Positions 1-61,017 of a stretch of DNA of 61,017 nucleotides are shown here, one piece after another (within the stretch, counting starts at the first letter, position 1; each line of letters opens with the position of its first letter). The translations under genes were made by a program, and so were the position numbers. The stretch spans positions 13,679 through 74,695 of the forward strand of contig JALHRL010000021.1 in NCBI GenBank assembly GCA_022841465.1, in the 5' to 3' direction. Source of the DNA: Bacteroidia bacterium. GTDB lineage: Bacteria > Bacteroidota > Bacteroidia > B-17B0 > Aurantibacillaceae. The notes under the pieces are model-generated. The model saw only the letters and a program-made list of their open reading frames with translations. It did not search any database and was not told where the DNA came from.

Positions 1-869
1 ACGAACTACAAATTTCGAAAGAACAAGCTTTAAAACATATTGAAGAATTTAGCGATTACTGCAATCAGGTATTAATTGCCAAACGAAGAATAAATTTAGA
101 AGAACTAGGGTTTTTTTATTTAGATTTTGAAAACAACATTTGCTTTGAACCAAAAGCCGATGAAAATTATTTATTAGAAAGTTTTGGTTTAACCTCTATT
201 GTATTAAATGAAATTCCTGAAGAAGAAAAAGTAATTAAAGCAAATGAGTTTGTTGATAGGAAAGTTGAAACAGAAACCGTAACCAGCCCCATAATAAGAA
301 AAAGAAAATACGTTAAACCACTTGCTTATATTGCCTTAGGAGGGTCTATCTTATTTTTTGCATTAGGTGGTTTAATAAAACTAAACAAAAACAACGGGCC
401 TTTACTTGCCGAAATTTTTGGAACATCAAAAACAGCAATTTACAAACCAATAGAATATCCCAAATTAACTATTGAAACTTCTACTGCCGAAATTAAACCG
501 TATGTAGGCAATGCAGAAGGAGTTGCTGTTATTGAATTAAACAATAAAACGTTGGCAGTAAATATTGCAGAAAGAGAAAATACTTTTGTGGAAAAATCAG
601 TACGCCATAAATCTTACGTTTCTTCCTATCGCAAATCGGCTAACAGTAAATACCAAATTGTGTTGGGCTGTTTTAGTCAAGAAGGTAACGCTTACAAAAT
701 GCTTAAAAAACTTAAGAAAAATAATATTACTGCCGAAATTTCAGGAGTAAATAACAAAGGCATGCACGTGGTTGGTTGTACCGGATTTGGCACAAAAGAC
801 GAAGCAGTTAATTTCTTAAATGAAATAAAAGGAAATTATCCAACAGCTTGGATTAAATCAGAAAATTAA
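1..869 (+). CDS. HU-CCDC81 / SPOR-domain inner-membrane protein, 5' end missing
   Basis: The reading frame is open from base 3 to the TAA at 867-869, giving 288 visible residues; the start lies left of the window. The first 65 or so residues look like the second half of a bacterial CCDC81-type HU domain, with a short beta-hairpin pattern ending in a phenylalanine-glycine-leucine motif. A charged linker follows, then one membrane segment around residues 107-128, a roughly 85-residue extracytoplasmic linker, and a C-terminal SPOR domain (about 216-285). SPOR domains bind denuded septal peptidoglycan. CCDC81-type HU/SPOR proteins are known in Bacteroidota as probable cell-division or envelope proteins whose cytoplasmic HU-like part may touch DNA or protein. 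The precise role is unknown. The 3' end overlaps hemJ on the other strand by 4 bp (TTAA shared by both stops). Confidence 0.8.
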   Translation, partial: ELQISKEQALKHIEEFSDYCNQVLIAKRRINLEELGFFYLDFENNICFEPKADENYLLESFGLTSIVLNEIPEEEKVIKANEFVDRKVETETVTSPIIRKRKYVKPLAYIALGGSILFFALGGLIKLNKNNGPLLAEIFGTSKTAIYKPIEYPKLTIETSTAEIKPYVGNAEGVAVIELNNKTLAVNIAERENTFVEKSVRHKSYVSSYRKSANSKYQIVLGCFSQEGNAYKMLKKLKKNNITAEISGVNNKGMHVVGCTGFGTKDEAVNFLNEIKGNYPTAWIKSEN

Positions 870-1465
870 ATTTTATTTCCTTCGTTTGTATTAGCGTTAG
901 TTTTTGCATTCTCTAACAATTCTTGGGCTTCCTCTTTTGCTCTTCTCTTTTTATAAAACGAAGCCAATGCAAACAACACACCGCCCAAAACAATAATGCC
1001 CAACATTCCCCAAATTAAACTTGAGCTGGATTTTACAATTACCAAAAAAACAATTGCCACCAAAAGCAATGTTGGTAACTCATTAAACAAACGTAATTTA
1101 AAGGAAGTCCATTTAAAAACTCCTTCCGATTGCTGCTTAAAAATAATTTGGCATTGCAAGTGGTAAAGACTTAATAAAAAAACACCAATTAATTTTAACC
1201 ACATCCATGGTAACGCTAAATATGCAGGCACAAGAAACAACATCCACATTCCAAACACATATGTGCCTATTGCAGCCGGCCAGCCAATAATATACAACAA
1301 GCGACGTTGCATTATTTTAAACTGATTGGTTAAAATTGGGCGGGCAACCTCATCTTTCTTTTGCGCTTCAGCATTATAAATAAATAAACGAACAATGTAA
1401 AACAAAGCGGCAAACCAAGCCACCACAAAAATTACATGAATAGCTTTAACATATAAAAAATCCAT
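866..1465 (-). CDS. hemJ: Protoporphyrinogen IX oxidase HemJ (CopD-like family)
   Basis: This 199-residue membrane protein should oxidise protoporphyrinogen IX to protoporphyrin IX, the penultimate step of haem synthesis. The N-terminus (KAIHVIFVVAWFAALFYIVR) is the HemJ signature, with the conserved histidine in the first membrane helix and the FxxRLFxY segment after it. At least four to five hydrophobic helices are visible, and a conserved K residue follows the WMWLK segment. The C-terminus adds about 25 charged, Asn/Glu-rich residues beyond the last helix, probably cytoplasmic. Most HemJ proteins are 140-185 aa, so this one is slightly long. It is transcribed alone, and a perfect TAnnTTTG box ends only 4 nt before its ATG. 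No other haem gene is adjacent. Confidence 0.88.
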   Translation of the reverse strand: MDFLYVKAIHVIFVVAWFAALFYIVRLFIYNAEAQKKDEVARPILTNQFKIMQRRLLYIIGWPAAIGTYVFGMWMLFLVPAYLALPWMWLKLIGVFLLSLYHLQCQIIFKQQSEGVFKWTSFKLRLFNELPTLLLVAIVFLVIVKSSSSLIWGMLGIIVLGGVLFALASFYKKRRAKEEAQELLENAKTNANTNEGNKI

Positions 1466-1469
1466 TTAA

Positions 1470-1477
1470 CAAAGATA
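1470..1477 (-). promoter_or_regulatory. -7 promoter box of hemJ
   Basis: On the minus strand the sequence reads TATCTTTG, an exact match to the Bacteroidota -7 consensus TAnnTTTG. Only four bases (TTAA) separate it from the hemJ ATG at 1465, so the transcript would begin at or next to the start codon. I could not see a convincing -33 TTTG element. Confidence 0.6.
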
Positions 1478-1499
1478 AAAGATATCTCAAACGAAAGCT

Positions 1500-1507
1500 T
1501 AACTTTG
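1500..1507 (+). promoter_or_regulatory. -7 promoter box of the acyl-CoA thioesterase gene
   Basis: The sequence TAACTTTG matches TAnnTTTG exactly and lies 16 nt before the ATG at 1524. It is divergent from the hemJ box, with 22 bp between the two, so the two promoters share a very short control region. Confidence 0.55.
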
Positions 1508-1523
1508 CATATAAATTATCACC

Positions 1524-2039
1524 ATGAAACCAAAAGCATCATCGCAATCATTAACCATAAATACCGAAGTGGTTTTACCAAACGATACTAACCACGTTGG
1601 CAACTTGTTTGGAGGTAAATTAATGCAATGGGTTGATATTACTGCTGCTATTGCGGCACAAAGGCATTGCGGACGAGTGGTTGTAACCGCAGCCATTAAT
1701 CATGTTTCGTTTGATAATCCCATTAAACAAAACAGCGTGGTTACTTTAGAAGCTAAGGTAAGCAGAGCTTTCTCCAGCAGTATGGAAGTTTATGTAGATG
1801 TATGGGTAGAGAATCCGGTAACGGGCGAAAAAACCAAATGCAATGAAGCCATTTTAACTTTTGTAGCAATAGATCAAAACGGCGCACCATTGCCGGTACC
1901 GGCATTAATTCCTGAAACAGAAATAGAGAAAAAGAGATTTGAGGGTGCTTTAAGAAGAAGACAACTTTCGCTAATTATTGCAGGAAGAATTAAACCGGAT
2001 GAGGCCACTGAATTAAAAGCCTTATTTATTAAAGATTAA
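1524..2039 (+). CDS. Acyl-CoA thioesterase, hotdog fold (YciA/BACH type)
   Basis: The 171-residue protein is a single hotdog domain that should hydrolyse acyl-CoA thioesters to free fatty acid and CoA in the cytoplasm. The family signatures are clear: the N-terminal LPNDTNHVGNLFGGKLMQWV segment contains the catalytic Asn/Asp region, and an INHVSFDNPI strand follows, as in YciA and cytosolic acyl-CoA hydrolases. About 35 residues of basic helix follow the hotdog core; such tails are common in Bacteroidota members. The start is fixed by the promoter box 16 nt upstream and by the conserved TINTEVVLPNDTN context. The 3' end overlaps the convergent glycosyltransferase gene by 11 bp. The acyl-chain preference cannot be read from sequence. 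Confidence 0.88.
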   Translation: MKPKASSQSLTINTEVVLPNDTNHVGNLFGGKLMQWVDITAAIAAQRHCGRVVVTAAINHVSFDNPIKQNSVVTLEAKVSRAFSSSMEVYVDVWVENPVTGEKTKCNEAILTFVAIDQNGAPLPVPALIPETEIEKKRFEGALRRRQLSLIIAGRIKPDEATELKALFIKD

Positions 2040-2997
2040 GTGAAGAAACATCTTGCATGTTCATACAATTAAAATGTTGTTTCGGACATTTTTTAAACCC
2101 CAACTTAGAGCAAGGCCTGCATTTTAAATTTTTTACTTCCATTATTTTGTTTTCAGGATTCGGTTTATAAGGATACATACCAAACTCAGGAATAGTATTT
2201 CCCCAAAACGAAATTATTTTTTTACCGAATGCAGCGGCAATATGCATTAAGCCGGTATCGGAAGTAATAACTAATTCCGATTGCTGAATAACAGAGGCAC
2301 TTTGGTTTAAACTTAATTCACCACAAGCGTTTATTACATTTGAACATTTTTTTATAAGCTCGTTAACTAACCACTCATCTTCTTTTCCGCCTAATGCAAT
2401 AAATTGTTTGTTGGTTTTACTACAAATTTCAATTAATTTATTTAACGGAATTTGTTTTGTGTGATAAGATCCTCCAACCACCAATGCAATAAAATTTCTA
2501 GAAATTAATAATGGAAACTTTTCTTTTAAATTTACAGCATCTTCTTTTCCAATAAAATAATCTAATCCTTTACCATCATCTTTTACACCAAGTGCTGAAA
2601 CAGTTTCTAAGTATCGTTGAACAATATGCGTTTTTGGTAAAATTTCCGGTTTTTTAAATAAAACAGCAGCGGCTTTTTTTACATTTACCTTTTTAAAGGT
2701 GTATGCTTTTTTACCTAAACTTAATTTTAATTTTAAACTACGTACATTATTATGCAAATCAATTACATAATTAAAGTTTTCTGATTTTAATGTGGAGATA
2801 ACTTCAGAAATATTGTTTTCAAAAAAATGACATATATCTATGTTTGGATTATGAATTAAAGTTTCCTTAAATCGTTCTTTACACAGAAAATGAATCTCCA
2901 CATTTTTTAATTGCTCTTTTAAACACCTGATTACAGGTGAAGTAAGTACAATATCGCCAATAGAACTGAATCTTGTTATTAAAATTTTATTTTTCAA
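2029..2997 (-). CDS. Family 9 glycosyltransferase (LPS heptosyltransferase-like)
   Basis: The 322-residue protein has the glycosyltransferase family 9 layout. The N-terminal Rossmann domain opens with KILITRFSSIGDIVLTSPVI, the typical donor-side motif, and the C-terminal domain carries SDTGLMHIAAAFGKKIISFWG, the nucleotide-sugar binding signature (TxxxHxAAAxxxP-like). Four cysteines near the C-terminus (CRPC, then C and C) form a cluster often seen in this family. The likely role is addition of a heptose or similar sugar to lipopolysaccharide core on the cytoplasmic face. The start codon is TTG: there is no upstream ATG in frame, the family motif begins immediately, and a TAnnTTTG box ends 7 nt upstream. 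No LPS gene neighbours are present to identify the acceptor. Confidence 0.82.
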   Translation of the reverse strand: MKNKILITRFSSIGDIVLTSPVIRCLKEQLKNVEIHFLCKERFKETLIHNPNIDICHFFENNISEVISTLKSENFNYVIDLHNNVRSLKLKLSLGKKAYTFKKVNVKKAAAVLFKKPEILPKTHIVQRYLETVSALGVKDDGKGLDYFIGKEDAVNLKEKFPLLISRNFIALVVGGSYHTKQIPLNKLIEICSKTNKQFIALGGKEDEWLVNELIKKCSNVINACGELSLNQSASVIQQSELVITSDTGLMHIAAAFGKKIISFWGNTIPEFGMYPYKPNPENKIMEVKNLKCRPCSKLGFKKCPKQHFNCMNMQDVSSLNL

Positions 2998-3004
2998 TGT
3001 GTTA

Positions 3005-3012
3005 CAAAATTA
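3005..3012 (-). promoter_or_regulatory. -7 promoter box of the family 9 glycosyltransferase gene
   Basis: The minus strand reads TAATTTTG, an exact TAnnTTTG match, followed by 7 nt and then the TTG start at 2997. The arrangement supports the TTG start and a leader of only a few bases. Confidence 0.5.
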
Positions 3013-3133
3013 TGTTTTTAATTTTAACAAAATCGATTTAAGATTCTCATTTTGTGAACTATTTAGTGAAAACTAAAGATGAAATTTAACTATCTTCGCC
3101 CCCTCATTGTTATTTCTAAAATAAAAGTCTATT

Positions 3134-6100
3134 ATGAAAAAAATTATTTTTTACTTTTTAATATTAAGCAGCTTGGCTTCTTTAAACGCTCAAGTGAATG
3201 CTTATTCATTTTCTCAATTCTCGGGTACTTACAATGCCATTACTGGTGGTACAGTATTCGGTAATGCAACAACCGACGAGCAGCGCTTTGTTGACGCTAC
3301 TATTCCTTTAGGTGGTACAATTCTTACCGGGCCTGGTTTGCCAATTGGTTTTAATTTTACCTACAATGGAAATGTGTTTGATGTTTTTGCTATAAATGCA
3401 AACGGATGGATTTCTTTAGGTCAGTCCTCTCTTGCACCAAATGCGGTGAACATGACTTCTAGTAGTTATATTAGCCCTATTTCGGCAACATCAGCAGCAC
3501 CACTAGTATTGCAGAATAGAATATGTGCATTAAGCAGAAATTTAGCTGGGCAAACCGGTTCTGAAATCAGAGCACAAACAATAGGCGCAAGTCCTAATCA
3601 AACTTTAGTTGTGCAATACACAAACTATAGAAGAGCTGCAGCGACGGGGGATAACTTAAATTTCCAAATTCAATTAACAGAAACATCTAATAAAGTAAGC
3701 ATAGTTTATGGCACATTAACTACAACTATAACAACAAATCAAACCACTCAAGTTGGATTGAGAGGAACGGCAAATACAGATTTTAATAATAGAATTGTTA
3801 ATGCAACCAATATTTGGGCAACTTCTATTGCTGGTACATTTAATACTTCAACAGCGGCTTTTAATTCAACATTAATACCCGCAAGCGGACAAACTTATGA
3901 ATGGTCACCTCCGCCGCCTTGTTCAGGAACTCCTCCTGTGGCTATTTCTGCAATTTCTTCATCAACAGGTTGTCCTAGTTTTGTTTTTACATTGTCTGCA
4001 ACCGGTTTATCAAATAATTTAGGTATAGTGTATCAGTGGCAACAATCATCAACACCAACCGGACCATGGACAAATATTATTGGCGCAACGAGCCCTAACT
4101 TTACAACTTCTGTTACAGGAACAACTTATTACCAATTTGTAAGCACTTGTACTATTAGTACTTTGTCTTCTACTTCTTCTGTAGTTTCTTATTCAGTAGT
4201 AAATTTGGGGCCTTGTGTGTGTGGCACTTATGGAGCATCATCTGCTCAATTTACGGGTGATGAAGAAATTTTAAATGTTACGTTTGGCACACTTAACAAT
4301 ACCAGTAACTGTACAGTAGTTGCCCCTGGGCCAAACTCTGTTTTAAGTTTGTATAGTAATTATACCGGATTCGTTGCTGCGCCAACTGTTATGCAAGGAC
4401 AAACAGTACCCTTTAGTATTAACGTTGGCACTTGTGGTGGAAATTTTGATAGTGGGGTTTCAATTTATATTGACTACAATCAAAATGGATTATTTACAGA
4501 TGCAGGTGAACAAGTATTTTTAAGTACCGCTTCTATTAATGGGCCATATATTGCTACCGGAAACATTACCATACCTTTAATAGCTAACGTAGGTGTTACC
4601 AGAATGCGTGTTGTAAATGTTGAGACAACTGTTATGTCATCAATATTACCAACCGGTACTTATGGCTATGGTGAAACAGAAGATTATTGTATTGACATTG
4701 TTGCTGCAACTTTGTGTAGCGGAACTCCAAATTCTGGAACAGCAACTATAGTATCTCCAACCATATGTCCTAACACTACAGTGGTTGTAAATGCAACAGG
4801 ATTAACGGTTGCAACAGGATTAACTTACCAGTGGCAACAATCGGCTACACCTACTGGGCCATGGACAAATATTATTGGGGCTACAGCAGCTAGTTATACT
4901 GCAAGTAGCGCTACAACTTTGTATTATCAAATGGTAACAACTTGTACGGTAAGCTCTTTATCTGCAACTACATCGGTTGCTTCTTATTCTGTTGTAAACC
5001 CAGGGCCATGTGTTTGTAATAACTATGGAATTTCTGCGGCTACTCAAACTTTTGATGAAGATATTTGGAACGTAACGTTCGGCTCTTTAAACAACACAAG
5101 TAACTGTACAGTAGTTGCACCTGGTCCAGGATCAACGTTGAATATGTACGGAAATTATGCCGGTTTTGTTGCTGCTCCTACTGTTATGCAAGGACAAACA
5201 GTTCCGTTTAGTGTTGATATTAATACATGCGGTACATGGTGGGGAATGGAATTTGACATTTACATAGATTACAATCAAAATGGTTTATTTACCGATGCAG
5301 GCGAATTAGCTTATAGTACAACAAATGCTATTCAAGGTCCAAACACCGGAAACATTACCATTCCTTTAACTGCAAATGCAGGTAATACACGTATGCGTAT
5401 TGTAGCTGTTGAAGGCACTGTTCCTGGCCCAACAGGAACCTATTTTGCCGGAGAAACAGAAGATTATTGTATTGATATTGTAGCTGCAACTCCTTGTAGT
5501 GGTACACCAAATTCGGGAACCGCTACAATTTCTTCACCTACTACTTGTCCAAATAATTCAGTAGTTGTAAACGGAACAGGATTAACTGTGGCTACAGGAT
5601 TAACTTATCAGTGGCAAGAATCAACTTCTCCAACAGGTCCGTGGTCAAACATCATTGGTGCTACTGCAACTAGTTACACTGCAACCAGTGCAACAACAAT
5701 GTATTATCAATTGGTTACAACATGTACTATAAGTTCATTATCAGCAACTACATCTGTTGTTTCTTATTCAGTTGTAAACCCGGGCCCATGTGTTTGTAAT
5801 AACTATGGATCTTCGGCTGCAACCAGCACTTTTGATTCAGAAATTTTAGGGGTTACTTTCGGTACATTAAACAATGTTAGTAACTGCTCTGTTCCAGCAC
5901 CAGGCCCTGGATCTGCTTTAGGGTTGTACGGAAATTATGCTGGATTTTTAACTGCTCCACTTGTGATGCAAGGCCAGTCAGTTCCATTTAGTGTGGACAT
6001 GAATACTTGTGGTGGTTTTTATCCAAATGCTGTAAAAATATACATTGATTATAATCAAAACGGTTTATTTACTGATTTGGGTGAAGAAGCGTATGTAAGT

Positions 6101-7876
6101 ACTTCTAATACTACACCTTTTTTAATTAGTGGTAACATTACAATTCCTTTAACCGCTTCTGTTGGGGTTACTAGAATGCGTGTAGTGCAGGTAGAAACCA
6201 GCACTCCGTCAAGTATTTTACCTACCGGTGGTTATACATGGGGTGAGACGGAAGATTATTGTATAGACATTCAAGCTGCTTCGCCTTGTTCTGGTTCACC
6301 TAATTCAGGTACTGCCTCTGTTTCTACACCTACAGGTTGTATATCGGATGTGTTTAATTTAAATGCAACCGGCTTAACAGTTGCGAGTGGCTTAACTTTT
6401 CAATGGCAATCTGCTCCATCAGCTTCTGGTCCGTGGACAAACATGACCGGAGGTACAACACCTAACTTTACTGCAACAGCGGCAAATACAACTTTCTATC
6501 AATTAGTATCAACCTGTACTATTTCAAGTTTATCGGCAACGTCATCTATTGTTTCGTTTACGCCTTCAAATTGTTATTTAATGAACACCGGAACAATTAC
6601 TGCTTGTGGCGGCACATTGTATGATAGTGGTGGACCGAATAATAATTACCAAAATAACGAAAATTATACTTTAACAATTGTTCCTGCAACGCCGGGTGCA
6701 AGTGTTCAGTTAACTTTCTCTTCTTTTTTAGTAGAAACTTGTTGTGATTATTTACAAATTTACGATGGTGCAACTACTGCTGCACCTTTAATTGGCCAGT
6801 ATACAGCATTACCTCCAAATATTATGGCAAGTAATGCTGCCGGTGTATTAACCTTAAGATTCTATTCTGATTTATCAGTTGTTCAAACTGGTTTTGCTGC
6901 TGCCATTACCTGTTCTTCTGGATGTTCAGGTCCGCCTGCGGCTCCTGCTGCCAGTGGAGCCTCTATTTGTGCAGGAAATACCGTTGCATTAACTGCAGCT
7001 TCAACGGGAACTGCAATGTGGTATGCAACAGCAACACCTACTAATGCAATTGCTACAGGAAGTTTGTTTACAACGCCTGTGCTTAATACTTCAATTACTT
7101 ATTATGTTAGCGATAGTACCAATTGCGGACAAAGTACTTTAACTGCTGTTGATGTTACTGTAGTGCCTGGTCCTTCTGTTGCTATTAATGCAAGCACCTT
7201 AACTTCTTGCGAAGGCAGTAGTGTTACTTTAACGGGTAGTGGTGCATCAACGTATACTTGGAGTACTTCATCTAACAATGCTGTAATAGTTGTAAACCCA
7301 ACGGTAACCACAAGTTACACATTAAGCGGTTCTCAAAACGGTTGTCCCGATGGAAGTGCAGTAGTAAGTATTTCTGTAAATCCATTGCCAACAGTTTCAA
7401 TGTCTATTGGTGCGGGTACAAATACAATTTGTGTAATGAACGGAAGTTTATCACTTACGGGTAGTCCTTCAGGAGGTATATTTAGTGGCCCAGCAGTAAG
7501 TGGCTCATTAATTAGTATTGCCAATGCAGGAACATTTACACCAATGTATTCATATACAAACAGTGTTACAGGCTGTGTAAATACGGCTACTGCACAATTA
7601 ATAGTTGCAAATTGCACTGGAATTAATTCCCTTTCAACAACATTTAATGGTTTAAGTGTTCGTCCGAATCCAACCAGTGGAGTGTTTGTAATTGAAACCG
7701 GAAACACGCTTGTTAAGCAAATAGAAATTACGGATTTAACCGGAAGAATTGTTTATTCAGGAAACAACAGTTCTGAAACAATTAATGTTGACATAAATAA
7801 TTTAGCAAATGGCTTGTACAACTTAAAAGTAAATACTGAAAATGGTACAAGCATTATTAAAATTATTAAACAGTAA
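3134..7876 (+). CDS. Giant T9SS-secreted protein with GEVED, CUB and Ig-like modules
   Basis: This 1580-residue protein starts with a clear signal peptide (KKIIFYFLILSSLASLNAQ). The order is: a beta-sandwich module of nidogen-like appearance (about 35-255); three tandem units of Ig-like domain plus GEVED domain, each GEVED carrying IDYNQNGLFTD and ending GETEDYCIDI; a lone fourth Ig copy; a CUB domain (about 1146-1260) with its YLQIYDG motif and cysteines; a CHU_C-associated Ig-like domain; a TYTWSTSSNN-type Ig repeat; and a pre-sorting module followed by a type A T9SS sorting domain (about 1500-1580, with VRPNPTSGVFVIE). It should be exported by Sec, carried across the outer membrane by T9SS and attached to the surface or released. 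No catalytic domain is recognisable, so adhesion or matrix binding is inferred. It is the first of three related giants. Confidence 0.85.
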   Translation: MKKIIFYFLILSSLASLNAQVNAYSFSQFSGTYNAITGGTVFGNATTDEQRFVDATIPLGGTILTGPGLPIGFNFTYNGNVFDVFAINANGWISLGQSSLAPNAVNMTSSSYISPISATSAAPLVLQNRICALSRNLAGQTGSEIRAQTIGASPNQTLVVQYTNYRRAAATGDNLNFQIQLTETSNKVSIVYGTLTTTITTNQTTQVGLRGTANTDFNNRIVNATNIWATSIAGTFNTSTAAFNSTLIPASGQTYEWSPPPPCSGTPPVAISAISSSTGCPSFVFTLSATGLSNNLGIVYQWQQSSTPTGPWTNIIGATSPNFTTSVTGTTYYQFVSTCTISTLSSTSSVVSYSVVNLGPCVCGTYGASSAQFTGDEEILNVTFGTLNNTSNCTVVAPGPNSVLSLYSNYTGFVAAPTVMQGQTVPFSINVGTCGGNFDSGVSIYIDYNQNGLFTDAGEQVFLSTASINGPYIATGNITIPLIANVGVTRMRVVNVETTVMSSILPTGTYGYGETEDYCIDIVAATLCSGTPNSGTATIVSPTICPNTTVVVNATGLTVATGLTYQWQQSATPTGPWTNIIGATAASYTASSATTLYYQMVTTCTVSSLSATTSVASYSVVNPGPCVCNNYGISAATQTFDEDIWNVTFGSLNNTSNCTVVAPGPGSTLNMYGNYAGFVAAPTVMQGQTVPFSVDINTCGTWWGMEFDIYIDYNQNGLFTDAGELAYSTTNAIQGPNTGNITIPLTANAGNTRMRIVAVEGTVPGPTGTYFAGETEDYCIDIVAATPCSGTPNSGTATISSPTTCPNNSVVVNGTGLTVATGLTYQWQESTSPTGPWSNIIGATATSYTATSATTMYYQLVTTCTISSLSATTSVVSYSVVNPGPCVCNNYGSSAATSTFDSEILGVTFGTLNNVSNCSVPAPGPGSALGLYGNYAGFLTAPLVMQGQSVPFSVDMNTCGGFYPNAVKIYIDYNQNGLFTDLGEEAYVSTSNTTPFLISGNITIPLTASVGVTRMRVVQVETSTPSSILPTGGYTWGETEDYCIDIQAASPCSGSPNSGTASVSTPTGCISDVFNLNATGLTVASGLTFQWQSAPSASGPWTNMTGGTTPNFTATAANTTFYQLVSTCTISSLSATSSIVSFTPSNCYLMNTGTITACGGTLYDSGGPNNNYQNNENYTLTIVPATPGASVQLTFSSFLVETCCDYLQIYDGATTAAPLIGQYTALPPNIMASNAAGVLTLRFYSDLSVVQTGFAAAITCSSGCSGPPAAPAASGASICAGNTVALTAASTGTAMWYATATPTNAIATGSLFTTPVLNTSITYYVSDSTNCGQSTLTAVDVTVVPGPSVAINASTLTSCEGSSVTLTGSGASTYTWSTSSNNAVIVVNPTVTTSYTLSGSQNGCPDGSAVVSISVNPLPTVSMSIGAGTNTICVMNGSLSLTGSPSGGIFSGPAVSGSLISIANAGTFTPMYSYTNSVTGCVNTATAQLIVANCTGINSLSTTFNGLSVRPNPTSGVFVIETGNTLVKQIEITDLTGRIVYSGNNSSETINVDINNLANGLYNLKVNTENGTSIIKIIKQ
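3920..6286 (+). repeat. Three tandem Ig-GEVED units of 260-265 codons inside the secreted protein gene
   Basis: Units begin at the conserved Cys-Ser-Gly codons at 3920, 4715 and 5495, and a fourth truncated unit (Ig part only) begins at 6287. Unit lengths are 795, 780 and 792 bp, all multiples of three. Each unit contains a QWQxSxxPTGPWxNIIG-type Ig-like domain followed by a GEVED domain. Conservation is high at the protein level, with long identical stretches such as the IDYNQNGLFTD segment. Confidence 0.85.
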
Positions 7877-7892
7877 AATTTAAAAACAATTA

Positions 7893-7930
7893 TTTAAAAG
7901 CCACTCGCTAAATAACGAGTGGCTTTTAAA
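7893..7930 (+). terminator. Rho-independent-type terminator after the first giant gene
   Basis: A perfect 15-bp stem (7893-7907 with 7916-7930) encloses an 8-nt loop. The core is CCACTCG/CGAGTGG and the outer pairs are A-rich/T-rich, so the structure can act in both directions. It lies 17 nt after the stop at 7876 and separates this gene from the next giant gene. Confidence 0.85.
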
Positions 7931-7968
7931 CTTAAAATGCTATAAACTGATAATTAAAAAACAACAAA

Positions 7969-10900
7969 ATGAAAACAAAAATTATTTTATTATTCGTGGT
8001 ATTTAGCTCTTTTTGCTATGCGCAATTACCTATGACGCGCACGGTATTTAGTTCAGCCTTTGTGCCTGTAAATTCTGGATCTGGAGGAGGAACATTATCT
8101 ACAGCATTTGGCGATGATGTATTTCAGGCAAATATACCTATTGGATTTACGTTTAATTACTTTGGTAATGCATATACAACTATTGCGTCTTCTTCAAATG
8201 GCTGGATTGCTTTTTTTGCTCCTACATCTTCGCAAGCAAGTAATTTGAATTTGACTACTGCAACAGGAAGTTTAATTGTAGGTCCTTGGTGGGATGACTT
8301 AACTACTGATTCCGCTGTCTATATTACTCAAGGTGTTCCTGGTTCACAAGTTTTCACATACCAATGGTATGCTAAATCATACTTCACGGGATCTACTCAG
8401 CAATTGCGTTTTCAAGTTAAATTATATGAGGGTACTGATGTAATTGAATTTTTGTATGGAACAAATTTACCAGGTACCTCCAGCGCTAGTGAGTCTGCAT
8501 CTATCGGATTAAAAGCTCCTAATAGTGGGAATGGTAATTACATTGACGCATTTACCGGATCTTCTTTTGTTTCAACAGCTTTTTTAAATTCACCTGCTAA
8601 ATGGCCGGTAAGAAATTATCGATTTACTCCCGGAGTACCTAGCGCAATAAGTGGAGGCACTTATAATGTTGGTATCAGTCAAACTTATCCCAACATTCAA
8701 GAAGCAATTGCAGATGTAAACCATAGAGGGATTACGGGGCCGGTAACTTTAGCATTAACGCAATCTGTTTACGATTTAAACACCTTAAATGGTAATAATT
8801 ATTTTCCTGTATTTTTTGGCCCTGTAAATGGTGCCAGTAGTACTAATATTATTTCTTTGCAGCCCGCGAGTGCAACATCTACTTTATTTTATGATGGGGC
8901 TGTTAGTGGTAATGCAAGTAACGCTGTTTCAACCACTGCTTTCGGAACAACAAATGAGCCTATTATCGGTATGGTTGGTGCATCTTATGTAAACATTTCT
9001 AATTTAGTTTTAACTACAACACTTACTACAGGTTCTAATATTGACAGAGGTGTTGCAATGATAAATCAATCAGCAGCCTTAGGAACACAAAACTGTTCTG
9101 TTTCTAATGTTACGGTAGCGTTAAACAGATCGAATACATCTTCTATTGGAATTGAAACTCGAATTCCTACTACGCCTACAATTAGTACTGGTGCAAATTC
9201 AAACAATAGTTTTATTGATATTCAGATAGCAAACGTTTATAGCGGAATTCTATTATCAGGTAACGCCACTTTTCCTGATTTAAACAATATTATTTCAACT
9301 TCTTCACCGACTTTATTTAACGCAATTGGTTCAAATAATGCAAATGATATTGGGAACGGAACTTCAACTGCTTATGGAATACAAGCATTAAATCAAAGTG
9401 GTGTTAACATTAGCAACAACATTGTACAAAATGTGAGTGTAAATGGTTCTATATTATCTGATGGAATTTTCTTAAATGCTCTTCAAGGGGTTTCATCTGT
9501 TTACAATAACAAAGTTTTGAATATTCGAAATATAAGTGCAACAGCCACCTCGGGCGTTACAGGAATCAGAGCAAATATTGCAACTACCGGAACACATCAA
9601 TTAAGAGTTTACAATAATTTTGTTTCCGGAATAAATTCTAATTATACGGGTGCATCTAGTGCAACACGACAATTAAAAGGTATTTTTGTTCAATCGGCGG
9701 GTGGAGGTGCAACTACTCAAACCATTAATATTGATTTTAATAATGTTTCTATTGATGGAAGTTTATCTCCTAACATTTCTAGTTCCTGTTATGAAATTGG
9801 AACTGGAACAGGTCCTGTAATAAACACAAGAAACAATGTTTTCGCAAATTTCACAGGAACTCAAATTGCTCCTGCAATACACCTGGCTTGGAGGTCAACT
9901 GGGGTTACTTCTATAGGAAATACAGGTTCAAGTTCAAATTATAATGATTTATATATTGCTAATACAAATCAGGGTTTTATTGGACAAGGGAATACTACAA
10001 ATTATGCCACACTAGCCAATTGGCAAACAGCTATGACGCAGGATGCAAATTCTTTAAATTGCGATCCTCAATTTGTAAACCCGTTAAATGATTTACATGT
10101 AACCGGAATTTGTTTAAATGGCGCAGCAGATTTAACCAATTCTCCTTGGATAACAACCGATATTGATAATTCATTGAGATCTGCAACACCCGATATTGGT
10201 GCAGATGAATTTGATTTATGTACAAGTGTAGCAGCAGGGAACATAAGTCCTTCAAGTTATACAGTTTGCCAAGGGCAATCACTTACTTTAAATTCAATTG
10301 GAGCTAGCAGTACAGGTGGGACGCAATACACATGGTTGACATCTACAAGCTTTAATGGCCCTTATAATCCTGTAACAGTAGGTAGTGGATCAAATTCAAC
10401 TTCATATAATACAGGAACACTTTCAGCAGGTACATATTATTTTGTGCATGAAACAACTTGTGTTCCTGCTTCACTTTCAGCACAATCAAATACTGTAACT
10501 GTTACTGTTAATTCATCACCAACAATAAATATTATTGCATCAAATACTTTATTTTGTTCTCCTAGCATAAACCCAATAAATTTAACTGCTAGTGGTGCGA
10601 TTAATTACACTTGGTCTCCTGCCGCTAGTTTATCTTCATCAGTAGGTGCAAATGTGAACTCTACTCCGTCTGTTGCAACTACATACACTGCAATTGGTGA
10701 AGATGCAAATGGTTGTGTGGCGTCAACTACAACAGAAATTCAAGTTAGTTTTTCACCCTTTATTGTTTCTGCAGTTGCAAGTCCGAGTGTATTATGTGCT
10801 ACAGGAAATTCACAGCTTAATGTAATGGGTTACGGCACTGGATTGGTAAACACATATGCGTTTACACCTTCAACCGGATCTGCATTAATACCAATAACCA

Positions 10901-12744
10901 TAACAACAACAGTTGTACCAAGCAGTGTTGATGATACACCAATGGCTGCTCCTGCAAACATTGGATTTACTTTCAATTATAATGGTGTTAACTATACACA
11001 ATTTACAGCATCACCAGATGGTTGGGTAATGTTGGGAAGCACTATTGGCGTGAATCAATTTAGTAATTTAGTTGCAAGTACAACCAATATTCCAAAACTT
11101 TATCCTTATTGGGACGATTTAGCAACGGGTACAACTGGCTACGTTAGAACTTCATTAATAGGAACTGCACCAACGAGAACTTTTGTAATTGAATGGTTTG
11201 TTACCATACCCAGAAATACAACAGGCCCGGCAAACTCTACCTTTCAGGCATTATTACATGAGGCAACCGGAGATGTAGAGTTTAGATATGGAACAATGGG
11301 TTCTTCTTCAATGTCTGCATCATCAGGTTTAACTGGCGGAGCAACAAATTTTAATTGTGTAACTATAACTGGACCTACAAATAGTACCATTACTGCTAAT
11401 AATGCGAATGCAGTTCAACCTGCAAGTGGTGTTTCTTATCTATTTACACCTCCAACACCTACATATTCTTGGTCGCCTGCAACTTTTTTAAGCAGTACAT
11501 CAATTAATAATCCACTTGTAAACAATATTAACACAACCACAAATTATTCTGTTGAATTAACATCAAATGGTTGTAGTAATACTTCTACTGTTGATGTAAC
11601 TATTGCAACACCATCTGTTACCGCAATATCAAGTAACTCTGCCATTTGTTTAGGGAATACAGCCACATTAACAGCAAGTGGCATGAATACATACACATGG
11701 AATCCAGGCCCGTTAAACACGGCTGCAATTACAGTAACACCAAATTCTACCACCGTATTTACAATTGATGCAACTGATGTAAACAACTGTACTGCTTCTG
11801 AAACTATTACATTAATAGTAAATCCTAATCCAACCATTTCAATTACCGGAAATACCACAGTTTGTTTAGGAGGTACTGTTACTTTAACAGCAAATGGGGC
11901 AGACACATATACATGGAATACTAGTTCAAATAATTCCAGCATTTCAGTTTCACCAACTACCTTAACAATTTATACTGTTACCGGAACTTCATCTTTAACC
12001 GGCTGTGAAAATAATTCAACTCACACTTTAAATATTTTATCCTTACCTACTGTTTCCATTGTATCAAGTACAAATACAATTTGTGAAGGTAGTTCGGTAT
12101 TGTTAACCGGTAACGGTGCTAATACTTATTCATGGAGTACAAGTGCAGTAATAAATAGTATTAGTGTTAGTCCAACTGTAAGTACTACTTATACCGTTTA
12201 TGGTGTTGATGCTAATTTATGCGAAAACTCAAGCACTATTGCTATTAATGTTAATGCATTACCAAACGTGAGTTTAACAGCTGCATCAACTACTGCATGT
12301 GTTAACAGTGGTACCATTTTATTAACGGGCACGCCTTCTGGTGGAGTATTCAGTGGGCCAAATGTAACGGGTAACAGTTTAAATCCAACTGCAACGGGTA
12401 CTTTTAGTCCGGTTTATAGTTTCACTAATTCAACCACAGGTTGTTCAAACACTGCCTCAGTTTCAATAGTAGTTTCAAATTGTACCGGAATTGATGCAAT
12501 AGTAAGCAATGCAAGTGCATTAAAAATATTCCCAAATCCAAACAATGGAATGTTTACTATTGAAACGGGCAATGTAAATAATAAATTTATTGAAATTACA
12601 GATTTAACCGGAAGAGTAGTTTATACAACAAACTCTGATTTAGATTCAATTAATATTAATATAAATGAATTTGCAAACGGAGTTTATTCTTTAAAAATTA
12701 CCTCGGGCAGTAATTCAGAAATAATTAAATTAATTAAACAATAA
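7969..12744 (+). CDS. Giant T9SS-secreted protein with parallel beta-helix and Ig-like repeats
   Basis: The 1591-residue product has a signal peptide (KTKIILLFVVFSSFCYAQ). A nidogen-like beta-sandwich (about 35-225) carries GPWWDDL and a final FLYGT segment. Then comes a right-handed parallel beta-helix region (about 230-760) with repeated short Asn/Val/Ser turns, ending in the TPDIGADEFD motif typical of such helices. An Ig-like domain and a first TYTWS-type repeat follow, then a second nidogen-like module (about 980-1160, with YPYWDDL), three more tandem TYTWS-type Ig repeats, the pre-sorting module, and a type A T9SS sorting domain (KIFPNPNNGMFTIETG onward). It should be exported and surface-exposed. 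Beta-helices often bind or cleave polysaccharide, but I see no catalytic residues, so a binding or structural role is inferred. It is probably transcribed separately from the previous gene, since a strong hairpin lies between them. Confidence 0.85.
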   Translation: MKTKIILLFVVFSSFCYAQLPMTRTVFSSAFVPVNSGSGGGTLSTAFGDDVFQANIPIGFTFNYFGNAYTTIASSSNGWIAFFAPTSSQASNLNLTTATGSLIVGPWWDDLTTDSAVYITQGVPGSQVFTYQWYAKSYFTGSTQQLRFQVKLYEGTDVIEFLYGTNLPGTSSASESASIGLKAPNSGNGNYIDAFTGSSFVSTAFLNSPAKWPVRNYRFTPGVPSAISGGTYNVGISQTYPNIQEAIADVNHRGITGPVTLALTQSVYDLNTLNGNNYFPVFFGPVNGASSTNIISLQPASATSTLFYDGAVSGNASNAVSTTAFGTTNEPIIGMVGASYVNISNLVLTTTLTTGSNIDRGVAMINQSAALGTQNCSVSNVTVALNRSNTSSIGIETRIPTTPTISTGANSNNSFIDIQIANVYSGILLSGNATFPDLNNIISTSSPTLFNAIGSNNANDIGNGTSTAYGIQALNQSGVNISNNIVQNVSVNGSILSDGIFLNALQGVSSVYNNKVLNIRNISATATSGVTGIRANIATTGTHQLRVYNNFVSGINSNYTGASSATRQLKGIFVQSAGGGATTQTINIDFNNVSIDGSLSPNISSSCYEIGTGTGPVINTRNNVFANFTGTQIAPAIHLAWRSTGVTSIGNTGSSSNYNDLYIANTNQGFIGQGNTTNYATLANWQTAMTQDANSLNCDPQFVNPLNDLHVTGICLNGAADLTNSPWITTDIDNSLRSATPDIGADEFDLCTSVAAGNISPSSYTVCQGQSLTLNSIGASSTGGTQYTWLTSTSFNGPYNPVTVGSGSNSTSYNTGTLSAGTYYFVHETTCVPASLSAQSNTVTVTVNSSPTINIIASNTLFCSPSINPINLTASGAINYTWSPAASLSSSVGANVNSTPSVATTYTAIGEDANGCVASTTTEIQVSFSPFIVSAVASPSVLCATGNSQLNVMGYGTGLVNTYAFTPSTGSALIPITITTTVVPSSVDDTPMAAPANIGFTFNYNGVNYTQFTASPDGWVMLGSTIGVNQFSNLVASTTNIPKLYPYWDDLATGTTGYVRTSLIGTAPTRTFVIEWFVTIPRNTTGPANSTFQALLHEATGDVEFRYGTMGSSSMSASSGLTGGATNFNCVTITGPTNSTITANNANAVQPASGVSYLFTPPTPTYSWSPATFLSSTSINNPLVNNINTTTNYSVELTSNGCSNTSTVDVTIATPSVTAISSNSAICLGNTATLTASGMNTYTWNPGPLNTAAITVTPNSTTVFTIDATDVNNCTASETITLIVNPNPTISITGNTTVCLGGTVTLTANGADTYTWNTSSNNSSISVSPTTLTIYTVTGTSSLTGCENNSTHTLNILSLPTVSIVSSTNTICEGSSVLLTGNGANTYSWSTSAVINSISVSPTVSTTYTVYGVDANLCENSSTIAINVNALPNVSLTAASTTACVNSGTILLTGTPSGGVFSGPNVTGNSLNPTATGTFSPVYSFTNSTTGCSNTASVSIVVSNCTGIDAIVSNASALKIFPNPNNGMFTIETGNVNNKFIEITDLTGRVVYTTNSDLDSINININEFANGVYSLKITSGSNSEIIKLIKQ

Positions 12745-12764
12745 ATAATTTACTAACTCTAAGT

Positions 12765-12797
12765 AAAAAAACCCTCAACATTTGTTGGGGGTTTTTT
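12765..12797. terminator. Bidirectional terminator between convergent genes
   Basis: An A-run, CCCTCAACA, a 2-nt loop, TGTTGGGGG and a T-run form a hairpin with one T-G wobble. It serves the giant gene ending at 12744 and, read on the other strand, overlaps the last two bases of the convergent gene's stop codon at 12796-12798. Confidence 0.8.
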
Positions 12798-14232
12798 ATT
12801 GTGCCTTTAATAAGTAAAGCGGCATAAACGATTTGTAAATTTGCTTTCCTTCTTTTTCAAAGCTTTCATCAAGATAATTATAAAGTTCGCTGAATAACTT
12901 TGTTTCAAATGGATTTGAAAACAAATAGATTAATTTACTTGGCAACTGTTTTTCATATTCAAAAACATATTCCCCTTTTTCTATAAATCGTTTATACGAT
13001 TGCAATTTAGAAAATAACAAATCTGTATTGCCAATAAAATAATGAATTACTATTTCACTCATTAACAACAATTGCCTTAAGTCTTTTCTAACATTATCGG
13101 GCATTAAAATTGCTTGATTAAAAGTTCGCAAGGCTTTTTTATAATTTTCGGTATACAAATAAAAATAACAAAGTTGAAAAAGGGCTGTTAGTTTTTCATC
13201 GGCGGCCAAATACTCCTCGTTATTTTTTATTTCAGACTCAAAATAATTAAATCTACTTTGGTTTTTATGAATTGTTCCGCTATAAACAATCAAATCCATA
13301 CGTAATGAAACAAAAAGGGTAAACAAATCATTTTTTAAAAGAGCGAGTTTCCATTTTTTGTTTTCTGCTGCCTCCTCCTCTATTTCATTTAATAAGGTTT
13401 CAGCTCTATCAAACTGCTTTAAATGAATATAAGCTATACAAAGATTTCTAACCGACCTTAAATACTCGCCAATATTTCTGTTTTTTATTTCCTCATTTAA
13501 GACATATAACGATTTGGTTCTTTTTGCATAAGCAAGTGCCGTTTCAAAATCACCTTCTTTAATAGCCAAAAAACCATTTATTTTATTAAAAAATATTTTT
13601 GAAGTAGCACTCAATGCACTTTTTTCGTCACGCAATAAATTTTGATATCTTTTGGTAAACTCGTTATCCTGACCAATAAAGTAACTAGTTGAAGATTCTG
13701 CTTTAACCAATGCCCAAATGCTTTCAAATTCTAACTGATTAAAATAAAAATTAGAAAACTGCATCAATAATAATTTATCATTCTCAAAATTTTTGTTCAG
13801 ATAATCAATGTCTGAAAATTTAATAGCTGCTCTTATCTTTAACTCAATAGCTTCTATACGTAGTAAAAAACTGTAATTCTTTTCGGTGTAAATTACCTTG
13901 TTCAAGTGCTTGATGCCATCTCGATAAAAGCCTTTGTGAAATAAAACCTGTGAACGTTTAATTAATCTGTTATCATTTTCGTTATCATAAAGGCTTTCCT
14001 TTAATAGTTGAAATAAAATATCTAAAACTTTGTAATAAAGTTTAGTAGAGTTTCCATCAAATTTTATTATTGAATTTGGTTTTTTTAAACCAACATAGTG
14101 TTCTACTTTACTAAAATCTGTTAAAAACTGATTGTTGTTTTCATCAAATGAAAAGGTCTTTAAATTTAGATGAATATACCTTTTTTCAGTTTTAGTTAAT
14201 GTTTTTACAAGTTGAATGAGGTTTACCGACAT
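12796..14232 (-). CDS. Uncharacterised helical-repeat (TPR-like) protein
   Basis: I do not recognise a named family for this 478-residue protein. It has no signal peptide and no membrane segment, so it is probably cytoplasmic. The N-terminus contains a TLTKTEKRYIHLNLK segment and the rest is almost entirely alpha-helical, with spaced Tyr/Leu/Ala patterns reminiscent of degenerate TPR units (for example the AYIHLKQFDRAETLLNEIEE helix pair near residue 270 and the TENYKKALRTFNQAI pair near 370). This suggests a protein-protein interaction scaffold. It sits on the opposite strand between two giant secreted-protein genes. Its promoter box lies inside a 64-bp palindrome just upstream, which suggests tight or autogenous regulation. 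Function is unknown. Confidence 0.7.
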   Translation of the reverse strand: MSVNLIQLVKTLTKTEKRYIHLNLKTFSFDENNNQFLTDFSKVEHYVGLKKPNSIIKFDGNSTKLYYKVLDILFQLLKESLYDNENDNRLIKRSQVLFHKGFYRDGIKHLNKVIYTEKNYSFLLRIEAIELKIRAAIKFSDIDYLNKNFENDKLLLMQFSNFYFNQLEFESIWALVKAESSTSYFIGQDNEFTKRYQNLLRDEKSALSATSKIFFNKINGFLAIKEGDFETALAYAKRTKSLYVLNEEIKNRNIGEYLRSVRNLCIAYIHLKQFDRAETLLNEIEEEAAENKKWKLALLKNDLFTLFVSLRMDLIVYSGTIHKNQSRFNYFESEIKNNEEYLAADEKLTALFQLCYFYLYTENYKKALRTFNQAILMPDNVRKDLRQLLLMSEIVIHYFIGNTDLLFSKLQSYKRFIEKGEYVFEYEKQLPSKLIYLFSNPFETKLFSELYNYLDESFEKEGKQIYKSFMPLYLLKAQ

Positions 14233-14239
14233 TAGCTTT

Positions 14240-14303
14240 ACAATATTATATCAAATTTAAACAATTCATTTGAAATGAAGTTTAAATAACTATATAATAT
14301 TGT
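14240..14303. promoter_or_regulatory. 64-bp nested palindrome overlapping a promoter (possible operator)
   Basis: The element reads as three nested inverted repeats: ACAATATTATAT (14240-14251) with its exact complement at 14292-14303; ATTTAAAC (14255-14262) with GTTTAAAT (14280-14287); and TTCATTT (14265-14271) with AAATGAA (14273-14279). That is 27 base pairs with only small internal bulges. It contains the -7 box of the minus-strand gene and lies 8 bp from that gene's ATG. It is between divergent genes, so it is not a terminator. Confidence 0.65.
14252..14259 (-). promoter_or_regulatory. -7 promoter box of the TPR-like gene
   Basis: The minus strand reads TAAATTTG, an exact TAnnTTTG match, 19 nt before the ATG at 14232. 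It overlaps the left side of the palindrome at 14240-14303. Confidence 0.5.
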
Positions 14304-14428
14304 TTTTCAATGCTTTATTTTATTTTATGTAGTTTAGAAATGCAATTTTAAAAGGTTTTTGCAAACTAAAACAAACAAATCCTTCAGAACTTTGTTCTAA
14401 TAACAATTAACTATTTAATAAAATAACC

Positions 14429-17400
14429 ATGAAAAAAATCTACAGAATTATTGTACTGTTTGTAATGGCAACATTCATTGCCAATGCACAAGTTACAGTA
14501 AACGGAGGGCCTTCTTTAACGTATACTTCGTTAAATACTGCCTTTGCTGCAATTAATGCAGGCACGCACTTTGGTGCAATTACCATTGATATTACCGGCA
14601 ATACCATTGAAGGTATTACAGGTTATGCACCAACACCCTTATTAGCAAGCGGACAAAGTTTAGCCAATTATAGTTCTATTATTATTCGCCCAACTGTACA
14701 AGCAACGGTTACGGGTTCACCGGCAACGGGTAGAGGTGTAATTGAATTAGACGGTGCTGATAATGTTACCATTGATGGTGATATTATTGCAGGTCCGGTT
14801 CAAAAAGATTTAACTATAGAACACTCCGGTGCAAATACTTTAGCTGCAACTGCAGTTATTCGTTTTATTGGACGTACAACATTAGGCTTAGGCGCAACTA
14901 ATAACACCGTTACTAATTGCGTAATTATTGGAAATACTGTAGGTAATGATGGTGTAAGTGGATCAACCGTTGTGAATAGCTTTGGTATATTTTTTGGAAA
15001 TAATACCGCTGCTTTAACTACAACAGGTTTAGGCGATAATTACGACAATAATGTTATTACAAACAATGAAATTAAAAAAGCATATATTGGAATTTACATT
15101 GGAGGAACAACTGCAAACCCTGCAGATAATAATATTATTTCGGGTAATACAATTGGTTCAAATACTGTTGGGCAAACGGTTTCGTTTGGTGGTATTAATT
15201 TAAGCAGTGTAGCAACATCAACTATTACACAAAACGAAATTTTTAATCTAAAATTAAATACATCTGTAAATAATTACGGTATCCAAATTGCAGGCTCGTC
15301 TAGTTCATCTGTAACAATTACTAGAAACAGAATTCATGGTATTCATAGTTTAAGCACGAGTGGATATGGTGCTTACGGTATAAATTTAACTGCAGGAAAC
15401 GGTCATTTAGTTGTAAATAATGTTATTTATGATTTAATGACTACGAATTATTCTTCAACCAGTACCACATGGAATGCCTTCGGTATAAGAATAACTGGCG
15501 GAATCGGAATTGGCGTATACTACAACAGTGTTAACTTATTTGGACAAATAAATTTAGGAACCTTTGCAAGCGTTGGTTCATCAGCATTTTTAGTTACCTC
15601 TACGGCCATTACAGGTTTAGATGTGAGAAATAATATTTTTAATAATACGCAAACTTCAACAGTAACAACTACCACAACAAAAAAATTCATGGCAGTTTGG
15701 TTTCCTGCAGCTTATAATTTTGCAAGTGTAACACTTGATAATAATGCTTATACTGTAACAAATGATGCTGATCATTTTGTTGGTAAAGTTGGGACTACAA
15801 ATAACCTTAATGAAGGGGTTACCTTGGCTAACTGGCAAGCATTATCACAAGTAAATAACGCATTAAATGATGTTAACTCTGGCCCTGTTTTTAATTTACC
15901 CGCGCCGTTTACTTCAAATACAAACTTAACTTTTCCTGCAAATACAAATTTTGTGGCTGAATCAGGTGCAGTTTTAATTCCTGCATTAGGAACAAATATA
16001 GATTACAATGCAAACGTTCGTCCTTTAACCGGTATTAACCCAAACACTGCCCCTGATATGGGTGCTTATGAGTTTGACGGATTAAATGGATTCCCTACAG
16101 ATGCAGGTATAAACTTATTAGTATCTCCTCCTGCTGGAGGATGTTATTCAGCATCTGAAAATGTAGTAGCACGAATAAAAAATTATGGAACAAATTCAAT
16201 AAGTAATATCCCTGTAGCTGTAATTGTATCCGGACCTATTAATCAAACTTTAACAGGTACATATGCCGGGCCAATTATTGCCGGAGGTACTTTTGATTAC
16301 ACTTTATCACCAACTATTAATATGTTAGGTGTAGGTGTTTATAATTTTAAATCATTTACATCATTAACAGGTGACGGGCAAGCATTAAACGATACTTTAG
16401 CAAATGTTACTAGAACTGTTACTGCAGTTTCACCAATTCCTCAGTTTGTTGACTTTACCGGGTTTACAGGGGCTAATTTACCTACACCATTTCCTTTATG
16501 GTCAGAGGCAACCGGCTCTACAGTTCCAACAGGGACTGCTTCAGCTTGGACAAGTCAAACAAATTTAAATTCTGCAGGCAATATAACCGCAAGATTAAAT
16601 ATGTTTACCACTTCAAGAAATGAATGGATTGTTGGACCAAAGGTTTTAGCTACCGCTAATACTAATTTATCTTTTGATGCAGCTGTTACAAATTTCGGTA
16701 GTACAACTGTAGGAGATATAATGGGTAGTGATGATAAAGTGCGTGTTATGGTTTCAACAGATTGCGGTGTTTCTTATACGCCAATATTTACTGTAAGTGC
16801 TGCAAATAACTTAGGAATTAATTTCACGAATTTTAATGTGAACTTAAGTGCATATGCGGGTCAAGAAATTATTGTAGCATTTTTAGCTCAAGACGGACCA
16901 GTTGATGATATAGAAGATTACGATTTTCACCTAGATAATATAAATTTATTTAATGCTTCTCCAACTGACGCAGGTGTATCTTCTATTGTTACGCCGAGTA
17001 CCGGTTGTTTTACAAATAACGAACAAGTAGTAGTTACCGTTAATAATTTTGGTACTGCCGCTATTTCTAATTTCCCGGTTACGGCTTGGGTAAGTGGTCC
17101 TTTAGCACAAACTGTTACTGCAACTTATACTGCAACCTTAGCACCATCAGCTACCGCAAACTTTACTTTGGGTACAATTAACTTAGCAGCTGCAGGTAGT
17201 TATACTATTAAAGGTTTTACCTCTTTAGCCGGTGATTTAAATGTAAATAATGATACTAATACTGTTGTTAAAACAACTCTACCATTAGGCACATTACCTC
17301 AATTTGTAAGCTTCACCGGATTTACCGGATCTAATTTACCTACCTTCTTCCCTGATTGGAGAGAAGGACAAGGTGCCGCAGTTGCTAATGGTACCATATC

Positions 17401-20400
17401 AAACTGGACAAGCCAAACCAATTTAAACTTAGCAGGAAACGTAAACGCACGAGTGTTTTTATCGGCAACTGCAGCAAATGAGTGGATTGTTGGTCCGAAA
17501 ATTTTGGCAACAGCTAACACCAATATTTCGTTTGATGCAGCAGTAACATTTAATATAGCAGCTCCATTTACTTCAACAGTTATGGGAAGTGATGACAAGG
17601 TTAGAGTTATGGTTTCAACTGATTGTGGAATTTCTTATACTCCAATTTTCACTTTAAATGCTTCTAATAACTTAGGAATTGCGTTTACTAACTTTAATGT
17701 AAACTTAGGCTCATATGCTGGTCAAGAAATTATTGTTGCCTTCTTAGCTCAAGATGGACCGGTTGATGATCCACAATCATATTATTTCCATTTAGATAAT
17801 ATTAACTTATTTAATACTTCAGCAACAGACGCAGGCGTTAATGCAATTGTTACACCAAGCACAGGATGTTTTGGTGCAAACGAACCTGTTGTTGTTACAG
17901 TTAAAAACTTTGGTAATGCAGCCATTTCTAACTTCCCTGTTACAGCATGGGTAAGTGGGGCTGTTAGTCAAACATTAACTGCAACTTACACTGCAAACTT
18001 AGCGCCTTTGGCAACAGATAATTTTACTTTGGGGACCTTAAACATGTTAACCGCCGGTACATACTCCATTAAAGGCTTTACTTCTTTAACAGGTGATAGT
18101 AACATTTTTAATGATACTACTTTAACAACTAAAAATTCTGTGTTTTTAGCTTCTTTACCTCAAAGTGTTGGCTTTACAGGGTTTACTGGTGCAAACTTAA
18201 ACACGCTATTCCCGAATTGGAATGAAGGTAATGGATTCCCTGCACCTACTGCTACAACTTCTAACTGGACCAGTCAAAACGGTTTAAACGGAGCAACAAA
18301 TGTTAATGCAAGAATTTTCCTTTCTGCTACCTCTAACAGTGTTTGGATAGTTAGCCCAAGAGTATCTGCAACTGCTAACTCTAACATTTCATTTGATGCA
18401 GCGGTAACAGGTAATGTTACTGCTCCATTTACTTCTTCTGTTATGGGAAGTGATGATAAAGTAAGGGTAATGGTTTCTACGGATTGTGGTAACTCGTTTG
18501 CACCAATATTTACCATTAGTGCTTCAAATAACTTAGGTACTAATTTTACAAATTTCAATGTAAACTTAGGCGCTTATGCAGGACAAGATATTATGGTGGC
18601 CATATTAGCACAAGACGGACCGGTAGATGATTTAGAATCATACTACTTCCATGTTGATAACATCAATTTATACAATGCCGCTGCCGCAGATGGTGGTGTA
18701 AGTGCGATTTTATCACCAACAGTTAACGCTTGTTTATCTGCAACTGAACAAATTGTAGTTACGGTTAATAACTATGGATTTAATCCTTTAACTAATTTCC
18801 CTGTAACTGCTGTAATAAGTGGCCCAGTTAATTCAACTGTTACATCAAACTACACTGGTACATTAGCACCAAATACTTCAGCAACCTTTACAATTGGTTT
18901 TGCTAATATGAACGTTTCAGGCACATATACTGTTAACGCATTTACCGGAGTGGCAGGTGATCCTAATGCTTTTAATGATGCTACGGTTTTATTTACTACG
19001 CAAACTCCTAACTTTGGAATTTCAGGTGTTAATTTAATTTGTGGTTCTGGTTCTACTACCTTAAATGTTACAGGTAGTGCATCAACGTATACTTGGAGCA
19101 ATAGTTCTAACAGTTCATCTATTATTGTTTCACCTAGTGTAACTACAACCTATTCAGCAGCTGCTACTGGTGGAACAAATAACTGTCAGGTTTCAGCATT
19201 CTTTACAGTAACAGTAACTAATCCAACAATTAGTGCACAAGGCGCTGCAGTATGTGGAACAACAGCAGTTGGTACATTAAGTGCGAATGCCTTTGGTCCG
19301 GTTAATTGGTATGCATCTCCAACCTCAACAGTTGTTTTAGCTACCGGAAATACCTTTACAGCAACAGCTCCGGTAAGTACAACTTATTATGCTGAAGCTA
19401 TGACTACTGCTAATGGAAGTTTACAAACTACATTTGCAGGTGGAAATGGTTGTGGTGGTGGTGCAATGTTTGATATAACTCCTACTAACGGTGCCGTTAA
19501 TATTGATAGCTTAGATATTAATACAGGTGTTGCAGCTAACTCAACATTAAGTGTTATTATTTTTTATAAAACAGGTACTTACTTAGGGAATGAAACAAAC
19601 GCAGCAGCCTGGACTGCTTGGGATACGATTATTGCAACAAGTGCCGGTGCTAATCAGCCTACCAGAGTTGCATTTAACAATGCGTTAAACATACCTAACA
19701 GTTTGCTAACAGGTTTATACGTTAACTATAATGCTCAGTACACAAACGGAACTTTAGCATATAACAACCTAGACATTACCGTTCAAACAGGCGCCGGATT
19801 GTGTTCACAATTTGGTGGTGTTAATGCAGGAAGAATGTTTAATGGAAATATTTACTATACTAAACCAGGTTGTACTAGTCCTAAAGTACCGGTTACCTTA
19901 ACGGTTAATCCTACTCCAACCTTAGCAATTAATGCGTCTACTACAACAATTTGTAGTGGTAACTCAGTTACATTAACTGCAAGTGGAGTTGATACCTATA
20001 CTTGGAGCACTTCTTCAAACAGTACAACTATAGTTCAGACACCAAGTGTAACAACATCGTATACAGTTAATGGTACATCTTTAGCATGTAGTACAACTGA
20101 AACAGCTACAGTAACAATTAACGTTAATGCTACTCCTTCAGTAAGTTTAACCGCAGGAGCAAGTACTATTTGCGCAATGAATGGTAGTATTTCATTAACA
20201 GGTTCACCAGCAGGTGGTGTGTATAGTGGTGCTTCTGTTACAGGAAGTTTATTAAGTATTGCTAATCCCGGAACATTTGTACCTGTGTATTCATTCACCA
20301 ACAGTACTACGGGATGTTCAAACTCAGCCTCTACAACTGTAATTGTTGCAAATTGTACTTCTTTAGATAAGAATGGTGCAATTACTTCAAGTACAATTAG

Positions 20401-20620
20401 TGTATTCCCTAATCCTAACAATGGCTCTTTTGTAATTGAAACTTCAAATGAATTAGTAAAAGAAATAACCATTGTAGATATTACCGGAAGAACAGTTTAT
20501 GTTGAAAAAACACAAGCTGCAACCATTCAATTAAATATTGAAAATTTAGATAACGGATTGTATCAAGTTACTGTAAAAACAGAGCGAGGCTCTGATATCA
20601 TAAAAGTAATTAAACAATAG
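14429..20620 (+). CDS. Giant T9SS-secreted protein with beta-helix and tandem CARDB/adhesin-like units
   Basis: This is the largest protein in the window (2063 aa). After a signal peptide (KKIYRIIVLFVMATFIANAQ) comes a right-handed parallel beta-helix (about 25-545) that closes with PDMGAYEFDG. Three tandem units follow, each a CARDB-like Ig fold (TDAGV..IVTPSTGCF) plus a choice-of-anchor-J/cleaved-adhesin type beta-sandwich (FTGFTGANLP ... EWIVGPK ... MGSDDKVRVMVSTDCG ... FHLDNINL). Then come a lone fourth CARDB, a TYTWS-type Ig repeat, a CHU_C-associated Ig-like domain, a Gly-rich beta-domain near 1670-1800, another TYTWS repeat, the pre-sorting module and a type A T9SS sorting domain (VFPNPNNGSFVIE). 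A surface adhesin or carbohydrate-binding role is inferred. No protease or glycosidase residues are evident. Confidence 0.85.
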   Translation: MKKIYRIIVLFVMATFIANAQVTVNGGPSLTYTSLNTAFAAINAGTHFGAITIDITGNTIEGITGYAPTPLLASGQSLANYSSIIIRPTVQATVTGSPATGRGVIELDGADNVTIDGDIIAGPVQKDLTIEHSGANTLAATAVIRFIGRTTLGLGATNNTVTNCVIIGNTVGNDGVSGSTVVNSFGIFFGNNTAALTTTGLGDNYDNNVITNNEIKKAYIGIYIGGTTANPADNNIISGNTIGSNTVGQTVSFGGINLSSVATSTITQNEIFNLKLNTSVNNYGIQIAGSSSSSVTITRNRIHGIHSLSTSGYGAYGINLTAGNGHLVVNNVIYDLMTTNYSSTSTTWNAFGIRITGGIGIGVYYNSVNLFGQINLGTFASVGSSAFLVTSTAITGLDVRNNIFNNTQTSTVTTTTTKKFMAVWFPAAYNFASVTLDNNAYTVTNDADHFVGKVGTTNNLNEGVTLANWQALSQVNNALNDVNSGPVFNLPAPFTSNTNLTFPANTNFVAESGAVLIPALGTNIDYNANVRPLTGINPNTAPDMGAYEFDGLNGFPTDAGINLLVSPPAGGCYSASENVVARIKNYGTNSISNIPVAVIVSGPINQTLTGTYAGPIIAGGTFDYTLSPTINMLGVGVYNFKSFTSLTGDGQALNDTLANVTRTVTAVSPIPQFVDFTGFTGANLPTPFPLWSEATGSTVPTGTASAWTSQTNLNSAGNITARLNMFTTSRNEWIVGPKVLATANTNLSFDAAVTNFGSTTVGDIMGSDDKVRVMVSTDCGVSYTPIFTVSAANNLGINFTNFNVNLSAYAGQEIIVAFLAQDGPVDDIEDYDFHLDNINLFNASPTDAGVSSIVTPSTGCFTNNEQVVVTVNNFGTAAISNFPVTAWVSGPLAQTVTATYTATLAPSATANFTLGTINLAAAGSYTIKGFTSLAGDLNVNNDTNTVVKTTLPLGTLPQFVSFTGFTGSNLPTFFPDWREGQGAAVANGTISNWTSQTNLNLAGNVNARVFLSATAANEWIVGPKILATANTNISFDAAVTFNIAAPFTSTVMGSDDKVRVMVSTDCGISYTPIFTLNASNNLGIAFTNFNVNLGSYAGQEIIVAFLAQDGPVDDPQSYYFHLDNINLFNTSATDAGVNAIVTPSTGCFGANEPVVVTVKNFGNAAISNFPVTAWVSGAVSQTLTATYTANLAPLATDNFTLGTLNMLTAGTYSIKGFTSLTGDSNIFNDTTLTTKNSVFLASLPQSVGFTGFTGANLNTLFPNWNEGNGFPAPTATTSNWTSQNGLNGATNVNARIFLSATSNSVWIVSPRVSATANSNISFDAAVTGNVTAPFTSSVMGSDDKVRVMVSTDCGNSFAPIFTISASNNLGTNFTNFNVNLGAYAGQDIMVAILAQDGPVDDLESYYFHVDNINLYNAAAADGGVSAILSPTVNACLSATEQIVVTVNNYGFNPLTNFPVTAVISGPVNSTVTSNYTGTLAPNTSATFTIGFANMNVSGTYTVNAFTGVAGDPNAFNDATVLFTTQTPNFGISGVNLICGSGSTTLNVTGSASTYTWSNSSNSSSIIVSPSVTTTYSAAATGGTNNCQVSAFFTVTVTNPTISAQGAAVCGTTAVGTLSANAFGPVNWYASPTSTVVLATGNTFTATAPVSTTYYAEAMTTANGSLQTTFAGGNGCGGGAMFDITPTNGAVNIDSLDINTGVAANSTLSVIIFYKTGTYLGNETNAAAWTAWDTIIATSAGANQPTRVAFNNALNIPNSLLTGLYVNYNAQYTNGTLAYNNLDITVQTGAGLCSQFGGVNAGRMFNGNIYYTKPGCTSPKVPVTLTVNPTPTLAINASTTTICSGNSVTLTASGVDTYTWSTSSNSTTIVQTPSVTTSYTVNGTSLACSTTETATVTINVNATPSVSLTAGASTICAMNGSISLTGSPAGGVYSGASVTGSLLSIANPGTFVPVYSFTNSTTGCSNSASTTVIVANCTSLDKNGAITSSTISVFPNPNNGSFVIETSNELVKEITIVDITGRTVYVEKTQAATIQLNIENLDNGLYQVTVKTERGSDIIKVIKQ
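16097..18685 (+). repeat. Three tandem CARDB plus anchor-J-like units of 287-289 codons
   Basis: Units start at the Thr-Asp-Ala-Gly codons at 16097, 16964 and 17825, with a lone fourth CARDB copy from 18686. Unit lengths are 867, 861 and 861 bp. The second and third units are especially alike, sharing runs such as SNFPVTAWVSG and QEIIVAFLAQDGPVDD, which suggests recent duplication or gene conversion. Confidence 0.85.
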
Positions 20621-20653
20621 TTAATTTTCATGGTTAGTTTAGTTTAGTTACCT

Positions 20654-20685
20654 AAAACCCCTCTCTAACGAGAGGGGTTTTTAAA
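20654..20685 (+). terminator. Terminator after the 2063-aa gene
   Basis: A 12-bp perfect stem (AAAACCCCTCTC with GAGAGGGGTTTT) has a TAAC loop and a T-rich 3' side. It lies 33 nt after the stop at 20620 and ahead of the GAF gene. Confidence 0.85.
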
Positions 20686-20733
20686 TTAACCTTTTCTTGT
20701 TCTAAAACATAATATATAAACTAAATACCAAAA

Positions 20734-21927
20734 ATGACTAGCTCTAATTCAGAAATAAATTTTAAGATTCAAAAATCAATTAAAACAAAAAACAATTTAA
20801 TACTGTTTGCTAATATTGCCATCTTAACCTGCTTTGTATTAGACTTTTTTAAATACAAAGCAACTTACAGTAACCTGCAACTCTATTTTCAATTAGCCGG
20901 AATTTCAATTTCTGTATTTGCGATTATATTTTATTTTGTAAAGAGTGGTAAATTTACTTCTGCTTCCTATTTAATTTCTTCTTATAATGCCATCAGCAAC
21001 ATAATTATTACATCTGTTATGTTTCCGTTTGCCCAATTAAAAATGTTTTATATTAACGAGGCATTTGTAACCAGAGATGTGCTTTTACTTTTTTCTATCA
21101 TTACGGTAGTAGGTTTTGTAAGTAGCAAAATTCACTTATTAGTACAAAGCTTAATGCTAATAGGGTTTATTTTATATGAAGCCTTCTTTTCCGGCAAAAC
21201 TTTTATTGCAGAACAAGCCCCGGTTTATTTAATAGCAATAATTGGCGTTTGTTTAATTTTATACTTTATGTTTGATTATTCTAAAACATTAATAAACGAC
21301 TTAAATGAAACCAACAGTAAACTTGCCGGGTTCCAAAAATTAAATCATAAAAAATTAGATAAGTTAGAAGCTTTTTATGAAGCAGCAATTAATGTAGATA
21401 AGCCAACGAAAAACAAATTAAAAAAACATATTTTTTCAAGCAATGCGTTAAATAATATTGTAGAAAATGTATCAGAAACGTTAAACTGCAACAGGGTAAG
21501 TATTTGGAGTTTTAATAATGGCAAAAATGTTCTTCATAAAAAGGTGTTACTTGAAAACAAATTTTTTGAATATGAAAACATGGAACTGAATGTAAAGCAA
21601 TTTCCATTCTACTTTCATGTAATTTTAAGCGGTGGTGTTTTTAAAGTTCCTGATGTAGCTAATTCAGAAGCAATAAATGAATTTAGCGATTTATATTTAC
21701 AAAAAAATAAAATTAAATCAGTTTTAAGCCATCCCTTAAAATATAATAATGAAATTATAGGGGTTTTGTGTTGTGAAAATCAAACTGAAATTAAAAACTG
21801 GGGAGAAGAAGAAATTAAATTTATTGAATTGGTTTCTGTAATTACTTCCTTGCATTTAGTAAATGAAAACGCTAAAAGCAAAATAAGTGATAAAGAAACA
21901 CTATCTACTAATGTAAGTAGTAACTAA
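20734..21927 (+). CDS. Membrane-anchored GAF-domain protein without visible output domain
   Basis: The first 190 residues of this 397-aa protein contain about six hydrophobic helices (roughly 20-40, 48-68, 75-100, 112-130, 135-152 and 165-182). A short coiled-coil linker follows (about 190-225), then a GAF domain (about 235-385). The GAF part contains the VSIWSFNNGKNVLH and SVLSHPLKYNNEIIGVLCCE segments that mark the fold and a putative ligand pocket. GAF domains bind cyclic nucleotides, haem or other small ligands, but nothing here identifies the ligand. There is no kinase, cyclase, EAL or phosphatase domain, so it may act through a partner or as part of a sensor complex. The GAF domain resembles that of the histidine kinase at 51.1 kb. 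It stands alone after a terminator, and its 3' end overlaps paaD by 4 bp. Confidence 0.75.
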   Translation: MTSSNSEINFKIQKSIKTKNNLILFANIAILTCFVLDFFKYKATYSNLQLYFQLAGISISVFAIIFYFVKSGKFTSASYLISSYNAISNIIITSVMFPFAQLKMFYINEAFVTRDVLLLFSIITVVGFVSSKIHLLVQSLMLIGFILYEAFFSGKTFIAEQAPVYLIAIIGVCLILYFMFDYSKTLINDLNETNSKLAGFQKLNHKKLDKLEAFYEAAINVDKPTKNKLKKHIFSSNALNNIVENVSETLNCNRVSIWSFNNGKNVLHKKVLLENKFFEYENMELNVKQFPFYFHVILSGGVFKVPDVANSEAINEFSDLYLQKNKIKSVLSHPLKYNNEIIGVLCCENQTEIKNWGEEEIKFIELVSVITSLHLVNENAKSKISDKETLSTNVSSN

Positions 21928-22412
21928 ATACATTTGAAGTAATCAAACGTTTCTAAACAATCATTACACTTATACAATGCTTTGCATGCTGTGCTTCCGA
22001 ATTGAGAAATCATTACAGAGTTTTTAGATTTGCATCTTGGGCAAGTAATTGATTTTGTTTTACCTGTTATAAATGATTTATCGGTTGTTGATTCTTCAGG
22101 GGGAGCAATGCCGTATTCCTGAAGTTTTAATTTGGCTTCGTTGCTAAGCCAATCTGTTGTCCATGCCGGACTATAAACCATTTTTATTTTTACATCCGTA
22201 AATCCGTTTTCTTTTAATTTAGCAACCACATCGTCTTCCATTTGTTTCATAGCCGGGCAACCACTGTAGGTGGGTGTAATGGTTACTTCAATTGCAGCGT
22301 TTCCTAAATCATTTACATCGCGCACAACTCCTAATTCAACGATAGAAATAACCGGAATTTCGGGATCAGGAATTTCCGATAAAATTTTGAATATGTTTTC
22401 TTTAAAACTCAC
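21924..22412 (-). CDS. paaD: PaaD-like Fe-S assembly factor for a phenylacetyl-CoA epoxidase
   Basis: The 162-residue protein has an N-terminal MIP18/DUF59 domain with the DPEIPVISIVELGVV and TPTYSGCPAM motifs, then a C-terminal zinc-ribbon-like segment with Cys124, Cys127, Cys143, Cys149 and Cys152. This two-part design is specific to PaaD/PaaJ, which is needed for full activity of the ring-1,2-phenylacetyl-CoA epoxidase PaaABCE and is thought to act in cofactor assembly. In most genomes paaD lies in an operon with paaA, B, C and E. None of those genes is in this window, so this copy is solitary or its partners are elsewhere. It is 77 bp downstream of the OmpA-family gene on the same strand and may be read from that transcript. 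No promoter box was found in the gap. Confidence 0.85.
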   Translation of the reverse strand: MSFKENIFKILSEIPDPEIPVISIVELGVVRDVNDLGNAAIEVTITPTYSGCPAMKQMEDDVVAKLKENGFTDVKIKMVYSPAWTTDWLSNEAKLKLQEYGIAPPEESTTDKSFITGKTKSITCPRCKSKNSVMISQFGSTACKALYKCNDCLETFDYFKCI

Positions 22413-22489
22413 AGTGAATTAATTTATTTTGAAGTTACTTAAGAAATAACTAATTACAAATGATATTTGACAGGAAACAAATAGAAAAA

Positions 22490-24643
22490 TTACTTTTCTA
22501 AAATTTTAAACTCCGTACGGCGGTTGTTTTGTCTGCCTGCATCTGTGTCGTTTGTGTCTATTGGCTTTGTTTCGCCGTAGCCTTTTGCAACTAATCTACC
22601 TGCTGAAATTCCTTTTGTAATTAAATAAGCAACTACAGATTTTGAACGATTATCACTTAACTTCATATTATAATCATCAGAACCTTTACTATCGGTATGG
22701 CTTCCTAATTCTATTTTTAGTGTAGGATTTTCATTTAATAATTTAATTAAACGATCTAACTCGTTGGCAGATTCCGGGCGGATGGTTGCTTTATCAAAAT
22801 CGAAAAATATATTTCTCAATACAATGGTACTCCCCACTTCAATTTTCTTAAGCGCTACGTCTTTTGTAAATTCTTGGTAATCGGCATTATCAGGAAGATT
22901 AAAATTTTCTGAGTGAAATAAATAATTTTCTCTTCTAACAGAAATACCGTAGTTTTTGCCGGAAGGAAGTGTAACCAAATATTTACCTGTTGCACTGTTT
23001 GATTTAAAAGTAGCAATAACTGTGTTTTTATCGTTATCAATTAAATCAATGGAAGCTTCTAACACTTGTCCGTTTTTTGCATCAGTAATTACTCCTTTTA
23101 AAATAGTAAGTTTTGCGGTTTTAATTTCTGCTACATCCGATTTTAAATTACTCACTGGGTTTGCATCCATTGCCAACAATTGATCTTCTGTACTTAGTAA
23201 AGGTGCTTTTTCAGCTCCTAAAAATGTAATTTTGTATAAATCCTTTTCTCCGTAACCACCTTGTTTGGCAGAAGCAAAATAAGCGCGGTTACCACTACCG
23301 CTTACTACAAAAAACACATCATCGTCGGGCCCATTAATTGGATATCCTAAATTAATTGGTTTGCTCCACTTCCCGTTTTCTAAAACACTTTTAAAAATAT
23401 CGTAACCACCCATTCCGTTATGACCTTGGCTGCTAAAATACATGGTTTTACCATCGGGATGCATAAATACACCTTCTTCTGAATATTTTGTATTAATATC
23501 AGGTCCTAAATTTTTTGCAGGCCCCCATTCACCCTTCACATCAATTTCACTGTAATAAATATCTCTATCACCTAAACCATTTGCTTTATCGCTAACAAAA
23601 TATAGGCGACGCCCATCGTAACTTAAACTCACGCTGCTCTCGTGCCATTTCGTATTTATATTTTTATTCATATGAACAGGAGGTTCCCAATCGTTACCAA
23701 ATAAAGTACTTTCGTATAAATCTCCGCCATCTTTACCTGAGTGGCGATACACATATAATTTACTTCCATCAGGAGATAATCCTGCAGAAGCATCGTGCCC
23801 TTCTGTATTCACATTTTTACTTAATTGCTTGGATGTTTCCCATTTACCGTTTACTTTATTGGAAATATAAATATCTTCATAATAGCTTCCATCATCATCG
23901 CGTTTCGCACCAGTTGAATTATCTCTGCGTGCAGTAAAAATAATTGTTCCTTCATCAACAGTAATAGATGGGCTGTATTCCGGATACTTTGAATTAATAG
24001 ATGGGCCTAAATTATCTACAAAAACACGTTCAGGGTTTGCGCTTGCATCTTTCCCCATTTTGCATTCCGCAATTTTTTTATTCACATCTTCAATATCTAC
24101 CGCATAAGATTTTGGCTTTTGATTTAAGCGCGCTAAATAAATGTTGTAGTGTTTTATTGCCTCATCCCAATTATTAGCAAGTTGATACGACCAGCCTAAC
24201 CAAAAAGGTAAATCAAATTCAGATTCAGGATCTAACTTAAATGCTTCCTGAAAATGTTTCAACCCGTCTTTAACCATTAATGGATCAAAAAATTTAATAA
24301 ATCCAAGCATGTAATTTAATCGAGCGTGTTTCGGATTAAAATTATTCGCATCAGTTAAAGGAGTAAGCGCGCTTTTAAAATTTGCATAACCGGCATAATT
24401 GTAATCTCTAATGCTTACCGGTAAAAACTTATGCTCGCTAATAAACCCTCTGCGTTCATCATCAAATTCTTTACGGCCTTGAAAATAAAACTCCATTCCT
24501 ACATCCAACATTTTTCTGGCGGCACGTAATTCTTCCTTTTTACCCGGGAAATTGTCTTTTTCAAATTCAACAGATTGAGAAAATGCAGGAAATACAAGAA
24601 AAAATAAAATGAATAAAATAATAAATTTTTTAAATACTTTCAT
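22490..24643 (-). CDS. PorE-like OmpA-family protein with TPR, beta-propeller and CRD modules
   Basis: The 717-residue protein has a signal peptide (KKFIILFILFFLVFPAFSQS), helical TPR-like repeats (about 30-195), a PD40/WD40-like beta-propeller (about 205-490) with repeated GLSPDGSKLYVYRHSG-type blades, a carboxypeptidase-regulatory-like beta-sandwich (about 520-600), and a C-terminal OmpA peptidoglycan-binding domain (about 605-717). The last carries LSDNRSKSVVAYL and GRQNNRRTEF, the standard diaminopimelate-binding residues. This domain order matches PorE, a periplasmic anchor of the T9SS trans-envelope complex, but many Bacteroidota carry paralogues of the same design with unknown roles. 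Unlike PorE it has no lipobox cysteine after the signal peptide. It follows a TPR gene with only 8 bp between them, so the two are probably co-transcribed. Confidence 0.8.
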   Translation of the reverse strand: MKVFKKFIILFILFFLVFPAFSQSVEFEKDNFPGKKEELRAARKMLDVGMEFYFQGRKEFDDERRGFISEHKFLPVSIRDYNYAGYANFKSALTPLTDANNFNPKHARLNYMLGFIKFFDPLMVKDGLKHFQEAFKLDPESEFDLPFWLGWSYQLANNWDEAIKHYNIYLARLNQKPKSYAVDIEDVNKKIAECKMGKDASANPERVFVDNLGPSINSKYPEYSPSITVDEGTIIFTARRDNSTGAKRDDDGSYYEDIYISNKVNGKWETSKQLSKNVNTEGHDASAGLSPDGSKLYVYRHSGKDGGDLYESTLFGNDWEPPVHMNKNINTKWHESSVSLSYDGRRLYFVSDKANGLGDRDIYYSEIDVKGEWGPAKNLGPDINTKYSEEGVFMHPDGKTMYFSSQGHNGMGGYDIFKSVLENGKWSKPINLGYPINGPDDDVFFVVSGSGNRAYFASAKQGGYGEKDLYKITFLGAEKAPLLSTEDQLLAMDANPVSNLKSDVAEIKTAKLTILKGVITDAKNGQVLEASIDLIDNDKNTVIATFKSNSATGKYLVTLPSGKNYGISVRRENYLFHSENFNLPDNADYQEFTKDVALKKIEVGSTIVLRNIFFDFDKATIRPESANELDRLIKLLNENPTLKIELGSHTDSKGSDDYNMKLSDNRSKSVVAYLITKGISAGRLVAKGYGETKPIDTNDTDAGRQNNRRTEFKILEK

Positions 24644-24651
24644 AAACGTTA

Positions 24652-25698
24652 TTAATTACAATCTGAGTTAAGAAAACTTTTTGCGGCAGAAACACCTAAT
24701 TCCGATGCTTTCTTCCAATCGCTGCAACACCCACTTTCATCGTGCAACATTTGCTTAGCAATACCTCTGTTAAGATAAGCTGCGCCATTTTTAGCATTTT
24801 TTTCAATTGCTTTTGTTGCCATATCTTTTGCTTTTGCATAATCCTTTTGCATGAGTGCTATAGATGCTAAATTATTAAATGCAGATGAATTGTTCGGATC
24901 TTTTGTAAGTACGCTTTCAAAATCTTTCTTTGCATCTTCTATGTTTCCATTTTCTAATTTGGTGGCGCCTCTGTTATTTAATGCCAATAAGTAACTTGGG
25001 TTTTCGGCTAAAACTTTATTATAACACTCTATTGCTTTAGGAAAATTTTTATTTAAACGATAAGCAGAGCCCAGATTATTATTAATAAAAACTAATTTTT
25101 TATCAATAGATAAAGCCTTTTCATAATCGGCAATTGCGCCCGGTAAATCATTTTTTGCACGCTTTGCACTCGCTCTGTCATTATAAGCGTAAGCATATTC
25201 TGCTTTTACTTCTATTGCACCATTGTAGTATTTAATGGCTTCATCCATATCATTGGCCTGATAATGCATCATACCCTTGTAATAATTTGCTTCTGCATGT
25301 TTTCCAAGAGCCAAACAATTATCTAATGCTTTGTGTGCACTGTCTTTATTCCCTTGGCTGTAATAAACCAATGCCTTTGCGAAATAGGTTTCGTTGTTTT
25401 TAGGATTAATGCTTAATGCTTTATTAACATCTGCTATTGCCTCATTATATTTTTTTAATGAGGTATAAGCAACGCAACGGTTGTAATATGCTTTTTCAAA
25501 ATCGGGTTTTGCGTTAATGGTTTTGCTTAATAAATCAACCGCACCCGTAAAATCATTTTTAGCCATAAGTGCCAGGCCATTATTATAATCTTGTTGAGCT
25601 TGTTCTTCGGGGCTTAAATTAACCGCAACCTTAACAGTATCTTGCGCATTAATTTTAAAAAGAAATAAAATAAAAATCAGAAGTACAAATTGCTTCAT
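24652..25698 (-). CDS. Secreted/periplasmic TPR-repeat protein
   Basis: The 348-residue product has a signal peptide (KQFVLLIFILFLFKINAQ) and then about eight to nine consecutive 34-residue TPR motifs filling the rest, with typical patterns such as AYYNRCVAYTSLKKYNEAIA and AFNNLASIALMQKDYAKAKD. Such proteins are periplasmic or outer-membrane scaffolds, and no enzymatic domain is present. A cysteine pair (GCCSD) lies near the C-terminus, with a final cysteine three residues from the end, which may form disulfides. The gene is immediately upstream of the PorE-like gene, 8 bp apart. It may supply a partner scaffold for that protein; this is inferred from proximity only. Confidence 0.78.
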   Translation of the reverse strand: MKQFVLLIFILFLFKINAQDTVKVAVNLSPEEQAQQDYNNGLALMAKNDFTGAVDLLSKTINAKPDFEKAYYNRCVAYTSLKKYNEAIADVNKALSINPKNNETYFAKALVYYSQGNKDSAHKALDNCLALGKHAEANYYKGMMHYQANDMDEAIKYYNGAIEVKAEYAYAYNDRASAKRAKNDLPGAIADYEKALSIDKKLVFINNNLGSAYRLNKNFPKAIECYNKVLAENPSYLLALNNRGATKLENGNIEDAKKDFESVLTKDPNNSSAFNNLASIALMQKDYAKAKDMATKAIEKNAKNGAAYLNRGIAKQMLHDESGCCSDWKKASELGVSAAKSFLNSDCN

Positions 25699-25777
25699 AT
25701 TTACAGTGTTAAAAATCTAAATATATTATTTATTTGCTTAGAGGGGAAGCAATTTTAGTTAAAAAGGCAGTAAAGAT

Positions 25778-27760
25778 TTAAATTTTTATACCTATTACAC
25801 ATACATCATCTACTTGGGCATGCGGACCACGCCAAGCTTCAAAAGTTTCATTTAGATATTTCTGTTGCTCATAAGCCTTTAAATCAGAAATATTTACAAG
25901 CAGTTTCTTAAAGTTTTTTGTCATAAATTTTTTACCATCTACACCACCAAATTGATCTGCATAACCATCGGTTGCTAAACAAATAAAATCTCCCGGTTGC
26001 AAACTAATTTCATGTTCTTCAAATTTATGATTTAAAGAAGTATATCCGCCAATTGCGTATTTTGTTGCCTTTTGTTCTATTACTTCCTTTTCTCTAACAA
26101 TAAACAACGATCGGTTTGCACCGGAATACCATAATTTAGATTCTATTAAATTCAGTTTAATTAAAGCTATGTCCATCCCATCTTGTTGTTTACTTTTTTG
26201 AGAATTTTGCTTTAATGAATTCTTAATTTGATTATTTAATTCACTAAGCATTTCGCCGGGTGAGCTTAACTTTTTTTCAACGTGCAGTTGATTTAAAGCA
26301 TTAATGCCCACCATGCTCATTAAAGCTCCGGGCACACCATGTCCGGTACAATCAGCGCAAGCAATAAGTGCTTCACTTTTGTTTTTTGCAATGTTTATCC
26401 AATAAAAATCGCCGCTAACAACATCCTTGGGTTTATATAAAACAAACGACTCTTTTACAAAATCATTTAAAAAATCAATTTCGGGTAAAAAAACGGTTTG
26501 TATACCTTTTGCGTATTCTATACTTTGTTCAATTTCAAGTTTCTTTTCGCTTATTATTTTATTTTGCTCTGCCAATTTCAAATTGCTGTTATGTTTTAAT
26601 TTATTTTGACGGAACAACAAATAGGCTAAACCCACAAAAAGCAAACCAATTGCCGTAAGTGCGTATATAAATAATGTTTTTCGTTTGCTTTTTAACTCAT
26701 TAATTTCATTTGCCTGTTTTAATTGCATTAAATCTGCCTCTGATTTTTCAAACTTAAAACCTAGCTCTAAATTATTTACCGAAGTTGTATGAAGCTCTTT
26801 ACTAGTATTAAGAACGATGGCGTGATACTCCTCTTTAAACTTTAAAGCTTCTTTATAATTGCCGGCATCTTCATAGTAAGAAGCCAGAGATCCGCTAATA
26901 TCTTTTATTTCTGCAATTACTTTGGTTCTTGTAAAATAATTATATGCAATTAAATACTTCGCAAGTGCTTCTTTCTTTTTACCTAAACCATATTCACAAA
27001 TTCCAATATGATATACGCAATGGACTATTCGTGAAGAATCACTAGCAATCAATTCTAATGTTTTATTATAATAAAATATAGCTGAGTTATAATCTTTAGC
27101 ATACTCAAACAATTGGCCCATGTTTAAATAAAATGCCCCTGCTCGGTTTTGTAGCTTTAATTCCTTTATTAAATCAATTCCTCTAATAAAATACTTAATA
27201 GAAGAATCAAAATACATTTTATCGTCACTTCTATGAAAACGAGTAGAATAAAAATTTGCAATGGCATTGTAATTTTGTAAGCGTAAAAAATTATATTTAT
27301 TCTGTTCGCTAATTTTAATGGAGGTATAAATATACTTTACGTCTTCAAAACTTTCTTGTTCTATAGCGGCAACCCAACCTAGGTTATAGCAAGAAAATGC
27401 ATATAACTTCAAGTCTTTTATAGAATCACTTAACTTATAAGCCTTATAATAATTTAGAAATGATTTGTTGAAGTTTGTAAGGCCAAAATGCAAATCACCC
27501 ATTCTGTTATATACCCTAACCTGATGTTTAAAAAGCTTTAATTGTTTTGAAAGTTCCAGTGCTTTATTTAAGTGTTTAATGGCGTCGTATGCATTTGTAT
27601 CGGCAACCAACATTGCTAACTGAATAATATTCTCCACCTTAACAGAATCATCTTTATCTACTTCAATTGTTTTTTGTAAATCTAAAGCAGTTTTATTGTT
27701 TTGACTATTAAGCTTAAATAATGTTACACAAATAAATAATATTAAAGTAAATATTCTCAT
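25778..27760 (-). CDS. TPR-containing transmembrane SpoIIE/PP2C-type phosphatase
   Basis: The 660-residue protein has a signal peptide, an extracytoplasmic TPR array (about 35-345), one membrane helix (about 362-385), a coiled coil (about 388-415) and a cytoplasmic SpoIIE-like PP2C phosphatase domain (about 420-660). Metal-binding motifs are visible: DVVSGDFYW, ADCTGHGVPGALMSMVG, and the late DFICLATDGYADQFGG and DDVCVIGIKI segments. It should dephosphorylate serine/threonine residues on a partner such as an anti-sigma-factor antagonist or another regulator in response to a signal sensed by the TPR part. No STAS or anti-sigma gene is adjacent, so the substrate is unknown. The gene starts 2 bp after the VOC gene and is probably co-transcribed with it. 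Confidence 0.85.
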   Translation of the reverse strand: MRIFTLILFICVTLFKLNSQNNKTALDLQKTIEVDKDDSVKVENIIQLAMLVADTNAYDAIKHLNKALELSKQLKLFKHQVRVYNRMGDLHFGLTNFNKSFLNYYKAYKLSDSIKDLKLYAFSCYNLGWVAAIEQESFEDVKYIYTSIKISEQNKYNFLRLQNYNAIANFYSTRFHRSDDKMYFDSSIKYFIRGIDLIKELKLQNRAGAFYLNMGQLFEYAKDYNSAIFYYNKTLELIASDSSRIVHCVYHIGICEYGLGKKKEALAKYLIAYNYFTRTKVIAEIKDISGSLASYYEDAGNYKEALKFKEEYHAIVLNTSKELHTTSVNNLELGFKFEKSEADLMQLKQANEINELKSKRKTLFIYALTAIGLLFVGLAYLLFRQNKLKHNSNLKLAEQNKIISEKKLEIEQSIEYAKGIQTVFLPEIDFLNDFVKESFVLYKPKDVVSGDFYWINIAKNKSEALIACADCTGHGVPGALMSMVGINALNQLHVEKKLSSPGEMLSELNNQIKNSLKQNSQKSKQQDGMDIALIKLNLIESKLWYSGANRSLFIVREKEVIEQKATKYAIGGYTSLNHKFEEHEISLQPGDFICLATDGYADQFGGVDGKKFMTKNFKKLLVNISDLKAYEQQKYLNETFEAWRGPHAQVDDVCVIGIKI

Positions 27761-27762
27761 TC

Positions 27763-28821
27763 CTAATCTTTCACTCTATTAAATTTAAGTGCCTTTAACA
27801 TCCATTCCGGCAATGGTTTCTCGGGCTTGCGTTTTCTTAAATCTAAATACCAGCCAAGTTTTTTAAGTATTGGTATTTTTTTTGTTTCCACAAATTCAAT
27901 TAATGTTCCATCGGGGTCTTCTACATACGTAAAATGCCCTGCGGCTTCGCCCATTTCAAAACCAGAACCACCATCAACTGTAAAAGGGTGTCCGTTTTTT
28001 TCACATGTCTCTTTTAATGCTTGCATATTTTTAATATCAAAACATAAATGAATAAAACCTAAATCACCCCAAAATCTGTTTTCAAATATTTTGCGGGGCT
28101 GATAATTTTTTGTTTCAATAAGCTCTATATAAGTTTTCCCTAATAATTTAGAAAACGGCCCTACTCTAGCTTCACTATGCGTTATAACAACTCTTCTTGC
28201 TTTGCTTTCGCCACCGGGCAAACCTTTTAAATCTTCAAAACTTTCTTCTTTGTCAAATACAATTTTATTGTACCCAAGTATATTTTTATAAAAGGCAATG
28301 GCTTTATCTGCATCTTTAACACCAATCATCATTCCAACTGGTCCGCCCGTATTTAATTTTCCTTCACCAAACCAAACATCATCTTCTATTACTTCAAAAT
28401 TATTTCCATATGGGTCTTCCACAAAAAAGTGTTTTTTACCATAGGGAGTTAAATTAATTTCTGACAAAAGTTTTGCTCCCTTTTCTTTTAAATGCAAAAA
28501 TGATTTTTGAATATTATCTGTTTTTATTTTAGCGCAAAACAAGCCAATATCTCCCATTACCGGTTTAAATGCGCAAGGCTGTGGAGTTCGGCTGGTGTAT
28601 TGCCAAATTTCAAAACCACCTCCTCCTTTTAGGTTTATGGCCAAAATTGCATGTCGTTTATGGGGTTTACCACCCGTATAAGGCAACATTAAATTTGCCT
28701 CGGCGGCTTCTTCAAAAATAGGAATATCCATTCCAAAATTGTGGCGATACCATTTAAATGCCTCGTGTACGTTAGGTATACCAATACCTATTTGCTGTAT
28801 TCCGGAAATTATATATGACAT
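27763..28821 (-). CDS. Double-domain VOC (glyoxalase/dioxygenase-fold) protein
   Basis: The 352-residue protein contains two vicinal-oxygen-chelate halves (about 5-150 and 160-315) plus a short basic tail. The first half has GIQQIGIGIPNVHEAFKWY and ends VEDPYGNNFEVIE; the second has MMIGVKDADKAIAFYKNILG and ends VEDPDGTLIEFVET. The glutamates and histidines at these strand ends are in the metal-ligand positions of glyoxalase and extradiol dioxygenase relatives, so a metal-dependent lyase or dioxygenase is plausible, but the substrate is unknown. I chose ATG at 28821 rather than the in-frame TTG at 28830 because the TTG is part of a TAnnTTTG promoter box. The gene leads an operon with the SpoIIE phosphatase. 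Confidence 0.75.
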   Translation of the reverse strand: MSYIISGIQQIGIGIPNVHEAFKWYRHNFGMDIPIFEEAAEANLMLPYTGGKPHKRHAILAINLKGGGGFEIWQYTSRTPQPCAFKPVMGDIGLFCAKIKTDNIQKSFLHLKEKGAKLLSEINLTPYGKKHFFVEDPYGNNFEVIEDDVWFGEGKLNTGGPVGMMIGVKDADKAIAFYKNILGYNKIVFDKEESFEDLKGLPGGESKARRVVITHSEARVGPFSKLLGKTYIELIETKNYQPRKIFENRFWGDLGFIHLCFDIKNMQALKETCEKNGHPFTVDGGSGFEMGEAAGHFTYVEDPDGTLIEFVETKKIPILKKLGWYLDLRKRKPEKPLPEWMLKALKFNRVKD

Positions 28822-28827
28822 AGTTAA

Positions 28828-28835
28828 CAAATGTA
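28828..28835 (-). promoter_or_regulatory. -7 promoter box of the VOC-phosphatase operon
   Basis: The minus strand reads TACATTTG, an exact TAnnTTTG match, ending 6 nt before the ATG at 28821. Its last three bases form the TTG that would otherwise be taken as the start. Confidence 0.55.
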
Positions 28836-28936
28836 TAAAGAAGTAGCAAGATATAAATTAAATTTATTTAGATTTTCCGATTTTATTAAGACAACTTCCC
28901 GCCTGCAGTTTCTTAAAACCAAAATTTTACTGTAAA

Positions 28937-30796
28937 TTATTTAACTATAATCTTTTTGCTATAAAGCTTATTCAAAGAAGAAGCAACAACTAGGTAAGTT
29001 CCGGTAGGAAGTTTATTCTCTAAATCTATAGCCACAATTTCTTCATTGTTTTGCGAAAGCATTACTTTAGAATAACATTCTTTTCCGCTTACATCTCTTA
29101 AAAGAACAAGCACTTCTTTATTTTCAAAACCTTTTAAACTTATTGAAAAATTTCCATTATTCGGATTAGGATAAACATTTACACCTTGTTCATCAAAATG
29201 GTAATTTACGGCAACAATTTTAGAATAAGTAAACTTTCCATTAATATCTGTTTGTTTTAACCTGTAATAAGAAATTCCATCAAATGGTGAAAAATCTGTT
29301 TCAGAATATTCAAGCGTTACATTGCTATTACTCGAACCTTTTACAATACTTAAGGTTTCAAAAGCAACTGCATCTTTTGATTTCTCCACAGTAAAATAAT
29401 CGTTCATTTTTTCAGAAGCTGTTCGCCAAAAAATATTCACTTTGTCTGTATTTCTTATTGCATTAAATCCTACTAATTCAATTGGTAGAGGGCTTGCTAA
29501 ATGATTTTTTGAGCCAATGGTGTAATAACCATCGTTAACAAGGTCTATGCCATTAAACAAAACCTTATCCCCCGAGATAGCGGAAGCGGTTGCCAATTCT
29601 GTCCAATTTCCACTTTGCCCTGAACGATAAAGTAAAACATAATTTGCAGCAGGTGCAGCCAAAACATTACCAATTCCTCCGTCGCTCATATCAAATTCAA
29701 TATTTGTATTAATGTTTGAAGAAGTGTTTGTAACGTCAATATACCAGATGCGCGACCAGCGAGAATTGTTAGGCCCTGTCATTCCTCCTACATCGGTAAA
29801 TATTTGTGTATTTGTAAACGAAGCATGACCTGCAAGAACATAATCAGTATTATCTAACCCAATACCCGTTGTGCTTATTCCTAATCCACCACATATTGAT
29901 GCAGAAAAAGAAGGATTACTTCCGGTACTTTCCATTCCAACACCTGCTACTTCGTAATCGTAATTACCGTTGCTAACCTCATCACCTAAATACTTATCAT
30001 TTATACTTAAAGAAATATCATATTTAGAAGACAAGTAATTATTTACAATAATTCTTTGTGCGTCATTTAAACTGGTTGTGTACGTTATTATTTCAGCCAT
30101 ATAACCCCCAAATGGTCTTCCGTCTGTTAAATGTGTGGAACCAATTATTAGTGGGGAATTATTGTCGGGAATTAACGTATTGGTTTCTGCTGATGTAATT
30201 TCCAATGTTTCGCCGGTATACAATCTGGCTCTTTGATTTAACGCTAATGTTCCATTATAGTATGCATTAAAAATATAATTTGTGTTTGTAGTATATTGTG
30301 TAGTTGTATTAAAGCGGTTGTTGTTGGTTTGTAAATCTAAATACAACCTTTTGTTAGAAAACAAAAACAGCATAAATGATTGATCAACTCCAACATTTAC
30401 TCTTTTAGAAATAATTGATCTTGCTTCATTGTCAATATTTTGCATACGCACCACTGTAAAAAAAGTGTAACCCGAAGTATTATCTAAACTTGGCGAATCT
30501 GGGCCTACTAATTTATCGTTGGTTGTAGCAGTATTATCAAAACGAATAGCAGGCATGCCATTCATTAAATTAGTGGCAAAAGATGGTTGTTGTGTGGCCA
30601 CTGTTTGTGTAACATTAATTGCATTTCCAGATTGATCGTTCCAAAAAGAAATAGGTGCGTTATTTGTTGTGCTGGATGTTCCGGCATCGGCCTTTAACCA
30701 TAATACATTGTTGTTAGAGCTTCCAACACCCGCCGGTCCTGTTTGTCCATAAACACTTATTGTTAAACAAAAAAATAAAAGTAACTGCTTTATCAT
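28937..30796 (-). CDS. T9SS-secreted protein with LamG-like N-terminal region
   Basis: The product (619 aa) has a signal peptide (IKQLLLFFCLTISVYGQ), a concanavalin/LamG-like beta-sandwich (about 20-255, containing VLWLKADAG and GGYMAEIITY), a second beta-rich region (about 265-420), the LPIELVGFNA hinge typical of T9SS cargo, a fibronectin-III-like domain (NDYFTVEKSKD ... YYRLKQTDINGKF), and a type A sorting domain (VYPNPNNGNFSIS ... SKKIIVK). It should be surface-attached or released; the LamG-like part suggests carbohydrate binding. The start is placed at ATG 30796 rather than TTG 30829 because a perfect TAnnTTTG box lies between them and the signal peptide begins at the ATG. The tail closely resembles that of the small protein upstream. 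Confidence 0.8.
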   Translation of the reverse strand: MIKQLLLFFCLTISVYGQTGPAGVGSSNNNVLWLKADAGTSSTTNNAPISFWNDQSGNAINVTQTVATQQPSFATNLMNGMPAIRFDNTATTNDKLVGPDSPSLDNTSGYTFFTVVRMQNIDNEARSIISKRVNVGVDQSFMLFLFSNKRLYLDLQTNNNRFNTTTQYTTNTNYIFNAYYNGTLALNQRARLYTGETLEITSAETNTLIPDNNSPLIIGSTHLTDGRPFGGYMAEIITYTTSLNDAQRIIVNNYLSSKYDISLSINDKYLGDEVSNGNYDYEVAGVGMESTGSNPSFSASICGGLGISTTGIGLDNTDYVLAGHASFTNTQIFTDVGGMTGPNNSRWSRIWYIDVTNTSSNINTNIEFDMSDGGIGNVLAAPAANYVLLYRSGQSGNWTELATASAISGDKVLFNGIDLVNDGYYTIGSKNHLASPLPIELVGFNAIRNTDKVNIFWRTASEKMNDYFTVEKSKDAVAFETLSIVKGSSNSNVTLEYSETDFSPFDGISYYRLKQTDINGKFTYSKIVAVNYHFDEQGVNVYPNPNNGNFSISLKGFENKEVLVLLRDVSGKECYSKVMLSQNNEEIVAIDLENKLPTGTYLVVASSLNKLYSKKIIVK

Positions 30797-30804
30797 GACA
30801 CAAA

Positions 30805-30812
30805 CAAATTTA
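30805..30812 (-). promoter_or_regulatory. -7 promoter box of the LamG-like T9SS gene
   Basis: The minus strand reads TAAATTTG, an exact TAnnTTTG match, ending 8 nt before the ATG at 30796. It decides against the upstream TTG at 30829. The rest of the 188-bp gap to the next gene shows only a weak imperfect inverted repeat (CTTGATT/AATCGAG). Confidence 0.5.
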
Positions 30813-31017
30813 CTTAATTTTTTATTCAAAGGATAAAAATAAGAATTGAAAAGTAATGCAATCTTGATTTTTAGAATCGAGCAAAGAAAAATAATTGTAC
30901 AAGCCTTTTACTTACGATGTGTATTAATGATTACAGATATGCTGTGATAAACCTAGTCTTGAGAGGATCACACGTTTGTAATGGCTTTAAAATGGAATAA
31001 TTAAATTAAATTGGAAT

Positions 31018-31677
31018 TTACTTAATTACAATTTTACAACTGTATAGGGCATTTAAAGATGAGCCTATTACCAAATAAGTGCCGGGAACAAGTTTTCCTT
31101 CGGTATCTATGGCAACAATATCTTCATTTTCCTGCTTTAAAAACACTTTTGAGTAGCACTCTTGCCCTGCTGAATTTCGTATTAAAACCAACACTTTTTT
31201 GTTTTCAAAAGGAGTTAAATCCAAATTAAACTTTCCGCTATTTGGATTAGGGAATGCATTTAAACTGCTGTTGTTAACATTAAAACGATAATTTACAGGA
31301 ACTTTGTTTGAATAAATAGTTTGGCCCTTATTATCTGTTAACTTTAAACGGTAAAAAGAAATTCCTTCAAAGGGATTAAAATCCGTTTCGTTATAATTTA
31401 CCATTGATGAACTTGAACTAGATCCTTTTACTATTGCAACCGTTTCAAAATTCACTCCGTCTTTCGATTTTTCAACAGTAAAATAATCATTGTTTAACTC
31501 AGCACTGGTGTTCCAATTTATCATCACCCAATTACCGTTCATTATGGCATTAAAATCCGTCATATCCACCTTTGAAGTGCTATCCGGCTCATTAAAATAA
31601 ATCTTAGATGCAATGGCCTCGTTGCCGCTAAATAAAATGTACGCTGCAACGGTTAAAAAAATAAATTGTGTTTTCAT
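31018..31677 (-). CDS. Small T9SS protein consisting of a Fn3-like domain and sorting tail
   Basis: The 219-residue protein has its own signal peptide (ending about SGNEAIAS), a single fibronectin-III-like domain (NDYFTVEKSKDGVNFET ... FYRLKLTDNKGQ) and a type A T9SS sorting domain (AFPNPNSGKFNLD ... LYSCKIVIK). It has no cargo domain in front of the Fn3-like hinge. Residues 50-219 align closely, almost without gaps, with the last 170 residues of the neighbouring 619-aa protein, including NDYFTVEKSKD and ECYSKV. It therefore looks like a partial duplicate that retained or acquired a signal peptide. A near-consensus box TAAATTTA lies at 31693-31700 on the same strand. Whether the product is functional is unknown. 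Confidence 0.72.
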   Translation of the reverse strand: MKTQFIFLTVAAYILFSGNEAIASKIYFNEPDSTSKVDMTDFNAIMNGNWVMINWNTSAELNNDYFTVEKSKDGVNFETVAIVKGSSSSSSMVNYNETDFNPFEGISFYRLKLTDNKGQTIYSNKVPVNYRFNVNNSSLNAFPNPNSGKFNLDLTPFENKKVLVLIRNSAGQECYSKVFLKQENEDIVAIDTEGKLVPGTYLVIGSSLNALYSCKIVIK

Positions 31678-31786
31678 GGCGTTTGAGTAATATAAATTTA
31701 GACATTTAAAATTATAATATCAAGGGTTTTTTAGTTAATAACTAACACTTTTGTTTAATTAATTCTATTAGTATCACCTAAATATT

Positions 31787-31794
31787 TAAATTTG
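31787..31794 (+). promoter_or_regulatory. -7 promoter box of kbl
   Basis: The sequence TAAATTTG matches TAnnTTTG exactly. Its last base is the first base of a GTG that is in frame with kbl, so that GTG cannot be the start if this promoter is used. The ATG at 31815 lies 20 nt after the box. Confidence 0.55.
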
Positions 31795-31814
31795 TGGCCA
31801 TAAAAAACACCCCT

Positions 31815-33002
31815 ATGTACGGACAATTAAAAGACCAGCTCAACCAAACCCTAAAGGAAATCGACGAAAACGGACTTTTTAAGCGCGAACGCGTTATTAC
31901 CACCCCAATGGACGCCATTGTGAAGGTGAATGGTAAAGAAGTAGTTATTTTTTGTGCGAATAATTATTTAGGGCTTTCATCACACCCAAAAGTTATTGAA
32001 GGGGCTAAAAAAACTTTAGATTCTCATGGTTATGGTATGAGCAGTGTGCGCTTTATTTGCGGAACCCAAGATATTCATAAAGAGCTGGAGAAAAAAATTG
32101 CTGAATTTTTAGGTACAGAAGATACTATTTTGTACGCAGCTGCATTTGACGCCAACGGCGGAGTTTTTGAACCTTTATTTGATGAAAACGATGCTATTAT
32201 AAGTGATGAATTAAATCATGCTTCTATTATTGATGGTGTTAGATTATGCAAAGCACAGCGCTATCGTTACAAAAATTGTGACATGGCTGATTTAGAAGAA
32301 CAATTAAAAAAAGCACAAGCGCAACGAAACAGAATAATTGTAACAGACGGCGTATTTAGTATGGATGGCTTTGTGGCTCCCTTAGATAAAATATGTGAAC
32401 TAGCCGAAAAATATAATGCATTGGTAATGGTGGATGAAAGCCATGCCTCCGGATTTATTGGAAAAACTGGACGAGGAAGTATAGAATTAAAAAATGTAAT
32501 TGGAAAAATAGATATAGTAACCGGAACTTTAGGAAAAGCATTAGGTGGTGCAATGGGCGGATTTACCAGCGGAAGAAAAGAAATTATTGAAATGCTTAGA
32601 CAGCGCTCGCGCCCATATTTATTTAGCAATTCATTAGCGCCGCATATTGTTGGTGCCAGTATTGCAGTATTTGATTTGCTTAGTAAAACCACTGAATTAC
32701 GAGATAAATTAGAGTGGAACGTAAATTACTTTAAAAAAGGAATTAAAGAAGCAGGATTTGATATTAGAGAAGGCGATAGTGCTATTGTTCCGGTAATGTT
32801 ATACGATGCAAAACTTTCTCAAACATTTGCAGACAAGTTGTTACAAGAAGGAATTTATGTAATTGGATTCTTTTATCCGGTGGTTCCAAAAGATAAAGCG
32901 CGCATTCGGGTGCAATTAAGTGCCGCGCACGAAAAAGAACATCTAGATAAAGCAATTGCTGCATTTACAAAAGTTGGTAAAGAATTAGGGGTTATTAAAT
33001 AG
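31815..33002 (+). CDS. kbl: Glycine C-acetyltransferase (2-amino-3-ketobutyrate CoA ligase)
   Basis: This 395-residue PLP enzyme cleaves 2-amino-3-oxobutanoate with CoA to glycine and acetyl-CoA, the second step of threonine catabolism. It shows the alpha-oxoamine synthase signatures: NYLGLSSHP, the [16 protein letters not shown] segment shared with E. coli Kbl, [29 protein letters not shown], and [14 protein letters not shown] with the Schiff-base lysine (Lys241). I placed the start at ATG 31815 because the N-terminus then aligns residue for residue with E. coli Kbl (23 residues up to the GLFK motif), and because the in-frame GTG at 31794 overlaps the promoter box. The partner threonine dehydrogenase is not adjacent. 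The gene is convergent with the 2H phosphoesterase gene, 7 bp apart. Confidence 0.92.
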
Positions 33003-33009
33003 CCTCTAA

Positions 33010-33543
33010 TTACTTTTCAAAAAACCTTATTTCTTTCCAAACAGTTTCCAGTTTTAATAAACTAAATCCGGAATACTGAAAAGTAAAATCCAATTTTCTG
33101 TTTTTAAATTCGCTCCAAACTTCTTCAAATTTATTCTTCTTCAAATCACGAAAAGCAATGGTCACATGGGGATGAAAACCGCGCATATCTCCGGTTTCAT
33201 TATACAATTTTAAATTTTTATGTGCGTACCATTTTAATTCGTTTTGCAGTTTGTATAATTCGTCGTTCTGCAAAACATCAACATAAACAACGCGCGGAAT
33301 AAAACAATTAAAATTCGCTAATTGAATTTCAAATTCCTTTTCCCACTTAAACATTTTAATTCTCTCAATCAAGTCCTCTTCTCTTTCTTCTTTCCATTCA
33401 AATGGGCGATGCAACGTTATATGTGCCGGACTGCGTAAAGCGCCACGCAGGTTAAATTGTGTGAAAAGTTGTTGCTTTAATTCTTCAACCGTAGTAATAA
33501 CGGGCTCTGGAAGCACTATTGCTATAAAATACTTTTTGTTCAA
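33010..33543 (-). CDS. 2H phosphoesterase of the 2'-5' RNA ligase (LigT/ThpR) family
   Basis: The 177-residue protein carries the two HxT motifs that define 2H phosphoesterases: HITLH (His41, Thr43) and HPHVTIAF (His126, Thr128). Spacing and total length match the bacterial LigT-like family, which opens 2',3'-cyclic phosphates or related bonds in RNA or nucleotides. The true substrate in Bacteroidota is not established. The start is TTG at 33543: the conserved KKYFIAIVLPEP strand begins right there, no ATG is available, and a perfect TAnnTTTG box ends 5 nt upstream. It is divergent from the nucleotidyltransferase operon, sharing a 69-bp control region, and convergent with kbl. Confidence 0.82.
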   Translation of the reverse strand: MNKKYFIAIVLPEPVITTVEELKQQLFTQFNLRGALRSPAHITLHRPFEWKEEREEDLIERIKMFKWEKEFEIQLANFNCFIPRVVYVDVLQNDELYKLQNELKWYAHKNLKLYNETGDMRGFHPHVTIAFRDLKKNKFEEVWSEFKNRKLDFTFQYSGFSLLKLETVWKEIRFFEK

Positions 33544-33548
33544 ATGTG

Positions 33549-33556
33549 CAAAGTTA
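33549..33556 (-). promoter_or_regulatory. -7 promoter box of the 2H phosphoesterase gene
   Basis: The minus strand reads TAACTTTG, an exact TAnnTTTG match, ending 5 nt before the TTG start at 33543. The transcript would be leaderless or nearly so. Confidence 0.55.
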
Positions 33557-33583
33557 TAAACCCCTAAAATCAGTAATTTATTT

Positions 33584-33591
33584 TAAATTTG
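33584..33591 (+). promoter_or_regulatory. -7 promoter box of the nucleotidyltransferase-EnvC operon
   Basis: TAAATTTG matches TAnnTTTG exactly and lies 21 nt before the ATG at 33613. It overlaps the TTG at 33589 that would extend the gene upstream, so that start is unlikely. The spacing mirrors kbl. Confidence 0.55.
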
Positions 33592-33612
33592 TGTGATTAT
33601 TATAATTCATTT

Positions 33613-34623
33613 ATGCAAATTATTATTCCAATGGCAGGCAAAGGCAAACGTATGCGTCCGCATACATTAACCACAGCTAAACCATTAATTCCTGTTGGAG
33701 GTAAACCAATTGTACAACGCTTAGTTGAAGATATAACCAAAGTTTGTGGCGAAAAGGTGCAAGAAATAGCTTTTATAATTGCGCCCGACATGGGTTCTGA
33801 AATTGAACAAAATTTAATTAAAGTTGCCGAAACACAAGGAGCAAAAGGCACTATACATTACCAAAAAGAAGCCTTAGGTACTGCGCATGCTATTATGTGT
33901 GCCAAAGATTCGTTGAAAGGAAAAACAGTAGTTGCATTTGCAGATACTCTTTTTAAAGCCGATTTTGTAATGGACACTAATCAGGAAGGTGTTATTTGGG
34001 TTCAAAAAATTAACGACCCTAAGCAATTTGGTGTTGTAAAACTAAACAAGGATAATGTAATTACCGATTTTATTGAAAAACCTCAACAATTTGTTAGCGA
34101 TTTAGCAATTATAGGAATTTACTACTTTAAGGATGGAGAAAATCTAAAAAAAGAATTACAATACTTGTTAGATAATAAAATTATGGAAAAGGGAGAATAC
34201 CAATTAACCAATGCTTTAGAAAACATGAAGCAAAAAGGTTTAAAATTTACTCCCGGTCAAGTAACAGAATGGTTAGATTGTGGCAATAAAGATGCAACTG
34301 TTTACACCAACCAACGTGTATTAGAGTTTGACAAGAACAAGCAGGAATTAGTAAGCAAAAATATTTCTTCAACAAACAGCGTTATTATTCCGCCTTGTTA
34401 TATTGGTGAAGGTGTAGAAATTATTAACTCCATAATTGGTCCGCATGCCAGTATAGGTGCAAATTCAAAAATTACTAACTCTGTAATTTCTAATTCAATT
34501 ATACAAACCGAAACTAAAATTAGTAATACGTGTTTAGCAAACAGCATGGTTGGCATTGGTGCAGAAGTGAAAGGAATAACAAAAGATTTAAGCATTAGCG
34601 ATTACACACAAATTATTGTATAA
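33613..34623 (+). CDS. Sugar-phosphate nucleotidyltransferase (NTP_transferase, GlmU/RmlA-like)
   Basis: The 336-residue protein opens with IIIPMAGKGKRMRPHT and KPLIPVGGKPIVQRLVEDI, the signature of sugar-1-phosphate nucleotidyltransferases. The GTAHAIMCA and EWLDCGNKDATVYTN segments are the sugar- and metal-binding parts. The C-terminal 75 residues contain hexapeptide-like turns (GVEIINSIIGPHASIGANSK ...), a short left-handed beta-helix. It should make an NDP-sugar for envelope glycan synthesis, though the sugar cannot be told from sequence. It is the first gene of a four-gene unit (nucleotidyltransferase, TPR lipoprotein, DUF4292, EnvC-like) whose members overlap or nearly overlap. This order is widespread in Bacteroidota, often with dut upstream; here dut is absent. 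Confidence 0.87.
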   Translation: MQIIIPMAGKGKRMRPHTLTTAKPLIPVGGKPIVQRLVEDITKVCGEKVQEIAFIIAPDMGSEIEQNLIKVAETQGAKGTIHYQKEALGTAHAIMCAKDSLKGKTVVAFADTLFKADFVMDTNQEGVIWVQKINDPKQFGVVKLNKDNVITDFIEKPQQFVSDLAIIGIYYFKDGENLKKELQYLLDNKIMEKGEYQLTNALENMKQKGLKFTPGQVTEWLDCGNKDATVYTNQRVLEFDKNKQELVSKNISSTNSVIIPPCYIGEGVEIINSIIGPHASIGANSKITNSVISNSIIQTETKISNTCLANSMVGIGAEVKGITKDLSISDYTQIIV

Positions 34624-36370
34624 AATAACTTTAAAATATTTTTCCTTAACTCTAATTACACTTTCGCTTGTTTACTGTAAAAGCAAAAAAGAAAGTAGTA
34701 AAAAAGAAGAATTAATTCCGTTAAGAGGGGATAAAACAAATGATGCAAGCGAATTAATGTTTGCTTCACTATACATTGATGGCTGCGCCGCAAGAATGAA
34801 AGGTAACGTTAACGAAGCCTTAAAAATATTTAATCAGTGTTTAAAATACAACCCAAATAGTATTCCGTTAAAATATGAACTTGCAACAGTAAATAAAATT
34901 TTAGGTATTAACGATTTAGCACTTGCCTACGCCAAAGAATGTGCGGCAGCTGAGCCAAAAAATTACTGGTATCAATTAATTTTAGCCGATTGCTACAGAG
35001 CATTAAAGCAGTTTAATAATTCTGTAAAAGTACAAGAACAGTTAGTAAAAAACTTTCCTGACAACTACGAGTTTAAAGAAAATTTAGCCATTGAATATTC
35101 TATTATTGGTCAGTTTGATAAGTCTTATTCCTTATACAACGAGCTCGAAAAAAAATACGGTATTAATGAGCAAATAACAATTAATAAAATAAAAATTTTA
35201 AATCAGGAAAACAAGCAAGATGAAATTGAAAAAGAAATTAATCGCCTTATTTCTTCAAGCCCAGATAATCCAACGTATTTAACATACCTTGCAGAACACT
35301 ACGAAAACATTAAAAAGCCCGAAAAAGCAAAAGAAGTTTACAATAAGATTATTGAAATAGATCCCAGAAATCCAACAGTGCATTTAGCACTAAGTGATTA
35401 TTACAAACTTAAAGGAAACGATGCCCAAGCATTTGAAGAATTAAAAATGGCTTTTTCAAATCCTGATTTAGATGTTCAAACAAAATATGGAATAAACTTG
35501 TTGTATTATGATGCTGCCCTGAATTATCCTGAATCGCCTTATTATACCCAAGGCATGGAACTGGCTAAATTAATGGTAAAGGTGCATCCGAGCGCTTCTG
35601 AAGCCAATGGTATTTATGCCGATTTTTTATTTTTAAATAAACGATACAGCGAGGCTGCCGATTTTTATTACCGATCTGCACTTAAAGATAAAAGCGATTT
35701 TAAAACTTGGGAAAAACTACTAATCTGCAATAAAAAACTAGTTCGCTATGATTCCCTTGAAAAACACAGCTTTGAAGCTTTAGAGCTTTTTCCGAATCAT
35801 GCATTAATTTATTATTACAACGGACTCGCCAATATGCAACTTCGGAACTATAAAAAAGCAATTCAATCTTTTAACGATGGCATGGAATTTATTGTTGATG
35901 ATAAGTTTATGTTATCCGGTTTTTATTCTAACTTGGGTGATGCTTACTATTACACGCAAGATTTTGAAAAAAGTGACAAGGCCTTTGATGATGCATTAAA
36001 AATTAATTCTGATAACGAAACGGTACTTAATAACTACGCCTATTATTTGGGACAAAGGAAAATACAATTAGACAAAGCAGAAAAATTAGCAAAACGATGT
36101 ATAGAACTTAAACCTAATGAAGCAAACTACATGGATACTTACGGATGGATTTTATATTTGCAAGCTAAATATGCTGTGGCAGAACCTTGGTTATTAAAAG
36201 CCTCTCAACTAAATCCCGGTAACCCAAATATTTTAGAACACTATGGAGATTGTTTAGCGATGCTAAAAAAAACAAACGAAGCAATTAGCGCTTGGGAAGA
36301 AGCCATAAAGGCCGGCGGCAACGCAGAAAGAATTTCTAAAAAAATAAAAAATAAAGGAATTAATGAGTAA
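34616..36370 (+). CDS. TPR-repeat lipoprotein
   Basis: The 584-residue protein consists of a lipoprotein signal peptide (LITLSLVYC, lipid-attachment Cys21) and about fourteen TPR units filling the rest, for example AEHYENIKKPEKAKEVYNKI and NYAYYLGQRKIQLDKAEKLA. It is probably held at the inner leaflet of the outer membrane as a scaffold. The start is TTG at 34616, overlapping the previous stop by 8 bp. No ATG occurs before the mature part and the signal peptide would be lost with any later start, so translational coupling to the upstream gene is likely. Its fixed position between a sugar nucleotidyltransferase and the DUF4292/EnvC genes suggests an envelope-assembly role, but no partner is known to me. 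Confidence 0.8.
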   Translation: MYKITLKYFSLTLITLSLVYCKSKKESSKKEELIPLRGDKTNDASELMFASLYIDGCAARMKGNVNEALKIFNQCLKYNPNSIPLKYELATVNKILGINDLALAYAKECAAAEPKNYWYQLILADCYRALKQFNNSVKVQEQLVKNFPDNYEFKENLAIEYSIIGQFDKSYSLYNELEKKYGINEQITINKIKILNQENKQDEIEKEINRLISSSPDNPTYLTYLAEHYENIKKPEKAKEVYNKIIEIDPRNPTVHLALSDYYKLKGNDAQAFEELKMAFSNPDLDVQTKYGINLLYYDAALNYPESPYYTQGMELAKLMVKVHPSASEANGIYADFLFLNKRYSEAADFYYRSALKDKSDFKTWEKLLICNKKLVRYDSLEKHSFEALELFPNHALIYYYNGLANMQLRNYKKAIQSFNDGMEFIVDDKFMLSGFYSNLGDAYYYTQDFEKSDKAFDDALKINSDNETVLNNYAYYLGQRKIQLDKAEKLAKRCIELKPNEANYMDTYGWILYLQAKYAVAEPWLLKASQLNPGNPNILEHYGDCLAMLKKTNEAISAWEEAIKAGGNAERISKKIKNKGINE

Positions 36371-37244
36371 TCTCTTCATAAAAATTGTTTTGGTAATCAG
36401 CCTGTTTTCTGTGGTTACGGCTCCATCTTGTAAACACAAGAAAAAAACAATTACTACCAGCGAAGCGAAGGATACTGGAACGGATACTTTAAACTTAAAA
36501 TGCAAATTAGATTATAAAAATTCCAAAGCATTAATTCGTTACATGAAAGAAAACGAATTTAAATTTGACTGGCTGTATGTTAAATCAAACGTAAATACCA
36601 TTTTTGAGAACGAAGACAAAACCTTTGATGCAAAAGTTAGATTAAAAAAAGACAGTATTATGCTTATTACTATTGAACTTCTTACAATAGATTTTGCAAA
36701 AGTTTTAATTACAAAAGACTCCATTAAGATGGTTGATTATCATAATAAAAAATATTTTAAAGGAGATTTTAATTACATCAATGATTTGCTTAACGCCGAT
36801 TTAGATTTTAATGTTATACAATCCATTATTGTGGGTAACAGTGCTGAATTTAAAGATGAAGAAGATAAATTAAAACCTGTAACCGATAGGCAGAATTGTT
36901 GTTATATGTTAAGCACCGAAAGAAAAAGACGTTTAAAACGAATAGAAAAAGGAACAGAAGATTTAAAGAAAGCACTTCAAATTATCACTTTAAATTCAGA
37001 TAACTTTAAAATTGTTAAAAACGAGTTTAGTGAACCTGAAAATAACAGAAGCTTTACCGTAGAATACTCCAATTTTAAAGAACGAGACAGTGTTTTTGCA
37101 CCATACAATGTTAATATTGATATAAGGGCACAGAAGAAAATGAACATCAAAATTGAGTATGTTCGCATAGAGATTAATAAGCCTCAAAAATTTGTATTTA
37201 ATATCCCTTCAAAATATACGCCAATTGAAATTCAAAAGAAGTAA
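36363..37244 (+). CDS. DUF4292-family lipoprotein
   Basis: The 293-residue protein has a lipoprotein signal peptide ending VVTAPSC (Cys23), then a basic stretch and a beta-rich domain of the DUF4292 family, recognised by the KVRLKKDSIMLITIELLTID and LLNADLDFNVIQSIIVGN segments. The fold family resembles LolA/LolB-like half-barrels that bind lipid or lipoprotein; this link is inference from topology, not demonstrated here. The ATG overlaps the upstream stop by 8 bp, so the gene is translationally coupled. It sits directly before the EnvC-like gene, as in most Bacteroidota. Confidence 0.85.
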   Translation: MSNLFIKIVLVISLFSVVTAPSCKHKKKTITTSEAKDTGTDTLNLKCKLDYKNSKALIRYMKENEFKFDWLYVKSNVNTIFENEDKTFDAKVRLKKDSIMLITIELLTIDFAKVLITKDSIKMVDYHNKKYFKGDFNYINDLLNADLDFNVIQSIIVGNSAEFKDEEDKLKPVTDRQNCCYMLSTERKRRLKRIEKGTEDLKKALQIITLNSDNFKIVKNEFSEPENNRSFTVEYSNFKERDSVFAPYNVNIDIRAQKKMNIKIEYVRIEINKPQKFVFNIPSKYTPIEIQKK

Positions 37245-38586
37245 CTTTTGCTTTTTTTTATTGGTAATTTCTCTGTTTTCACTTCAAACTTTTTCTTACG
37301 CACAAAATAATTCTAAAAACACAAAAAAAGATTTAGAATTAAAGAAGAAAAAAATAAACGATGAAATAAATCAAATTAACGCCACGTTAAATACTACCAA
37401 GGCCAACAAAAAAAACTCGTTGGGTAATTTGGTAACCTTAAACATGAAGTTAGAAAAAAGGGTAGAATTAATTAATGCCATTAATGCTGAAATAGTACAA
37501 TTAAATAAAAGTATTAACCTAACTGAAAAAGAAATTACGCAATTAAATAACAATTTAAAAAAATTAAAGGAAGAGTACGCGCGTATGATAGTATCTGCCC
37601 AGCGTCAACAAGATACTTACAGCAGATTAATGTTTATTTTTTCCTCAACTAGTTTTAATCAGGCATTAATGCGGGTAAAATATTTACAACAATATTCCGT
37701 TTACCGAAAAAAACAAGCAGATGAAATTGTGTACACACAAAATCAATTAGGCGTAAAATTAAATGAGTTAAAAGTTAGTCGCGATGAAAAAAACGCATTA
37801 CTGGGCAATGAAAAAGCAGAGAAAGATAGTTTAAGCGTAGAGAAACAAGAACAAGAAATATTATTAACCGAATTACAAAAAAAAGAAAAAGAATTAAAGA
37901 ACTCGCTTGAAAAGAAAAAACAAGATGCTATTGAATTGCAATTGGCCATTAAAAAATTAATTGCTGAAGAAATAAAACGTAAAGCAGAAGAAGCTGCAAG
38001 AGCTGAACTTGCTGCTAAAAAAGCGAAAGAAGATAAGGAGAAAGCTGAACTCGCGAAAAAGCCGAAGGATAAAGCCAAAACAAACACCAAAGAAGAAGTA
38101 AAAAAACCTATTGATAACAAGGCATCGCCAAATTACCCGGAACTTTCAGAGGAAGCAGAAGCCTTAAGCGAAGATTTTGCGAACAACCGCGGTAAACTTC
38201 CGTGGCCCATTACCAAAGGAATAATTTGCGAACCTTATGGCGAACACGAGCACCCTGCTATAAAAGGTTTTATGATGATGAACAATGGTGTTGAAATTTG
38301 TAGCAACAAAGGAGCAACAGCGCGTGCCATTTTTGATGGAGAAGTTACCAGTGTTGCCGTTTCGCCTACCGGCGGTAAACTGGTAATTATAAGACATGGC
38401 GAATACCTGAGCGTTTATACCAATTTAAGCAATGTAATGGTAAAAGTGGGCGAAAAAGTTAAAATGAAACAAAACATTGGCAACGTATTGGCGGATGACG
38501 ACGATACCAAATCTGCCATGAATTTTCAAATTTGGAAAGGCCAAAAAACAATGGATCCAAGCGGTTGGTTGTATAGAGGGGGGTAA
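37225..38586 (+). CDS. EnvC-like murein hydrolase activator (degenerate LytM/M23)
   Basis: With a TTG start at 37225 the protein is 453 aa and begins with a good signal peptide (KRSNFCFFLLVISLFSLQ...AQ). A start further upstream would add residues that break the signal, and no ATG precedes the signal peptide. It has long coiled coils (about 30-260), an Ala/Lys/Glu-rich linker and a C-terminal LytM domain (about 345-453). The zinc ligands of active M23 peptidases are lost: the first motif reads NNGVEI instead of HxGxD, and the usual HxHFE near the end reads MNFQIW. It should therefore activate amidases at the septum like EnvC rather than cut peptidoglycan itself. The start overlaps the DUF4292 gene by 20 bp. 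Confidence 0.82.
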   Translation: MKFKRSNFCFFLLVISLFSLQTFSYAQNNSKNTKKDLELKKKKINDEINQINATLNTTKANKKNSLGNLVTLNMKLEKRVELINAINAEIVQLNKSINLTEKEITQLNNNLKKLKEEYARMIVSAQRQQDTYSRLMFIFSSTSFNQALMRVKYLQQYSVYRKKQADEIVYTQNQLGVKLNELKVSRDEKNALLGNEKAEKDSLSVEKQEQEILLTELQKKEKELKNSLEKKKQDAIELQLAIKKLIAEEIKRKAEEAARAELAAKKAKEDKEKAELAKKPKDKAKTNTKEEVKKPIDNKASPNYPELSEEAEALSEDFANNRGKLPWPITKGIICEPYGEHEHPAIKGFMMMNNGVEICSNKGATARAIFDGEVTSVAVSPTGGKLVIIRHGEYLSVYTNLSNVMVKVGEKVKMKQNIGNVLADDDDTKSAMNFQIWKGQKTMDPSGWLYRGG

Positions 38587-38692
38587 TTACTCTTAGCTAC
38601 GTATTTTACGAATTAACACTAATTTATTTTCAATTGTAAATTATTTAGTTGATGAAGTTAAATGCTCATTCGTGTAATTAGTGGCTTAAACA

Positions 38693-39403
38693 TTAAATGG
38701 TTTTCAACTTACTTAAAAAAATATCTTTGTAATTTTTTCCGACATGTGCCTTAGAATTATCACTCATTAAAGCAAAATAGCCATCTGAACTTATTAGTTT
38801 TGTTACCTCATGCAAATTAATAATGTGCGATTGGTGACAACGGTAGAAATTTAAAGGATCTAAAATAGATTCAAAGTATTTAAGGTTTTTTGAAGCGGTA
38901 TGTTTAATTCCATCCTTTAAAAACAAATTTGTGTAACTCCCCGAGGCTTCTAATCTAAGAATGCAGCTTTGTTTAATCATTACTATGCCATCACTAACCG
39001 GAAGCTCAATAATGCTTCTTTGCTTGTGAGGAATGTTTGCATTTAGGCCGGCATCAATAATTTTGCTTAAACAAACCTTCAATTCATCAGAATCTATTGG
39101 TTTTAATAAATAATCACTAGCACTGTTTTTAATTGCTTTAATGGCATGCTCTCGGTGCGCAGTAGTAAATACCAATTTAAATTCTTTGTAATTTAACCTT
39201 TCCAAAAGTTCAAAGCCATTTAACTTTGGCATATTCACATCTAAAAAAACAACATCGGGCCTATACGATTCTATTATTTGAACTCCGCTTTCTGGGTCGC
39301 TGGTTGTAGCAACTACTTTCACCTGCATATCAAGCCTCTCAATTAATACTTTTAATGCATTAAGGCCTAATGGTTCGTCATCTATTATTACAGCTCTAAT
39401 CAT
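38693..39403 (-). CDS. LytTR-family response regulator
   Basis: The 236-residue protein has a receiver domain (about 1-120) with acidic pocket Asp8/Asp9, phospho-acceptor Asp55 (VVFLDVNMP), a conserved Thr and a Lys (LLKPID), followed by a LytTR DNA-binding domain (about 135-236) with YRCHQSHIINLHEV. LytTR regulators bind pairs of short direct repeats about 21 bp apart. The start overlaps the end of the kinase gene by 4 bp (ATGA type), so the two are translated together. The operon promoter should lie upstream of the kinase, where such a repeat is seen. Confidence 0.9.
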   Translation of the reverse strand: MIRAVIIDDEPLGLNALKVLIERLDMQVKVVATTSDPESGVQIIESYRPDVVFLDVNMPKLNGFELLERLNYKEFKLVFTTAHREHAIKAIKNSASDYLLKPIDSDELKVCLSKIIDAGLNANIPHKQRSIIELPVSDGIVMIKQSCILRLEASGSYTNLFLKDGIKHTASKNLKYFESILDPLNFYRCHQSHIINLHEVTKLISSDGYFALMSDNSKAHVGKNYKDIFLSKLKTI

Positions 39404-40914
39404 AGTTGTTTATTTGTAATAGGTAATGTTATTTCAATTCGTGTACCTAAACTTTCATTCTTTTCATTTACTTTATCAATTATCTCTAAAGAGTAATTTA
39501 TTTGGAATTTTTTACTCATTAATTCAAGACGTTGCTTAATAAAATTAATTGCCAAAGATGTACTATCTTCGAATTTTCTTGAAATTTTACTACTTGTTCT
39601 TCCTACACCATTATCTTCAATTAAGCAAAATAAAGTCTTTTCATCTTTCTTCTCAAATTCTAATTTTAATATTTTTTCGCCTTTCTTAGCCAACAAACCA
39701 TGCCATATAGAATTTTCTACAAATGGCTGAATCATCATGTGAGGAATAAAAATGTTTTCAACATCTATATCTGTTCCAACATAAATATCAAAAATAATAA
39801 ATTCATCAAATCGCAAAGCTTCAATTTCTAAGTACTTTTTTAAAATATCTAGTTCATCGGCTAAACTAATTGTTTCGTGCACATTGCTTTCCAATAGCTT
39901 TCTTATGAGTTTAGAAAACTTTGTAAGATAAATTTCAGCTTTATCGTTTTGCTTTGTTATAATAAATTGTAATATAGTGTTTAAGGAATTAAAAATAAAA
40001 TGCGGGTCCATTTGCGCTTTCAACATTTTTATTTGTTGCTCAAGGGCGTGGAGTTCAAGTTGATTCTGATAAACTTTTCTTTCTACCAATTGTTTTATCC
40101 GAATCCGAATAAAAAACACTAAAGCAACAATAAAAACAATTACTCCAAGGCTAAATACAATCCAGTTTATAATTACATTATTCTTATTTGGGTTAGGTGC
40201 TTCGTACAAACTCTCTACCTCTTCTTCATTAATTACTCGGTCATATATTTCTATATCATCAACGGAGCCATTAAAGTATCGTTGATTTTTAGAACTAATT
40301 CTGCTTCCTATTAGAATGGAATCCCCTTCTAAAAAAACACTCTCAAAATTTTTGGCCAATTTATTTTCTAATTGTCCATTTAAATAAAGGGTTAAAAAAT
40401 CGTTATCATACGTAACTACAACATGATGCCATTTTCGCAAAGCAAACGGCCTTGTGGTGTACATTGTAATCTGTTTCTCTTTTGAAAAAGTTGTGTTGAT
40501 GTTCAAATTTTTACTTTCAAAATCATAGCCTATATAGTATGCCTCATTATGATCTTCTTCTTCATGCGATCGTGTAAATAAAATGGGGTTTGATTCTATT
40601 CCTTTCCCATGAAGCATTGGATGATCAAGAAATATCCATAATGAAATACTACCTTTTATTGGTTTTAAAATGTTGGAATTACCAAGATTAATATAACTTC
40701 CACGAGCACCTTGTAAATAACACGCTGAATTTTCATTCCCAAACCTATCTTTTACAAATGATACAGTATAAGCTTTAATCTTAAATGTTTTTGATTCGTC
40801 TGAAACAACCCCGTTATTAAAATTAAAACGTGCAACTAAACCTTGTTGTCCGTTAACTTGGAATACAAAAAAATTTATTAAAAAAACAAGTATGATAGTT
40901 GTTTTACGCAACAT
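39400..40914 (-). CDS. LytS-type sensor histidine kinase with periplasmic LamG domain
   Basis: The 504-residue protein has a signal peptide (TTIILVFLINFFVFQVNGQ), a periplasmic LamG/concanavalin-like domain (about 22-235, with GSISLWIFLDHP, WHHVVVTYDN and FNGSVDDIEIYDRV), one membrane helix (about 247-270), a short coiled coil and a His_kinase domain of the LytS/YehU type (about 285-360, QMDPHFIFNSLNTILQFI with the phospho-accepting His) followed by a HATPase_c domain (FCLIEDNGVGR). The LamG sensor is unusual and suggests detection of a glycan or surface polymer. It phosphorylates the overlapping LytTR regulator. It is divergent from a type B T9SS gene, with a repeat-rich 181-bp region between them. 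Confidence 0.87.
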   Translation of the reverse strand: MLRKTTIILVFLINFFVFQVNGQQGLVARFNFNNGVVSDESKTFKIKAYTVSFVKDRFGNENSACYLQGARGSYINLGNSNILKPIKGSISLWIFLDHPMLHGKGIESNPILFTRSHEEEDHNEAYYIGYDFESKNLNINTTFSKEKQITMYTTRPFALRKWHHVVVTYDNDFLTLYLNGQLENKLAKNFESVFLEGDSILIGSRISSKNQRYFNGSVDDIEIYDRVINEEEVESLYEAPNPNKNNVIINWIVFSLGVIVFIVALVFFIRIRIKQLVERKVYQNQLELHALEQQIKMLKAQMDPHFIFNSLNTILQFIITKQNDKAEIYLTKFSKLIRKLLESNVHETISLADELDILKKYLEIEALRFDEFIIFDIYVGTDIDVENIFIPHMMIQPFVENSIWHGLLAKKGEKILKLEFEKKDEKTLFCLIEDNGVGRTSSKISRKFEDSTSLAINFIKQRLELMSKKFQINYSLEIIDKVNEKNESLGTRIEITLPITNKQL

Positions 40915-40918
40915 CCAA

Positions 40919-40962
40919 ATATCTGATTTTTTTTGAAATATATCTGTTTGAAGTACAGATAT
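40919..40962. promoter_or_regulatory. Possible LytTR operator: ATATCTG direct repeats 21 bp apart plus an inverted copy
   Basis: ATATCTG occurs at 40919-40925 and 40940-40946, exactly 21 bp apart, the spacing typical of LytTR sites. An inverted copy, CAGATAT, lies at 40956-40962. Together they start 5 bp upstream of the kinase ATG and lie in the divergent region with the gene at 41096. The motif is short and AT-rich, so chance is possible. The remainder of the 40963-41095 gap shows nothing recognisable. Confidence 0.4.
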
Positions 40963-41095
40963 TTAAACAGGGTATAAAGCCAAAATTTATATAAACTCAA
41001 ACTGCATTTTTACAAACTAAAAAGCGGGTCTCACAAACCAGAACCAAACTGGGGTTGTTTTTTTAATTACTTTTATTATTCATTTTTTAATTGAA

Positions 41096-43567
41096 ATGCG
41101 CGTTATTCTAAGAATATTTTTTGTTTTTTTATTTTATGTAAATACAATATTTGCTCAATTTCCAAATCCATCAAATTTTAATACAGCAACTAACGCAACA
41201 AACACGGGTACCCTAGCTATTGGAGCGAATGATCTTAATTGGAGCGCGTCTTTAACTTCTAGTGTTGGTCCCTTTGTTCCTGCGGTAGTTTGTGGTAATC
41301 AAGCAACATGTTGTTGGATAAATTCTCCTTTTCCAAATGCAAATTGGATAACCTATCCACACACCTGTTCTGCTAGTCAAGCTGAACATTCGTGTTTAGG
41401 AAATGTAGATGAGTTTTATAAACTAATAGTTAATTTACCAGCAAATTCTTGCAATCAATCTATTTCTACTCCAAGCGCTTATTGTCTTTCATTTGATTTT
41501 TTTGCAGACAATTGGGTAGCGGCAGTATATGTAAACAATGTTTTAAGTTTTAACAACCCAAACGCCAGTGCCTATAATGCCACCGGATTTACATGGGGAG
41601 GAAAAGTTACCGTAAGTTTGTGCAACAATTGGCAAGTTGGAACCAATACTGTTTTAGTACATGTAAAATCCGGAGCACCAAGTTTTCCGGGGTGGACAGG
41701 CTTTTTAGCTCAAGCAAATCAAACTGTTAATACAACTGTTGGAATTCCGGTCTCCGCATCTATTTCACAAACCAATGTTACATGTTTTGGAGGCACTAAT
41801 GGTTCTGCTAGTGCGCTTGCTTCCGGAGGAAACGGGCCGTTTACTTATACCTGGCTACCCACAGGAGGTAACGCCAATGCGGCTTCTAACTTAAGTGCCG
41901 GAATATATAGTGTACTTGTTTCCAATGCTAATGGATGTAGTGTAACAGAAACTATAAACATAACACAACCCGCACCAATAAATATAACGGTGCCTTCTAA
42001 TACAACCATTTGTAATGGTGGCTCCACTACATTAACAGCAAGTGGTGCTGATAGCTATGTTTGGAGTAATGGTTTTACAACACCTACAACAGTTATAAAC
42101 TCAACCGGAATTTACACAGTAATTGGTACTAACACCACTACAGGCTGCACAGGAACAAACACTATTTCTATACAAACCGGAAATAACCCAACAGTTATTG
42201 TAAACTCGCCTTTACCCGTTTGCTTGGGCGAAACAATAAACCTTACTGCAGTTGGGGCAAATTCTTACACATGGAATAATGGATTTACGGGCTCTAGTAT
42301 CTTTGTTACAGCTATTACAAATACCGTTTACTCTGTTACCGGATTTGACGCTAATAATATTTGTTACAATACCCAAACAGTATCTGTTAATATCCTGCCA
42401 TCGCCTACAGTTTCTATATTAGGAAATACCGGAATTTGTGAAGGAAGTACACTTGCACTTTCTGCTAGTGGAGCTGATACATATACCTGGAGTAATTTAT
42501 CTAATGCAACAACTATTTTAATTAATCCTGCCAATACCGCTACATACACAGTTGTTGGCACTAACACAGTAACCGGTTGCAGCAATACATCTTCAATAAC
42601 AGTTGTTGTTGGAACATATCCGCAAATGAGTGTTGCAAATGCTACGGTATGTGCCGGAGAAGAGGTAACGCTTAGCGCATCGGGTGCAAATTCTTACACC
42701 TGGAGTAATGGCGCCAATACAAATGAAATAATTGTATCGCCTCTTGCAAATACAATTTACACGGTACATGGTTCCGGAACTTTACCGTTTTGCAATGCTA
42801 CACAAACAGTTTTGGTTAATTTACAAGCTGCACCAATTATTACGGTCAATTCTTTCCCAATAAATAATGTTTGCAGTGGTAACGCTATTAGTTTGTTTGC
42901 ACAGGGAGCAGATGAATATATTTGGAGTAACGGTTCTGTTGGTTCTCAATTTACAGTAAACCTTCTTAGTTCAACAATATTTACCGTAACCGGTTCTAAT
43001 TTTAATTTAAGTTGCAAGGCTACAAAAACAATTGGTATAAATGTGTTTCCACTGCCTAATGTTAGAATTATGGGCGATTCAACTGCTTGTGAAGGCGATA
43101 TGGGGGTTTTAAAAGCAGAGGGTGCCAACGCTTACCAATGGAGTACGGCTCAAAACACAGCAAGTATAAATATTACCATTAATGAAAAAGATAAGTACTA
43201 TGTAACCGGTATTGATTATTCAACCGGATGCTCCAATACAGCAAGTATTGAAATTGTTCCTTCTAACGCATGCTGTGTGTTTTTTATTCCGAATAGCTTT
43301 ACGCCAAATGATGATGGGCTTAACGAAGAGTTTGGCCCAGTAACCATGTGTAAATTTTCTGAATACAAATTCATAATTTTTGATCGTTGGGGTGAAAAAA
43401 TATTTGAAACCAATTCGCCACAAAAACATTGGAATGGTACTTATAAAGGAGTGCCTTGCAAAGATGATGTGTATGTGTATTTAATTGAGGGTGTAAAATC
43501 AGGCTCTGGATTAGTATCTAAAGAAAAATACCTGAATCTTACCGGGCATATTATACTATTAAGATAA
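41096..43567 (+). CDS. T9SS type B (gliding-associated C-terminal) secreted protein with Ig-like repeats
   Basis: The 823-residue protein has a signal peptide (LRIFFVFLFYVNTIFAQ), a beta-sandwich N-terminal domain rich in cysteine (about 20-215, including a CCWINSPFPN segment), one SprB-type repeat (about 222-300, with VTCFGGTNGSASALASGGNG), six tandem TYTWSN-type Ig repeats (about 300-720), and a type B sorting domain (about 725-823: FIPNSFTPNDDGLNEEFGP ... FDRWGEKIFETN ... YLNLTGHIILLR). Type B domains direct proteins through T9SS, often to the surface of gliding bacteria. The N-terminal module may bind a ligand, but no enzyme motif is present. The gene is divergent from the LytS/LytTR operon. 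Confidence 0.85.
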   Translation: MRVILRIFFVFLFYVNTIFAQFPNPSNFNTATNATNTGTLAIGANDLNWSASLTSSVGPFVPAVVCGNQATCCWINSPFPNANWITYPHTCSASQAEHSCLGNVDEFYKLIVNLPANSCNQSISTPSAYCLSFDFFADNWVAAVYVNNVLSFNNPNASAYNATGFTWGGKVTVSLCNNWQVGTNTVLVHVKSGAPSFPGWTGFLAQANQTVNTTVGIPVSASISQTNVTCFGGTNGSASALASGGNGPFTYTWLPTGGNANAASNLSAGIYSVLVSNANGCSVTETINITQPAPINITVPSNTTICNGGSTTLTASGADSYVWSNGFTTPTTVINSTGIYTVIGTNTTTGCTGTNTISIQTGNNPTVIVNSPLPVCLGETINLTAVGANSYTWNNGFTGSSIFVTAITNTVYSVTGFDANNICYNTQTVSVNILPSPTVSILGNTGICEGSTLALSASGADTYTWSNLSNATTILINPANTATYTVVGTNTVTGCSNTSSITVVVGTYPQMSVANATVCAGEEVTLSASGANSYTWSNGANTNEIIVSPLANTIYTVHGSGTLPFCNATQTVLVNLQAAPIITVNSFPINNVCSGNAISLFAQGADEYIWSNGSVGSQFTVNLLSSTIFTVTGSNFNLSCKATKTIGINVFPLPNVRIMGDSTACEGDMGVLKAEGANAYQWSTAQNTASINITINEKDKYYVTGIDYSTGCSNTASIEIVPSNACCVFFIPNSFTPNDDGLNEEFGPVTMCKFSEYKFIIFDRWGEKIFETNSPQKHWNGTYKGVPCKDDVYVYLIEGVKSGSGLVSKEKYLNLTGHIILLR

Positions 43568-43989
43568 ACGTAAAACAAAAAAACTTCGGGTACTTTTTAT
43601 TTTGTGATTAAAATACTGCCTTGAATAAAAGCAAATGCAGTGTACTGCAAAAACAAAATTTACAATAATAAAAAAGGTCTCAACTAATGTTGTGGCTTTT
43701 TAGTTTTTAGATGTTGTTTGTGAAAATATAATTATATAATTAAACGAAACAAACACTAAACAGAATAATAAGTATTACAAATTCAAGGGCGCTCTTTACA
43801 AAGCGTGTATTTATTAATGCAAACTCAAACGTGCTTTTCGCAAATCACAAACAAATTATTTTACTTCTAAAGCCATTTTAGAAATTACAAATTCACCTCT
43901 CATTCTCACAAATCTAAAACCGGTTTAGGTAAAACAGTTCTAAATTTTTAGTTCTTCATCCTGCATCTTTACACAAAAAATTATTTATT
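43568..43989. other. 422-bp gene-free stretch between two + strand genes
   Basis: The stretch is AT-rich with no convincing ORF, tRNA or promoter box. It holds a near-palindrome TGCAGTGTACTGCA at 43636-43649, with perfect 6-bp arms, which might be an operator. It also holds the imperfect terminator-like hairpin listed separately at 43671-43701. The final 60 bp before the next start contain no TAnnTTTG box, only a weak CATCTTTA. Confidence 0.5.
43671..43701 (+). terminator. Imperfect terminator-like hairpin after the type B T9SS gene
   Basis: AAAAAGG-TCTCAAC, a TAAT loop and GTTGTGGCTTTTT pair with one bulge and one mismatch, and further T residues follow. It lies about 100 bp after the stop at 43567. 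Confidence 0.35.
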
Positions 43990-45123
43990 ATGAAAAAACA
44001 GATTATTTTATTGGGTGCAGTTTTATTAAGTGCCTCAAGCTTTGCACAAGAATGGTTATCAAATACAACAACAATTTATAACAATCCCCTTACAAAAAGT
44101 GTTGGAATTGGAACTACAACTGCAGTTGATAAGTTGCATGTAATTGGAGGGATAAGATCCTATCAAAATGGATTGGATCAGATTCAACCTCAACTTTATC
44201 TGGGCAATGGAGCTAACACGAGAGCCTTTAGTTTTCAGTTAAATTCAAGTGGTTCTTCTTTGAACTTTTGGGCTTACAATGGTTCAAGTTGGTCCAATAA
44301 GTTCACATTTAAAAATGACGGTTATTTTGGAATAAACACTCCTTCCCCAATCGATCAAATACATGTTTACCCTCAAGCAGGTGCAAGTGGAATTACCATT
44401 ACACAAAACCAATCAGGTTATCCGTCAGTATTAACTTTGCATAATGGTAATACAGGAGGCCGATCTTATTCCATGAGATCTACCGGAAGTGGTGACCCAG
44501 GTGGGATAGGTAATTTTATGATTTATGATAATGGAAACTATGTGCCTCGTTTATTTATTAAAGGCAGCCAAAATGGACAAGTTGGATTAGGAACAACCGA
44601 CCCATTTGCGTATTTTCATATTAAAGGCGCAGATCATGGGCACGGGCTAATTGTTGAACCAGGCAATACAAATGTTGCGTATGGCACACTTGTAAGAGCC
44701 AAAAACAATCTTTCAAAATCTTTTGTAGTTGAAAATAGTGTTGGTACACCCAATGAGCCATTTATTGTTTATGGAGATGGGAAGACAAGAATTGGGCCAA
44801 AAACCAACACTATTCATCCAGACGCTTTTTTAACTGTAGACGGTAAAATTGTTTGCAAGGAAGTTTACGTAACAGATCAAAATTGGGCTGACTTCGTTTT
44901 CGCAGCCGAATACAAACTGCCTTCCTTAAAAGATGTTGAAGCTTTTTACAAACTAAATAAACATTTACCTGAAATACCAAGCGCCAAAGAAGTGGAAGAA
45001 AAAGGTGTTAGTGTTGGTGAAATGAATAAACTATTACTTCAAAAAATTGAAGAGTTAACTATTTATTTAGTTGAGCAACAAAAGGAAATTGATGCTTTAA
45101 AATTAAAATTCCAATCAAAATAG
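43990..45123 (+). CDS. Secreted fibre-like protein with Bacteroidota C-terminal coiled-coil motif
   Basis: The 377-residue protein starts with a signal peptide (KKQIILLGAVLLSASSFAQ). The central part consists of beta-rich, glycine-containing segments with repeated VGIGTTTAVDKLHVIGG and LGTTDPFAYFHIKGADH patterns, the short beta-strand units seen in phage tail-fibre-like and adhesin stalk proteins. The last 75 residues carry a motif widespread in Bacteroidota (LPSLKDVEAFYKLNKHLPEI, then GVSVGEMNKLLLQKIEEL) ending in a heptad coiled coil, probably a trimerisation or autoprocessing-type tip. No T9SS tail is present, so its route across the outer membrane is unclear. It is 19 bp upstream of the M4 protease gene and probably co-transcribed with it. 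Confidence 0.7.
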   Translation: MKKQIILLGAVLLSASSFAQEWLSNTTTIYNNPLTKSVGIGTTTAVDKLHVIGGIRSYQNGLDQIQPQLYLGNGANTRAFSFQLNSSGSSLNFWAYNGSSWSNKFTFKNDGYFGINTPSPIDQIHVYPQAGASGITITQNQSGYPSVLTLHNGNTGGRSYSMRSTGSGDPGGIGNFMIYDNGNYVPRLFIKGSQNGQVGLGTTDPFAYFHIKGADHGHGLIVEPGNTNVAYGTLVRAKNNLSKSFVVENSVGTPNEPFIVYGDGKTRIGPKTNTIHPDAFLTVDGKIVCKEVYVTDQNWADFVFAAEYKLPSLKDVEAFYKLNKHLPEIPSAKEVEEKGVSVGEMNKLLLQKIEELTIYLVEQQKEIDALKLKFQSK

Positions 45124-45142
45124 TTCCCTTAAATTCAAAATT

Positions 45143-47416
45143 ATGAAACTATTTAAATTAGCAATAAGTCTTTCGTTAATGCACTATTGGTGTTTAGGAC
45201 AGACGCTTACTCCATCAACTTATGCAACTTATGATTCTACCAATCGTTTTTATGTATTTAACATTAAATTACATATTACAACTTTTACGAATCGAAATAC
45301 TACCTATTTCAATTTTCCCACCGGAACAACCTACGTTCAGGATTTTTCAACACTTATCGGTGGTGTAAACCATTACAAATTTGATCAGTTTCATAATGGG
45401 ATTAAAGTTGAAAACGGTAGTATTTACCTTAGGACAATAAATGACACTATAACTACAGGTTCAGGATTAGTCAACATCAACATTCCTAGTGTCAGTTCAT
45501 TTATTTCAGCATCGAGCGCTGTTACTGGTTTATTAAGCCATTTGAGTGCTTATAAATATAAATGGAACGATACTCTTTGGGAACAAAGTATTAAAGAAGA
45601 AAAGAACGACCCTAATGCCAGTTACTATCCCAATCCACAACTTACAATAAAAAAAACCAGCCAGTATATTTTTAATGGTTCGAGTAATTACTTTTATTGT
45701 TACCCTATAAAGATTTCTGCAATTTATAATAGAGCCGATTCTATTTATTCTGATTCAGTTTATATAGTTGATGCAATTAGTGGCAATATTTTAAATCGAT
45801 ATTCGCCCGTTTTAAATTGTTACGACCACAAATCACTAAATAGTAATATCCCAACTTGTAGTCAAAGTTGCATGGCGACAACAGTTCCTTTACACTATTA
45901 TACAAATCAAATAATTTATACCGAAAAATATTTAAGCGGAATAAATTGTACTCATAGATTGAAAGATATTTGCACTGGAACATACCTTTACGTTAAACAA
46001 TATAATTCTAGTAATAACGTAGACTTTAAAAATAATGCTAATACCTGGACAGGTGGAGGTAGTCCGTCTGATAAAGTTGGGGTAACTACAATGTGGTGTC
46101 TTCGACAAACGCATGATTTTTTTAGATTTGAATTGGGACGCAATTCCTATGACAATCAATATAGTCAGATTAAAATTATTGTTGGTTCAGCATCAAACAT
46201 TAAAACAGGATGGAATGTTATTGATGATAATATGGATGTTGGCCGCTTCAATTTAACTGCTAGTTATGAATGCGCTTTAGACATTATTGGGCATGAAGTT
46301 GGGCATGGAGTTGGAGATAAGGTTTGCTTCTTAACACAGGACGCTAGTATAGGGCCAGATGATGAAGAGGGTGCTCTAGCCGAAGGGTACTGTGATATTT
46401 TTGGTCAAGGTGTTGAACACTATTCAAATATCAACTACTCACCTGGAGGTGCAGTAGATGACTTCTATCAAGGAGGGACTCTACCATTTGTACAAAATAA
46501 ACAAAGAAATTTTTCAAGCCCTAATAGCACAGGTAATCCTGATACATACTTCGGTACTAATTGGATAACTTCTTCAGGTAATGGTATAAGTTTCGCCCAT
46601 CGTAATTCAACAGTATTAAGTTATTGGTATTATCTAATATGTAATGGCGGTAGTGGTACGAATGACATCAATAATCTCTATTGCGTTTCTCCAATTGGTC
46701 AATCCAAGGCAATAAAAATTGCTTATTTGAGCCTTTTTTACTTAGGATCAACTGCTAAGCAATACATTAATGCGCGTAACGCAACTATTCAAGCTGCTAT
46801 TCAATTGTATGGAGTTAATTCAAATGAAGTTGCTCAGATTACCAATGCTTGGTACGCAGTTGGTATAGGCAGCGTGTACAATGGTCAAATTAATATTACT
46901 AACGAAACGATTAGTTCGCCAACAACTGATTATCACTATAACTCCAGTATTAATATACAAAATGTCACAGTAACAGGTAGTGGCGAGCTAAATGTTAGCT
47001 CAAATCAGCAAATTCGCGTAACTCCGTCTTTTGCATCAAATATTGGGGGCGAAACGCATCTTTATATCGCGGCTGGATGTGAGGGTGGCGCAAGACCAAA
47101 TAATTCGAGTTCGTCACAAAATCAGGATACCACAGATAGTTCTTCTGTTATCAAGCAAAATATAGCAGACCGAAATTTAAATTTCTCAATTTCTCCGAAT
47201 CCGAGCAATGGCCTGTTTGTAGTCGAACTTGACAATAACAGAGAATATCCTACACAAATTGTTGTTCGCGACGTCCTTGGAAGAGTTGTGAAAACAATTG
47301 TCAACCCTAAGGAATATAAACAGGAAATATCACTATATAATGAAAATAATGGTGTATATGTTATATCTGTTTATTATAATGATAAAATAATAAATGAGAG
47401 GCTAATGAAAAACTAA
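45143..47416 (+). CDS. T9SS-secreted M4 (thermolysin-family) metalloprotease
   Basis: The 757-residue zymogen has a signal peptide, a propeptide-like region (about 20-210), and a thermolysin-type catalytic domain (about 250-590). The zinc motif is HEVGH (His384, Glu385, His388), and the third ligand Glu is in GALAEGYCDIFGQG. The distal ISFAHRNSTVLSYWYYLI and AWYAVGIG segments are typical of M4 enzymes. A small beta domain (about 590-660, ITNETISSPTTDYHYNSSI) precedes a type A sorting domain (ISPNPSNGLFVVELD ... INERLMKN). It should be exported, activated by loss of the propeptide, and degrade extracellular protein. Expression is probably coupled to the fibre-like gene 19 bp upstream. A strong terminator follows. 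Confidence 0.9.
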   Translation: MKLFKLAISLSLMHYWCLGQTLTPSTYATYDSTNRFYVFNIKLHITTFTNRNTTYFNFPTGTTYVQDFSTLIGGVNHYKFDQFHNGIKVENGSIYLRTINDTITTGSGLVNINIPSVSSFISASSAVTGLLSHLSAYKYKWNDTLWEQSIKEEKNDPNASYYPNPQLTIKKTSQYIFNGSSNYFYCYPIKISAIYNRADSIYSDSVYIVDAISGNILNRYSPVLNCYDHKSLNSNIPTCSQSCMATTVPLHYYTNQIIYTEKYLSGINCTHRLKDICTGTYLYVKQYNSSNNVDFKNNANTWTGGGSPSDKVGVTTMWCLRQTHDFFRFELGRNSYDNQYSQIKIIVGSASNIKTGWNVIDDNMDVGRFNLTASYECALDIIGHEVGHGVGDKVCFLTQDASIGPDDEEGALAEGYCDIFGQGVEHYSNINYSPGGAVDDFYQGGTLPFVQNKQRNFSSPNSTGNPDTYFGTNWITSSGNGISFAHRNSTVLSYWYYLICNGGSGTNDINNLYCVSPIGQSKAIKIAYLSLFYLGSTAKQYINARNATIQAAIQLYGVNSNEVAQITNAWYAVGIGSVYNGQINITNETISSPTTDYHYNSSINIQNVTVTGSGELNVSSNQQIRVTPSFASNIGGETHLYIAAGCEGGARPNNSSSSQNQDTTDSSSVIKQNIADRNLNFSISPNPSNGLFVVELDNNREYPTQIVVRDVLGRVVKTIVNPKEYKQEISLYNENNGVYVISVYYNDKIINERLMKN

Positions 47417-47427
47417 AACCTCAGATT

Positions 47428-47457
47428 AAAACCCCGCCCACCCGCGGGGTTTTTTCT
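47428..47457. terminator. Terminator between the M4 protease gene and dprA
   Basis: The 10-bp stem AAAACCCCGC / GCGGGGTTTT has a CCACCC loop and is followed by TTTTTTC. It lies 12 nt after the protease stop at 47416, and T-rich sequence on the other strand lets it also stop transcription from dprA, which ends at 47458. Confidence 0.85.
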
Positions 47458-48567
47458 TTACCCCAAAAATTCATATATCTTCCCTGGTCTGCTTTTAATG
47501 AGATTATTAAATTCTAATTGCAATAATAAAGCAGATACTGCACTTACACTCATTTCACTGGCGTAACAAATTTCATCTATGTGTAATTGTTTCTTTGTTG
47601 TAAAACTAGAAGCTATTTTTTGCTCCTCTTCACTTAAACTAATTATTAAAGGAATTTGTTTTCTCTTTTTTTTCTCTTCCTTTTTTAACCAATTCATGGC
47701 GCTTAATAAATCTCCGGCATTTTCAATCATGGCCGCTTTATTGCTTTTTATTAAACCATTACATCCTTCACTTAACTTATCAGTTGGCCTTCCCGGAAAA
47801 GCAAACACATCTTTATTATAGCTCGATGCAATTGTTGCGGTTATTAAACTTCCACCTTCTCTTTTGCTTTCAATTACAACCAAAGCATCGCAAATTCCCG
47901 CCACAATTCTGTTTCGTTTAGGGAAATTAACTGCATCGGGGTTGGTGTTGCTTGTAAAATCAGTTAACATCCCTCCGTGCTTAATCATTTTCTTTGCAAT
48001 GGCAGCATGTGTTCCCGGATAAACCATGTCTAAACCGTGTGCAACAACGCCAACCGTTTGTAAAGAATTTTCCAATGCATGTTTATGCGCATGCACATCT
48101 ATACCATACGCTAATCCACTCACCACTAAAATACCACTGCCTTGTAAATCCTCCATTAGTTTTTTGGTAATTTCTTTTCCGGCATCACTAGGTGTTCGGG
48201 TGCCAACCACACTTATTATTTTTTCGCTGTTTAAGTTGGCATTGCCTTTGTAATACAAAAGCAATGGACCATCGTTACAATATTTTAAACGACTCGGATA
48301 ATCTTCATCACTATAAAACAAGGTTTTTATTTTATACTTTTCTATAAAAGCAAGTTCTTGTTCAGCTCTTAATAAAGCCTCTTTACTTTTTAAAATTGCT
48401 TTTGCAGAATTAGGACCAATTCCCGGAATTTTTACTAATAATTTTGCCTTCTCTTTAAAAACTTCACCGGCACTACCACAATAAGCCAATAAATTTTTAC
48501 CCAAAACATCTCCTATATTTGGTATTAATGTAAGTGCTATTTGATATTTCAGTTCTTCGTTTTTCAT
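47458..48567 (-). CDS. dprA: DNA-processing protein DprA
   Basis: The 369-residue protein loads RecA onto incoming single-stranded DNA during natural transformation. It has an N-terminal helix-hairpin-helix region (KIPGIGPNSAKAILKSK), the Rossmann-type DprA core (about 65-285) with VVGTRTPSDAGKEI, VVSGLAYGIDVHAHKHAL, PKRNRIVAGICDALVVIES and GCNGLIKSNKAA, and a C-terminal winged-helix domain (about 310-369). Length and domain order are normal. Other competence genes are not in the window. A partial box (GTATTTTG) is visible upstream, but it has the wrong spacing for TAnnTTTG. Confidence 0.93.
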   Translation of the reverse strand: MKNEELKYQIALTLIPNIGDVLGKNLLAYCGSAGEVFKEKAKLLVKIPGIGPNSAKAILKSKEALLRAEQELAFIEKYKIKTLFYSDEDYPSRLKYCNDGPLLLYYKGNANLNSEKIISVVGTRTPSDAGKEITKKLMEDLQGSGILVVSGLAYGIDVHAHKHALENSLQTVGVVAHGLDMVYPGTHAAIAKKMIKHGGMLTDFTSNTNPDAVNFPKRNRIVAGICDALVVIESKREGGSLITATIASSYNKDVFAFPGRPTDKLSEGCNGLIKSNKAAMIENAGDLLSAMNWLKKEEKKKRKQIPLIISLSEEEQKIASSFTTKKQLHIDEICYASEMSVSAVSALLLQLEFNNLIKSRPGKIYEFLG

Positions 48568-48658
48568 ACCTCTTTATTTACCAACAAAATACGTTGTTGT
48601 TTACTGTTTCAATTTTAAATATTCTTTACTACATTAGGAAAAATTATTCAATGTAATA

Positions 48659-51037
48659 ATGAGCAAATTTACTTGCATTTTCACTATATGTCTTGCTTTA
48701 ATTTGTAGCAATTTGTTTGCCCAACAAGAATTTGCTTATTTAAAAGGCAAAGTTACCGATATACAAACCCAAGAGGTGTTGGTTGGCGCAATTATTAGCA
48801 ATGGTTTAAAAAATGTTACGCAAAGTGATGTAGATGGTAATTTTATTTTAAAATTTAAGCCGGGCAAGCAACAAATAGAATGTAATTATACAGGATATAA
48901 AAAAATAACCGAAGTTATAATAGCAAAGGAAAATGACACTATCTTATTAAATTTTGAATTAAAAAGCAGCTCTGCTCTTGATGAGGTGGTAATTAGCGCT
49001 GGGAGGTACGAACAAAAAATTGGTGAAGTTACGGTAAGTATGGATGTAATTAAACCATCGCTTATTGAAAATAAAAACAGTACACAGCTAGATCAAATTA
49101 TGAATCAGGTGCCGGGTGTAACCGTATCTGATGGCCAGGCAAGTATACGCGGAGGAACCGGTTTTAGCTACGGTGCCGGAAGCAGGGTTTTAATGTTGGT
49201 TGATGAAATGCCAATGCTAAGTGCCGATGCAGGCGATATAAAATGGAATTACCTGCCCTTGGAAAATGTAGAACAAATAGAAGTAATTAAAGGTGCTGCC
49301 TCTGCCCTTTATGGCTCTAGTGCATTAAACGGCGTAATTCATCTACGTACCGCCTACGCAAAAGATAAACCCATTACAAACGTTACTTCGTTTTTTGGTT
49401 TTTACGATGCGCCACGCAACACTCATAAATGGTGGAAAAAAACCAGCCAGTTTCAAAAAGGAATTAATATTTCGCATGCCGAAAAAATAGACAATTTTGA
49501 TGTAGTAATTGGCGGACACATGTTTGCTGATGATGGATTCAGATACCTTGAAAATGAAACCCGCGGAAGATTAAATACCGGAATAAGATATAACTTTAAA
49601 AAAATACAAGGCCTTTCTGTTGGTGTTAATACCAATATGATGCAAACCAAAGGCGGACTTTTCTTTTTATGGCAAAGTTACGATTCTGCCTACATCCCTC
49701 AGGGAAGAGATATACAACGTTATAATAATTACCGATTAAATGTTGACCCTTACATTAATTACATTTTTGGAAACAACAATAAACTAAGCTTACGCACGCG
49801 TTATTTTAAAACCTATAATGAAAACGATAAACAACAAGGAAGTGTAGCCGATTTATATTACAGCGAATTGCAATATCAAAAAAAGTTTACAAACAATTTA
49901 AACGTATCGCTTGGTTACGTTTACATGCAACAAAATACAATTGCAGATTCGCTTTACGGTAAACATAGCGGTTATAATCACGCAGGTTATGTACAAGCGG
50001 ATAAAAGATTTTTTGATAAGCTTACTGTTTCGTTAGGTGCAAGAGGTGAGTTTTATAAATTAGACAGTGCTAAAACGGTTGGTTATTTAATTAAATCTAA
50101 TCCCAATACTAAGCTTCCATTTTATCCGGTATTCAGAGCAGGTTTAAATTATCAATTATTAGAGTACACTTATTTACGTGCTTCTTTTGGCCAAGGATAC
50201 CGTTTCCCGAGTGTTGCAGAAAAATACATTAGCACCAATGTTAGCATTCTTAAAATATTTCCAAACCAAAGTTTACAACCCGAAATTGGCGATAATATTG
50301 AAATAGGATTTAAACAAGGTTTTCAAATTGCAGGCTTTAAAGGATTTTTTGATGTGGCCGGGTTTTGGACCAGATACGACAACATGGTTGAATTTGTTTT
50401 TAACTACTATGGTACCGATCCAAATTTATCTTTTGTAGAGAAATTAAATTATTACGGTTTCCGTTCAGAGAATTTAGGAAAGGCAGATATTAAAGGGGTA
50501 GATGTTGGGGTATCCGGTACAGGTAAAATTGGTCCGGTTAACCTAACCTTGTTTAACGGATACACGTATATCAATCCAATAAAACCTGATTTTAATCCGG
50601 CTATTGATACACTAGGCCTTGAAGGAATAAATGTTTTAAAATACAGAAGTCGCCATTTATTTAAAAACGATATACAATTAGATTACAAAATTTTTTCTAT
50701 TGGATATAGTGTAAGATATCAAAGTAAAATTGAAAACATTGACAATCGATTTATTCGTCCTTTGTTTGACGAAGTGGGCAATGGTTTTGACAGTGAAGAT
50801 GCCCCAACCATTTTACCCGGATTAAAAAAGAATTTCGATCAGTTTCAAAAAAGTGTTTGGGTACATGATTTAAGATTTTCGGTACAAATTAGTAAACAAC
50901 TGCGCATTTCCTACATCGTAAATAATTTTACAAATGTAGAATATCAAGCAAGGCCCGGCGATATGAGGCCACCAACACTACACGTATTTCAGCTTAACTT
51001 TAGACCCGTTTATGCTGATAAAAAGCAAACCGAGTAA
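48659..51037 (+). CDS. TonB-dependent outer-membrane receptor
   Basis: The 792-residue protein has a signal peptide, a carboxypeptidase-regulatory-like beta-sandwich (about 25-110, with LKGKVTDIQTQEVLVGAIIS), a plug domain (about 125-235, with QVPGVTVSDGQASIRGGTGF and VIKGAASALYGSSALNGVIH) and a 22-strand type barrel (about 240-792) ending in an aromatic-rich strand. It should import a scarce ligand, driven by TonB. There is no SusD partner, so the substrate may be a metal chelate or vitamin rather than a glycan, but this is inference. It is followed 63 bp later by a GAF histidine kinase that may or may not be related. Confidence 0.88.
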   Translation: MSKFTCIFTICLALICSNLFAQQEFAYLKGKVTDIQTQEVLVGAIISNGLKNVTQSDVDGNFILKFKPGKQQIECNYTGYKKITEVIIAKENDTILLNFELKSSSALDEVVISAGRYEQKIGEVTVSMDVIKPSLIENKNSTQLDQIMNQVPGVTVSDGQASIRGGTGFSYGAGSRVLMLVDEMPMLSADAGDIKWNYLPLENVEQIEVIKGAASALYGSSALNGVIHLRTAYAKDKPITNVTSFFGFYDAPRNTHKWWKKTSQFQKGINISHAEKIDNFDVVIGGHMFADDGFRYLENETRGRLNTGIRYNFKKIQGLSVGVNTNMMQTKGGLFFLWQSYDSAYIPQGRDIQRYNNYRLNVDPYINYIFGNNNKLSLRTRYFKTYNENDKQQGSVADLYYSELQYQKKFTNNLNVSLGYVYMQQNTIADSLYGKHSGYNHAGYVQADKRFFDKLTVSLGARGEFYKLDSAKTVGYLIKSNPNTKLPFYPVFRAGLNYQLLEYTYLRASFGQGYRFPSVAEKYISTNVSILKIFPNQSLQPEIGDNIEIGFKQGFQIAGFKGFFDVAGFWTRYDNMVEFVFNYYGTDPNLSFVEKLNYYGFRSENLGKADIKGVDVGVSGTGKIGPVNLTLFNGYTYINPIKPDFNPAIDTLGLEGINVLKYRSRHLFKNDIQLDYKIFSIGYSVRYQSKIENIDNRFIRPLFDEVGNGFDSEDAPTILPGLKKNFDQFQKSVWVHDLRFSVQISKQLRISYIVNNFTNVEYQARPGDMRPPTLHVFQLNFRPVYADKKQTE

Positions 51038-51050
51038 GTTTTAACTAAGT

Positions 51051-51058
51051 TAAATTTG
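51051..51058 (+). promoter_or_regulatory. Possible -7 box for the GAF histidine kinase gene
   Basis: TAAATTTG matches TAnnTTTG exactly and lies 42 nt before the ATG at 51101, longer than the spacing seen for other boxes here. A second near-match, TAATTTTA, lies closer to the start. Confidence 0.35.
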
Positions 51059-51100
51059 TTTCTTAGCTTAATTTTTTTAATTTTAATATAAAATTAAACC

Positions 51101-52252
51101 ATGTTAAGTAAGGATATTAACTTACTTGAGGAGCTGGATAGCATCTCAAAAGTACATGTGCTTAACAGGCATGATGTTGATCAAATTATGATTGACTTTG
51201 CCAAACGTATATTACCTGCATTAAAGATTGAACGAACTAATGTTTGGTTATTTAATCCTGAAAAAACGGCGCTCATTTCCATTGGTGAATACGATTCAAG
51301 AACACAAATATTCAGCAAAAACAGTGTTTTAGATCAGTGGAAATACCCTATTTACTTTGATGGATTAAGAGAAAATAAAATAATATTAGCAACTGATATT
51401 TATTCTCATCCCTTAACAAAAGAGTTAAATGAAGAATATTCAAAACCAAACAATGTATGCTCTTTATTAGATATCCCTATTAGAATTAGCGGTGAACTTA
51501 TTGGTGTAATTTGTTTTGAAAAAACAGAAACTAAAAAAATATTTACCGAAGCCGAACAGAGTTTTTGTTTAAGTATTTCGTTTGTATTAGCCGCTTCTTT
51601 GGAAGGAAGGCAACGAAGAGCAGCACAAACTAAATTGGAAAAACTAATTCTTGAAAAGGAATTACTTTTACGCGAATTAAACCACAGAACAAAAAACAAC
51701 TTAGCCATTTTGGTAAGCCTAATACGCATTAGTAAAAATAAAACGAATGGCGATGAAGCAAAACGATTGTTGGAAGAATACGAACAACGTATTTTTTCCA
51801 TGCTAAAAATTCATGAATTATTGCAACAAGGTCAAAACTACAATGTAATTAATTTGGCACAGTATTTACGTGAATTAATAAACGAGTTTAGAGTAACCTT
51901 TCCGCAAATAAATCATTGTATTAAAAGTAAAATAAACGTTTTTCAATTTGCCTTATCCAGTAAAAAAGCCATTCATTTAGGAATTGTTATAACCGAAATT
52001 TTAATGAATGCCATTAAACATTCATCCGCTAATCCTGATTTTGAATTAAAGTTTGAGTTTACAGAAGAATCAGAAAATCAATTTATGCTTTTAATTGGAG
52101 ACAATGGCCCTGGATTTCATTTTAAAGAATCTACCGAAAAATCTTCGCTTGGCTTATCCCTCATTAGCGATTTGATTGAAGATTTAGGAATTAACTACAC
52201 ACTTCCCTCACCTAATAACAGTTATTACAAATTTATATTTATTAGTAGTTAA
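51101..52252 (+). CDS. GAF-domain histidine kinase of the HisKA_2 type
   Basis: The 383-residue protein has no membrane segment, so it is cytoplasmic. It consists of a GAF domain (about 10-160, with TNVWLFNPEKTALIS and LLDIPIRISGELIGVICFEK), a HisKA_2 dimerisation/phosphotransfer region (about 175-250, with LLLRELNHRTKNNLAILVSL and its phospho-accepting His), and a HATPase-like domain (about 270-383, with ITEILMNAIKHSS and IGDNGPGF). HisKA_2 kinases often phosphorylate unlinked regulators. No receiver gene is adjacent, so the partner is unknown. Its GAF domain resembles that of the membrane GAF protein at 20.7 kb. Confidence 0.85.
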   Translation: MLSKDINLLEELDSISKVHVLNRHDVDQIMIDFAKRILPALKIERTNVWLFNPEKTALISIGEYDSRTQIFSKNSVLDQWKYPIYFDGLRENKIILATDIYSHPLTKELNEEYSKPNNVCSLLDIPIRISGELIGVICFEKTETKKIFTEAEQSFCLSISFVLAASLEGRQRRAAQTKLEKLILEKELLLRELNHRTKNNLAILVSLIRISKNKTNGDEAKRLLEEYEQRIFSMLKIHELLQQGQNYNVINLAQYLRELINEFRVTFPQINHCIKSKINVFQFALSSKKAIHLGIVITEILMNAIKHSSANPDFELKFEFTEESENQFMLLIGDNGPGFHFKESTEKSSLGLSLISDLIEDLGINYTLPSPNNSYYKFIFISS

Positions 52253-52323
52253 ACAATAAGCGCATCATTGTTGGTGTCTTGTTTTTTATAGCTATCCTCA
52301 AGATATGTTTACGAATAGGCAAT

Positions 52324-52357
52324 AAAAAACCCCGCTTTTTTAAGCAGGGTTTTTTTA
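52324..52357. terminator. Bidirectional terminator between the GAF kinase and the M43 protease genes
   Basis: An A-run, CCC, C, GCTT, a TTTT loop, AAGC, A, GGG and a T-run form a hairpin with one C/A mismatch. A/T-runs on both sides allow it to act for both convergent genes. Confidence 0.8.
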
Positions 52358-52374
52358 GTTAGTATTATTATAAT

Positions 52375-55149
52375 TTAGTTTTTAACTACTTTAAATATTT
52401 TGGTGCCGTTTACACCTTTAACATGTATAAAATACATACCGTTATGTAACATTTCTGTGTTAATTGATCCTTTTCTATTGATTGAATCTTTCATTACGCT
52501 TTGACCTAATGCATTGTAAACAACTACTAACACATCTTCATTACTGTTAATGTTTAATTCGTTTTTAAACGGATTAGGATACACGTTAACAGATACTGAA
52601 CTATTTGCATGGTCAATTACACCAACACATGCCACAACAGTTACTGTTATTGTTTTTGTATCGGTACATCCATTAGTTCCGGCACCTATACATGTATAAA
52701 CTGTGGTTGCAAGCGGGGCTACGGTTACACTTGAACCGGATAAGTTACCCGGATTCCATGAATAAGTAGAAGCTCCTGTTGAGAATAAACTTGCAGTTGC
52801 ACCCGGACAAACAGTATTTGTTGAACTGGCAACATTTACAAAAGGTTTAGGATTAACCGTAATTGAAATTGTTTTGGTATCAGAACATCCTGCTGCTGTT
52901 GTTCCAAAAACAGTATAAATTGTTGTAGAAGCTGGAGTAACATTTACAGCTGAACCAACCAGGTTACCCGGCGTCCAGGTATAATTATTTGCACCACTTG
53001 CGCTTAAAGAAACATTATTTCCTAAACAGGCTGTTGGTGTAGGCGAAGTAGGCATAACAGTTGGTGTAGTATTAACAGTAATAGCAATGGTATTTGTTCC
53101 ATTACAAGTTCCGGCTGTACCATTAACTGTGTATATAGTTGTTACAATAGGTGAAACAGCAATAGATGCACTATTAGAAGAGGTGCTCCATGTATAGGTT
53201 GAGGCCCCGTTTGCTGTAATTGTTGTAGTACCGCCACTACAAAATACTGTAGAGGTTGCTGAAACATTTATTCCTAAAGATGTACCAATTGTAACGCTAA
53301 CGGTTTTTGTATTAATACAAGAACCAATAAATCCTGTTACGGTATAAGTTGTATTACTTGCAGGGGTAACAGTAATTGATGATGTGGTTTGTGATGTGCT
53401 CCAAGAATAGGTAGAAGCTCCGCTGGCGGCCAAAGTTGCTGTACCACCCGTACAAATTGTTTGGTTACTAACAGCTACCGTAGGTGTTGCGCTAACTGTT
53501 ACTTGTACTGTTCTAGTTGTTACACAAGTTCCTGAATTTCCACTTAATGTATAAATGGTTGTTGCTGCAGGATTTACTACCGCCACTGTACCAATTACGG
53601 CACCCGGATTCCAAGTATAACCTGTTGCGCTACCCGAAGCTGTTAAGGTTGCCGAACCACCTGAACAAACTGTAGCAGCACCACTTGCTGTAATTGCAAA
53701 ACCATTTTGTGTAATAAACATTTGGTTATTAAAGTTATTGCTTGAATTGGAATCAGTTCCGGCATTAACAGCTGTTATTCTAACGTTTAATCCGTTTGTT
53801 CCATTAGGTACACTATTAACCGTTGGTAAATTTACAGTAGCTTGGCTATTAGCAGTTAAATTACCGCTCCAATTATACGTTTGTGTCCCTAAACCATTAA
53901 CATTAAAAGTAAATGTTGCTGATGTGATTAAATTTGAACCAAAGTTCTTAACTATAATTACCGGATTAATAAAATTATTACAATTAATAACTTGAGAGTA
54001 AGTTGGACTAGCAACATACATTATTCCCAAATCGTTTGTTACTGTTGGCAAATTACATACTGTAGAAGTTAGTAATGCTTTTCTTATTGGCGAATGAACC
54101 ATAATTAATTGTGCTCTGTATGCTTGATCTTTTGAAAACATATACATACAAGCATCATTGGTGTAATCCATATAATTCATAAACATTCTCCCCGGAGGAT
54201 TTGGTGATGCTGCACAACCTGAAGCGTTGGGAAAACTAGGGCATCCACCTGTTGAATTTGATTGAGCTGGAGTATCATTACAAAAATCATTAGCACAAGA
54301 ACCATCGCCCCAAATATGTCGTAAACCAATCCAATGCCCAACTTCATGCGTTGTGGTTCGGCCTTTATTATAAGGAGCGAATCCGGCTGCAGTTCCAATA
54401 CTTCCAAATGCAGTATTTAACATTACTACACCGTCGGAAGTAGCATTTCCATATGGTGCAGATAAGCCACTCAATCCTGAAGTTGATGGATCAGGAAAAG
54501 TTGCAAATCCTAATAAACCACCACTTAAACCACAAACCCACATGTTTAAATATTTATTTACATCCCAAATACTATTAGGTTTAATAGTGCTAGAGCAATA
54601 GGTTGATGAATATGGAGGCGCAGTCCATCCTTTTGAATTTCTATTAATTCTATCAATACCAGGCTCAGCTAAAACTCCACCTGTTGGATTAACAACTGCC
54701 AAACAAAAATTTACTTTAAATTTTCCTAACAATGGTTTAAAAGCCGCGGGAATTAAATTTGTATCGGCATTTGTTCCGTTAAAATCATTATTTAAAATAT
54801 TTATTTGATCAATAATTTGTGCCGCATTTAAATTTCCACCCGAAGTAGCAGAGATACTATTTACAGGCTCGTTATTGTGAATTACATGTACAATAACAGG
54901 AATATTAAATACAGATTGTGTAGACATATCGTCTCCACCTTTACCACCGCCAGTTGGGGTTATACTCTGCACCCAATCTTCAAATTGTTGTGGTAAAATT
55001 CCCGTACCACAAGTTCTTTGTGGCGGAGGCGTTTGCTGGAAATTATAAACATTATTGTTGTTTTGTTGCACCGTTTTATTTTGCGCATACATGTTTTTTA
55101 AACCTAACATTAGTGCCAACGAGCACAATAGTTTGTAATGAATCTTCAT
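52375..55149 (-). CDS. T9SS-secreted M43 (cytophagalysin/pappalysin-type) metalloprotease
   Basis: The 924-residue protein has a signal peptide, a catalytic domain (about 80-350) with the metzincin motif HEVGHWIGLRH (His268, Glu269, His272, His278) and the Met-turn MNYMDY, a CARDB-like beta-domain (about 370-480), five tandem TYTWS-type Ig repeats (about 485-830), and a type A sorting domain (VYPNPFKNELNIN ... KIFKVVKN). M43 enzymes are secreted endopeptidases that degrade matrix-type proteins. Paired cysteines around the active site (GSCANDFCND, GCPSF, GCAAS) are typical of this group. A perfect TAnnTTTG box lies 33 nt upstream, and a bidirectional terminator separates the gene from the convergent GAF kinase gene. 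Confidence 0.9.
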   Translation of the reverse strand: MKIHYKLLCSLALMLGLKNMYAQNKTVQQNNNNVYNFQQTPPPQRTCGTGILPQQFEDWVQSITPTGGGKGGDDMSTQSVFNIPVIVHVIHNNEPVNSISATSGGNLNAAQIIDQINILNNDFNGTNADTNLIPAAFKPLLGKFKVNFCLAVVNPTGGVLAEPGIDRINRNSKGWTAPPYSSTYCSSTIKPNSIWDVNKYLNMWVCGLSGGLLGFATFPDPSTSGLSGLSAPYGNATSDGVVMLNTAFGSIGTAAGFAPYNKGRTTTHEVGHWIGLRHIWGDGSCANDFCNDTPAQSNSTGGCPSFPNASGCAASPNPPGRMFMNYMDYTNDACMYMFSKDQAYRAQLIMVHSPIRKALLTSTVCNLPTVTNDLGIMYVASPTYSQVINCNNFINPVIIVKNFGSNLITSATFTFNVNGLGTQTYNWSGNLTANSQATVNLPTVNSVPNGTNGLNVRITAVNAGTDSNSSNNFNNQMFITQNGFAITASGAATVCSGGSATLTASGSATGYTWNPGAVIGTVAVVNPAATTIYTLSGNSGTCVTTRTVQVTVSATPTVAVSNQTICTGGTATLAASGASTYSWSTSQTTSSITVTPASNTTYTVTGFIGSCINTKTVSVTIGTSLGINVSATSTVFCSGGTTTITANGASTYTWSTSSNSASIAVSPIVTTIYTVNGTAGTCNGTNTIAITVNTTPTVMPTSPTPTACLGNNVSLSASGANNYTWTPGNLVGSAVNVTPASTTIYTVFGTTAAGCSDTKTISITVNPKPFVNVASSTNTVCPGATASLFSTGASTYSWNPGNLSGSSVTVAPLATTVYTCIGAGTNGCTDTKTITVTVVACVGVIDHANSSVSVNVYPNPFKNELNINSNEDVLVVVYNALGQSVMKDSINRKGSINTEMLHNGMYFIHVKGVNGTKIFKVVKN

Positions 55150-55182
55150 AGTTAATTAAATTATTAGGTTAAGATAATTTAA

Positions 55183-55190
55183 CAAATGTA
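55183..55190 (-). promoter_or_regulatory. -7 promoter box of the M43 protease gene
   Basis: The minus strand reads TACATTTG, an exact TAnnTTTG match, 33 nt before the ATG at 55149. The gap to nadD also contains an isolated plus-strand TAAATTTG at 55241-55248, 136 nt before nadD, of uncertain meaning. Confidence 0.45.
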
Positions 55191-55366
55191 GATTGTCAAT
55201 TTTTGATTTGTTAAAAGTGAATTAATACCGACGAATAAGCTAAATTTGTAGACTAAAAAAATCTAAACTATTTAAAAAGTAATAAAAACTAAATCCATTT
55301 TAAATTCAAGTCTTTTATATTTATTGGCAGTGATTTAAGAAACTGTAAATTAATAATAAACTAACT

Positions 55367-55374
55367 TAACTTTA
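55367..55374 (+). promoter_or_regulatory. Candidate -7 box of nadD (one mismatch)
   Basis: TAACTTTA differs from TAnnTTTG only in the last base and lies 10 nt before the nadD ATG. Confidence 0.35.
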
Positions 55375-55384
55375 CACACCATAA

Positions 55385-55960
55385 ATGAAAATAGGATTAT
55401 TTTTCGGAACCTTTAACCCAATACATATTGGCCATTTAGCCTTGGCAAATTACATGCAATGTTATGCCGGCATAGATGAAGTATGGTTAATTGTATCACC
55501 ACACAATCCTTTAAAAGATAAAAGCAAATTATTAAACCAAAACGATAGATTACATTTAGTAAACATTGCTTTAGAAAATCATTCGAAGATTAAAAGCAAC
55601 AGTATAGAGTTTACGCTAACACAACCCTCATACACCATTAATACTTTAACGCATTTAAAAGAAAAATTTCCTGCGTTTGAGTTTCATTTAATAATGGGTA
55701 GCGATAACTTAAGCACTTTTCATAAATGGAAAAATTATGAAGAAATTTTAAATAAATACAAAATACTTATTTACCCAAGGCCGGGTTATGAAGGAAGTAA
55801 GTTTGATAAACATCCAAATGTAAAATTTACCGAAGCTCCTTTAATGGAAGTATCCTCTACCTTTATAAGAAATGCCATTAAAGAGAAAAAAGACGTGCAA
55901 TTTTTTCTACACGCAGCTGTGTGGAAGTATATTGATGAAATGAATTATTATAGAAAATAA
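55385..55960 (+). CDS. nadD: Nicotinate-nucleotide adenylyltransferase
   Basis: The 191-residue enzyme transfers AMP from ATP to nicotinate mononucleotide, forming deamido-NAD in NAD biosynthesis. The nucleotidyltransferase signatures are clear: GTFNPIHIGHLALANY at the N-terminus (GxFxPxHxGH), SPHNPLKDKSKLL for nucleotide binding, FHLIMGSDNLSTFHKWKNYE, and the C-terminal MEVSSTFIRNAI. Length is normal. ricT and gldH follow on the same strand with short gaps, so the three may form one transcript. Confidence 0.93.
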   Translation: MKIGLFFGTFNPIHIGHLALANYMQCYAGIDEVWLIVSPHNPLKDKSKLLNQNDRLHLVNIALENHSKIKSNSIEFTLTQPSYTINTLTHLKEKFPAFEFHLIMGSDNLSTFHKWKNYEEILNKYKILIYPRPGYEGSKFDKHPNVKFTEAPLMEVSSTFIRNAIKEKKDVQFFLHAAVWKYIDEMNYYRK

Positions 55961-55999
55961 AAAAGTAATTATTAGTATATTTATACGTTATAAAAAATT

Positions 56000-57289
56000 A
56001 TGGGATGTAGCGGATGCAATACAGGAAGGGGTAATCACAACCAAAATAATGATGGAATACCTAAAGGCTGTAACAACAACGGCTCTTGTGGAACCACAGG
56101 AGGTTGTAATAAATTAAATGTATTTAACTGGTTAGGTAATATGAAATTACCGGAAGGTGAAAAAACGTTTGATGTGTTAGAAATAAGATTTAAAAACTCA
56201 AGAAAAGATTTTTTTAAAAACACAAACGGATTGCCGCTAAACATTGGCGATGTTGTTGCCGTTGAAGCAATGCAAGGACATGATATCGGCGTAGTATCAT
56301 TAACCGGTGAATTGGTTAAGCTTCAAATGAAAAAAAGAAATGTAAATTTTGATAGTCAAGAGATTAAAAAAATATACAGAAAAGCAAAGCAAAACGATGT
56401 TGATAAATGGAAAGAAGCACAAAGCTTAGAAGTTTCTACCATGTACAGGGCAAGAACCATTGCATTACAACTTGGCTTGCAAATGAAATTAAGCGATGTA
56501 GAATTTCAAGGTGATAAATCAAAAGCAATTTTTTACTATACAGCCGATGAACGTGTAGATTTTCGTGAACTAATTAAAGTATTGGCAGATGAATTTAAAG
56601 TGCGCATAGAAATGCGTCAGATTGGTGCCAGACAAGAGGCTTCACGCTTAGGGGGAATTGGTGCTTGTGGCCGCGAGTTGTGTTGCAGCACTTGGTTAAT
56701 AGATTTTAGAACCGTTTCTACCAGTGCGGCCAGATATCAACAATTATCGCTTAACCCTTTAAAGCTCGCCGGGCAGTGTGGTAAATTAAAATGTTGTTTA
56801 AATTACGAACTGGATAATTACGTTGAAACATTAAAAACTTTTCCGATTATTGAAAACAAATATTTGCACACCCAGAAGGGAGATGCTTTTCACCAAAAAA
56901 CTGATATTTTTAGAGGCATTATGTGGTTTTCATATAAACAAGAGCCTAGTGTTTTAATTCCGCTTAAACCAGAACAAGTAAAAGATGTTTTAAACAAAAA
57001 CGAAAAAGGAGAAAAACCGGAAGATTTTATTGCAGCCGTAATAGAAACAAAAACAAAAGTTGTAGAAGAGCCTGTTTTTGAAAACGTAGTTGGCCAAGAC
57101 AGCTTAACACGTTTTGATTCTAAAAATAAAAAACACAAACACTACTCTAAAGGAAATAAAAATACTGGTGCTGCGCAAAGGCAAGGCAAGCCGGTTCAAA
57201 AAAACCAAGGCAATAAACCAAATAAGCCAAACAACCAAAACAGAAACAACCCCGGTAATAAAAACAACAATGGAAATAAAAATAAATAA
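56000..57289 (+). CDS. ricT: PSP1-domain regulatory iron-sulfur protein RicT (YaaT)
   Basis: The 429-residue protein has a cysteine-rich N-terminus (MGCSGCNTGRG ... NGSCGTTGGC), a PSP1 domain (about 55-290) with IGARQEASRLGGIGACGREL, the paired-cysteine motifs CGRELCC and CGKLKCC that bind an Fe-S cluster, and a low-complexity Lys/Asn-rich tail (about 375-429). In Bacillus, RicT acts with RicA and RicF in RNA maturation; in Bacteroidota the role is less clear. The N-terminal cysteine segment and long Asn tail are typical of Bacteroidota versions. The gene lies 39 bp after nadD and overlaps gldH by 20 bp, an order common in this phylum. Confidence 0.87.
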   Translation: MGCSGCNTGRGNHNQNNDGIPKGCNNNGSCGTTGGCNKLNVFNWLGNMKLPEGEKTFDVLEIRFKNSRKDFFKNTNGLPLNIGDVVAVEAMQGHDIGVVSLTGELVKLQMKKRNVNFDSQEIKKIYRKAKQNDVDKWKEAQSLEVSTMYRARTIALQLGLQMKLSDVEFQGDKSKAIFYYTADERVDFRELIKVLADEFKVRIEMRQIGARQEASRLGGIGACGRELCCSTWLIDFRTVSTSAARYQQLSLNPLKLAGQCGKLKCCLNYELDNYVETLKTFPIIENKYLHTQKGDAFHQKTDIFRGIMWFSYKQEPSVLIPLKPEQVKDVLNKNEKGEKPEDFIAAVIETKTKVVEEPVFENVVGQDSLTRFDSKNKKHKHYSKGNKNTGAAQRQGKPVQKNQGNKPNKPNNQNRNNPGNKNNNGNKNK

Positions 57290-57746
57290 GCAACTTATTG
57301 CTGTAATTGCTTCAGCATTTATTTTTTGTGCTTGTAATAAAAACGTTGTGTTTACTAAATACCAGAAGTTTGAAAATAACGAATGGCATAGTAATAACCC
57401 AGCTGTATTTGATGTAGAAATTACCGATAACAATTCTTTAAACAATATTTCTTTAATGATACGACACGCAGACAGCTATCCTTACAGTAATGTTTTTCTA
57501 TTTGTTAGTACTACTTACCCCGATGGAAAAGTTTTAAAAGACACCATGGAAGTTGTATTGGCTAATTCTAAAGGTGAATGGCAAGGAAGCGGTGCCGGCG
57601 ATATATTTGATTTTAAAATTCCTATTAAGAAAAATGTAAAATTTCCGGCCGTTGGAAAATATACATTTGAATTTACACAAGGCATGCGTACCGATCCTCT
57701 TCCTTTAATAATGGATTTTGGATTTGAAATAGAAAAAGTAGAGTAG
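57270..57746 (+). CDS. gldH: Gliding-motility lipoprotein GldH
   Basis: The 158-residue protein begins at ATG 57270, inside the ricT tail; an upstream in-frame start at 57114 would only add the Lys-rich tail region in another frame and remove the signal. The signal peptide ends in AFIFCAC (lipidation at Cys22). The mature part is a GldH-type beta domain with FENNEWHSNNPAVFDVEITD, MIRHADSYPYSNVFLFVSTT and YTFEFTQGMRTDPLP. GldH is a lipoprotein needed for gliding in Flavobacterium. Its presence supports a functional gliding/T9SS system in this organism. It converges on folB with 2 bp between stops. Confidence 0.9.
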   Translation: MEIKINKQLIAVIASAFIFCACNKNVVFTKYQKFENNEWHSNNPAVFDVEITDNNSLNNISLMIRHADSYPYSNVFLFVSTTYPDGKVLKDTMEVVLANSKGEWQGSGAGDIFDFKIPIKKNVKFPAVGKYTFEFTQGMRTDPLPLIMDFGFEIEKVE

Positions 57747-57748
57747 TT

Positions 57749-58102
57749 TTATTCTTCCATCACTACAGAAACTTTTTCAACGTTTCCATTCATTGGAGGA
57801 AGTAACTTTGTAACCTTTACTTTTAATTTAATTATTTCAGGATATCTTTCTTTAACTTCATCAAAAATTCGCATACATACTTGTTCAATTAATTTAGAAC
57901 GTATTGCCATTTGTTTTTTAGCAATCTCATAAATAGCGCAATAATCAATTGTTAAGCTTAAATCATCGCTTTCAGCTGCTTCTGTAAAGTTTGTTTCCAT
58001 AAACACATCTACCATGTAATTTGCTCCAATTTTTGCTTCTTCTTCTAAACAACCATGATAAGCGTACAACTTTATTCCTTCAATATTAATTATATTTTTC
58101 AT
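57749..58102 (-). CDS. folB: Dihydroneopterin aldolase
   Basis: The 117-residue enzyme converts 7,8-dihydroneopterin to 6-hydroxymethyl-dihydropterin and glycolaldehyde in folate synthesis. The signatures are IEGIKLYAYHGCLEEEAKIG, with the substrate-binding glutamate, SLTIDYCAIYEIAKKQM, and KVKVTKLLPPMNGNVEKVSV with the catalytic lysine near the end. I chose the ATG at 58102 rather than 58108 because the upstream ATG overlaps a TAACTTTA promoter-like box that ends 5 nt before the chosen start. Confidence 0.88.
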   Translation of the reverse strand: MKNIINIEGIKLYAYHGCLEEEAKIGANYMVDVFMETNFTEAAESDDLSLTIDYCAIYEIAKKQMAIRSKLIEQVCMRIFDEVKERYPEIIKLKVKVTKLLPPMNGNVEKVSVVMEE

Positions 58103-58107
58103 GTGCA

Positions 58108-58115
58108 TAAAGTTA
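58108..58115 (-). promoter_or_regulatory. Candidate -7 box of folB (one mismatch)
   Basis: The minus strand reads TAACTTTA, one base from TAnnTTTG, directly downstream of the SprB-like gene terminator and 5 nt before the ATG at 58102. Confidence 0.4.
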
Positions 58116-58146
58116 TAAATAAAAAAGGCGGAAAAAATTTCCGCCT
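58116..58146 (-). terminator. Terminator of the SprB-like gene
   Basis: On the minus strand AGGCGGAAA and TTTCCGCCT form a perfect 9-bp stem with a 3-nt loop, followed by TTTTTATTTA. It lies 22 nt after the stop at 58169 and immediately ahead of the folB box. Confidence 0.8.
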
Positions 58147-58168
58147 ATTAAATACATTCAACTTAATT

Positions 58169-61017
58169 TTATTGTTTCAATAATGTAACATGCCCTGTAA
58201 AGTACTTTTTATTTCCCATTATATCCATTACAAATATTTTGTAAACATATACACCCTCTTGTGCTATAAGATTATTTCCTTTCACAGTTCCGTTCCAACC
58301 TTTGTCAAAGTTTTCAGAAGTAAATATTAATTCTCCCCAGCGGTCAAAAATCTCCATTTTATAGGGCTCATCTTTTATACCATATCCTTTAGGTGCAAAT
58401 ACATCATTTGTTCCGTTTCCATCCGGTGTAAATGCATTTGGAATAAATACAGCCATATCCGGAGTAATCTCTACAAACCTACGTATAGTATCTTTGCAGC
58501 CAAATCCATTAAACGCTACTAAATGAACCGGATACATTCCCACATAGCTATACTCATGCTCCGGATTTATTAAACCCGATGTGTTGTTTATTGAACTGTA
58601 ATCACCAAAATCCCAGAAGTAAGAAGTTGCACCGGTAGAATTATTTGTAAATGTAATTAATGGTTCAAGTAAAGTGGTGCTATAAGGCAATGGTTCAAAA
58701 TCGGCAACCGGAACCGGCCATACCTCAACATAATTCGTTAAGAAAGTGTCTTTTTTACAACCAAACTCATTCACCATTAAAAAACCAACATCATATGTTC
58801 CTGCATTAGGGTAGCTAATTGCTTGGTAAGGATCATTTCCGTTTGGCTCACCTGCATCTCCAAAATTCCATGTAAACACAACGTTAGTAGATGTTGACGA
58901 TGCGTTAAATTCTACCGTTAAAGGGGCGCATCCTCTTCTAGGAGTATTACTAAATGTGCCAACGGGTAATGGATTCACAAACACATTAAAGTGCGCCGTA
59001 TCATCTGGAACAGTACAACCATCGCTAACTATTACATTATACATATTAGGTGTATTTGTAAATTGTGCTTGTACGGTAATTGCATTGGAAGATGCATTGT
59101 TGTTCCAAGTAAAATTATACGGACCACCACTTCCGGGACTAGTTATTGAAGGATTCAACATCACCATATCTTTGTCACACTTCGTAACATTAAATCCTTG
59201 AACAACTAATGGAGGGCTTACCTGTACTTTAATAAATAACGGACCGGTTAAACATCCATTATTATCCGTTACGGAAACACTGTATGTTGAATTAACTAAT
59301 GGCGCAACGGAATGAGGACCTCCGGTTGTTCCGGTAATTACCCCGCCCGGTGAACCCCAATTGTAGGTGTATGGCGTAGTTCCACCACCTGCTGCAGCAT
59401 ACACTTGTGTAAATTGTCCGTAGCAAATTGTATCATTAGGGTTAACATTTAAAATTAAAATACCGGGTTGTGTAACATTAACTACACCAAATGCTTTACA
59501 ACCGTGTAAATCTGTAACAGTACCCGAATATACCGCAGCACCAATTCCATTAATGGTTTGTGTTGTTGCAGAAACAGGTAACCAGTTATAAGTAAATGGT
59601 GCAACACCGGTAGGAGTCATCCATGCGCTTGCGTTAACTTGTCCGTAACAAAGTGGCGGTGTAAATCCTAATGTTACAGTTGGTAATGCCGGAGCTTCTA
59701 CTTCAACAGTTCCTGTAATCATACAGCCATTTCCATCTGTAGTGGTTAATTGCCATTGCCCGCCATTTAAGCCTGTTGCAATGTTTGTGGTTTGTACGTT
59801 AGGTGTATTCCAGTTATAAGAATAAGGTAAAACACCTCCACCGATGGTTATTGTTGCCGAACCATTTGCATTACCACATGTTGCGGGTAAAGTAGCAGTA
59901 GATAAAACTTGTAATGCTGCAGGTTGAGAAAGAACGTAAACCGAAGTAGTACTACAACCTTGATTATCGGTTACAGATAAAGTATAGTTTCCTGCAATTA
60001 AATTTGTAGCAATTTGATTTCCTGCAGCAGGAGTTACGGTGCTTGTAGAAGCCCATGTAATATTGTACACCGGAGTTCCACCTGTAATGCCAGTATTTAT
60101 TAAACCATTATTTCCGCCATTACATAAAATTTGAACAACTGTATTGGTTGTTATCATTAAAGGGTTAGGCTGACTTATTTGAATAGTGCTGGTGGTTGTA
60201 CAACCTAAAGCATCAGTTATTAAACACGAGTAAACACCCGGTCCAACAGAAGTTAATAAAGAATTTGTTTGAACAGGTGCCGTTGGCGACCAACTGTAAG
60301 TATAGTTAGGAGTACCTCCGTTTACAAACACCGGCGCCATTCCATTATTTGCACCGGTACACGTTACATTTGTTGGAGTACCCATTGCACTTACTAATAA
60401 AGGAGGTTCATTAATTTGCAAACTTGCACTGGCAATACAACCGGCCCCATCAAACACTGTTATACTGTGTAAACCGGCAGGTAAGTTGGTTACAAATGTT
60501 GTTGTTTGTGCTGCATGACTCCATAAGTAAGTTAATGGAGGCACTAAACCATTTGCAATAACAGTAGCAGTACCATTATTTCCACCAAAACAACTTACGT
60601 GTGTAGAGAAGGTATTAGCAATAGTAGGACCAGCAATGTTAGGAATATTTGCAATTGCTTGCGCTGTACATCCATTTGCATCTGTTACCACAACTGTATA
60701 AGGACCTGCGGTGACTGCCGTTAAACCCGGATTAATGTAAGTTGGGCTACCAGACCACAAGTAGGTATAACCACCTGCGCCGCCACTAGCTGCTACTGAA
60801 GCACTACCATTTGCTTGTCCGCAATTGGTTGAAACAATATTTAATACATTAGCATTTAATTGAGTTGGCTGTGTAATGCTTATTGTTTGAGTTAAAGTAC
60901 ATCCATTAGGATCAGTTAAAGTTACTGTATGATTTCCAGGGGTTAAATTATTTGCAGTTTGTGTTGTATTTAAACTTGGTTGCCATAAAATAGTTGGTAT
61001 ACCACTACCACCTGCAA
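58169..61017 (-). CDS. SprB-like T9SS type B surface protein, N-terminus beyond the window
   Basis: The frame is open from the stop at 58169 to the window end, with no stop codon in 60761-61015, giving about 949 visible residues; a TTG at 60760 is internal, not a start. Six full SprB-type repeats and part of a seventh (for example FSTHVSCFGGNNGTATVIAN and LPATCGNANGSATITIGGG, each about 80-90 aa with two cysteines) are followed by two Ig-like domains, two PKD domains (FTWNFGDAG and YFWDFGDYSS) and a type B gliding-associated sorting domain (FIPNAFTPDGNGTNDVFAP ... FDRWGELIFTSENFDKGW ... YFTGHVTLLKQ). SprB is the surface adhesin moved by the gliding motor in Flavobacterium, so this protein is a candidate adhesin. 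A hairpin terminator follows. Confidence 0.88.
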   Translation of the reverse strand, partial: AGGSGIPTILWQPSLNTTQTANNLTPGNHTVTLTDPNGCTLTQTISITQPTQLNANVLNIVSTNCGQANGSASVAASGGAGGYTYLWSGSPTYINPGLTAVTAGPYTVVVTDANGCTAQAIANIPNIAGPTIANTFSTHVSCFGGNNGTATVIANGLVPPLTYLWSHAAQTTTFVTNLPAGLHSITVFDGAGCIASASLQINEPPLLVSAMGTPTNVTCTGANNGMAPVFVNGGTPNYTYSWSPTAPVQTNSLLTSVGPGVYSCLITDALGCTTTSTIQISQPNPLMITTNTVVQILCNGGNNGLINTGITGGTPVYNITWASTSTVTPAAGNQIATNLIAGNYTLSVTDNQGCSTTSVYVLSQPAALQVLSTATLPATCGNANGSATITIGGGVLPYSYNWNTPNVQTTNIATGLNGGQWQLTTTDGNGCMITGTVEVEAPALPTVTLGFTPPLCYGQVNASAWMTPTGVAPFTYNWLPVSATTQTINGIGAAVYSGTVTDLHGCKAFGVVNVTQPGILILNVNPNDTICYGQFTQVYAAAGGGTTPYTYNWGSPGGVITGTTGGPHSVAPLVNSTYSVSVTDNNGCLTGPLFIKVQVSPPLVVQGFNVTKCDKDMVMLNPSITSPGSGGPYNFTWNNNASSNAITVQAQFTNTPNMYNVIVSDGCTVPDDTAHFNVFVNPLPVGTFSNTPRRGCAPLTVEFNASSTSTNVVFTWNFGDAGEPNGNDPYQAISYPNAGTYDVGFLMVNEFGCKKDTFLTNYVEVWPVPVADFEPLPYSTTLLEPLITFTNNSTGATSYFWDFGDYSSINNTSGLINPEHEYSYVGMYPVHLVAFNGFGCKDTIRRFVEITPDMAVFIPNAFTPDGNGTNDVFAPKGYGIKDEPYKMEIFDRWGELIFTSENFDKGWNGTVKGNNLIAQEGVYVYKIFVMDIMGNKKYFTGHVTLLKQ

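Follow-up and report, generated by a model that had tools for sequence, protein, structure and literature searches.

A conserved divergent promoter region with a most likely incidental 64-bp palindrome between a TPR-protein gene and a giant T9SS gene in a Bacteroidia bacterium

A nested palindrome of 64 bp lies in the 196-bp intergenic region between the gene for a 478-aa helical-repeat protein and the divergent gene for a 2063-aa T9SS protein, and the question raised by this locus is whether so large a dyad is a regulatory element in its own right or an incidental feature of the sequence on which it is superimposed. The explanation we favor, with a probability of roughly 0.68, is that a putative local regulator has here an ordinary divergent promoter region, conserved in relatives, which happens to carry an incidental near-palindrome. 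The relevant features within the window (i.e. the whole 61,017-nt stretch of DNA that was analysed) are as follows:

12796..14232, minus strand: 478-aa TPR-type helical-repeat protein, a distant full-length homologue of the BT2802 family
14240..14251: left outer arm of the palindrome, 12 bp, 100% match; the 478-aa gene would have its transcription start and leader here
14252..14259, minus strand: -7 box TAAATTTG of the 478-aa gene, of the TAnnTTTG type (PMC9723704)
14255..14287: middle 8-bp arms (14255-14262 and 14280-14287), 100% match
14265..14279: core 15-bp palindrome TTCATTTGAAATGAA, with 7-bp arms at 14265-14271 and 14273-14279
14269..14280, minus strand: conserved upstream promoter block, CTTCATTTCAAA in the window and TTACATTTCAAA-like in relatives
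14292..14303: right outer arm, 12 bp, pairing with 14240-14251 at 100%
14387..14394, plus strand: GAACTTTG, inferred -7 box of the giant secreted-protein gene; its first base departs from TAnnTTTG
14429..20620, plus strand: 2063-aa secreted protein with a T9SS sorting domain and choice-of-anchor J domains

Genes for three giant proteins (1580, 1591 and 2063 aa), each with a T9SS sorting domain, follow one another at 3134-20620, and the 478-aa gene lies in the opposite direction between the second and the third.

The palindrome itself is real. A pair-by-pair check of 14240-14303 found 27 of 27 Watson-Crick pairs in its 12-, 8- and 7-bp arms, so that the size, arms and pair count given in the initial annotation stand, while the spacing to the ATG has to be corrected from 8 to 7 bases (14233-14239). 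In the DNA fold the stem is interrupted by an interior loop (3 and 4 bases) and a bulge of 2 bases. The estimate of how readily such a structure arises by chance varies with the null model. Against local shuffles it was exceptional: the DNA fold of an 84-nt stretch (-14.6 kcal/mol, z -5.04) and the RNA fold of the local 84-90 nt (-18.8 kcal/mol, z -4.56) were each matched in stability by none of 200 shuffles, and the DNA fold of the 90 bp adjoining the start codon (z -5.11) by none of 300. An equally good hairpin (arms up to 30) appeared in 1 of 60 dinucleotide shuffles of the whole 196-bp region, and a first-order model of the same region predicted hairpins of this score at 116 per Mb, or ∼0.02 per 196 bp. 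Models built on all intergenic DNA of the window predicted 14 (first order) or 10 (second order) per Mb. The palindrome is the best hairpin of the 61-kb window (score 17 vs 15) and ranks top among 24 scored divergent regions of its own genome (itself and 23 controls). Over 334,695 bases from its genome, nine hairpins reach its score, the palindrome included; four of the other eight are followed by T-rich runs and look terminator-like by eye. The palindrome is locally unusual, yet a few of such strength would be expected per genome, and it exceeds chance only modestly in such A+T-rich DNA.

Conservation was assessed in orthologous regions. A single-protein scan found no named relatives; an alignment scan returned 15 loci, nine of them at 40–56% identity and all nine from MAGs. 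Among 39 other genomes of the genus, 9 carry an orthologue of the gene (10 of 40 once its own is counted), as does one additional record, L068. Ten intergenic regions were compared: the window, G033, G012, G021, G008, G006, G007, G019, G061 and L068. G026 was left out: only ∼125 bases of its contig precede the gene, and these did not resemble the other regions. Across the nine orthologous regions 9, 11, 11, 11, 12, 12, 13, 14 and 14 of the 27 pairs are found, compared with 8.9–11.2 expected from shuffled arms, and 12–65% of shuffles reach the observed values. In each of the nine the best hairpin is reached by more than 3 of 60 shuffles, and DNA-fold z values for the 90 bp beside the start codon range from -2.24 to 0.75, as against -5.11 in the window. 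The left outer arm is poorly conserved, with 1 of 12 columns invariant; the closest orthologue, in G033, has a similar TATAATATATTGT at the position of the right outer arm without a matching left arm. The middle arms pair in the window only (2–4 of 8 pairs in relatives), their left arm overlapping the conserved promoter, and relatives keep 2–6 of the 7 core pairs, the TTTGAAA centre of the core being part of the conserved block.

In the alignment of all ten regions, structure pairs fill 59.0% of cells vs 41.0–55.8% in slid versions, and 19 of 500 shuffles attain the covariation score of the palindrome structure; both the window's own row and the conserved TTTGAAA centre contribute to this slight excess. 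The large dyad put forward initially is not conserved, pairing being at chance level in 9/9 orthologous regions, and absence from all close relatives, the first half of what the initial annotation had named as counting against its own reading, is what these nine regions display. Sequence comparison thus places the palindrome in this species only among the genomes compared, although with the nearest orthologues at 52–56% identity one common to closer species would escape detection. Different inverted repeats with other centres occur in the same zone in G019 and G061, where they are reached by 7 and 8 of 300 shuffles, respectively. Short GTAAA/TTTAC-type inverted repeats, which the window does not have, adjoin the conserved block in G061 and G008 (loci L100 and L052); that of G061 reads AATGTAAA-gtat-TTTACATT.

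Judged from the same alignment, what is conserved in relatives is the promoter and not the palindrome. Within columns 14252-14281, 11 of 30 are invariant in the ten genomes vs 0.007 expected, a value reached by none of 5000 shuffles under a control that ignores the relatedness of the genomes. The right half (14282-14303), where 3 columns of 22 are invariant (0/5000), likewise exceeds the shuffles, and so does 14304-14330 on mean identity, with a smaller excess in both than in the block. The minus-strand consensus is TTACATTTCAAA-N7-TTTAnnTTTG; the window likewise has its block 7 bases from TTTAnnTTTG, with CTTC where most relatives show TTAC or a near form. As the initial annotation had noticed, a perfect TAnnTTTG box, TAAATTTG, lies inside the palindrome (minus strand, 14259-14252, its first base 27 bases upstream of the ATG at 14232), and it lies there because the conserved promoter does. 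On the other side of the region, the GAACTTTG-type box is found 35–137 bases before the ATG of the giant gene, as GAACTTTG in 8 of the 10 regions and as the one-base variants CAACTTTG in G012 and GACCTTTG in L068. The divergent pair of 478-aa gene and giant secreted-protein gene is present in all ten readable regions, the window included, the giant gene being cut by the end of the contig or stretch in G033, G008 and L068.

The upstream element of Flavobacterium promoters is TTG. Here, by difference, TTAC or CTTC is followed by a conserved TTTCAAA, and the TAnnTTTG box is perfect at -27 in only 4 of 10 regions (window, G033, G012 and G021) and imperfect at that place in the other six (G008, G006, G007, G019, L068 and G061). 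Allowing up to 3 mismatches, the promoter pattern has 9 matches in the window vs 2.52 expected (0/100 shuffles). In the whole of the window's own genome it has 24 matches vs 19 for the reversed control, and therefore defines no large regulon. The GAACTTTGT-like boxes are not enriched in the window (4 vs 2.78 expected). We suggest that the intergenic region would act as the shared control region of the conserved divergent gene pair, and that the 478-aa gene would have, as the functional unit under the palindrome, a promoter of the Bacteroidota type made up of the TAnnTTTG-like box and, 7 bases upstream, the TTACATTTCAAA-like block spanning about -33 to -22. The palindrome is then most likely incidental; the mirror half that completes its 64 bp could have arisen by drift or by templated repair of an A+T-rich imperfect repeat.

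Positions of transcription starts were taken from the box rule of F. psychrophilum, in which the box occupies -12 to -5 (PMC9723704). On that basis the 478-aa gene would start near 14247 and the giant gene near 14399; the distance from TAAATTTG to the ATG would then leave a leader of ∼15 nt, in keeping with a Bacteroidota sigma-A promoter, the median leader in F. psychrophilum being 24 bp according to the same paper. An mRNA starting near 14247 would hold only part of the left outer arm, and since the giant-gene box (14387-14394) lies beyond the element, the giant-gene mRNA would be without the hairpin. By inference the hairpin is untranscribed from either gene, and any role would therefore be exerted at the DNA level; we agree on this with the initial annotation, which had argued that a start after the box cuts the hairpin, with the proviso that both starts are derived from box position. 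An RNA hairpin in the leader acting as an attenuator or riboregulator, for which the RNA fold (-18.8 kcal/mol, z -4.56) might speak, is accordingly highly improbable: its right arm would be untranscribed, the palindrome is not conserved in relatives, and no Rfam gathering score was reached in 12600-14700, where five weaker matches were obtained, all far from that threshold and none overlapping the element. The same interval contains no terminator-like site (a G+C-containing stem with a T-run at a gene end), and the element precedes two genes that diverge from it, which bears out the earlier view that it is not an intrinsic terminator.

A role at the DNA level could take the form of a cruciform or topology switch whose extrusion under supercoiling would block the -7 box. 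Its 27 pairs, A+T richness and DNA fold (-14.6 kcal/mol over 84 nt) would suit such a switch; the stem is, however, broken by the loop and bulge noted above and the palindrome is not kept in relatives, and we regard this reading as very unlikely. Derivation from a MITE or other mobile element, another of the initial suggestions, is barely credible. The 12-bp terminal inverted repeats are what a MITE would have, but at E 0.001 the sequence is single-copy in 3.77 Mb apart from its own mirror match, which sets aside a MITE with several copies and target-site duplications; weaker matches in its own genome (E up to 1) are short, the best being 31 bases at 84%, and the left half aligns with orthologous promoters with no insertion gap in the window. 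Weak matches (E ≤1) of a 78-mer were obtained in 57 of 60 relatives' genomes; among the matches listed, only that of G033, with 80% identity over 45 bases, is located at the orthologous promoter.

The remaining alternative is a species-specific operator: a dimeric or oligomeric regulator, conceivably the 478-aa protein or one of its partners, would bind the dyad to control one of the divergent genes or both. Both the -7 box and the conserved block fall within the palindrome, which has conserved promoter elements on its two sides, the 478-aa gene has distant relatives in a family that takes its name from ribose utilisation, other inverted repeats occupy the same zone in G019 and G061, and hairpins reached by no more than 3 of 60 shuffles are found in 5 of 25 intergenic regions of the wider family vs 1 of 23 controls. 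Set against this, the arms are not conserved in 9/9 orthologous regions, where a dyad operator would be expected to keep its dyad, and no DNA-binding domain, including HTH, was matched in the 478-aa protein with Pfam or NCBIfam, the first ∼80 residues of its predicted structure having pLDDT <50 (mean of the whole model 71.8). We consider such an operator possible but on balance unlikely. A broader proposal, that BT2802-related TPR proteins form a large Bacteroidia class of local regulators encoded divergently from their often secreted targets and that here the conserved promoter has turned into a 64-bp dyad operator by which the 478-aa protein controls its own gene and the giant T9SS partner, is decidedly doubtful.

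On the explanation by an ordinary promoter region with an incidental palindrome, the 478-aa protein would probably regulate the divergent giant T9SS gene locally, and perhaps its own gene as well, via sites in the region. Its TPR matches are barely above the Pfam cut-offs. Residues 4-465 of 478 align with positions 6-474 of the 502 of NCBIfam profile NF058569 (E 7e-12), i.e. homology is full-length, and the score of 45.1 bits, against a curated cut-off of 550, places it outside the family; by sequence it would be related to the BT2802 ribose-utilisation family at a distance, without belonging to it. It shares with that family the TPR-type repeats and a gene often placed divergently, and differs in having a giant T9SS protein rather than a ribose locus as partner. 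We take BT2802 to be RusR of B. thetaiotaomicron. RusR regulates ribose scavenging in that species (PMC12596196), and BT2802 is named in PMC13304314. A search of the open literature with few terms found no regulators of this TPR type other than RusR. Foldseek returned generic TPR matches only for the predicted model; these include Rap (RRNPP-type) regulators at E ∼3e-3 and weaker, but the similarity is generic (TM ∼0.4), eukaryotic TPR proteins rank higher, and no HTH was matched. A defence system was also considered and rejected, with no PADLOC matches for the 478-aa and 2063-aa proteins.

The wider family was surveyed in 119 genomes of the class, taken to be Bacteroidia, 68 of which had matches at E ≤1e-10. 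The window's own 478-aa gene (3e-10 in a similar search) misses this threshold, and the neighbour count therefore concerns other, better-matching copies. Thirty loci (L104–L133) represent the best copies from 30 genomes, some of one genus. Divergence from the upstream ORF was found at 25 of the 28 scorable loci (L120 and L129 were left unscored), and 15 of the 25 divergent neighbours have a signal-peptide-like N-terminus under a home-made rule. In a control sample from the window's genome, 66 of 245 genes were in divergent pairs (gap <500) and 23 of the 66 had a signal-like N-terminus; this control comes from another genome than the family loci, and the gap rule was applied to the control alone. 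The comparison is suggestive of divergent placement being commoner in the family than in the background, and such placement fits a local regulator without proving one. By itself the palindrome is of little importance. The TPR protein is distantly related to a widespread family whose named model links to ribose utilisation, and the conserved pair of giant T9SS and TPR genes with its footprinted intergenic region may offer a testable entry to the control of single large secreted proteins in Bacteroidota.

Other neighbourhoods of the family were inspected by eye from N-termini. Ribokinase-like genes adjoin L104 and L105, and 2-isopropylmalate-synthase-like genes lie beside L015, L019, L069 and L130. 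At a further locus (L134:6070-10920; G000:C2), adjacent genes for 514- and 264-aa proteins, seemingly of the same TPR family, are divergent from the gene of an 810-aa protein with a signal-like N-terminus.
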